Shown here piece by piece: positions 1 through 30,500 of a stretch of DNA of 30,500 nucleotides (positions within the stretch are counted from its first letter, which is position 1; each line of letters opens with the position of its first letter). The stretch is from a virus. The notes under the pieces are model-generated. The model saw only the letters and a list, made by a program, of their open reading frames with translations, had not been told where the DNA came from and did not search any database. Both the position numbers and the translations under genes were made by a program. Location of the stretch: positions 1 to 30,500 of the IMG/VR virus record IMGVR_UViG_3300018080_000087; one strand, given 5' to 3'.

Positions 1-123
1 AAGATCTCCACCAGTATAGCACTCTGCGTGTTGATAAGCCGAAGCCTCTCCATCCGCCCAGTCCTCCCATGCCTGTAAGGTGGTATAATCTCCACCCCCA
101 GCGGGTTTGATCGTTTTGATCAT
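1..123. repeat. Terminal direct repeat (circular overlap), left copy
   Basis: These 123 bases are identical to the last 123 bases of the window. The repeat lies inside a protein-coding gene whose frame is open across the join. This is what an assembler leaves when it closes a circular or circularly permuted genome, so it is more likely an assembly overlap than a biological terminal repeat. The unique circular length is then 30,377 bp. Confidence 0.93.
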
Positions 124-1032
124 CCCCCGATATTCTAATGCCCCAATATCATAGGTCCCATTTTCAATTCTATCTATACCAAAAGGATCGATAGCGGACT
201 CCGTTTCTAAAACACTCATGTCCTTTCCAGCCTCGAAAGCGGCTCCGGTTGATTTTATAGTATAATCCCCCGTGGCATAACCGTTGAAAATGTTAGTCAT
301 AGTTTGATTGATAATATTCCCGCTTCCTCCGTAATCGTCCGCTGAAGCGTCCTCAGTGATATTATTGTAGAATAGCCCGTTGTATTGAGCGGTCGCATTT
401 ATATCTTTAACATATTGCGCTCCAGCGCAAATATTATTGGCAATGTACCCCGTAACAGTGGTTCCGCTTCCACTCAAATTAAGAGCCGCTACTCCGGAAT
501 CTGAGATGATAGTATTATTTACGATACTGAGAGTCGTATTTCCGGCATTATTACAATCTATGGTGCAAAGTGAATTAAATCCCGGAGCACCTGTAAGAAT
601 ACACCCTACCATTGTAATACTAGAATTGGCTGATAAGTCTGGAGTATATGACATAGCCCATTGAGCACCGTCTAAAGTACAGTTTTTTATAACACCGTTT
701 CCGGCATTCAGACTTAACCCACAAGTACCACCTGAGATGGTAATCCCATTTATTTCATACCATCTGATGGCCGCTACTATGATTCCGGTATCGCCAGCAG
801 GAACCGTGATATATGGGGACTCGCCTGAGGCCGCGTAGATATACGGATAATGTTCTTCTGAGGTTGCTCTTGCCCATCCAAATACAAAAACAGTTCCTAA
901 ATCCCCTCCCCCATAGCACTCAGCCCAATGGGAGGGAAAGTCATCAATACCGTCAACATAATCCTCCCATGCCTGTAGAGTAGTAAAATCCCCACCACCT
1001 GCTGGCTTAATTGTACTAAGAGTCGTAGGCAT
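1..1032 (-). CDS. Tandem beta-helix virion protein, N-terminal module (continues at 30377)
   Basis: ATG at 1032 overlaps the stop of the upstream gene (TAATG). I read the frame by hand from 1032 to base 1: it is open, and because bases 1-123 equal 30378-30500 it continues to the stop at 29472. The joined product is 645 residues. This half is a 303-residue module that opens with STIKPAGGGDFTTLQAWEDY. At the in-frame ATG at 123 a second module opens with the near-identical KTIKPAGGGDYTTLQAWEDW. Each module then shows short repeats rich in Asn, Cys and Gly and beta-branched residues, typical of right-handed parallel beta-helix proteins in phage fibres and spikes. Likely role: host-surface binding or an appendage. 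GC content here is about 40-52% in hand-counted lines, well above the neighbours. It is unclear whether the two modules are made as one protein or also separately from 123. Confidence 0.75.
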   Translation of the reverse strand, partial: MPTTLSTIKPAGGGDFTTLQAWEDYVDGIDDFPSHWAECYGGGDLGTVFVFGWARATSEEHYPYIYAASGESPYITVPAGDTGIIVAAIRWYEINGITISGGTCGLSLNAGNGVIKNCTLDGAQWAMSYTPDLSANSSITMVGCILTGAPGFNSLCTIDCNNAGNTTLSIVNNTIISDSGVAALNLSGSGTTVTGYIANNICAGAQYVKDINATAQYNGLFYNNITEDASADDYGGSGNIINQTMTNIFNGYATGDYTIKSTGAAFEAGKDMSVLETESAIDPFGIDRIENGTYDIGALEYRGMIKTIKPAGGGDYTTLQAWEDWADGEASAYQHAECYTGGDL

Positions 1033-1550
1033 TAGAACTGATCCTCTTGATTAACAAGCGTTTCATCACTTTCTATTTTTGCATTACCACGATATTTAAC
1101 AACCTGATTTACTCTATTTGCTGTAATTGTTTGTACTGGTACAGATTTCTCTTTATCCAGCCAATCTGATGTTAACTGTGGATTGGTTAAATTGAAATTA
1201 ACAAAAATTCTTGATCTCTGAACCATTCGTGACTCTCTTCTTTTAGTACCATCTATTCTATCTACTTCTCTCTCTGCTTTTTGTGCTGTTGGAAGTACAA
1301 GTACTGGATGTTGTTCGCCATTTGCTTTTAAAGATTCTAATTTAGCTTTAATTGCAAGAATTTTGCTTTTTAGATAAGTATCTGAGATACCAGATATAGT
1401 GCTATCAGGCAATCTTACAATTGCTTGATTTTTTAATTCTTCAGAACCCCAAGGAGAGTTTTCAAGTTTAGCACAGATAATATCTCCACGCTTTTTAATA
1501 GTGCCATCTGCTCTACCAGATCTTACTGATATACACAATTCAATACCCAT
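1032..1550 (-). CDS. Unknown protein in the virion-gene region, 172 aa
   Basis: ATG at 1550 follows a very good ribosome-binding site (GGAGGT, six bases before the start). The gene sits between the poly-serine protein and the tandem beta-helix protein, with a TAATG stop/start overlap into the latter, so all three are probably co-translated. The product is basic and polar, without signal peptide or membrane segment. A middle stretch of about 60 residues is rich in Lys, Arg and Glu (KAEREVDRIDGTKRRESR). I do not recognise the family. Position suggests a structural or assembly role for the adjacent fibre, such as an adaptor or chaperone; this is inference from neighbours only. Confidence 0.75.
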   Translation of the reverse strand: MGIELCISVRSGRADGTIKKRGDIICAKLENSPWGSEELKNQAIVRLPDSTISGISDTYLKSKILAIKAKLESLKANGEQHPVLVLPTAQKAEREVDRIDGTKRRESRMVQRSRIFVNFNLTNPQLTSDWLDKEKSVPVQTITANRVNQVVKYRGNAKIESDETLVNQEDQF

Positions 1551-1566
1551 GATTTACCTCCTATAA

Positions 1567-2160
1567 TTAAGCACCAGAGGAGCTACTTGAAGAACTTGAA
1601 TCTACAGAGCTAGAACTTGATGTACTACTTGAGCTATATTCTTCAGATGAACTTGAAGAACTTGAACTTGAAGAGCTACTTGAACTTGGATCAACAGATT
1701 GTGAACTCAAGCTAGATTGTGATGTGCTAGATGAAGAACTTGAAGAACTTAATGTGCTACTTGAACTTGAAGAATAATCTACAGAACTAGAAGAACTTGT
1801 GGAGAATGCTTCAACTTCAAATCCATCACTGTCACAGTAAACAATAACAGAAATATTACCATCTGACAATAATTCAATTTCATCTATAATTGCTTTATAT
1901 CCGTAGATGTATACTGGTGTATCTGCAAGCAACGTTGCATTGCTAGATGTTGCTGCAGTACCATCTACACTAATATAAGCATCATTAGTGAGAGGAACAA
2001 TTAAAACTGCTCCTGCTGTGGTTGGCACTGCTTTACCAATTAAATCTGCGATTGATTTCGTTGCACTACCACCAGCTGCAGTTACTGAGATGGCAGGGAA
2101 TAAATTCTCGACAACTCGTACAGTTTGTCGTGCTGATGCTGGATACATTTCGGTTCCCAT
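1567..2160 (-). CDS. Virion-region protein with long poly-serine C-terminal tail
   Basis: A 197-residue protein. The first ~118 residues look like a compact beta-rich domain (for example AVLIVPLTND and NISVIVYCDS). Residues 120-197 are almost only serine, with a few Thr, Glu, Asp, Val and Tyr. Serine is spelled with mixed codons (AGT, AGC, TCT, TCA and others), which argues for selection on the protein rather than simple triplet slippage. It is the first gene downstream of one copy of the putative late motif (2205-2227), so it may be strongly expressed, as expected for a decoration or appendage protein. A similar tail ends the tail-terminator-like protein at 18756-19313. The function of the tail is unknown; a flexible linker or a target for glycosylation are possibilities. 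Confidence 0.8.
   Translation of the reverse strand: MGTEMYPASARQTVRVVENLFPAISVTAAGGSATKSIADLIGKAVPTTAGAVLIVPLTNDAYISVDGTAATSSNATLLADTPVYIYGYKAIIDEIELLSDGNISVIVYCDSDGFEVEAFSTSSSSSVDYSSSSSSTLSSSSSSSSTSQSSLSSQSVDPSSSSSSSSSSSSSSEEYSSSSTSSSSSVDSSSSSSSSGA
1570..1803 (-). repeat. Low-complexity poly-serine coding repeat
   Basis: This segment encodes residues 120-196 of the poly-serine protein. Serine runs of 5 to 14 are separated by single or paired VD, EE, TL, TS and SQ interruptions. At DNA level it is a degenerate repeat of AGT, TCA and TCT codons, similar to the repeat at 18768-18881, so the two could recombine or mis-assemble. Confidence 0.85.
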
Positions 2161-2204
2161 TAGTATAATTCCTCTTGTTAGATATTTTTAGGCTTCTTGC
2201 CACT

Positions 2205-2227
2205 TTACACTTTAGACTTTTTGTTAA
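2205..2227 (-). promoter_or_regulatory. Putative late promoter/operator motif, copy 1
   Basis: On the minus strand this reads TTAACAAA, AAG, then TCTAAAGTGTAA. It is 45 bases upstream of the poly-serine gene start. It differs at one position from the copy at 20819-20841 and is related to those at 24438, 18329, 22244 and (plus strand) 5218. The TAAAGTG part could be a -10-like element, but no -35 box is consistently spaced among copies. An activator or repressor site is equally possible. Confidence 0.6.
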
Positions 2228-2253
2228 TTTTTTGCAAAAAAAATATTCGCAAT

Positions 2254-2697
2254 TCACTCATTACGAACAATATTTGAACATTTTAGGACGCTTGTTAATA
2301 ATTTTTCAAGCTCAGGCTTCTTTTCAAATACTTTTTGCACATGGTTATAGTAAGTAACATAACTTTTGCCATATTTATCTTCAATTTCTCTATATGTTAG
2401 TCCACACATTCTTGAAACCAGGGCCTCTAATACTTCTCTTTTACCGCCACATAGAATTCTTATTGATGCTATAAAATGCATGTAATCTGAATTCTTTTTT
2501 ACTTTACCTCCCCAAGTTAAAAATACTTTTACACACTTATCTACAATATCTCCCTTCTCTTTATCAACAGCAATAAGGAATTTTGTCCAAACATCACTAT
2601 ATTCGCTTGTTTCAGCATCCTCAATTTTATGGTACTCTAAATCAGTTTGAAAAGGTGTTATTTTTGGATTAATTTTGCCAGCATCAAATACGTCCAT
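2254..2697 (-). CDS. Putative helix-turn-helix DNA-binding protein
   Basis: Start chosen at 2697 (MDVFDAG, 147 aa) because GGAGG lies six bases upstream. An in-frame ATG at 2709 would start inside that site. Residues ~105-135 (GLTYREIEDKYGKSYVTYYN) have the spacing of a helix-turn-helix like those of sigma region 4 or small terminase subunits. The first half is acidic and not recognisable. A separate small terminase lies at 25796-26257, so a regulator is more likely here. The gene is transcribed away from 2745-3035, sharing a short intergenic region with a TATAAT on this strand (2723-2728). A late regulator acting on the repeated motif is an attractive but untested idea. Confidence 0.65.
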   Translation of the reverse strand: MDVFDAGKINPKITPFQTDLEYHKIEDAETSEYSDVWTKFLIAVDKEKGDIVDKCVKVFLTWGGKVKKNSDYMHFIASIRILCGGKREVLEALVSRMCGLTYREIEDKYGKSYVTYYNHVQKVFEKKPELEKLLTSVLKCSNIVRNE

Positions 2698-2722
2698 AAA
2701 CACCTCCATTAAATTTACATCT

Positions 2723-2728
2723 ATTATA
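2723..2728 (-). promoter_or_regulatory. Possible -10 box for the HTH gene
   Basis: A perfect TATAAT on the minus strand, 26 bases upstream of the chosen start at 2697, in the 35-base gap between divergent genes. No good -35 box is seen at 17 bases. Confidence 0.35.
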
Positions 2729-2744
2729 AACAGGAGTAATAGTT

Positions 2745-3035
2745 ATGGCTTGTAAGGCATGTGTAGAGGCTAAAATTGCATTATTAGAGAAAATTCGTGA
2801 TGCTCTTGAGAGAAACCAAGACAAGAAATTATCTGAAATTACTGATAAAGATAGGATAGTAATCAGTGGTGGGCGTCCAAAACGAGATCCAGTGAAGAAG
2901 AAATATATTTGGCGCGGTATTAAACCAAAATATAAACTAATTAGTGTTTGTAAAAATATTGATAAACTACGAACCGAAATCAATTTGCCACCTATTTATT
3001 CTGATCTATATCAAAACCAGCAGGTGGACAATTAA
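2745..3035 (+). CDS. Small basic protein of unknown function, lone plus-strand gene
   Basis: A 96-residue protein with AGGAG eight bases before the ATG. It begins MACKAC, a CxxC pair, followed by a charged helical stretch (EAKIALLEKIRDALERNQ) and a basic middle (RPKRDPVKKKYIWRG). The composition looks like a real soluble protein; the opposite-strand reading frame over it is hydrophobic and looks like a shadow. It is the only plus-strand gene in the minus-strand block and its last 44 bases overlap, tail to tail, the end of the glycosyltransferase gene. DNA or RNA binding is possible from its charge. I do not recognise the family. Confidence 0.6.
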   Translation: MACKACVEAKIALLEKIRDALERNQDKKLSEITDKDRIVISGGRPKRDPVKKKYIWRGIKPKYKLISVCKNIDKLRTEINLPPIYSDLYQNQQVDN

Positions 3036-3708
3036 ATTTATTCGTTGGTTTGTTCGTTGTTTTAAGTGTATAGCCACAGTTACCATAATGCTTTAGCTTT
3101 ATGCGATCATCTGCATATATATCTGCTCCAGATTGCTGTGCTCGCATACAAAATGCCCAATCTTCACTTAATAACTTTCTTAATCCATTATCTTTGTTTT
3201 GTATTACTGCTAGCGAGTATAAATCATACGTTTTATGCCCTTCATCTGGATAATCAGAGTGATACCACATATCAGGGTTACTTTTTATCATTTTCTCTAC
3301 TACTTCTCTTTTAAACATCCAGCACCCGCTTGATAGCCATTGTGCCTTATATAAGTGTTCATTATCTGGATGTTGTTCTTTTGTAATTACTGATGAGCAT
3401 ATCCCTGTGCCATTTTTTAATGGATATAGCCCTCCAGCAAAATCACAATACTTCATATCTTCGTATAAATGTGTAAATGTATCAGGTGCAACTTCTATAT
3501 CGCTATCAATGCTTGAAAAAATATTACAATCTGATTCAAGGAACTTCCTCATGTGATCATTACGTGCTCTTTGTATAAGAGATTCGCCTACTGAGGAGTA
3601 AATATTGGATTTCACTCCAAGTATTTGTAGTGATGCGTGTAAACTTGAGATGCTTCTGTATTCACACTTATCATGTATTGGATAGCTTACAAATATAGAA
3701 TCATTCAT
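2992..3708 (-). CDS. GT-A type glycosyltransferase-like protein
   Basis: A 238-residue protein resembling family-2-like glycosyltransferases found in phages. Visible features are SLIQRARN (residues 43-50), a stretch matching the usual nucleotide-sugar-binding region, and the DxD-type metal site FSSIDSDIEV with DSD at 68-70. Further on come SSGCWMFKREVV and SEDWAFCMRA, placed like the acceptor-loop and ED motif of these enzymes. It would transfer a sugar from an activated nucleotide donor, perhaps onto phage DNA, a virion protein (the serine-rich tails are candidate acceptors) or host surface glycans; the substrate is not shown. The start at 3708 overlaps the stop of the upstream 57-residue gene by eight bases, indicating coupled translation. 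Confidence 0.75.
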   Translation of the reverse strand: MNDSIFVSYPIHDKCEYRSISSLHASLQILGVKSNIYSSVGESLIQRARNDHMRKFLESDCNIFSSIDSDIEVAPDTFTHLYEDMKYCDFAGGLYPLKNGTGICSSVITKEQHPDNEHLYKAQWLSSGCWMFKREVVEKMIKSNPDMWYHSDYPDEGHKTYDLYSLAVIQNKDNGLRKLLSEDWAFCMRAQQSGADIYADDRIKLKHYGNCGYTLKTTNKPTNKFNCPPAGFDIDQNK

Positions 3709-3874
3709 TTTCTTCTCTCAGTTTTTGTGTTACTTTTTTTAGTTCTTTTTTAAGCAACTCTTCAACAACTTCATACATTTTTTGTTCTTTCAGTGCTGAT
3801 AGTTGCTTAAGCATATGCCTGCTGTTGTGTAGCACCATAATAGCGCTAAATTTGTTTTTCTCTTCTTTACTCAA
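3701..3874 (-). CDS. Small helical protein, 57 aa, TTG start
   Basis: A TTG at 3874 sits seven bases after a perfect AAGGAGG. The frame is open to TGA at 3701, giving 57 residues. The product is almost all Lys, Glu, Leu and Gln (LKQLSALKEQKMYEVVEELL), as expected for a continuous alpha helix or coiled coil. It starts one base after the stop of 3876-4121 and ends eight bases inside the glycosyltransferase gene, so it is part of a tightly packed operon. Function unknown; a small oligomerising partner of a neighbour is possible. Confidence 0.7.
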   Translation of the reverse strand: MSKEEKNKFSAIMVLHNSRHMLKQLSALKEQKMYEVVEELLKKELKKVTQKLREENE

Positions 3875-3875
3875 T

Positions 3876-4121
3876 TTAATCCTCCTTATACCAATCTTCT
3901 AATGTGTAAACAATTTGATTTATAAACAGTGATTTTATTAATGCTTCTGGTGTTATTTCGCATTCATGCATAATATGATCATTAATATAGCATATAAGAT
4001 CCCACAAACACATATCTTCGTTTATATCTGGGATAATATATGTTCTTGATATTGGAATATTTTTCACAATAAATTCATATCTTTTTGGCTTATCAAGTTT
4101 TGCCCATTCTTTCCAACTCAT
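3876..4121 (-). CDS. Small protein of unknown function, 81 aa
   Basis: The frame is open up to a TTG at 4148, but ATG at 4121 is preferred because AAGGAG lies just upstream, overlapping the stop of the previous gene (TAAGGAG). The product starts MSWKEWAKLDKPKRYEFIVK and is rich in Trp, Tyr and Ile, with one Cys-containing segment. No membrane segment or known motif is visible. It lies in the leading part of the minus-strand block with other small, tightly packed genes, a usual place for host-takeover or accessory functions. Confidence 0.65.
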   Translation of the reverse strand: MSWKEWAKLDKPKRYEFIVKNIPISRTYIIPDINEDMCLWDLICYINDHIMHECEITPEALIKSLFINQIVYTLEDWYKED

Positions 4122-4131
4122 TATTATCTCC

Positions 4132-4296
4132 TTAATCTCTTTTTTCAAATTCTATATCGCTTAACACTCGTTCAAATTCTTTTTCGAAAATTCTTTCAGC
4201 GCATTTTGACATTTTCTCACCTTTAATAGATGAGATTTTTTTAAGAAGTTTGCGTGCATCATATGTTACTGCTATTACTGTGGTTTGTTCTTGCAT
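4132..4296 (-). CDS. Small charged protein, 54 aa
   Basis: ATG at 4296 follows GGAGAATAATA, a good ribosome-binding site that overlaps the end of the upstream nuclease-like gene. The frame is open for 54 codons to TAA at 4132. The product (MQEQTTVIAVTYDARKLLKK at its start, then a Lys/Glu-rich half) looks like a short strand followed by amphipathic helices, as in small dimeric DNA-binding or antitoxin-like proteins, but no family can be named. Stop and start signals interlock with both neighbours. Confidence 0.65.
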   Translation of the reverse strand: MQEQTTVIAVTYDARKLLKKISSIKGEKMSKCAERIFEKEFERVLSDIEFEKRD

Positions 4297-4298
4297 TA

Positions 4299-4868
4299 TT
4301 ATTCTCCAAAAATTTGTTTATCAGTGATTGATTTCTTTTTAAGTATATCATTTCTGATTTTTATAAGTTTTGGACGTAAATCAGAGATTATATAATCACA
4401 TTGGTTTATTTTCAGGAGTTGTGATTTTGCCCAGATTGCCATTTTTTTGCTATTAAGATCACGTATCATTACTGGACTTGTATCAATATTAACAGAGTAA
4501 CATCCATTCTCTCCGACTTTATCTAATCCGCATTGTATGAATACAAGATATACAGGTGTTCCACTAATATTAGATAATTCTCTATAAGCTTCGAAAAATT
4601 TATGATCTATACCAGTACAGTGCTCATTATATATTCTTGATAGCCATTCGCTTTTTATCTTTACATCAACGTACTTTGATTTGCCATCACGCATACATAG
4701 TATATCTGGATATGTATAGCTACTAGTTGGACCAATGGCTTTTGGAGGGCAGTTATGATCATATAGATACATAGCAGTGATATGATATCCAAGGGCGATT
4801 AACTTTTCACCAATTAACCTTTCTCCTGATTCGCCTAGAGGTAAAGCTTTTTCAAATTCAATTTTCAC
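4299..4868 (-). CDS. PD-(D/E)XK-like nuclease-fold protein
   Basis: A 189-residue protein. Near the N-terminus is GESGERLIGEKLIALGYHI, matching the first helix with a conserved Glu in many PD-(D/E)XK enzymes. Then YTYPDILCMRDGKSKYVDVK (about residues 51-70) gives the core strand pair: PD, a variable turn, then (V)DVK with the catalytic D-x-K. A following GIDHKFFEAY segment fits the next helix. This fold includes restriction, resolvase and repair nucleases. DVK in place of the usual EVK is an accepted variant. In a phage it could degrade host DNA, resolve recombination or counter defence; which of these is not shown. The two bases after its stop precede the next gene's ATG. Confidence 0.6.
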   Translation of the reverse strand: MKIEFEKALPLGESGERLIGEKLIALGYHITAMYLYDHNCPPKAIGPTSSYTYPDILCMRDGKSKYVDVKIKSEWLSRIYNEHCTGIDHKFFEAYRELSNISGTPVYLVFIQCGLDKVGENGCYSVNIDTSPVMIRDLNSKKMAIWAKSQLLKINQCDYIISDLRPKLIKIRNDILKKKSITDKQIFGE

Positions 4869-4907
4869 TATTTATTCTCCATTTTTACACTTATTCTAAA
4901 AATAAAA

Positions 4908-5132
4908 TCAATTTCCTTCTTTTATTTCTATTTTTTTAACATTTTTTATAAAAACATCACCATTTGGGTTAGTGTGCTTAGTTGGAACATGTGTCTCAAT
5001 CATGTAGTTATCTATAGTGTAGTACACATAATCACCCTCCCAAAAATTCGTTTTGTTTATCTTATCTTTTAGCTCACTTACCTGCTTTTTGTTCAAAAAA
5101 TTATTCAAATTTACTTCATTTAGTTTTATCAT
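4908..5132 (-). CDS. Small protein of unknown function, first gene of the minus-strand block
   Basis: ATG at 5132 is chosen because GGAGG lies seven bases upstream; an in-frame TTG at 5174 lies in the promoter. The product is 74 residues, begins MIKLNEVNLNNFLNKKQ, and has a beta-rich second half (EGDYVYYTIDNYMIETHV). No motif is recognised. It is the most upstream minus-strand gene, next to a TATAAT on the same strand, so it is probably the first gene transcribed leftward from the regulatory region. Confidence 0.6.
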   Translation of the reverse strand: MIKLNEVNLNNFLNKKQVSELKDKINKTNFWEGDYVYYTIDNYMIETHVPTKHTNPNGDVFIKNVKKIEIKEGN

Positions 5133-5165
5133 TGTATACCTCCATTTTTGTTGGCTTATGTTTCT

Positions 5166-5171
5166 ATTATA
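5166..5171 (-). promoter_or_regulatory. Probable -10 box of the leftward operon
   Basis: A perfect TATAAT on the minus strand, 34 bases before the first leftward gene start at 5132. The -35 region (around 5189-5194) is very AT-rich and has no good TTGACA match. Confidence 0.45.
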
Positions 5172-5217
5172 CAATAAATTTAATGTTTTTATTGTTTTTT
5201 ATAAATTTATTTAAAAA

Positions 5218-5240
5218 TTAACAAAAACTATATAGTGAAA
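5218..5240 (+). promoter_or_regulatory. Plus-strand relative of the late-type motif
   Basis: Reads TTAACAAA, AAC, then TATATAGTGAAA on the plus strand. It matches the minus-strand copies at the TTAACAAA and (T)ATAGTG blocks and has the same 23-base length. It points into the non-coding region, so any transcript would be a leader or non-coding RNA. Confidence 0.4.
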
Positions 5241-5261
5241 AATGAGTTTGGCAGGATAAAA

Positions 5262-5277
5262 TCGTCAAATATGACGA
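5262..5277. repeat. Small perfect inverted repeat
   Basis: TCGTCA, AATA, TGACGA: a 6-bp perfect stem with a 4-base loop, flanked by A and T tracts. It could be an operator or a weak terminator for minus-strand transcription (a T run follows in that direction). Confidence 0.45.
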
Positions 5278-5343
5278 AAAACATACACTGAATGCAGATA
5301 ACTCGCAAGTTAAGACGAATATTGTGATTTTTTACATATAATT

Positions 5344-5373
5344 CGATTTTAAGCGATTTTAAGCGATTTTAAG
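5344..5373 (+). repeat. Three tandem decamer repeats
   Basis: CGATTTTAAG occurs three times head to tail with no gaps (5344, 5354, 5364). The last unit runs into the 57-bp element shared with 12782. Spacing near one helical turn per unit suits cooperative binding of an initiator or repressor. Confidence 0.8.
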
Positions 5374-5422
5374 AGCCATTGGTATATTGGTATAGGTTTT
5401 ATTGTTAAATGCCTTTAGAACT
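5366..5422 (+). repeat. 57-bp flanking element, left copy
   Basis: Aligned without gaps to 12782-12838, it matches at 39 of 57 positions. Identical blocks are ATTTTAAG at the start, GTATAT and GGTATAGG in the middle, and TTAGAACT-like TAGAACT at the end. Both copies have the same orientation and lie at the two ends of the plus-strand gene region. Confidence 0.6.
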
Positions 5423-5506
5423 GGAAAGAATAGCTATATAAGGATACTCTAAGGATGCCGAAGGCAAAGTAAAAGTAAAACACAAAAAAAATAAGAAGAA
5501 TCACAG

Positions 5507-5580
5507 AACCAAGGGAGGCAGGAGCTTGCCTCCTGCCTTGGTTGCTGTTTTTTGGGCGTTGCTTGCAACGACAAAAACAG
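5507..5580. repeat. Hairpin array, arm 1
   Basis: Two adjacent hairpins. The first (5507-5543) pairs AACCAA with TTGGTT and GGCAGGAG with CTCCTGCC around loop CTTGC, with GGGA bulged. The second (5545-5580) pairs CTGTTTTT with AAAAACAG and CGTTGC with GCAACG around TT. Both carry GCTTGC at the apex. A T run after the first stem could make it a terminator. AACAGG/CCTGTT (5576-5589) forms a competing small stem at the end. Confidence 0.7.
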
Positions 5581-5591
5581 GAACCTGTTAC

Positions 5592-5625
5592 ACACGCGCT
5601 CGCATGCGCTCGCGCACACGCGTGT
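5592..5625. repeat. Alternating GC-rich core with inverted repeat
   Basis: ACACGCG at 5592 pairs with CGCGTGT at 5619. The interior is largely alternating purine-pyrimidine (GCGC, GCATGC, CGCGCACACG), a composition able to form Z-DNA, in a genome that is otherwise AT-rich. It lies between the two hairpin arrays. Confidence 0.6.
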
Positions 5626-5669
5626 ATAATTAGTGTTTAAACTCTATTTTTTTGTGTGCAACAGTGTCA

Positions 5670-5730
5670 CTGCTTTTGGTCGCAAGCGACACAAAAAGCA
5701 GTAACCCAAATGGGAGGCAAGCTCCCATTT
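5670..5730. repeat. Hairpin array, arm 2 (inverted relative of arm 1)
   Basis: First hairpin 5670-5701: CTGCTTTT pairs with AAAAGCAG and GTCGC with GCGAC around AA. Second hairpin 5708-5730: AAATGGGAG pairs perfectly with CTCCCATTT around GCAAG. Read on the other strand, the order and apex sequences match arm 1, but stem bases differ on both sides in a way that keeps pairing. Confidence 0.7.
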
Positions 5731-5812
5731 ACCTTAGGGCCTCTTTTTCTCTTACTTTTTTTCTTATTTTTCTCTTATTATTATCTTAATAACGCGCACG
5801 CACGCGTAGAAG

Positions 5813-5867
5813 CGCCACGTGTGTCGTATTGCTCATGTAGGCAACCCGCCACGTGTGTCGTATTGCT
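5813..5867 (+). repeat. Two 21-bp direct repeats containing CACGTG
   Basis: CGCCACGTGTGTCGTATTGC plus T occurs exactly at 5813-5833 and 5847-5867, 34 bases apart. Each holds the palindrome CACGTG. They lie 110-165 bases upstream of the early promoter -10 box, suitable for an activator or origin-binding protein. Confidence 0.8.
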
Positions 5868-5975
5868 AAAGAATACTAAATTTGTAAACATAATGTTAAA
5901 AAGCATATAAATAAAATTATTTTCATATTAGTGTAATATTTTTTCATATTTGTGAAGGTTTTTTATTTTTTTTAT

Positions 5976-5983
5976 GGTATAAT
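5976..5983 (+). promoter_or_regulatory. Early rightward promoter, extended -10
   Basis: TGGTATAAT gives a perfect TATAAT at 5978-5983 preceded by the extended -10 TG. No -35 match is seen at the usual distance; the upstream DNA is T-rich. The predicted transcript starts near 5990, just at the structured leader of the 6085 gene. The same TGGTATAAT occurs before the 7331 gene. Confidence 0.6.
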
Positions 5984-5989
5984 AGAGAG

Positions 5990-6066
5990 CAGGGGCTAGA
6001 TATGTTTAGCTACCATATTGAAAGCCTTCACCTTGCTGGGTTGCCCCTGATTTTTATAAGCAAGGT
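5990..6066 (+). promoter_or_regulatory. Structured leader with possible pseudoknot/attenuator
   Basis: CAGGGGC (5990-5996) can pair with GCCCCTG (6043-6049), which is followed by ATTTTT as in an intrinsic terminator. ACCTTGCT (6030-6037), inside that loop, can pair with AGCAAGGT (6059-6066) beyond it. The two helices interlock in the order a-b-a'-b', an H-type pseudoknot or alternative structures, close to the ribosome-binding site of the next gene. No known riboswitch class is recognised. Confidence 0.45.
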
Positions 6067-6082
6067 CCAAAAGCGAGGTTAA
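6002..6082 (+). CDS. Possible leader peptide, 26 aa
   Basis: ATG at 6002, with AGGGG ten bases upstream, opens a 26-codon frame ending TAA at 6082, two bases before the ATG of the next gene. The peptide starts MFSYHIESLHLAGLPLIFIS. It overlaps the whole structured leader, so its translation would decide which helices form, as in attenuators. It may equally be chance: part of the coding sequence is dictated by the stems. Confidence 0.3.
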   Translation: MFSYHIESLHLAGLPLIFISKVQKRG

Positions 6083-6084
6083 AA

Positions 6085-6492
6085 ATGAAAAAGTACTACA
6101 AATTTTTTACTATGATTCCAGATGAGTTTATTGAGTTAGTATCTAAAGGGCTTGACTCAAGAGCATTCGTAATATATATTGATATGTGCAAAAGGAGCCG
6201 TGAAATAGGTAATGTATGGGTATCTATGACAAACAAGGAAGTTGTTAAACTATTTGGAGAATCAATTAGTGAACGCACAGCAGATAGAATTATAAGTAAT
6301 ATGGTTGAGCACGGTATCATAGAAATACAAAATAGATCTAATAAGAAAAACGGGAAAAGTCTAGGTGGCAAACACAGATACGCAAAATCAACATATCATA
6401 AAGTACAGAGGAGTATAAATTATGAAAAGAAATCAAATTTTAGAAGCGAAGATAAGCAAAAGCGCGAAGTTGGTGTGGCTATATCTGCTTGA
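6085..6492 (+). CDS. Winged-helix protein, possible replication initiator or regulator
   Basis: A 135-residue protein, first gene after the rightward promoter, with GAGG eight bases upstream of the ATG. Residues ~20-80 (SRAFVIYIDMC, MTNKEVVKLFGESISERTAD, NMVEHGIIEI) have the helix-helix-wing pattern of winged-helix DNA-binding domains used by plasmid and phage initiators and replisome organisers. After ~95 the tail is basic and disordered. Its last 71 bases overlap the next gene in another frame. Position next to the iterons makes an origin-binding role plausible. A transcription regulator is the main alternative. Confidence 0.65.
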   Translation: MKKYYKFFTMIPDEFIELVSKGLDSRAFVIYIDMCKRSREIGNVWVSMTNKEVVKLFGESISERTADRIISNMVEHGIIEIQNRSNKKNGKSLGGKHRYAKSTYHKVQRSINYEKKSNFRSEDKQKREVGVAISA

Positions 6493-6610
6493 TAACCCAG
6501 TTGCTAAACGAACTAAAATAGCTAAAGATATTGGTGTATGCGAACGAACAGTTTCAAATGCTAAAAAAGAAATTGAATTGTACTTGAGAAACAAAGGAGA
6601 ACAAAAATGA
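6422..6610 (+). CDS. Small helix-turn-helix protein
   Basis: A 62-residue protein with GAGGAG eight bases upstream of the ATG, starting inside the previous gene. Residues ~28-50 (VAKRTKIAKDIGVCERTVSN) are a clear helix-turn-helix. The segment IAKDIGVCERTVSNAKKEI resembles IAEATGTCPKTVYNAKQYV in the 7841-8131 product, so the two are probably paralogues. The stop overlaps the next ATG (ATGA). Likely a small DNA-binding regulator or initiator accessory protein. Confidence 0.65.
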   Translation: MKRNQILEAKISKSAKLVWLYLLDNPVAKRTKIAKDIGVCERTVSNAKKEIELYLRNKGEQK

Positions 6611-6852
6611 AGTACTACACAGGAGAAACAATTAAAGATGTTACAGAATATCTTGATAAACATAAAATAAAATATAATGTTTATTCAGAAAAAACAGGCA
6701 TGCTTGCTATAACAGATCCTTGGGGTGTAGATTATAATTATTGGGCAACAACAGGAAGATGGTTTCGTGCAGATAAGTATGCTTGGCGAAAAAAAGCATA
6801 TTATTCAAAAGGTATAGAGCAATTCGTAACAAAATTTTTAAACAAATACTAA
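6607..6852 (+). CDS. Small protein of unknown function, 81 aa
   Basis: Starts in an ATGA overlap with the HTH gene, preceded by GGAG. The product is rich in Tyr, Trp and Lys (DPWGVDYNYWATTGRWFRAD), with no membrane segment or motif I recognise. It ends just before a hairpin that separates it from a convergent minus-strand gene. Part of the first early transcript. Confidence 0.6.
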   Translation: MKYYTGETIKDVTEYLDKHKIKYNVYSEKTGMLAITDPWGVDYNYWATTGRWFRADKYAWRKKAYYSKGIEQFVTKFLNKY

Positions 6853-6858
6853 ACCCCA

Positions 6859-6883
6859 ATACTCAGTTAAATTTACTGAGTAT
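6859..6883. terminator. Hairpin between convergent genes
   Basis: ATACTCAGT pairs perfectly with ACTGAGTAT around TAAATTT. It lies between the 3' ends of 6607-6852 and the minus-strand gene ending at 6883. There is no strong T run on either side, so it may be a weak bidirectional terminator or an mRNA end stabiliser. Confidence 0.5.
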
Positions 6884-7161
6884 CACGCACAAATGAGTTC
6901 AGAAATTTCATATGTTTTGCCTTTTGCAATTACCTTTGTAATTTCATATGCTTCGCCATTAACATGGTTCCAAAGTCCACCACCATCATAAAGAACTTGA
7001 ACATAAGAACGAATGCAACCCAATACACTACAACCATCAGATAACAACTGCTTGCCAGTAATCACATCAAACATTCTAAAAATTTTAACCTTAGAAAACC
7101 ATTCATTCTCTGCAATGTTGCCGGATTCATCAACGAGCCTGATTCTGAAGTTATTAACCAT
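6883..7161 (-). CDS. Unknown protein, minus-strand gene within the early region
   Basis: A 92-residue product with AAAGGAGAT upstream of the ATG. It is predicted to be beta-rich (RIRLVDESGN, KVKIFRMFDV, GEAYEITKVIAKGKTYEISE). It is the only leftward gene in the rightward block and has its own candidate promoter at 7194-7221. An oppositely transcribed single gene in an early region often encodes a regulator or an accessory 'moron' function, but no motif supports either. Confidence 0.6.
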   Translation of the reverse strand: MVNNFRIRLVDESGNIAENEWFSKVKIFRMFDVITGKQLLSDGCSVLGCIRSYVQVLYDGGGLWNHVNGEAYEITKVIAKGKTYEISELICA

Positions 7162-7193
7162 TGTAAATCTCCTTTTTTGTTAAACATGGTATT

Positions 7194-7221
7194 ACTATAA
7201 CCCAAAAATCTGCAAAATCAA
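7194..7221 (-). promoter_or_regulatory. Candidate promoter of the 6883-7161 gene
   Basis: On the minus strand, TTGATT (7216-7221) and TATAGT (7194-7199) are separated by 16 bases, close to the sigma-70 pattern, and lie about 35 bases upstream of the start codon. Confidence 0.45.
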
Positions 7222-7271
7222 ATAAAAATTTCAAAAAAATTGTAAAGTTTGCAGGAATTTTCATAAAAATA

Positions 7272-7280
7272 TGGTATAAT
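7272..7280 (+). promoter_or_regulatory. Extended -10 promoter for the 7331 operon
   Basis: TGGTATAAT, identical to the extended -10 at 5975-5983, about 50 bases upstream of the preferred start at 7331. No convincing -35 box. It faces away from the minus-strand promoter at 7194-7221. Confidence 0.6.
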
Positions 7281-7330
7281 ATAAATATGACGCGCCAATA
7301 ATGGCAAAAACCAACAATAGGATAATCAAA

Positions 7331-7633
7331 ATGAAAGAAATTAGCCAAAAGGAAATTGAAGCAGTAAAAGAATACTACAACAGCGTTATTGATAGTGGTA
7401 AAAAGTTTATCTGCTCTCTTGACCAAGAAGAGCGAGATTTAAATTCTGTGCTGGACTACTTTATCGTTGGATATGAAGATTATGAAGGTCCAGAGCTTAC
7501 TGAAGAAGTAATTGATAAAGAGCTTAAAGATCCAGATTGCACATTACTAATAGTGGATCAAGAACCTAAAATGGGTTGGAAAATTTATGATGATTTAGGT
7601 GTAAAGATTTTTAAAGGAGAAGAAGAAGAATAA
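7331..7633 (+). CDS. Small acidic protein, 100 aa
   Basis: The frame is open from ATG at 7301, but 7331 (MKEISQKEIEAV) is preferred because AGGA lies upstream of it, whereas 7301 would have a very short leader and no ribosome-binding site. About 28 of 100 residues are Asp or Glu against about 12 Lys and Arg, ending in EEEE. Strongly acidic small early proteins in phages include DNA mimics that block host nucleases; charge alone is not proof. It has its own extended -10 promoter and a TAATG overlap with a small membrane gene. Confidence 0.6.
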   Translation: MKEISQKEIEAVKEYYNSVIDSGKKFICSLDQEERDLNSVLDYFIVGYEDYEGPELTEEVIDKELKDPDCTLLIVDQEPKMGWKIYDDLGVKIFKGEEEE

Positions 7634-7767
7634 TGAGTATATGCTTATCTATAATTGTTGGAGTACTATTATTTTTTGCATTTATTGGGGTACTATTATT
7701 AATCAGGTATGAAATAAAACTAATGATGTTAGAATTGCTCATTAGTCATATAGAGGAGTTGCATTAG
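7633..7767 (+). CDS. Small single-span membrane protein, 44 aa
   Basis: ATG at 7633 overlaps the previous stop (TAATG) and has AAAGGAG upstream. Residues 3-24 are a continuous hydrophobic span (SIIVGVLLFFAFIGVLLLI), followed by a short helical cytoplasmic or periplasmic tail ending EELH. The stop at 7767 may be premature: another frame continues with sensible coding sequence to 7838. Function unknown. Confidence 0.5.
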   Translation: MSICLSIIVGVLLFFAFIGVLLLIRYEIKLMMLELLISHIEELH

Positions 7768-7838
7768 ACAAAAAGCATCTCTATGAGGCTTTGCATGATG
7801 CCGGATATTTTAGCAATATAAAAACAGGAGAAAAATAA
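7764..7838 (+). pseudogene. Frame-shifted continuation of the small membrane gene
   Basis: In another frame, starting right at the stop of the 44-residue gene, LDKKHLYEALHDAGYFSNIK is encoded, ending TAA at 7838. It has no usual start codon in the right position after the GAGGAG. It reads naturally as a C-terminal tail of the membrane protein, so a single-base change, sequencing error or frameshift would join them. Confidence 0.35.
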
Positions 7839-7840
7839 GA

Positions 7841-8131
7841 GTGAAGAAGTACCCACATATTAAAAAGTTATACGAGAATATCCTAAAAGCAGATTTCTCA
7901 AGTAAATCTGTCCCTGCCACATATAAAGTTATTGTTATGTACATGATACATCTCTGTGATATAGGCTACAATCCAGAAGAATACACAACAGATCAAATTG
8001 CTGAAGCAACAGGTACATGTCCAAAAACAGTATACAATGCCAAGCAATATGTTCACAATTGCAAAAAAGAGATTGAAACTATCACGATTAATGCAATCCG
8101 AAGAAATTGGAAAAGGATTAAAATATTATGA
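7841..8131 (+). CDS. Small winged-helix/HTH protein, GTG start
   Basis: A 96-residue protein with GTG at 7841 and AGGAG about ten bases upstream. Residues ~50-74 (YTTDQIAEATGTCPKTVYNA) form a helix-turn-helix similar to that of the 6422-6610 product, preceded by a helical stretch like winged-helix first helices. The C-terminus is basic (IRRNWKRIKIL). ATGA overlap with the next gene shows coupling. Likely DNA-binding; initiator, regulator or repressor cannot be told apart. Confidence 0.65.
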   Translation: MKKYPHIKKLYENILKADFSSKSVPATYKVIVMYMIHLCDIGYNPEEYTTDQIAEATGTCPKTVYNAKQYVHNCKKEIETITINAIRRNWKRIKIL

Positions 8132-8604
8132 GTACATCAGTAAACTCACGTAAAGCTCGTTATATGTTTCAAGAGGCTGGAGTTTCTGGACGAATCCACG
8201 TTGAAACCAAACTACCGATATCTCAACTATATGTAATAGCACTACAAGGAGAGCTAAAAAAAATAAAGAATCCTGTTAAATGGCAAAAAGCAGAAATTAA
8301 GTTAGTTGAGCACACAGCATATTGCCATTTTGCCGAAAAGAATTGGTACATTGATCGTGTTGGCAAAGATTGCACAATAGAAGAGATACAGGAGAAGTTG
8401 AATAAAAAATTACAGGATTTTGAAGCTGGTGAACCAATAAAAGCAAAAAAAATTGCAGGTGATGGTTTTTTTAATATTAGAAAATCAACAAAAGAAGAAC
8501 TATCTGATATTTTTGATGCACTAAGAAAACCAGGTGCTCCTGATTTAGATAAAGCTATAAAAAAAGCAAAAAAAGTTAAAAATCTTGCAGGAGATTTAAA
8601 ATAA
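8128..8604 (+). CDS. Unknown early protein, 158 aa
   Basis: Starts in an ATGA overlap with the HTH gene. The N-terminal ~80 residues look folded (KWQKAEIKLVEHTAYCHFAE); the C-terminal half is helical and very lysine-rich (KKAKKVKNLAGDLK at the end). No signal peptide, membrane span or known motif. Nucleic-acid binding is plausible from charge and company, no more. Confidence 0.6.
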   Translation: MSTSVNSRKARYMFQEAGVSGRIHVETKLPISQLYVIALQGELKKIKNPVKWQKAEIKLVEHTAYCHFAEKNWYIDRVGKDCTIEEIQEKLNKKLQDFEAGEPIKAKKIAGDGFFNIRKSTKEELSDIFDALRKPGAPDLDKAIKKAKKVKNLAGDLK

Positions 8605-8607
8605 AAT

Positions 8608-9339
8608 TTGAATAACACTAATATGAATTTAAAAAAGATATTAAACTCAGATCTACACAATATTGCTAAAAGCATATGGCTACACTGCAATAAAGATATT
8701 GATGTTATATGTGATACATACAAGATTCCAAAAGAAACAGCATTACAATTTATTAAAGATATTGAGGCTCTTGAAAATAAACAAAACGTTAATAACCAAT
8801 ATCATGATACACCAAGTATGTTAACAGCAGAATCTGAAGAAATTGAACAAGCAATTAAACGGTTGCTCAATGAAAGGAAGAGAATTACCATATTAGAATA
8901 TGGTGCCGGAGGTAGCACAACATACTTTGTAAAAATGCTGGAGCAATTAAACGCAGATTTTGAATATTATGCTATTGAACATAATATTGAATGGGCAAAA
9001 AAAATAAAAAAACGAGTTAACAGCAAAGCATTACACATTATAACCTATGATTATGGTATATATAGTAGGCATTGGGTAAGAGCAAGTAAAATTAATATGG
9101 ATGAATATGTAAATGAACCACTAAAAATCAATAAAAATTTTGATATTGTTATTGTTGATGGTCGCAAAAGAGAACGCTGTATGGCAATTGCGAAAGATGT
9201 TTGTAATGGTATGGTGTACTTGCATGATAACAATAGAGAAGAATATCAAGATGCTATAAAGTTATTTGAGAATTATGAGAGCAAAACAGTTGGTAATATG
9301 TTTTGTGTAAATATGGAGAAGTGTAAGGCACGTTTTTAA
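8608..9339 (+). CDS. SAM-dependent methyltransferase-like protein with N-terminal helical domain
   Basis: A 243-residue product from TTG at 8608; ATG at 8623 is an alternative and neither has a good ribosome-binding site. Residues ~95-190 have the class I methyltransferase plan: ITILEYGAGGSTTYF (motif I, glycine-rich loop at 98-104), YYAIEHNIEWAKKIKKRV with the acidic residue after strand 2, and NFDIVIVDGRKRERCM for strand 4. Such proteins methylate small molecules, sugars or proteins; there is no DPPY or similar DNA-MTase motif, so DNA is an unlikely substrate. Residues 1-60 resemble a small helix-turn-helix. Its 3' end forms the left arm of a terminator. Confidence 0.65.
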   Translation: MNNTNMNLKKILNSDLHNIAKSIWLHCNKDIDVICDTYKIPKETALQFIKDIEALENKQNVNNQYHDTPSMLTAESEEIEQAIKRLLNERKRITILEYGAGGSTTYFVKMLEQLNADFEYYAIEHNIEWAKKIKKRVNSKALHIITYDYGIYSRHWVRASKINMDEYVNEPLKINKNFDIVIVDGRKRERCMAIAKDVCNGMVYLHDNNREEYQDAIKLFENYESKTVGNMFCVNMEKCKARF

Positions 9340-9381
9340 TTATCATTGTTATCTCCTTGATGTGTCTTACACTTCATTTTT
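9318..9381 (+). terminator. Terminator using the 3' end of the methyltransferase-like gene
   Basis: GAAGTGTAAGGCAC (9318-9331) pairs with GTGTCTTACACTTC (9362-9375), 14 pairs with one G-T wobble, then ATTTTTAAAA. The loop is 30 bases, larger than usual, and the left arm is coding sequence. Confidence 0.6.
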
Positions 9382-9386
9382 AAAAT

Positions 9387-9776
9387 ATGAATATAAAAAA
9401 TCAAACAATTAAAATTTTAACGGATCAAATGCCAGTTGCAAATTACAGTAATGAGCAGATTTTTGAAGCATTAGTGGAGTATTTAATAACACGCAAAATC
9501 ATCGATATATGGGAATTACAAGTTAGGAATTTCACAAAAGAAGAATGCCATGCAATTGCAAATGAAGCTATTGATGTATATTGCAATACGGAGATATATA
9601 GCAGTACAACATTAATGTTTTTTGTAACAAAGCTTTTATGTGAATCGGAGAGATATCATGATGTCACATATCTTAAGCAAAAAATTGATAAAAAAGCTAG
9701 AGAAGCATTTATACAATCACTAACTGAGTTTAGTGATGTTTTAAAAAATATGAAGAATGGTGATTCGCAGGAGTAG
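9387..9776 (+). CDS. Unknown protein, 129 aa
   Basis: The ATG lies six bases after a terminator T run and has no recognisable Shine-Dalgarno sequence, so initiation is unclear. The product is helical (NYSNEQIFEALVEYLITRKI, DKKAREAFIQSLTEFSDVLK), with three Cys and no motif I recognise. Its last 17 bases form the left arm of another terminator, so it appears to be a single-gene unit between two terminators, which suggests an inserted accessory gene. Confidence 0.6.
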   Translation: MNIKNQTIKILTDQMPVANYSNEQIFEALVEYLITRKIIDIWELQVRNFTKEECHAIANEAIDVYCNTEIYSSTTLMFFVTKLLCESERYHDVTYLKQKIDKKAREAFIQSLTEFSDVLKNMKNGDSQE

Positions 9777-9832
9777 TTCTGTTTGTTGGTTTTAGCGGAT
9801 TCTCCTAGTACTTCTGCGAATCACCAATATTT
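9759..9832 (+). terminator. Long-stem terminator after the 9387-9776 gene
   Basis: A 17-bp stem, left arm 9759-9775 and right arm 9809-9825, starting GGTGATTCGCAG and ending CTGCGAATCACC, with one G-T wobble and a 33-base loop, followed by AATATTTTTAAT. Same design as the terminator at 9318: left arm within the gene end, large loop. Confidence 0.7.
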
Positions 9833-9848
9833 TTAATAGGGAGAAATT

Positions 9849-11786
9849 ATGAATTATAAAATAATAAATGGAGATTGCATAGATAAATTAAAAGATCTAG
9901 AAGATAATAGTATTGATAGTATTGTTACAGATCCACCTTATGGACTAAGTAAAGAACCCAATCCTGTTGAAGTTATGAAAGCTTGGTGTTCTGAAGAAAT
10001 ATATAAGAATAAAAGCAAAGGTTTTATGAATCAAGAATGGGATTCGTTTGTTCCATCACCAGCTATTTTTAAGGAAGCTATAAGGGTTTTAAAGCCAGGT
10101 GGACATATTTTATGCTTTGCTGGTACAAGGACAGTAGATTGGATGTCCATGAGCCTTAGATTCGCAGGATTCGAAATTCGTGATATGATTGCTTGGGTAC
10201 ATGGCATGGGATTTCCAAAAAGTCATAATATAAGTAAAAATATCTCCAAAAGTATTGATAAAACACTGTATAATGAAGTAGATTGGAAAACAAGTTCTAA
10301 AAATACGGAGTTATTATGGAAAATCTTAAAAAATGCGAATCCTGCCACACAATTATTAAAAAAGAATCTAACAGAAGTTGGGAACAATACAAGAAAAAGA
10401 AATATTGCTCCAGAAGATGCTTTGCAATCAGCGCAAGTAAAAAGAAACAATGCGAATGTTTATATTGTGGACGAAAATTCGAAAGAAGCCCTTCACATGC
10501 AAAAGGAAAAACTTTTTGTAGCGTTGAATGTAGAACAAAATATGCAAACTTCGAAACAAAATGTGATAAATGCGGAAAAACAATTACTAAAAATAAAAAT
10601 ATACAATCCAAAGTTGAACACAATTATTGTAGTAGTAAATGTTCAAGCTTGGCTAAAAGAAAAAACAAAGGGCAAAATCAAGGAAGAAGAAGTCCAGAAG
10701 ATCTTGCTTGGAAAAAAGAAGTTATCAAACGGGATAACTATAAGTGCCAACTTTGCGGTTCTAATCGAAAACTTGAAGGACACCATATTAAACCAATTAA
10801 AACATACCCAAAACTTAGGCACGATGTTTCAAACGGAATTACTTACTGTCACAAATGCCACTATTACAAAATCCACAATGGAATGCCTAATTTCATACAT
10901 GGCAGATATTGCAAAAAAAAGCCATGAAGGCTGGGGAAGTAATTTAAAACCAGCATTAGAACCAATTATATTAGCACGTAAACCTTTATCAGAAAAAACA
11001 ATTGTCAAGAATGTATTGAAACACGGTACTGGCGGTATTAATATTGATGGGTGTAGAGTTGGATTGCAGGATGGCGAGGATACAAAACGTGTTGTTGGTG
11101 GTCATAAAACAAAATATATTGGTGGAAATCTTGAGAATAATTACCCCATTGAAAAACAATCATCAAGGGACAAAGGCAGATTCCCAGCTAATTTCATCCA
11201 CGATGGTTCAGAAGAAGTTCTTGAATTGTTTCCGAATAGTAAAAGTTCAAAAGCTGGATTTATTGAAAGAGATAATTGTGATAATAAAATTTATGGAAAA
11301 CCAACCAATCATATTGGAAGTATGGAATATGGCGATGAAGGTTCTTGTGCAAGATTCTTTTATTGTGGTAAAGCTTCCAAGCGTGATCGTAACGAAGGTT
11401 GTGAAAATCTTGAATTTAAAGAAAGTGGAGCACATCTTGGGTCTGGGCGTTGTAAAAATTGTGGAAAACTAAGACTAGACCATGAAATGTCAAGGTGTAA
11501 GTGTGGAAACTTTGAACCTGCGGAACAATTAAGCAAAAAAGGTATGAACAACAATCATCCAACAGTGAAACCTACGGATCTAATGCGTTATCTTGTTCGC
11601 CTAATTACACCACCTAACGGAACAGTATTAGATCCATTTATGGGTTCAGGTTCAACAGGTAAAGCTTGTGCTTATGAAAAGTTTGATTTTATTGGAATAG
11701 AACTAGATGAGCAATATTGCAAAATAGCAGAAGCAAGAATAAAAAAGGCTATACAAGATAATGAAACACTATGGAGTGTATTATGA
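9849..11786 (+). CDS. DNA (adenine-N6 or cytosine-N4) methyltransferase, interrupted by a nested HNH gene
   Basis: 645 residues, with GGGAG before the ATG. Motif IV DPPY is at 28-31 and motif I DPFMGSGSTG at 595-604, so the order is the beta class of amino-methyltransferases. AIRVLKPGGHILCFAGTRT, WVHGMGFPKSHNISK (116-130), WGSNLKPALEPIILARKPL (362-380) and HPTVKPTDLMRYLVRLITPP are all typical of phage enzymes. A Cys-rich zinc-ribbon-like stretch (GRCKNCGKLRLD then CKCGNFEP) precedes the last block. Normally the FPKSHNISK and HEGWG blocks are close together. Here about 220 residues of unrecognisable lysine- and asparagine-rich sequence lie between them (roughly 140-358), and those bases encode an HNH nuclease in another frame. 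Whether the enzyme is active with this insert is unknown. It would methylate phage or host DNA, commonly to evade restriction. Confidence 0.85.
   Translation: MNYKIINGDCIDKLKDLEDNSIDSIVTDPPYGLSKEPNPVEVMKAWCSEEIYKNKSKGFMNQEWDSFVPSPAIFKEAIRVLKPGGHILCFAGTRTVDWMSMSLRFAGFEIRDMIAWVHGMGFPKSHNISKNISKSIDKTLYNEVDWKTSSKNTELLWKILKNANPATQLLKKNLTEVGNNTRKRNIAPEDALQSAQVKRNNANVYIVDENSKEALHMQKEKLFVALNVEQNMQTSKQNVINAEKQLLKIKIYNPKLNTIIVVVNVQAWLKEKTKGKIKEEEVQKILLGKKKLSNGITISANFAVLIENLKDTILNQLKHTQNLGTMFQTELLTVTNATITKSTMECLISYMADIAKKSHEGWGSNLKPALEPIILARKPLSEKTIVKNVLKHGTGGINIDGCRVGLQDGEDTKRVVGGHKTKYIGGNLENNYPIEKQSSRDKGRFPANFIHDGSEEVLELFPNSKSSKAGFIERDNCDNKIYGKPTNHIGSMEYGDEGSCARFFYCGKASKRDRNEGCENLEFKESGAHLGSGRCKNCGKLRLDHEMSRCKCGNFEPAEQLSKKGMNNNHPTVKPTDLMRYLVRLITPPNGTVLDPFMGSGSTGKACAYEKFDFIGIELDEQYCKIAEARIKKAIQDNETLWSVL
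10316..10927 (+). CDS. HNH endonuclease nested out of frame inside the methyltransferase gene
   Basis: 203 residues, ATG at 10316 with GGAG six bases upstream, stop TGA at 10925-10927. Four Cys clusters are visible: C7/C10 with C31/C35, C48/C51 with C68/C72, C83/C86 with C105/C109, and the HNH domain with C144/C147 and C178/C181. The HNH core is WKKEVIKRDNYKCQLCG, then LEGHHIKP (H156, H157), N173 and CHKCH. This is the layout of phage homing-type nucleases: three zinc fingers for DNA contact plus the catalytic fold. It would cut one or both strands at a specific site and spread its gene into lines that lack it. It lies in the reading frame whose codons begin one base before the methyltransferase codons. 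Its stop codon overlaps the HEGWG codons of the host gene. Confidence 0.85.
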   Translation: MENLKKCESCHTIIKKESNRSWEQYKKKKYCSRRCFAISASKKKQCECLYCGRKFERSPSHAKGKTFCSVECRTKYANFETKCDKCGKTITKNKNIQSKVEHNYCSSKCSSLAKRKNKGQNQGRRSPEDLAWKKEVIKRDNYKCQLCGSNRKLEGHHIKPIKTYPKLRHDVSNGITYCHKCHYYKIHNGMPNFIHGRYCKKKP

Positions 11787-12004
11787 TAACAATATATAAC
11801 GAGCAAAACAAACAAGAGATACGACTAACACTCGATATACCAGAAACAGATCAACTATTTGCAGATTTACAATTTGTTAAATCACTGGGCATTAATTGTG
11901 ATAAAATTTTTGAAAAAGCACTTAGATCAGAAGTAAAAAGATATAAAGATAAAGCACTTGAAATATTAAAAAAACAAGGTGCTTGCTACTGGAGTGCAAC
12001 CTAA
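11783..12004 (+). CDS. Small protein, 73 aa, antitoxin-like composition
   Basis: ATG at 11783 overlaps the methyltransferase stop (ATGA) with GGAG six bases upstream; an in-frame ATG at 11771 has no such site. The N-terminal half looks like a strand-rich unit (TIYNEQNKQEIRLTLDIPET). The C-terminal half is helical and charged (IFEKALRSEVKRYKDKALEI). This strand-then-helix plan is seen in small dimeric antitoxin and regulator proteins, but no partner toxin is evident, so the function stays open. TAATG overlap with the next gene. Confidence 0.6.
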   Translation: MITIYNEQNKQEIRLTLDIPETDQLFADLQFVKSLGINCDKIFEKALRSEVKRYKDKALEILKKQGACYWSAT

Positions 12005-12162
12005 TGGCATATCAAATACAACCAGAAATAATAAGCAAATTAAAAGGATTACCTCCTGAAAAGAAGAAGCATTTTAAAGAGAAATACGAACGCTTAATGG
12101 GGCAAATCAAGGCACTAATGAATGAGATAGATAAAAAAATTGAATCAAAGAATAAAAAATGA
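12004..12162 (+). CDS. Small lysine-rich helical protein, 52 aa
   Basis: ATG at 12004 in a TAATG overlap with the previous stop; frame open for 52 codons to TGA at 12162. The product is highly charged (LPPEKKKHFKEKYERLMGQ and a Lys-rich C-terminus), probably a helical hairpin. It is coupled to the genes on both sides. Function unknown. Confidence 0.55.
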   Translation: MAYQIQPEIISKLKGLPPEKKKHFKEKYERLMGQIKALMNEIDKKIESKNKK

Positions 12163-12239
12163 ATAAAACGGATGCAATCATAGCTTTAATTATTACACAA
12201 ATAATACTTCTTTATTTTATTTTGCTTGCAGTAATATGA
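12159..12239 (+). CDS. Membrane microprotein, 26 aa
   Basis: ATG at 12159 in an ATGA overlap, stop TGA at 12239 again overlapping the next ATG. The product starts MNKTDAIIALIITQIILLYF and is a single hydrophobic span with a short polar N-terminus. Interlocked start and stop on both sides are the main support. It could be a small membrane effector (for example a lysis or exclusion peptide), but nothing identifies it. Confidence 0.45.
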   Translation: MNKTDAIIALIITQIILLYFILLAVI

Positions 12240-12772
12240 TAATAATAACAGGAACAAAACGTTCATGCACTTCTGCAATGATGTGCATAATGAGAGATAC
12301 ATTTGGTGATGTATCTCTAATCTATAACAGAGATAAACATATAAAAGAATATCAAAAATATGAATATAAACCATATAAACCACTTAATGTGCTTGAGGTA
12401 TATAAGTATAACTCTAAATGTGTAAAAATAATGCCAGAAGCACTTTTACAAATGGAGCCTTCACCTGAATTAACAATAATACTTATGAAACGAGATCCAA
12501 AACTTGTTTTTAATTCGTTCGCAAAACGAGCAAATGGAGCACTTAACCAAATAGCAGAAATGGTTACAAAAGAATATGACCTGCTATATGAAGTATATCA
12601 AATGCATAAAACATTGGTTTTTGATTGCCAAAAACCTGATTTTAAAGCATTGTCATATTATCTTGGTGTATGGGTAAATGTAAATAGCTGGAACCACAAT
12701 CAAGATATACATGAGTATGCTGTAAACTATGACCCTATGTATAAAATCTATGACAAAATAGGCACAAATTAA
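12236..12772 (+). CDS. Sulfotransferase-like / P-loop-like protein
   Basis: A 178-residue protein beginning MIIITGTKRSCTSAMMCIMR. The strand followed by G-T-x-R-S-x-T-S resembles the phosphosulfate-binding loop of sulfotransferases (usually PRSGTS), found in several phages; Cys replaces the usual Gly. A later strand and Arg-Asp (TIILMKRDPKLVFNSF) matches the second conserved block, where the sulfotransferase pattern has R-x-P-x-x-x-x-x-S. The C-terminal part is divergent. It may modify a sugar or small molecule; a nucleotide kinase is the alternative. Last gene of the plus-strand block, ending just before the second 57-bp element. Confidence 0.5.
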   Translation: MIIITGTKRSCTSAMMCIMRDTFGDVSLIYNRDKHIKEYQKYEYKPYKPLNVLEVYKYNSKCVKIMPEALLQMEPSPELTIILMKRDPKLVFNSFAKRANGALNQIAEMVTKEYDLLYEVYQMHKTLVFDCQKPDFKALSYYLGVWVNVNSWNHNQDIHEYAVNYDPMYKIYDKIGTN

Positions 12773-12836
12773 TTCTAAGGCATTTTAAGGTTGTTTTGTA
12801 TATAGGTATAGGGTAATACCATAAAGGCTCTTAGAA
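12773..12836. terminator. Inverted repeat at the convergence of the two gene blocks
   Basis: TTCTAAGGC (12773-12781) can pair with GCTCTTAGAA (12827-12836) with one bulged base, bracketing most of the right 57-bp element. It lies between the convergent ends of 12236-12772 and 12851-14818. There is no strong T run, so termination is not certain. Confidence 0.35.
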
Positions 12837-12838
12837 CT
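12782..12838 (+). repeat. 57-bp flanking element, right copy
   Basis: Ungapped relative (39 of 57 positions) of 5366-5422, same orientation. Shared blocks are ATTTTAAG, GTATAT, GGTATAGG and TAGAACT. It sits exactly in the gap between the convergent gene blocks. Confidence 0.6.
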
Positions 12839-12850
12839 AAATTGTGTGGC

Positions 12851-14818
12851 TTATACAGCGCCAGTAACAATACCATCTGTGTAAGATACTGAAGTATCTG
12901 TAGCAAATGTAGATGTTCCAGTGATACCGCCACTAAGATTAAGAACATTAGCATCTTTTGTAGTATATGTAACTCCATGAAGCAAAGTATATCCGCTTGC
13001 AATATCTGTACCACCATTATTATCAATTGTTGATCCTGTTATCATTCCAACAGTACCATCTACACCAATACCAGTATTAGCAGATACATTACATGCAGTA
13101 ATTGCAGATATTTTACATGTACCAATACCTTTTGCTCCATTATCTGTAATAGTGCAATCAAGTATATTTCCAACAACAACTGTTGTTGTTGCTCCAAGTA
13201 ATCCAGTAGCACCATTGCCTGTACTTGTACAATCTCCAATAAGTTGTACACTACCATCCCCGTCAAGAATAATACCTGAACTTGTATTATCATTAGCTAC
13301 ACAGTTATAAATTGTTCCACCAACACCATCATTAAATTCACAATATATTCCTGCTTCTCCATTATAATTTGCTGTATGTGAATCAATTTTATAAAAATCC
13401 TGAACAGTTAAACCATCACCACCATTATCATTAGTAATACAATCTTTTATAACTGTTCTATCTCCAGTATTAACATCAATTCCATCACCTGTATTAGCAG
13501 AACAATTGCAATTAAAAAATTCAATATATGGCTTGTGGGTTGTTGATCCATTAATTTGTATTCCAGCACCAGAGTTTACAACATCACAATCATAAATTTT
13601 AACAGAATGAATAGGTTGTAATACCATTCCCGTTGATGTTGTTCCATCAATAGTTGTGCTTACTACATTTATCTCTTTTGTGGTATCTACATCAATAACA
13701 GGACTTGTACATGCACTATTTAATGTTAAACTTGATATATCAACTGTATCACAAAGATTACAATAAAATGCGCCGGATGCACCATTAACTGAACAACTGC
13801 TAAACGTGACATCTCCACCAAATTGTAAATCAAAAGCATAATGAGAAGTTGTATTGGTATTGGATTCGCACCCAGTAATTGTACAATCATTAAAATAATT
13901 TATAATATATGGAGAATCTGTAAAAGATAATCCTTGGCTTTTTACATTAACACCTGTTAAATAAACTCTATCAGCATAGGCAATTTGCAGTATTGATACC
14001 GGAGATGATGTTGTATTTGCTTCTGCATAAAAATCAAGAGTACCCAAATAAATATTGGGAGTATATTGTTCATTATTACCAATAAAATATATAACTCTAT
14101 CTGTTGTATCAACATGTATTTGTGGTGTAACTTGAATAATTGGGCTTAGATCGATAGTACTTCTTTTACCAATAATTGCTGTATCTGAATACAGTGTTTC
14201 TTGTATACCATCTTGTATATAAAATGTTCCACCATATAAGTTAATCTCTCCACCAAATGGAGAACTTTGAATTTCCTGAATAGCCTGCTCAATTTGTTCT
14301 TCGTCATTTGTGCCATCACAAATATAATCAAAAAATGCATCTGATTTCATTAATGATGGAGGATCAAAAGCTAAATCAGGATAATCATCAGAGCGAATAT
14401 TTATTATTTTATAGCCATTTGCTTGTGAAGATCCAATATACCAAATTGATCGATCATGTGGATCTGCAAATACACTTACAATATCGTTAACAGCATAAAC
14501 TTGGTTTGTATCAAGTGGTATTAAATCATTAAAATATTTATATGTATCAGAATTCCAAGAATCAGAATTTGATGCCCACCAAAATGAACCCGTTCCAACA
14601 CTTTGCCAAGTTCCAGATACAAGTGTAACTTCTTGAGCTTCGTAAGTATTATTTGTTGTATCTCTATCTGTTATTTTAGCAAATCTGAATCTAAATTTGT
14701 TATGTGGTATTGTATCACCAACAGTTCGAATAATTTTATTCGTATTCTGAACAACACCAGCATATGTTTCAAAATCAAGTTTGCGATTTCTAAATGGTTC
14801 TCTATAATTTATTCTCAT
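12851..14818 (-). CDS. Tail spike/fibre with right-handed beta-helix
   Basis: 655 residues, AGGTG before the ATG. Residues 1-150 form a particle-binding N-terminal part. Residues ~165-230 carry DGTNDEEQIEQAIQEI and GGEINLYGGTFYIQDGI, the classic entry of pectate-lyase-like beta-helix spikes. From ~250 to 620 there are repeated coils with N-x-G, DCxxxxN and TGxxxN steps (for example FNCNCSANTGDGIDVNTGDR). This is the plan of host-receptor-binding spikes that bind or cut surface polysaccharide; catalytic residues cannot be assigned by eye. It follows the distal tail gene at the end of the late operon, the usual place for the receptor-binding protein. Confidence 0.8.
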   Translation of the reverse strand: MRINYREPFRNRKLDFETYAGVVQNTNKIIRTVGDTIPHNKFRFRFAKITDRDTTNNTYEAQEVTLVSGTWQSVGTGSFWWASNSDSWNSDTYKYFNDLIPLDTNQVYAVNDIVSVFADPHDRSIWYIGSSQANGYKIINIRSDDYPDLAFDPPSLMKSDAFFDYICDGTNDEEQIEQAIQEIQSSPFGGEINLYGGTFYIQDGIQETLYSDTAIIGKRSTIDLSPIIQVTPQIHVDTTDRVIYFIGNNEQYTPNIYLGTLDFYAEANTTSSPVSILQIAYADRVYLTGVNVKSQGLSFTDSPYIINYFNDCTITGCESNTNTTSHYAFDLQFGGDVTFSSCSVNGASGAFYCNLCDTVDISSLTLNSACTSPVIDVDTTKEINVVSTTIDGTTSTGMVLQPIHSVKIYDCDVVNSGAGIQINGSTTHKPYIEFFNCNCSANTGDGIDVNTGDRTVIKDCITNDNGGDGLTVQDFYKIDSHTANYNGEAGIYCEFNDGVGGTIYNCVANDNTSSGIILDGDGSVQLIGDCTSTGNGATGLLGATTTVVVGNILDCTITDNGAKGIGTCKISAITACNVSANTGIGVDGTVGMITGSTIDNNGGTDIASGYTLLHGVTYTTKDANVLNLSGGITGTSTFATDTSVSYTDGIVTGAV

Positions 14819-14828
14819 TATTCACCTA

Positions 14829-15692
14829 TTAGAATAAAATATCAGGCATTGTTCTTGGCCAATCACCCTGATTAACTGTTTTGTATGGTTGGGGTACAAC
14901 CTGATCAAAATATCCTGTTTTCTTGTCATATGAAGAGTTCCATCCACAAAGATATGTTTGTGATAAATCATAGTTTTCTACTTGTATTAAGCGATATTTA
15001 TAGCTTTCTGTTCTTCGCCATTTTTTATCACCATGCCTATCAACAATTTGCTGAACATCTACACCTTCGCATAGCCAGAATCCATCCTCCCAATCAAATG
15101 AAGTACCATCACTTGGACGAATATTTGTACCAGATTGATTAAATGCACTCGATGTATCATGCAATACTGTAGATACAATATCAAAAAATGAAGCATTACC
15201 ATTATATGTTGTTGCATCAACAAGAGAATCGTGAAAACTGGTTACAGTATAATCAGCAGTTGGTATAATTCTTTTATAAAAACCGTCAAAACTAGCATTT
15301 GAACGTGAGAAGAATAGAGCATTCTCTTGTCCTTCTTGTTCTAGTGTTAGCCATTCAGCAGAGATTCTCAAGTTTTCCTCTGTGTATGTATCTTGTGCTG
15401 GATCTGTGGAATACTCTACAGTATACTTTTGATAAGTATTCCCATCATTTTTTGGTACAATTTCGCCTTTAATGCTTGTGCAAACGGTATTTGCGTAGTT
15501 ATTAGCATTATAAATATCAGCAGATACAAATTCTGCTATATCACTGATTGGATCGCCTAATGCTGGCAGTAAAACAGAAGAGTTTGTATTGTGGCATCCG
15601 CTATCTTCGAACAAAACAATTGTTGCAGATTGCCCATTTTGTGTCTCATTAATTGAATATCCATCATATAATTTTTGGTATGTTGATGCCAT
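14829..15692 (-). CDS. Probable distal tail/baseplate protein
   Basis: 287 residues between the tape measure and the beta-helix spike, where siphoviruses encode the distal tail and tail-tip proteins. AAGGA lies upstream of the start. The sequence is beta-rich, with aromatic and acidic loops (FDWEDGFWLCEGVDVQQIVD), and no membrane span. Family not recognised from sequence, so the call rests on gene order. Confidence 0.6.
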   Translation of the reverse strand: MASTYQKLYDGYSINETQNGQSATIVLFEDSGCHNTNSSVLLPALGDPISDIAEFVSADIYNANNYANTVCTSIKGEIVPKNDGNTYQKYTVEYSTDPAQDTYTEENLRISAEWLTLEQEGQENALFFSRSNASFDGFYKRIIPTADYTVTSFHDSLVDATTYNGNASFFDIVSTVLHDTSSAFNQSGTNIRPSDGTSFDWEDGFWLCEGVDVQQIVDRHGDKKWRRTESYKYRLIQVENYDLSQTYLCGWNSSYDKKTGYFDQVVPQPYKTVNQGDWPRTMPDILF

Positions 15693-15703
15693 AATTTAAA
15701 TCC

Positions 15704-17275
15704 TTATTGGAAAACCCCACCAATACTTTCTGGTGTTACACCTAAACGTTTTGCTATTTCTTTTAGCCATGCAATTTGCTGTGCTCCATAATCAATAAGC
15801 ATACCCCATGGTCCACCAAGATTTTTTGTTGGTGAAGTTGAAGATAATTCTGCATTAAGAGCACTTTTTTGTATTTCTTTGAATAAATCTGATGCACCCA
15901 TATAGTTAAGCTGGCGATTTATCTCTTCAACATCTTCTTTTGCTCCTTCTAAACCACTTAAAAATGGTTTAGCTTCAATTCCAGCTTTTTTCATTGCTTT
16001 TTCAATCAAATATAGTCCAAGTAGCTTTTTCTTTTCAAATGGATTTTTCTCAGCAATAATCTGCTGTATTTTTGCAATATTTTCCATTTTTTCATTTAGT
16101 TTTTCCATCCAAGATGTTAATTTGTTAAGATCCTTTGCAATATTTGAAAGTGTTTCAGGTATTTTTTTAAATTCACTAATTAATCTCCCAACTTCAGCAG
16201 TTAAGCTACCTGCCTGATCTTTAACCTCTGCAAATTGATTCGCTAGATTTTTTGCATCATTTGTAGCCAATCCTTTTACCTGTCCAGATACAGCATCTAA
16301 TATCATTCGTTGTGCTTCAATCAATTTATTAGATTTAACAAGCTCTTTTATTTTCTTTTTTTCATTCTCTGCAAAAGAGATACCAGAACGTGACATTGCA
16401 CTGATACCAGCAATAGGATCTTCAAGTGCCTTACCAAGCTGTATAACAGATTGTTGTGCATCTGTACCAAGTGCTTCAGACATATCAAGAGATAAACTAA
16501 CAGCTTCTTTAAAAGTATTACCTGTTACTTTTCTAAACGTTAGCATAACACCCATAGCACGTTTTATTTGTGTATCATCAAAAACAGTACCATAAGCCAT
16601 TTTTCTCGATAGTTTATCAAGTTCCTTTGCTGTAAATCCAGCAGTACCACCAGTAGCTTTAATAAACTTATTTAATCTAGATATTTCATTTTGCTGTGCA
16701 GCAAATTGTTTTAATGCGAATACTGATGCTGTTATAGAGGCGGTTATAACCGTAAATGCAGCAGTTGCTGGGTTTAATAATGCTGTTAATCTCCCAAGTA
16801 TAGGAATTTGATTTCCGAATTCTTTTAAACCTTCTGATGCTTGATTAAATCTAATTGCATTAAATTCTTGCCTCATTTTTTTTAACTTTTCAGTGTTGAA
16901 TGCTTTCATGTTTTGGGCAAATCCTCTCCACTTACCATAAACTGATTCTACAGATGCGCCCTTTCTTATTTTTCTTTCTGCATTTCTTATTCCGCGAGCA
17001 AGCCCTTTAATTTCTTTTCTAAGTTCTTGGATTCTATCTTTTGATACTTTTACAACTGATGAAATTGTTCCTTTTTGAGATGCAAGTCCAGCACCAATAC
17101 CAGCACCAATAGCTGTTTCTGAAATACCCCCTCTACCAGAACCTCTACCTCCAGCGCCACCAGTAACGCCAACACTCTGTTGCCTTATTTGATTCTGAAG
17201 AGCACGAAATTCTCTATCAAATTTACTTCTATCAATTCGTACTTCAATATATGCTTCACCAGCTTTAACTGCCAT
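15704..17275 (-). CDS. Tail tape measure protein
   Basis: 523 residues. The first ~90 residues hold a Gly-rich stretch (GVTGGAGGRGSGRGGIS). Residues ~95-150 are a Lys/Arg-rich coiled coil. A hydrophobic region at ~165-195 (NPATAAFTVITASITASVFA) follows. Residues ~200-350 match the conserved tape-measure domain seen in many siphoviruses (GVMLTFRKVTGNTFKEAVSL, LGKALEDPIAGISAMSRSGI). A second coiled coil follows. It sets tail length and is ejected with the DNA. At about 1.5 angstrom per residue the tail would be short, near 80 nm. The frameshifted tail chaperone ends inside its start codon region, as usual for this pair. Confidence 0.88.
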   Translation of the reverse strand: MAVKAGEAYIEVRIDRSKFDREFRALQNQIRQQSVGVTGGAGGRGSGRGGISETAIGAGIGAGLASQKGTISSVVKVSKDRIQELRKEIKGLARGIRNAERKIRKGASVESVYGKWRGFAQNMKAFNTEKLKKMRQEFNAIRFNQASEGLKEFGNQIPILGRLTALLNPATAAFTVITASITASVFALKQFAAQQNEISRLNKFIKATGGTAGFTAKELDKLSRKMAYGTVFDDTQIKRAMGVMLTFRKVTGNTFKEAVSLSLDMSEALGTDAQQSVIQLGKALEDPIAGISAMSRSGISFAENEKKKIKELVKSNKLIEAQRMILDAVSGQVKGLATNDAKNLANQFAEVKDQAGSLTAEVGRLISEFKKIPETLSNIAKDLNKLTSWMEKLNEKMENIAKIQQIIAEKNPFEKKKLLGLYLIEKAMKKAGIEAKPFLSGLEGAKEDVEEINRQLNYMGASDLFKEIQKSALNAELSSTSPTKNLGGPWGMLIDYGAQQIAWLKEIAKRLGVTPESIGGVFQ

Positions 17276-17516
17276 TTTCTAGATTCCTATTTTTCTTAAA
17301 ATCTTTTGCCAATTTCTCAGCATATCTTTTCCTACTATAAACACATTCATCCCAAAAATCCTGCAATTTGCCATCAGCATTCAATTTTAACGAATGTTGC
17401 CATATCCAAACATATTCACAAATCTCTGAATAAGATAAACGCTCACAAGTGCCGGGTTGCCAGTGGTTATGAGCGTTTATAACTTTACATATGTGCCTTA
17501 AGCACTCGATATTTAC
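17265..17516 (-). CDS. Tail assembly chaperone, -1 frameshift extension (GT-type)
   Basis: Not a free-standing gene: there is no good start, but the frame is open for 83 codons from the slip site to TAA at 17265, and the product reads as real protein (HNHWQPGTCERLSYSEICEY, LQDFWDECVYSRKRYAEKLA). Joined by a -1 slip to the 115-residue product at 17513-17860 it makes a 198-residue fusion, the GT protein of siphoviruses, which binds the tape measure during tail assembly. It ends 11 bases into the tape-measure gene. Confidence 0.85.
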   Translation of the reverse strand, partial: VNIECLRHICKVINAHNHWQPGTCERLSYSEICEYVWIWQHSLKLNADGKLQDFWDECVYSRKRYAEKLAKDFKKNRNLENGS

Positions 17517-17522
17517 TTTTTT
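17493..17522 (-). promoter_or_regulatory. Programmed -1 ribosomal frameshift site
   Basis: On the minus strand the run is eight A then G, read AAA AAA AAG TAA, so the canonical slippery heptamer A-AAA-AAG (17522-17516) lies directly before the stop. A small stem GTGC/GCAC with a short loop (17493-17505) begins about ten bases downstream and may stimulate slipping. After the slip the ribosome reads GTA AAT ATC and continues for 83 codons. Confidence 0.85.
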
Positions 17523-17860
17523 TTAGCATCAACTTCATCCGCACCCCAAACAACTTTTATTGCTTCCGCTAATGCATCAGCATCAAGCGCTTCAATATAT
17601 TCTTTTATATCTTCATCACTTTTATCTTTATTAAGCTGTTTAAGTGCAAAAGCTAATGTCGAGATCATCCCTGAAAAACTTTGCCTCCATTCATCTGCCT
17701 GCTTCTCTAATTCTTCACCCTTCGGGCAAGAATTTAACGCCATAAGCAATGATTTTGGATTATCACCAAGTATCTCTTTAGAATTCTCAATGAATTCTTT
17801 TTTTACTTGTTTTTCAGAGTATTCAACGAGTGAAATTGCAGATAATTTTTCTAACTTCAT
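17513..17860 (-). CDS. Tail assembly chaperone (G-type)
   Basis: 115 residues with AAGGGAG upstream of ATG. An alpha-helical, acidic protein (KQLNKDKSDEDIKEYIEALD) between the tail-tube and tape-measure genes, the invariant position of the tail chaperone. The last codons AAA AAA AAG TAA are the slip site that makes the longer GT-type product. The short form is expected in excess. It coats the tape measure before tube assembly and is not in the virion. Confidence 0.85.
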   Translation of the reverse strand: MKLEKLSAISLVEYSEKQVKKEFIENSKEILGDNPKSLLMALNSCPKGEELEKQADEWRQSFSGMISTLAFALKQLNKDKSDEDIKEYIEALDADALAEAIKVVWGADEVDAKKK

Positions 17861-17883
17861 AATAGCTCCCTTATTATGTTATA

Positions 17884-18258
17884 TTACACAGTAGTTGTGA
17901 ATTCTCCACAGAATGTGAAATCAGCGCTCCAAACAACAACATCATCAACCACAACACTCCAGTTGGAGTTAGTAATTGTGATATCGCCAGTAACATTTGG
18001 ATCGCCAGTACCAGAACCAGTTTTGAAAGTAACAGATGCATTTGTACCAATACTTGGTGCTGTATCACCAACACAAGTAAAACTACCTGTTGCCCCTTTT
18101 AATCCAAGCACATGTTCGCGATATCCATTGCTTGCAAAACTTGTTGCATCAGCAATTTCCTGCGATTCATCAATGCTCCATTCTTTAACTTCCGTTACTC
18201 CGGTTAATCCAGTAACATCTCCATCATAACCGTGTAATGCTGATGTGCTACAACTCAT
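17884..18258 (-). CDS. Major tail (tube) protein
   Basis: 124 residues, short for the family but with its usual look: MSCSTSALHGYDGDVTGLTG, then VKEWSIDESQEIADATSFAS, GLKGATGSFTCVGDTAPSIG, and beta strands to the end (NWSVVVDDVVVWSADFTFCG). Tail-tube proteins of siphoviruses share this W-s-i-d-x-s and d-a-t-s pattern. It lies directly before the chaperone/tape-measure pair and downstream of a copy of the late motif (18329-18351), as expected for a very abundant virion protein. Confidence 0.8.
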   Translation of the reverse strand: MSCSTSALHGYDGDVTGLTGVTEVKEWSIDESQEIADATSFASNGYREHVLGLKGATGSFTCVGDTAPSIGTNASVTFKTGSGTGDPNVTGDITITNSNWSVVVDDVVVWSADFTFCGEFTTTV

Positions 18259-18301
18259 AATATACCTCTTGTTTTAATTTACACTTCTAGTGTTCTTAAT
18301 A

Positions 18302-18317
18302 CAGAACCCTTTTCTGT
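18302..18317 (-). repeat. Small hairpin upstream of the tail tube gene
   Basis: AGAA and its flanks pair with TTCT (ACAGAA with TTCTGT around CCCTT) in the leader between the late-type motif and the tail-tube start. No T run; it may stabilise the mRNA 5' end. Confidence 0.35.
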
Positions 18318-18328
18318 ATTTCTCATGA

Positions 18329-18351
18329 TTACACTATAGATTTTTTGTTAA
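18329..18351 (-). promoter_or_regulatory. Putative late promoter/operator motif, copy 4
   Basis: Minus strand: TTAACAAA, AAA, TCTATAGTGTAA. It differs from copies 1 and 2 at a few positions. It overlaps the last codons and stop of the 18334-18690 gene and lies 71 bases upstream of the tail-tube start. Confidence 0.55.
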
Positions 18352-18690
18352 ATAGTTTAACTCGTTAATATCAATATCAAGTTTATTTACTCCCAAAGTT
18401 AACCATCTGTTCTCTTCGGAGATTTCTGAAAAATACCCATTATTATATTCTAAGCAGTGATATTCAGCATTATAACAATAATAGTTATCACGATTTGTTC
18501 TCATTGTAATAGCAAAACTTTGAATACCAACATCAACACCAAAATTATATACATATAATGGCAAATATTTTATTGGAACCCATTGGATCAATGTAAACTG
18601 ATAATCAGTCCACTTTATCTGATAAAATTTATTCAGTTTATCAATTGTAATAACAACTCTACCATCAAGTTCATGATAAAAATCTATCAT
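18334..18690 (-). CDS. Unknown protein between tail terminator and tail tube genes
   Basis: 118 residues if started at ATG 18690, which has no good ribosome-binding site. The same frame is open further upstream to about 18760 and encodes a plausible extension (LGKEGAFTELNTLRGTPSWM), so the protein may be longer by about 24 residues and begin at a non-standard codon, or be joined to the preceding poly-serine gene by a -1 slip. The product is beta-rich and aromatic (NFGVDVGIQSFAITMRTNRD). A tail structural or accessory role is inferred from position only. Confidence 0.6.
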   Translation of the reverse strand: MIDFYHELDGRVVITIDKLNKFYQIKWTDYQFTLIQWVPIKYLPLYVYNFGVDVGIQSFAITMRTNRDNYYCYNAEYHCLEYNNGYFSEISEENRWLTLGVNKLDIDINELNYLTKNL

Positions 18691-18755
18691 CCAGCTTGGT
18701 GTGCCTCTTAGCGTGTTTAACTCTGTAAACGCTCCCTCTTTACCGAGGTGAAAGC

Positions 18756-19313
18756 TTAAAAATCTTCACTACTCGATGAACTGCTACTTTGGCTACTCGA
18801 TGAACTGCTGGAACTTTCTGAACTTAATGAACTGCTTGAACTACTACTTGATGTACTTGAACTGCTTGAAGAACTACTTGAAACTAATGCCTCAATACTT
18901 GTGCCAATCAGATAACTCATGGTTACAACATAACCATAACCATCTTTGGTATCCTGTGGTACTGATACAACACTATCAATTTCGTTGTTTAAATATCTGT
19001 ATCCATCAATGGCAAATGTTTTCTTATAAAGGATCTCTTGTACTCTATCAGCAATTTGCATAGCATCTAATTGTGTTGGACGGTTTTGACCATCTGGCAT
19101 GCTATAACAACCAAACTGCACTTGAATTGTTATATATCTGCAAGCGTTTGTTCCAACACCAGCACTTAAATATCCTGATACTTCACTTTGTCCTACATGG
19201 TTAATAGCAATGTATTCACCTGTTTGACCCTTTGTAATACCAAAATATATATCATATTCTGATAGTGCGGTTTCACAATAGTTTATCAAGCCAACATAAA
19301 ATTCTGTAATCAT
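18756..19313 (-). CDS. Tail terminator-like protein with poly-serine C-terminal tail
   Basis: 185 residues. Residues 1-143 fit siphovirus tail-terminator/completion proteins by position (after the HK97 gp10-like gene, before the tube) and by pattern: an N-terminal helix with target phrases like DIYFGITKGQTGEYIAINHV and ITIQVQFGCYSMPDGQNRPT. Residues 145-182 are nearly all serine, ending SEDF. A tail this long is not a usual part of the family. It resembles the tail of the 1567-2160 product. The gene ends at TTT TAA after a five-T run, with another frame open directly afterwards. Confidence 0.65.
   Translation of the reverse strand: MITEFYVGLINYCETALSEYDIYFGITKGQTGEYIAINHVGQSEVSGYLSAGVGTNACRYITIQVQFGCYSMPDGQNRPTQLDAMQIADRVQEILYKKTFAIDGYRYLNNEIDSVVSVPQDTKDGYGYVVTMSYLIGTSIEALVSSSSSSSSSTSSSSSSSSLSSESSSSSSSSQSSSSSSSEDF
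18768..18881 (-). repeat. Second poly-serine coding repeat
   Basis: Encodes residues 145-182 of the tail terminator-like protein: serine runs broken by single T, L, E or Q. Codons are mixed AGT, AGC, TCA, TCG and TCT, as in the repeat at 1570-1803. Confidence 0.85.
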
Positions 19314-19328
19314 TTATCTGGCTCCATT

Positions 19329-19664
19329 TTATAATATATCTTTAAATTTTGGTTCTAATTTCTGTTTCATAAGCTGTGGTCGCAAAAATGGGCGTGGTGA
19401 CATTTCAGATGTTCCAAATTCTAGTGCAGAAGCATAATCTTCATCACTTCCAACCCGTATAACGCTACTTTTGCCATTCTCCCATACCTGAGAGTAGATT
19501 GATCTATCAAGCGTTCCTGTGTCCTTTGCTGGCGGTTTACCAGGTGGGCTATTTGTACCACCTGTCCAACTGCTTCTGATATCATCAACAATATCACTTG
19601 CAATTTTTCTTGATTCATTTCTGAAAAATGAATCAAAATCAAATTTTTTAACAAATCTACCCAT
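19329..19664 (-). CDS. HK97 gp10-like neck/tail completion protein
   Basis: 111 residues. The C-terminal half has the family signature: TGTLDRSIYSQVW, then VIRVGSDEDYASALEFGTSE and MSPRPFLRPQLMK. This matches the conserved 'YA..lEfGt..m.prPFlrpa' pattern of HK97 gp10-type proteins, which act at the head-tail joint. The start overlaps the previous stop (TAATG). N-terminal residues form a basic helix. Confidence 0.85.
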   Translation of the reverse strand: MGRFVKKFDFDSFFRNESRKIASDIVDDIRSSWTGGTNSPPGKPPAKDTGTLDRSIYSQVWENGKSSVIRVGSDEDYASALEFGTSEMSPRPFLRPQLMKQKLEPKFKDIL

Positions 19665-19999
19665 TAAAACTGCTTATCTATATAACAATCACATTCAAGA
19701 TGGTGAGAATCCGTTGAATCACTTACTGAATATTTACTTATAACTTTATAGTATGTGCTATCAACATAAATGTAATCCCACTCTTCAAAAATGCTCGTTA
19801 CATTCAAATAAATTCTAGCATCAATTCTTGTTGCTTCATTATCACCGAATATTAATTCAGTATTGTTTTTGCGATTAATTCTACAAGGTACACTTGTTGC
19901 AACACTTGTTAATGATTCGCTTAATTCGCCTATTCTATTTTTTGTTGTTGATACTGTATACAAAGTACACGTTTTGTCATATAACTGATCTAAACTCAT
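19664..19999 (-). CDS. Head closure / head-tail joining protein
   Basis: 111 residues beginning MSLDQLYDKTCTLYTVSTTK, with a beta-barrel-like sequence (DARIYLNVTSIFEEWDYIYV, YKVISKYSVSDSTDSHHLEC). Size, order and the pattern match the SPP1 gp16-like head closure family, which plugs the portal after packaging. It is locked to both neighbours by TAATG overlaps. Confidence 0.75.
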   Translation of the reverse strand: MSLDQLYDKTCTLYTVSTTKNRIGELSESLTSVATSVPCRINRKNNTELIFGDNEATRIDARIYLNVTSIFEEWDYIYVDSTYYKVISKYSVSDSTDSHHLECDCYIDKQF

Positions 20000-20787
20000 T
20001 ACATTACCTTATTCATATATATACTCAAGATTGATTTATAAGATTTCACAATATTCGTTACTTCACTGCTTGAACCTCTAGTATAAGAGTAATCTCCGAT
20101 CTTCTCTGATTGCAGTGTCATATCAGCTTTACGCGATTGATAAAGATCAACAACTGCTTTTGTAGCTATCTCTTGTAAATCTTCAGGGATAGTTGTATAT
20201 CCACCATTGTAAAGTACTTTATGATATCTATTCGTTTGTACATTATATAATCCATTATAGATCTCTGTTACAATACTTGGCTCGTAAGCCATCTCTAGAT
20301 AGATATCTTCACCATCAACATCAATTGCCTGATTACCTGTCCAGAGCAACTTTGGACTCCAACCATTATAATCTGTATCTTCAACAGTAACTGTAAAATT
20401 ACTCTGTGTATTCATTTGAGTTGCAAGTGTTGATATTGTAGAATATGTGGAGAATGCATAGCTTGTGCCTGAGAAGTTTTCATAAAGAGTTACTTTATCT
20501 GTGTATACTTCTACTGAACCAATACCAGTACCTGTGTAATCAATCTTTATAACATTTTTATCACCAACAAAAGCTCCATAAATATTATTAACTGGAGTAT
20601 TTGTAAGAATTAGAGAGTTATCAAGAGCATTAATTTCTTCTACAAAATCCTGCTTTGTAAATGTTCTATTTGTTAGGGATTCTATTGCTGTTGATACAGC
20701 TTCAATTTGTGCTTGAATAATATCATCATTATCACAGCTAGTTATACCAAGATAAGATTTTACTTTATTAATATCTGTAAGTGCCAT
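19999..20787 (-). CDS. Head-tail connector (adaptor) protein
   Basis: 262 residues with GGAG before the ATG. The N-terminus (MALTDINKVKSYLGITSCDN, then IIQAQIEAVSTAIESLTNRTF) and C-terminal helix (IPEDLQEIATKAVVDLYQSR) match phage connector proteins of the gp6/gp15 type, which form a ring under the portal. The middle ~130 residues are an extra beta-rich insert, so it is longer than the usual 100-150-residue family member. It is the first gene after the capsid terminator and has its own upstream motif copy at 20819-20841. Confidence 0.75.
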   Translation of the reverse strand: MALTDINKVKSYLGITSCDNDDIIQAQIEAVSTAIESLTNRTFTKQDFVEEINALDNSLILTNTPVNNIYGAFVGDKNVIKIDYTGTGIGSVEVYTDKVTLYENFSGTSYAFSTYSTISTLATQMNTQSNFTVTVEDTDYNGWSPKLLWTGNQAIDVDGEDIYLEMAYEPSIVTEIYNGLYNVQTNRYHKVLYNGGYTTIPEDLQEIATKAVVDLYQSRKADMTLQSEKIGDYSYTRGSSSEVTNIVKSYKSILSIYMNKVM

Positions 20788-20818
20788 TCGTAGCTCTCCA
20801 ATTTAAAATTAGTGGGTA

Positions 20819-20841
20819 TTACACTTTAGACGTTTTGTTAA
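20819..20841 (-). promoter_or_regulatory. Putative late promoter/operator motif, copy 2
   Basis: Minus strand: TTAACAAA, ACG, TCTAAAGTGTAA; 22 of 23 positions identical to copy 1. It sits 32 bases upstream of the connector gene, directly downstream of the capsid terminator, where a new promoter would be needed. Confidence 0.65.
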
Positions 20842-20859
20842 TTTTTAAGCTAAAGAAAA

Positions 20860-20887
20860 AGAGCATGAGAAATAAATCTCATGCTCT
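20860..20887 (-). terminator. Intrinsic terminator after the major capsid gene
   Basis: On the minus strand AGAGCATGAGA pairs perfectly with TCTCATGCTCT around TTTATT, followed by TTTTTCTTT. It follows the capsid stop by about 45 bases and is a textbook intrinsic terminator. Just before it, a second weaker stem (AGTGAG/CTCACT) is present. Confidence 0.85.
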
Positions 20888-20932
20888 ATGATCAAGTGAG
20901 AAGGGAGCCAACTCACTTTTTATTTTCTTCGA

Positions 20933-22117
20933 TTAGGAAGCGCGAGACTGAAGCTCAACAAAATCACCAATCTCTGAACTATCAGTAGCCGTTTGGAGAA
21001 TTCCAACTGGCGTACCAGCAGCACGAAGTAACCATCTGAATGCAGTGGCACCTTCTTCGAATTTGATGTGATCAGATTGAGCAACGCTTAATCCACCTTT
21101 AACAGCAATGCGATATTTGCTGAAATCACCAACAATTATATCGCCCACAGTTCCGATACTCTTACAGTAGTCCGAAATCGTGATTTTTAGTCCCTTAAGC
21201 GTTCCGAAAGGAGTTTCGCTATAAGCATTAGGACCAACGAACAGGTTATTACCATTCGTATCTTCCAATCCTTGGATTGCACTGTAAGCAGTACGGCTCA
21301 TTACCCACATACTTTGTGCAGGATTTTTAAGAGCAGAATACATTTTATCAACGTTCTCGCTAACGATAGTGGCATTTGCCTGTCCAGCTTCTTTTGCAAC
21401 TGTAACAGTTTGTGCATGCCCTACGATCCCTGTAAAGGAAGCGAGTGTACCGTTAATTACACTATCTTCAAGAACCTTTCTGAATTCCTGTGGAACCCAA
21501 TCCTGAATCTCAGAAAGCAATGCACCTGTGTCCTGAAGAGATTCTTCAGATGCATATAAAAGATACGCCAATTTTGCAGGAGTAAGCGAGAATTGCGTAA
21601 GTGTAGGTTCGCTATCAGAAATAGCAGCACCTTCAGCTACAATCGCTGGGGCCGTACCAGTACTGGACAAAATATTAAACTTGTATACGTTATTTGTACC
21701 ATTAAGGTTAATAGTACGAACAGCGCCAACAACTCCGCTAGGAGCAAGGATATCAGCCATCAGATCCTGATCAACAAGTTCTGTAGTAGCATAGCCACCA
21801 TTATCATCATCAGTGATATTCATCTCTTTGATGGTTCCTTTATAGATAGCCCTACAAGCTTCGCCAAGATGTTTGAAGTGAGGTCCAGCCTCTTCAACAG
21901 TTTCAACCTTGGTTGTACCCATAATCTCTTTCAGTGCTTTAGCAACAGCGTTACCAATAGCTTCGCCATCAACATCAGCAATAACGTGCTGAGGCTCTTC
22001 GACGTACTCTTCAGCATAACCACTGGCAACCAAACCTTTAGCCTTGACTAAATCTTCGACTTCAGCAATATCGCCAGCTTTTGCATTTTCATAATCTTTC
22101 AAAAACTTAATATTCAT
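20933..22117 (-). CDS. Major capsid protein, HK97 fold
   Basis: 394 residues, with AGAGG upstream of the ATG. The N-terminal ~90 residues are a small leader domain with a KOW-like stretch (KDYENAKAGDIAEVEDLVKA). The capsid core follows: GGYATTELVDQDLMADILAP, PTLTQFSLTPAKLAYLLYAS (E-loop/P-domain strand), the spine helix (QDWVPQEFRKVLEDSVINGT), WVMSRTAYSAIQGLEDTNGN, and the C-terminal GDFSKYRIAVKGGLSVAQSD. This is the classic HK97 family sequence. Own upstream motif copy and a strong terminator behind it suggest separate high-level expression. Confidence 0.93.
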   Translation of the reverse strand: MNIKFLKDYENAKAGDIAEVEDLVKAKGLVASGYAEEYVEEPQHVIADVDGEAIGNAVAKALKEIMGTTKVETVEEAGPHFKHLGEACRAIYKGTIKEMNITDDDNGGYATTELVDQDLMADILAPSGVVGAVRTINLNGTNNVYKFNILSSTGTAPAIVAEGAAISDSEPTLTQFSLTPAKLAYLLYASEESLQDTGALLSEIQDWVPQEFRKVLEDSVINGTLASFTGIVGHAQTVTVAKEAGQANATIVSENVDKMYSALKNPAQSMWVMSRTAYSAIQGLEDTNGNNLFVGPNAYSETPFGTLKGLKITISDYCKSIGTVGDIIVGDFSKYRIAVKGGLSVAQSDHIKFEEGATAFRWLLRAAGTPVGILQTATDSSEIGDFVELQSRAS

Positions 22118-22279
22118 AATTTTTTCCTCTTGTGTTAAAATCTTACTTGATACACTGAATGTGCATCATATTACAATAGGCACTTGCTTGGCAGGTCCAA
22201 TTACAGGGGTTTCCTGATTTTGGGGTACGCTCGTTGCGTAGCCTTTCACTATTAGATAATTTGTTAAATTATATTATTT
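22118..22279. other. Capsid gene leader region
   Basis: About 160 bases between the protease and capsid genes. It contains a motif copy (22244-22267), a small stem TACGC/GCGTA (22226-22240) and then an unusually long leader of about 120 bases before the capsid ATG. The leader may be a structured, stable 5' end. Confidence 0.5.
22244..22267 (-). promoter_or_regulatory. Putative late promoter/operator motif, copy 5
   Basis: Minus strand: TTAACAAA, TTA, TCTAATAGTGAAA, one base longer than the other copies. It lies about 125 bases upstream of the capsid start. A TATAAT also occurs just before it (near 22271-22276). Confidence 0.5.
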
Positions 22280-23194
22280 TTAGCTTATTTTGCCCTTTAA
22301 CAATCTATAAGCTAGTGATACTTTATCAGAAGCATCTTTACCAATTATCTTAAAACATTCTTTTTTTTGTGCAGATTTACCCAATACTTTGATATCATCA
22401 ACTCGTCCAATGATTTTGATACCAGTTTCTTGTGGTTCTTCTTCTTTTGTTTCTTCTTGTTCTTCAACTTCAACTTCAATCTCTTTAACTTCTTCAACAG
22501 GTTTTTCTTGAACTTCTTCTTCAACATTTTCTTCTTGAACTTCTTCTTCAGCAGGTTTTTCAATATGAAGTGCTTCATATGTTTCATCTGATAATGATTT
22601 GGTACTTACCGCTTCAATAAGTGCATCTTCATTTGCTGGTACACTAACAATAGAGTATTCAAATAGAAGTGCTTTCTCAATGATTCGTTCGGCTTCATCC
22701 AATTGCTTTTTCTCAATTCTACCAGCTTTTCTTAGTACTTTTGCTTTCTCTTCATATTCGTTTGTTCCTTTGTAAAGAACTTTCAGTGGTATAAAACCAA
22801 TTGAAAAGGTATTCAAAATTCCTTCTTTAATCAATGTGAAGATATCTTGAGCAAATGCTGTTGATGCGAACACTGTTTTAGCAAGTATACCTTCTTCAGT
22901 TACTTTGATTTTTACAGCTTTACCAATTGGATTACTCATGGAGTGCTGATATAAAACAACCGGATTCTTTTCATAACGTGAGAGATCAATACCTTCTGGG
23001 AGTACAATATCTTTATCAATATCAACACCAATAGTAGATATTGAGCCAACTACTGTGCTCTCTTCATCTTTGCCAATAGATAGTTCTCCACGAGTAGTTA
23101 ATCTCTTAACAATAGGTTCTTCAATTTCATCAATTTTAACATCGAATCCATGTTTGTCTAAAAGAGTTTGTGTGAGTTTTAATTGTGTTTTCAT
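22280..23194 (-). CDS. Prohead protease with acidic scaffold-like tail
   Basis: 304 residues. The protease domain (1-~195) has the HK97 U35-type plan: NPVVLYQHSMSNPIGKA with catalytic His at 84, NTFSIGFIP with catalytic Ser at 131, and FEYSIVSVPANEDALIE in the conserved C-terminal strand. Residues 212-256 are mostly Glu and Val (VEEEVQEKPVEEVKEIEVEV), and the end is basic. The acidic coiled part probably serves as the internal scaffold, because no separate scaffold gene is present. It processes the capsid and is lost before DNA packaging. It lies between portal and capsid as usual. Confidence 0.88.
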   Translation of the reverse strand: MKTQLKLTQTLLDKHGFDVKIDEIEEPIVKRLTTRGELSIGKDEESTVVGSISTIGVDIDKDIVLPEGIDLSRYEKNPVVLYQHSMSNPIGKAVKIKVTEEGILAKTVFASTAFAQDIFTLIKEGILNTFSIGFIPLKVLYKGTNEYEEKAKVLRKAGRIEKKQLDEAERIIEKALLFEYSIVSVPANEDALIEAVSTKSLSDETYEALHIEKPAEEEVQEENVEEEVQEKPVEEVKEIEVEVEEQEETKEEEPQETGIKIIGRVDDIKVLGKSAQKKECFKIIGKDASDKVSLAYRLLKGKIS

Positions 23195-23214
23195 ATTCGT
23201 AGGGGTTTCCTATT

Positions 23215-24420
23215 TTAGTTTAGTAATTCTGATCTTGCATCTTCTGCTGTAAGTATTCCAACTTCAACCAATCTTATGATATCATTCACTTTATCTTTTC
23301 TACGTTGTTCAACTGGATCATCATAAGTGAGATATAATCTTGGCTCTTCATACATTGATATAATATGTGCATTTATATCATCAATAATTTGCCTGATTTT
23401 TGGTTCAACGGTTTGCATTTGATATTGCATTAAGGTTGTTTCAAAACTTGCTCTATTAATTTCTTGTGGAGCAACAAAGGATACAGGTACTCCAAAGGCA
23501 CTGAGAATACTTTCTCTGGTTATAATTCTTCCCTGTTTGAAATCCATATCTTTTGGATTCATACCAATAGATATCAGGTCAAAATCGCCACCAATAACTT
23601 TTACTTTACCCGTATTTGAGATACCCTTCATGGTTTTATTCCAAGATTTCTCAAGTATTGCTCTATCTTTCTCGTTTAGTACTCCACCATTGTACTTGAT
23701 AATGCCACTTGGATTACCTGAGTTTTCATTAATTGCTAATTGATAAGCATCAAATGAATCATCAAGTTGATATTGAGTATAAACAGCCTGAAGTGGTGCG
23801 AAACCATACATATCAGAGTATGGTGAATAATACTTTATTCGCACTATATCTTCAGGCTTATATTTAACTTGAGATTTACCAAAACCATATCTGTATTCTT
23901 TTATTTTGCCATTATTCTTCTCGATAGTAACAAATTGAGAGTGCAAAACCTCCATATTAACTGGGATATTCAGTAATGGATCTTTTTGTATATAAAGATA
24001 TGCCGTGCCAAATAGTTCTAGGTTTGTTACTAATGAATAAATGAATGTATACTGTGAATCATTTTGATTAGGTTTCTCAAGCAATTGTAAAAATGGATGG
24101 TTAATAATTTCAACAATGTTTTCTGCCTGCTTAAATTCAGGGCGTTTAATTAAAGATGTATCGTGAGCAAAAGTTTCTTTGCTTACTTGTTTATGTAGTG
24201 CTCTAACTTGAGAATCATTACGGTTTGTAGTTGCAACCAATCGCATATTTTGTGAAGCAATTGCATCTGCATTTTTAGATACACAAATATATACCCATTT
24301 GCGATACGCTTCAGCTAATTTACTTGGATCAATTTTATTTGATGTGAATTTCTTTGGCAGAAGTAGTTGTAAACCACCACCAATATCTTTTTTATTGAAT
24401 AACAATTTTAAAAATCCCAT
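23215..24420 (-). CDS. Portal protein, HK97 family
   Basis: 401 residues with AAGG upstream of the ATG. Characteristic stretches are RKWVYICVSKNADAIASQNM, NHPFLQLLEKPNQNDSQYTF, ELFGTAYLYIQKD, YKPEDIVRIKYYSPYSDMYG and the conserved end ILSAFGVPVSFV plus the C-terminal helix. It forms the 12-subunit ring through which DNA enters and leaves the head. A copy of the late motif is 18 bases upstream of its start. Confidence 0.93.
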   Translation of the reverse strand: MGFLKLLFNKKDIGGGLQLLLPKKFTSNKIDPSKLAEAYRKWVYICVSKNADAIASQNMRLVATTNRNDSQVRALHKQVSKETFAHDTSLIKRPEFKQAENIVEIINHPFLQLLEKPNQNDSQYTFIYSLVTNLELFGTAYLYIQKDPLLNIPVNMEVLHSQFVTIEKNNGKIKEYRYGFGKSQVKYKPEDIVRIKYYSPYSDMYGFAPLQAVYTQYQLDDSFDAYQLAINENSGNPSGIIKYNGGVLNEKDRAILEKSWNKTMKGISNTGKVKVIGGDFDLISIGMNPKDMDFKQGRIITRESILSAFGVPVSFVAPQEINRASFETTLMQYQMQTVEPKIRQIIDDINAHIISMYEEPRLYLTYDDPVEQRRKDKVNDIIRLVEVGILTAEDARSELLN

Positions 24421-24437
24421 AAACTTACCTTTTATGT

Positions 24438-24460
24438 TTACACTTTAGACACTTTTTTAA
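24438..24460 (-). promoter_or_regulatory. Putative late promoter/operator motif, copy 3
   Basis: Minus strand: TTAAAAAA, GTG, TCTAAAGTGTAA. The TCTAAAGTGTAA half is identical to copies 1 and 2; the other half is weaker. It overlaps the last codons of the large terminase gene and is 18 bases upstream of the portal start, leaving room for the ribosome-binding site only. Confidence 0.6.
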
Positions 24461-25818
24461 ATATCAGTCCAAATAGCTTCATCTTCGACTAATTCTCTAG
24501 TGCTTTTCTCTGTTTCTCTTTTAATTTTAAACTGTTTTACTCCATTACCTAGATCAATGGCATCTTCAGGTGTTGATAATGCTTCTTTTGCAAAATCAAA
24601 ATCAATCATTGCATTACCAAGCAATTCTGTTAGAGCATATACACATGCATCCATTCTATTAGGAGATTTCCCAGTGCCATCATAAATAATCAATTCATAT
24701 TCGAGTTCCTCAAGATCAGTACAATGAATAACATTACCACGTTCATACTGATAAGCAATTGGTTCTGCACGAAGTAATTTGCCTTTATATGCGTGAACTT
24801 TTCTTAATGGAACTGTATTGTCAAAATTCTGAATAACAGTTTCTATCAAATCTCCACCCTGATTAGTTTCTGCCACAACATAATTTGCATCATATTTATG
24901 ATATAATTTAACAACTTCATTTGCCCATTCATTTGCACTGTATTTACCTGTTCTATCTTCTAGTACATAACCTATGCCATCTTTTAATCCTGCGACTACA
25001 ATTCCAGTTTCATCACTCTCTTTTTTATTTGTAACTGCCGGATCAACACCAATAACAATTTTATCAAGCTCTGGTTGTTTATCATGTTTAAACCACTGAT
25101 GTTTCCAAAGAGCACCTTCTTTTAGATCCTGAAACTCACCATAGAGAAATCTTTGTTTATGAACAAGATCCATATCTTCGAAAACAGAGAAGTAATTACT
25201 ATTCAAATTCTCTTGATTATCTTTTGGTTCAAGTTTTACTGCTAAATGATTCTTTTTTGGCTTTTCTATAAAGTGTTTGTATGTCCAATGAGTTTTCAAT
25301 GGTGGGTTGCATGCATACCAAGCTCTATTAACCATTTCTTTACCATTTATGATATGCTTTTCTTCTAATCGTGTTAATGCTTTCTGAACAGAGTCATAAC
25401 TTATTTGATCACATTCTTCAAAAAATAATGTTGAGAATTTAGAACCAAGTATTTTATTTGCTCTCTGATCATCATCTAATCCACCTAACCAAATCTTAGA
25501 ATTATTTGGAAAGCTTAATATCCAGTTGCTTCTATCTAAAGAGTAGTGAGCACCTTCTGCCATACCAAGAGATTCAAGTGCTTCTGGTAAAGTAATCATA
25601 CCAATCTTTGTTTTTACATCATTAAAATATCTTCTCAATATTGCATGATTAGATCGTGGAGCTTTTAATGCTCTTATAATTAGCAATCTGCAAAGAAGAA
25701 GAGATTTACCTGAACGTGAACCAGAGTAAAGAAGCACATGAGTGGCATCTTTTTTTAAAAGAACATCAAGTGCTTTCTCCTGAGATTTATTAAGTTTAAA
25801 TTTGGCTTTCTTTTCCAC
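24457..25818 (-). CDS. terL: Terminase large subunit
   Basis: 453 residues from GTG at 25818. Walker A GSRSGKS is at 33-39 and Walker B LFFEECDQIS at 131-140, giving the packaging ATPase. The RNase H-like nuclease follows: VIGVDPA (Asp259), VVAETNQGGD (Glu317) and SPNRMDACVYAL (Asp390). It pumps DNA into the prohead and cuts concatemers. Its start overlaps the small terminase gene by 23 bases. The initiation site is weak, so translation is probably coupled to the upstream gene. Confidence 0.95.
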   Translation of the reverse strand: MEKKAKFKLNKSQEKALDVLLKKDATHVLLYSGSRSGKSLLLCRLLIIRALKAPRSNHAILRRYFNDVKTKIGMITLPEALESLGMAEGAHYSLDRSNWILSFPNNSKIWLGGLDDDQRANKILGSKFSTLFFEECDQISYDSVQKALTRLEEKHIINGKEMVNRAWYACNPPLKTHWTYKHFIEKPKKNHLAVKLEPKDNQENLNSNYFSVFEDMDLVHKQRFLYGEFQDLKEGALWKHQWFKHDKQPELDKIVIGVDPAVTNKKESDETGIVVAGLKDGIGYVLEDRTGKYSANEWANEVVKLYHKYDANYVVAETNQGGDLIETVIQNFDNTVPLRKVHAYKGKLLRAEPIAYQYERGNVIHCTDLEELEYELIIYDGTGKSPNRMDACVYALTELLGNAMIDFDFAKEALSTPEDAIDLGNGVKQFKIKRETEKSTRELVEDEAIWTDI

Positions 25819-26257
25819 TTAGGTTTAAGTCCAGTTTGATTTCTGATCTGAATTTAGTTTTATCGAGTAATCCTGCGAGTTTTAATCTTAGTTCTTCTGC
25901 TTTTATTGATGAATCATATTTACCATCACGAAATGCATATTCACTTATCATTTTTAAACGTTCATTTGTTGTGGTAAGCATTTCGCCGGATTCTTTCTCC
26001 CACACTTCTTTAAGAATTTGTTGTACTGTTTCTATGTAATCATAAAATGCGCGTTTGCCAATATCCCATTCTTTAGAATATTTTTCAAACATTTTTGTAA
26101 AGCTCCAGCCCTCACGAACACATTGAATAAGATCATTAATACGTTTATCCTTCTCTGCTTTAGTACATCTACCCTTTTGCCTACCTGTTTTCTTAACAGC
26201 AACTGTTCGTTTAACTGGTAAATTTTTCTTTATATGTGTTTTTGAACTATTTTTCAT
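25796..26257 (-). CDS. terS: Terminase small subunit
   Basis: 153 residues. The N-terminus is very basic (HIKKNLPVKRTVAVKKTGRQ). Residues ~38-75 hold a helix-turn-helix-like unit (INDLIQCVREGWSFTKMFEK, then KRAFYDYIETVQQIL), followed by a helical oligomerisation part. Directly upstream of and overlapping terL, as is usual. It selects the packaging site on phage DNA. Confidence 0.8.
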   Translation of the reverse strand: MKNSSKTHIKKNLPVKRTVAVKKTGRQKGRCTKAEKDKRINDLIQCVREGWSFTKMFEKYSKEWDIGKRAFYDYIETVQQILKEVWEKESGEMLTTTNERLKMISEYAFRDGKYDSSIKAEELRLKLAGLLDKTKFRSEIKLDLNLSGKESQI

Positions 26258-26990
26258 TAAATCTCGCTTTTACAACTGCTTTTGCTTCTTTATGCTTTAA
26301 TTCACTTACTTCTGCTTTTGTATCCTCGCTTTGAAATCTATCTATTGTTTTTTTAGTACCTTCATCCCAAGAGTGTTTTTTCAAAAATTGTGCAGTTTCA
26401 ATCAATTCCTCTTTAATCTTTTTATCTTTAAAGATTTGGTTTTCTAATTGTTTTCTATGTTTATAAACAAGATAAATTGCATATGCCAAACATGCTATAA
26501 ATAGTGCGAGCATTATGGTTGCTATCAATTTTGCGAATGTTATAAAGAGTAAGCATATACATGTGCCAATTACTCCAGATATTAAAAGGATACCTGCTAT
26601 AGCCTTTTGTTGTAAGGCGAGCGCAACGGCTCCTGCGAGCATTGTGAGCGCTCCTAAGCCAGCAAGCCATACAAACATACGTTTTGTGCTTTCAATGGGC
26701 TTAGATTCGATTTCTTTAACTTCTTCTTTTAATTCTTCATTTTTGTTTTCAATTTCTTTTAGAGTAGTAATTGCTTTTGATGCTGTTTGTGTTTCATCTT
26801 TAATGATTTTAGCAGAATCTTTAGCTATTGGCAATTCTTTAGTTTCTAGAATATTTGTTGCTTGTGTATCGATTGTATACAGTGATTGTGCAACTGTATT
26901 GGTGCTTGGAGGTAATTTCTTATATTTATTATCGCTTACACAAGCAACAAGTGATAAAAGTATGAATGCTATTATTATTGATTTAATCAT
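26247..26990 (-). CDS. Predicted lipoprotein with membrane spans and coiled coil
   Basis: 247 residues. A signal peptide with a lipobox (LLSLVAC, Cys at 17) is followed by a long helical stretch (KITTLKEIENKNEELKEEVK-like, residues 70-100), then three hydrophobic segments at about 108-128, 130-150 and 152-175 and a charged helical tail. Lipid-anchored plus spanning segments near packaging genes suggest a lysis role (spanin or holin-like), but this architecture is not a standard spanin and no endolysin is seen nearby. It overlaps the genes on both sides by 11 and 8 bases. Confidence 0.6.
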   Translation of the reverse strand: MIKSIIIAFILLSLVACVSDNKYKKLPPSTNTVAQSLYTIDTQATNILETKELPIAKDSAKIIKDETQTASKAITTLKEIENKNEELKEEVKEIESKPIESTKRMFVWLAGLGALTMLAGAVALALQQKAIAGILLISGVIGTCICLLFITFAKLIATIMLALFIACLAYAIYLVYKHRKQLENQIFKDKKIKEELIETAQFLKKHSWDEGTKKTIDRFQSEDTKAEVSELKHKEAKAVVKARFNEK

Positions 26991-27429
26991 TTGTATGTTT
27001 TGCCTCTATTAATCTAGATATTTCTTCGACAATTTGTGCTCTTGATTCTTTAAGTTCTTTTGCTTGATCTTTTATGAGCAATTTAATTTCTTTTACATCA
27101 TCAGATATTCCGCCAACTTTTGCTTCAAGAACTCTTTGTGTACCTTTAAGTGTAATAAGTTCTTTTTCTGTAAAATCAATTCTGTTGTCAAATGCTCTAC
27201 TATATTCTTCTACACGTGTAATTGCATTATCTGATTTACTTTCAGCATGTGATGCGGTTTTAAATGGTAATGCAAATATAATAGCTAATACAACAGCACA
27301 TGTTACAATAATATAAAACTTTGCATTTAATGATGCTATCTTTTTATTATATATATTCATTGTTTCTTCTTGCTTACATATGTGGTTACCGCATGTCGAG
27401 CATGTCGTGGTTTCTGGCATGTTTGGCAT
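26983..27429 (-). CDS. Small membrane protein with coiled coil and N-terminal Cys motif
   Basis: 148 residues, AAGGA upstream of ATG 27429; a second ATG at 27361 (MNIYNKK) is a possible start. The N-terminus has CSTCGNHIC, a zinc-ribbon-like cysteine cluster. One hydrophobic span lies at about 38-57 (FYIIVTCAVVLAIIFALPF), followed by a long coiled coil (TLKGTQRVLEAKVGGISDDV, EIKLLIKDQAKELKESRAQI). One span plus coiled coil resembles XhlA-like or inner-membrane spanin proteins. It pairs naturally with the next gene as a membrane/lysis module; unproven. Confidence 0.6.
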   Translation of the reverse strand: MPNMPETTTCSTCGNHICKQEETMNIYNKKIASLNAKFYIIVTCAVVLAIIFALPFKTASHAESKSDNAITRVEEYSRAFDNRIDFTEKELITLKGTQRVLEAKVGGISDDVKEIKLLIKDQAKELKESRAQIVEEISRLIEAKHTND

Positions 27430-27441
27430 GTTAAATTTCCT

Positions 27442-29118
27442 TTATTTTACTGATTCCTGTCGTGATCCCATCGTATCTTTTTGATAGTGGAAATCTACCT
27501 CTATTAAATAAAAATCATCTCCATAATTATTTGCAACGCCTGTATCTCTTGTTAATGAGCACAGCAACATGCTTGATACTCCAGAGATTGCTGATCCATC
27601 AATAGTTTCTGCTATTTCAAACAAATAATGTGTATCTGCATCATAATTTTGAACATCAATTGTTTTTGGTACTGGTGTTTCGACTGGCATTGGATCTCCA
27701 ATATCTGCCCATGAATATGTAAAATCAAATTTTAGATTCTCTGCACCTGCTCCACCACCTGCTGTTGGTAAAATACCGTGAATATGAAATTCTATATCTG
27801 ATCCAAGCTTATATTCATGAGGCAATTGCACTGTGAAAAATATTGTTTTATCTACATTGTCCGGGAATGCTAGGACAACGCTTGATCTATATGGTTGTTC
27901 TGATGGTGGTTGTGCTCCGCCCAGTCGTATTGCATTAACTGGTGTACGCATATCTGTCCAAACAGTTTCATTAAGTTCTAATGTTTTATTTGTTCCACAA
28001 TCAACGATAAGATCTTGTGTTGTTAATAATCTTGCATCTCCATTAGATAATACTTGTATTTTTAATGGATTCCCAAATCCAGCACCTGGAAATGTTCCAT
28101 AAATAACAGCACCAACATTATTTGTTGCATCTGGATCAGTTTGTTCATATATTGCTAAATTTGCATTAATACTTAAATCACCAGTAATAGGATCATTACT
28201 TGCATCAAGTTTTAAATAATCTGTAATATTATAATTTGGATCGAAGTACGAATTAGATTGATTCCAAACTAATATTTGCCCATCAGTTGTTAAAGGTGTT
28301 CCATCAACATCTTCAAGTTCGGTTACTTTACACATCCAAGTTGGACGAACCAAAATAATTCCATTTGAAGCTGGAATAGATGTTTCTTCTTTTATAACAA
28401 CTCCTATTAAAACAACTCTATTTGGCGCATTTGGTTCTACATTTGTTAATTGCCCCGTATTATTATCCCACCATAATAAATCATTTTGGCTCCATCCAGT
28501 TGTATTCATGGTTACATAACCTGTTTTTGTTACATTACCAAAACTTCCTTTGTTAATATCCTCTGTTGCAATGCCCATTAATAATTTTGGATTTGCAATA
28601 ACTTCAGATGTATTTGCCACTTTAAACAATACATGATCTCCTTGAGCGCCATTAAATTGAACAACTTGTCCATTTGATATATTTTCGCTTGCTTTACCAT
28701 AAAATCTTGTTTCCTGACCAATATCAAGATTTGTTTCATTAGTTGTTTTTAATGTTAGAGTATCATTTACTGTATTCCAAAAAAGTGATCCAATTGATTC
28801 TCCATTTTGAGAATAAGAAGTATTAAATTCTATTTTTGATAAATTTGTTGCATCATTATTACCGAAGTTTAAATTTGTATCAATAGTGTGTCCAGCTTTT
28901 GACCATTCTTTGTTTGTAAGAGCAGAGTGATCATAAGGAATATTCATTATTGCGCCTTGGACATCGACAGTTACATCTGTGGATACAACATCAACTGTAT
29001 ATGCTGGTTGTGTTATATCAATAGTGTAGTTTGCAGGAGAAGTATCTACAGTAATATCATTTGTTTGTATATCTACTGTAATATCATTTGATAGGACATT
29101 AATTGTGTAATCAGCCAT
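27442..29118 (-). CDS. Tail fibre/receptor-binding-like protein
   Basis: 558 residues with a strong AAGGAGG ahead of the ATG. The first ~50 residues are imperfect repeats of a strand unit (YTINVLSNDITVDIQTNDIT, then TIDITQPAYTVDVVSTDVTV). Residues ~65-130 hold a fibre-like LNFGNNDATNLSKIEF stretch. The middle has a segment (ENISNGQVVQFNGAQGDHVL, GIATEDINKGSFGNVTKTGY) as in phage fibre proteins with repeated barrel domains. The C-terminus is a beta-sandwich-like domain. It sits downstream of a BppU-like protein and the beta-helix protein, a second receptor-binding cluster. Confidence 0.7.
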   Translation of the reverse strand: MADYTINVLSNDITVDIQTNDITVDTSPANYTIDITQPAYTVDVVSTDVTVDVQGAIMNIPYDHSALTNKEWSKAGHTIDTNLNFGNNDATNLSKIEFNTSYSQNGESIGSLFWNTVNDTLTLKTTNETNLDIGQETRFYGKASENISNGQVVQFNGAQGDHVLFKVANTSEVIANPKLLMGIATEDINKGSFGNVTKTGYVTMNTTGWSQNDLLWWDNNTGQLTNVEPNAPNRVVLIGVVIKEETSIPASNGIILVRPTWMCKVTELEDVDGTPLTTDGQILVWNQSNSYFDPNYNITDYLKLDASNDPITGDLSINANLAIYEQTDPDATNNVGAVIYGTFPGAGFGNPLKIQVLSNGDARLLTTQDLIVDCGTNKTLELNETVWTDMRTPVNAIRLGGAQPPSEQPYRSSVVLAFPDNVDKTIFFTVQLPHEYKLGSDIEFHIHGILPTAGGGAGAENLKFDFTYSWADIGDPMPVETPVPKTIDVQNYDADTHYLFEIAETIDGSAISGVSSMLLCSLTRDTGVANNYGDDFYLIEVDFHYQKDTMGSRQESVK

Positions 29119-29129
29119 ATAAGCCTCCT

Positions 29130-29468
29130 TCAGCCATCTAAGACTTCTTCGGTTACTTGGATATAGCCTTGTACTTTGATTGATGATCCTGTGACTGGGA
29201 CAATGGTTATTTCTGCTACATAAGTTTTTATATCAAGTGCATCTGTATCTTCATCGCTTATAGAATAAGCAAATATACCATTACTTGCATCTGATATAGT
29301 AAGTGCATTATTAATAACAGCATCTGCATCTGCATCTGATTTACTTTCTTTTGCAACGAGTGTGCCAGTATAACCAGTAATATCAACTGCTGTTGAATTT
29401 TGTGTTAGTGTTACAGTTCCAGAAGTACCTGCCCCTCTAATAACTTGTATTGTGCAAAATGTGCTCAT
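29130..29468 (-). CDS. Small Ig-like/BppU N-terminal-like protein
   Basis: 112 residues. The pattern VTLTQNSTAVDITGYTGTLV, then DAVINNALTISDASNGIFAY, LDIKTYVAEITIV and a final VQGYIQVTEEV matches the N-terminal domain of baseplate upper proteins and similar Ig-like fibre adaptors in siphoviruses. As a stand-alone small protein it probably joins fibres to the particle. It lies between the two fibre genes with gaps of 3 and 11 bases. Confidence 0.65.
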   Translation of the reverse strand: MSTFCTIQVIRGAGTSGTVTLTQNSTAVDITGYTGTLVAKESKSDADADAVINNALTISDASNGIFAYSISDEDTDALDIKTYVAEITIVPVTGSSIKVQGYIQVTEEVLDG

Positions 29469-29471
29469 TAT

Positions 29472-30500
29472 TTATACTCTTATTCTTAATCTTCTTCTTC
29501 TAAAATAGTTTCTGTTATATGTTTGCGGTGTTATACCTGTATCTGCCGATGCTGATGCCTCTAATGCTCCGGCATCATATGCAGATCCTTGTGGGCGCTC
29601 AGTTTTTGCAATATCATCATCAACAATACCTGATAAATCTTTACCCATATCTCTTGCAGGAGAGCCTGTTTTAAGAGAATAATCATTGTTTAGATAATCT
29701 GTAAAAATATCTGTTGTGGTTTGGCTTATTAGGTTATTGCTACCATTATAATCATTCAGTCCACCCTGATTTGAAACACTATTATTAATAGTAACTCCAG
29801 TACCAGATCCACCACCAACCAAAACCTCGTCATAAGAGCTAGATGTACGCATAGAGAAAATACAGTTTTCAACCAAACACGAATCTTTAGAATCATTACA
29901 AATAAAGCTTATACATCTTGTGTTACCGTTTGAAGCTAAATTTACAGGACTATAAAATGTACAATGCTGAACTGTAAGAAGTGTGGGATCATTTGATGAA
30001 TAAAGAGGCTCTGATGTAATCTCACTTTTAAAAACAAATACACAATTCCGAACGTATACCTCATTGTAAACCGTCAAATAAATAGCATCTCGTCCAGGAT
30101 AAAGGAACATACAGCGATTAACCCATAGCGTATCACCAAGTGTAAGATTGGTATTCCAATCTATTGCCTCATCCTCCGTTTCTCCCGTTGATACACCAAA
30201 TCGTATACCTGTAATCTCTGTAAACTCAATATATGCAAGTATACACTTTGTTGATGCTCCAAGGATATATGCGCCAGCATCAATTACTCCAAGATGCTCT
30301 TCTCCATCAGCAGCATAAATTTTTGGATATGCTTCTGATGTTGATGTAGCTGTCCAGCTTTGGATCGTTACTTCACCAAGATCTCCACCAGTATAGCACT
30401 CTGCGTGTTGATAAGCCGAAGCCTCTCCATCCGCCCAGTCCTCCCATGCCTGTAAGGTGGTATAATCTCCACCCCCAGCGGGTTTGATCGTTTTGATCAT
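29472..30500 (-). CDS. Tandem beta-helix virion protein, C-terminal module (continues from 1032)
   Basis: 342 residues from the in-frame ATG at 30500 to the stop at 29472; in the circular map the frame extends upstream through bases 123 to 1032, giving a 645-residue protein. The second module opens with KTIKPAGGGDYTTLQAWEDW and has beta-helix-like coils with short Asn/Cys steps (VNRCMFLYPGRDAIYLTVYN, VQHCTFYSPVNLASNG, VENCIFSMRTSSSYDEV). It ends in DDIAKTERPQGSAYDAGALE, like the first module's IENGTYDIGALE, and a basic tail FRRRRLRIRV. The whole is a duplication of one domain. Likely a fibre or appendage. Confidence 0.75.
   Translation of the reverse strand: MIKTIKPAGGGDYTTLQAWEDWADGEASAYQHAECYTGGDLGEVTIQSWTATSTSEAYPKIYAADGEEHLGVIDAGAYILGASTKCILAYIEFTEITGIRFGVSTGETEDEAIDWNTNLTLGDTLWVNRCMFLYPGRDAIYLTVYNEVYVRNCVFVFKSEITSEPLYSSNDPTLLTVQHCTFYSPVNLASNGNTRCISFICNDSKDSCLVENCIFSMRTSSSYDEVLVGGGSGTGVTINNSVSNQGGLNDYNGSNNLISQTTTDIFTDYLNNDYSLKTGSPARDMGKDLSGIVDDDIAKTERPQGSAYDAGALEASASADTGITPQTYNRNYFRRRRLRIRV
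30378..30500. repeat. Terminal direct repeat (circular overlap), right copy
   Basis: Exact copy of bases 1-123; see the left copy. It covers the first 41 codons of the second beta-helix module. Confidence 0.93.

Follow-up and report, generated by a model that had tools for sequence, protein, structure and literature searches.

Known hairpin initiation sites and related palindromes

The origin oriV of the IncQ plasmid RSF1010 is known for its arrangement of hairpins. In IncQ plasmids, the hairpin sites ssiA and ssiB lie beside direct repeats and prime each of the two strands (PMC6925257). The plasmid pIGRK carries a palindromic ssi, followed by iterons and then by the rep gene, and this ssi, though dispensable, influenced copy number and multimerisation (PMC6854812). 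Inverted pairs of hairpins are also the basic unit of REPINs, the REP rule being that GTAG or GTGG stands 0-2 nt 5' of the hairpin (PMC6006769).

The locus compared here with these systems belongs to a tailed phage, as indicated by recognised genes for terminase, portal, prohead protease, major capsid and tape-measure proteins. The window, 30,500 bases long, is the entire virus record. Since its ends form an exact direct terminal repeat of 123 bp (1-123 and 30378-30500), the record is probably a complete genome, circular or terminally redundant. Minus-strand genes take up the part between about 12.85 kb and, going round, about 5.17 kb, plus-strand genes the part between 6085 and about 12.77 kb, and the element described below sits in the divergent intergenic region of about 0.9 kb between the two gene sets. 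The same intergenic region has a short tandem repeat of GATTTTAAGC (about 3 copies, 5344-5375).

The inverted repeat and the folding of its arms

When the intergenic region was compared with the window by blastn, 5470-5595 (plus strand) aligned with 5777-5654 (minus strand) as an imperfect inverted repeat with 71% identity (E=3e-7). The whole mirror-image element has 308 bases, with the arms flanking a 58-bp core (5596-5653), and the feature described in the earlier note at 5507-5730 is therefore part of a larger structure. The outer 40 bases of the repeat are low-complexity purine/pyrimidine tracts, and the informative inner part consists of the hairpins and a CTGTTnCACAC block. No alternating purine-pyrimidine tract in the genome is longer than the one within the core (5611-5628). 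No further copies of the element were found elsewhere in the phage genome.

Each arm contains two hairpins. In the left arm, hairpin B (5516-5538, plus strand) has a 9-bp stem and the composition AGGCAGGAG-CTTGC-CTCCTGCCT, to which the DNA fold adds an AACCA/TGGTT base, and hairpin A (5545-5580, plus strand) has an outer CTGTTTTT stem and an inner CGTTG(CTTG)CAACG stem. Their counterparts on the minus strand are A' (5669-5702), found by RNA and DNA folding, and B' (5708-5730), also with a 9-bp stem, which reads AAATGGGAG-CTTGC-CTCCCATTT. A and A' share two stems, CTGyTTTT on the outside and GTyG(CTTG)CrAC within. Read on the strand that points to the centre, all four hairpins have GCTTGC at the apex (5524 and 5561, plus; 5682 and 5717, minus), the A loops being CTTG closed by G-C and the B loops CTTGC. 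Sequence check and folding bear out the earlier description of these hairpins, of their apices and of the inverted arrangement. The parts kept constant between the arms are the apices (GGAGCTTGCCTCC and GCTTGC) and the linker (GGTTnCTGnTTTTT), in the same order in both. GCTTGC itself is not enriched in the genome (15 copies versus 12.4 expected), and as a hairpin apex it is found only at these four sites and on one 4-bp stem at 7050.

Folding of both strands placed the arms beyond every shuffle, both as RNA (z -3.2 to -4.4, no dinucleotide shuffle equalling any arm) and as DNA (z -4.3 to -5.5, again with no equal). In a scan of the genome as DNA, with 80-nt plus-strand segments sampled every 20 bases, the two arms have the lowest and second-lowest energies (-23.1 and -19.6 kcal/mol; mean -4.6), the nearest competitor being position 23781 with -19.4 kcal/mol. 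The 308-nt element as single-stranded DNA reaches z=-6.7 against shuffles and folds into an outer stem, hairpins B and A, a core stem, and hairpins A' and B'.

These stems could also work at the RNA level, the transcribed arms being terminators, protectors of transcript ends or a pair of small RNAs that insulate the divergent control region, which we regard as rather unlikely. In favour of such a role, RNA folding gives the GCUUGC strand of either arm a small advantage over the complementary strand (-33.4 versus -31.9 and -33.2 versus -29.0 kcal/mol), the A loops would as RNA be G(CUUG)C, a tetraloop known for its stability, and two weak terminator-like calls fall within arm 1. However, arm 2 has no terminator-like call, promoter-like sites are no commoner than in shuffles, and there is no Rfam match within 5470-5777 up to E=1. 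Bidirectional intrinsic terminators, one of the functions proposed earlier, fit poorly, since GC-rich stems immediately followed by U-tracts are not present in both arms: the run of T that comes after B already belongs to the 5' side of A, and the only tails, weak ones, are in arm 1.

The arms differ from each other in a way that keeps the pairing. With the structure taken from arm 1 alone and applied to the arm alignment, 6 of 28 pairs have two-sided changes, 1 has a one-sided change, 1 is broken and 20 are unvarying or gapped, a count that covers two sequences only, the paralogous arms. When the partners were slid by 1-3 columns as a control, 0-1 two-sided changes appeared and 35-57% of the cells paired, versus 98% with the true partners, a percentage inflated because the structure derives from one of the compared arms. 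A separate count on 21 stem pairs, hand-chosen because they pair, gave the same 6 two-sided changes and no one-sided change. The earlier observation of stems differing on both sides with pairing kept is therefore confirmed, and the two-arm comparison supports the conservation of hairpin pairing within each arm.

The comparison also speaks for the proposed selection on folded DNA or RNA, but there is a non-selective route to the same changes. Template switching in replication can create or repair stems, with multi-base paired changes (PMC8794818), and paired change alone is consequently no proof of selection. In a quasipalindrome, such events could have made the paired changes and left hairpins devoid of a selected function, and 4 of the 6 two-sided changes do neighbour each other in one stem, as a single event would leave them. 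We consider this explanation unlikely, given that changes or preserved pairing are seen in three distinct stems, that apices and linker are conserved between the arms in the same order, and that the element persists in a compact genome. The element is a real, unusually strong and well-placed structure, for which the evolutionary evidence is suggestive but thin.

No region homologous to the element was found in the viral_contigs, phage or plasmid collections, nor by pattern searches in genome_contigs, and the phage and plasmid collections contained no DNA-level relatives. The replication-like protein, terminase, capsid and portal have no close relative in viral_contigs, where one fragment with 22% identity was found. 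Among phage records only distant matches to structural proteins appeared, the best for the terminase being 36% to Synechococcus phages, and the products of 6085-6492, 4299-4868, 8128-8604 and 2254-2709 had no match there. Searching the PDB by sequence gave no useful match.

The hairpin-array pattern has ten matches in viral sequences, which are GC-richer and devoid of an inverted second array. In genome_contigs, the strict two-hairpin pattern had 0 matches and the loose one 113, seemingly unrelated sequence or REP-like repeats. REP-like repeats with GGAGCTTGCCTCC are present in the Armatimonadota class Hebobacteria and in Acetothermia, and the longer GGCAGGAGCTTGCCTCCTGCC is found in Hebobacteria; the 13-mer reaches 39 copies in one such genome, versus 0 for the reversed control. 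The GGAGCTTGCCTCC repeats are often in tandem (L032, L080, L088, L097, L105 and L107 in Hebobacteria; L053 and L073 in Acetothermia), and in L053, L073 and L032 a GTAG stands ahead of the hairpin. Since these bacterial genomes are GC-rich (about 65%) and have only the palindrome in common with the phage, we treated the likeness of GGAGCTTGCCTCC and GGCAGGAGCTTGCCTCCTGCC to bacterial repeats as convergence on a stable hairpin.

The other way to see this likeness is that a mobile palindrome, of REP/REPIN or MITE type, was inserted in the intergenic region. The phage element shares with REP/REPIN (BIME) units the inverted hairpin pair, the basic REPIN unit (PMC6006769), as well as the apex block, and GGCAGGAGCTTGCCTCCTGCC does recur as repeats in several Hebobacteria genomes. 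Nevertheless, it is a single copy in the phage, no GT[AG]G foot is present at any of the four stems on either strand, and no transposase, the Y1 HUH type included, was matched among the phage-encoded proteins scanned (Pfam, PHROG). With the Hebobacteria genomes sharing nothing beyond the palindrome, the insertion of a mobile palindrome seems very unlikely.

Alternating tracts around a centre of symmetry bring to mind a further class of sites. The telomere site of N15-type phages (tos/telRL) has inverted repeats around an alternating CG-rich centre, and the arms of our element stand nearly symmetrically around a centre of this kind, which could be bound, arms included, by a recombinase, a telomere-resolving enzyme or a partition protein. 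The arms here are imperfect, though, and the repeat at the record ends is direct rather than inverted. Among the phage proteins scanned, none could be recognised as a recombinase, integrase, protelomerase or partition protein, the protelomerase search covering the main predicted proteins of more than 200 aa with Pfam, and we consider a role in recombination, telomere resolution or partition improbable. For this and the other alternatives, the partner protein might be encoded by the host. The packaging site suggested in the earlier note is disfavoured as well, because the terminase genes are 19 kb away (10 kb around the circle).

Neighbouring DNA and a candidate replication origin

Beyond the right arm, there is a CpG-rich alternating purine-pyrimidine tract (5792-5808), the second-longest of the genome. 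It is followed by two identical direct repeats of 21 bp on the plus strand (5813-5833 and 5847-5867), at 35 bp from the inverted repeat, which are iteron-like and, with only two copies, are considered putative iterons; their pattern had no match in viral_contigs. The repeats are adjoined by a stretch of 118 bp with 85% A+T (5868-5985), a possible unwinding region, and both stand between the inverted repeat and a plus-strand gene (6085-6492) with a replication-initiator-like N-terminal domain.

The matches of this gene are partial, covering the N-terminal part, and correspond to phage replication-initiation families (phrog_270, E=8e-7; phrog_428, 1e-6; phrog_678, 7e-6). The single-sequence structure prediction of its product is poor (pLDDT 46). 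An overlapping small gene on the plus strand (6422-6610) encodes a helix-turn-helix protein matching HTH_36 (E=4.5e-5, just under the Pfam cut-off), with a weak DnaD-like match. Taken by their sequence, the surroundings of the inverted repeat resemble an origin region.

Between the AT-rich stretch and the initiator-like gene, other features were observed. After a TATAATAG box at 5978 comes a stretch predicted to be a structured RNA (5989-6065), which matches the int-alpA RNA below threshold (28.5 bits against a cut-off of 35.8). Within this stretch, ACCTTGCT (6030) is complementary to AGCAAGGT (6059), which stands just ahead of the gene, and this complementarity in the region 5978-6067 resembles antisense-RNA immunity systems of phages.

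Among the functions listed in the earlier note, a replication origin has the best contextual fit. We suggest, with somewhat less than even confidence, that the phage replication origin includes this element as a structural component, with hairpins acting when single-stranded, as ssi sites do. Its position in a large divergent intergenic region, directly upstream of an initiator-like gene, favours this reading, as do the direct repeats, the AT-rich DNA, the strong fold as single-stranded DNA, the pairing kept within arms whose apices and linker stay constant, and the location of the genome's two top-ranking alternating purine-pyrimidine tracts, by length, in and beside the element. Counted against it are the failure to find a homologous region, the partial N-terminal match and poor predicted structure of the initiator candidate, the number of repeats, only two, and the scan of the phage proteins (Pfam, PHROG), which yielded neither a recognisable primase nor a recognisable helicase. 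The GC skew, proposed earlier as a check, is mute. The cumulative skew has its minimum at about 5-5.5 kb and its maximum at about 12.7 kb, which are the points of gene divergence and convergence and are not opposite on the 30.4-kb circle. Since the skew follows the gene strand, it is confounded and lends no support to an origin.

In an origin of this kind, the initiator, probably the product of 6085-6492 or of its neighbour, would bind the 21-bp direct repeats, and the adjoining AT-rich DNA would open. The palindrome, once single-stranded or extruded, would let each arm fold into its A and B hairpins, and because the arms are inverted, each strand would show one array per orientation. The arrays could then direct host enzymes to prime synthesis, or to load a helicase, on both strands, in an ssi-like manner. 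The sequence analysis itself supplies the repeat arms, the hairpin predictions, the paired changes and the nearby direct repeats, AT-rich stretch and initiator-like gene; inference begins with the origin role, the single-stranded state in which the element would act and the enzymes that would recognise it.

The analogues of such an origin are the palindromic ssi module of pIGRK and the ssiA/ssiB sites of IncQ plasmids. With the pIGRK/pHW126-type module, the phage locus shares an ssi-like palindrome, direct repeats of about 20 bp and a rep gene in the same order (PMC6854812), but a palindrome stands there where the phage has an inverted pair of double hairpins, and no DNA resembling the phage element was found in the plasmid collection. 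As the pIGRK ssi is dispensable, the phage element may alternatively, by analogy, assist replication without being required for it. With the IncQ oriV, compared here from its description, the likeness would lie in hairpin initiation sites for two strands beside direct repeats (PMC6925257), whereas the phage has two hairpins per arm and only two direct repeats. Judging from the proteins scanned (Pfam, PHROG), the phage element falls outside the IncQ type, since no counterpart of the RepA helicase or the RepB' primase was recognised among them.

A bolder version of the origin reading, to which we give a rather low probability, is that the locus represents an origin architecture not yet described. 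Mirror-image double hairpins, invariant in their CTTG apices but free to vary in their stems, would be strand-specific initiation structures, and the phage would bring only a small DNA-binding initiator, using the primase and helicase of the host. If the origin reading is true, a tailed dsDNA phage would be using paired structure-encoded initiation sites that are known mainly from plasmids, and these would be recognised by apex and linker sequence while the stems drift. The locus would also provide a compact, testable replicon for a virus to which the collections searched offered no close relative.

Other features of the phage genome

An element with TTAACAAAAnGTCTAAAGTGTAA recurs in front of late genes, where it may act as a promoter or operator of late expression. 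Its copies are on the minus strand at 2201-2232, 18329-18356, 20819-20848 and 24438-24465, with a degenerate one on the plus strand at 5211-5244, and the pattern had no exact match in viral_contigs. The DNA methyltransferase gene (9849-11786) has an apparent in-frame insert, roughly at residues 140-375, which overlaps an HNH-like ORF (10316-10927) in a different frame. The minus-strand gene 4299-4868 encodes a protein with no Pfam or PHROG match, in which a PDIL...YVDVKIK motif looks, by eye, like that of a PD-(D/E)XK nuclease. Two other minus-strand genes (1567-2160 and 18756-19313) encode proteins that both terminate in long serine-rich repeats.
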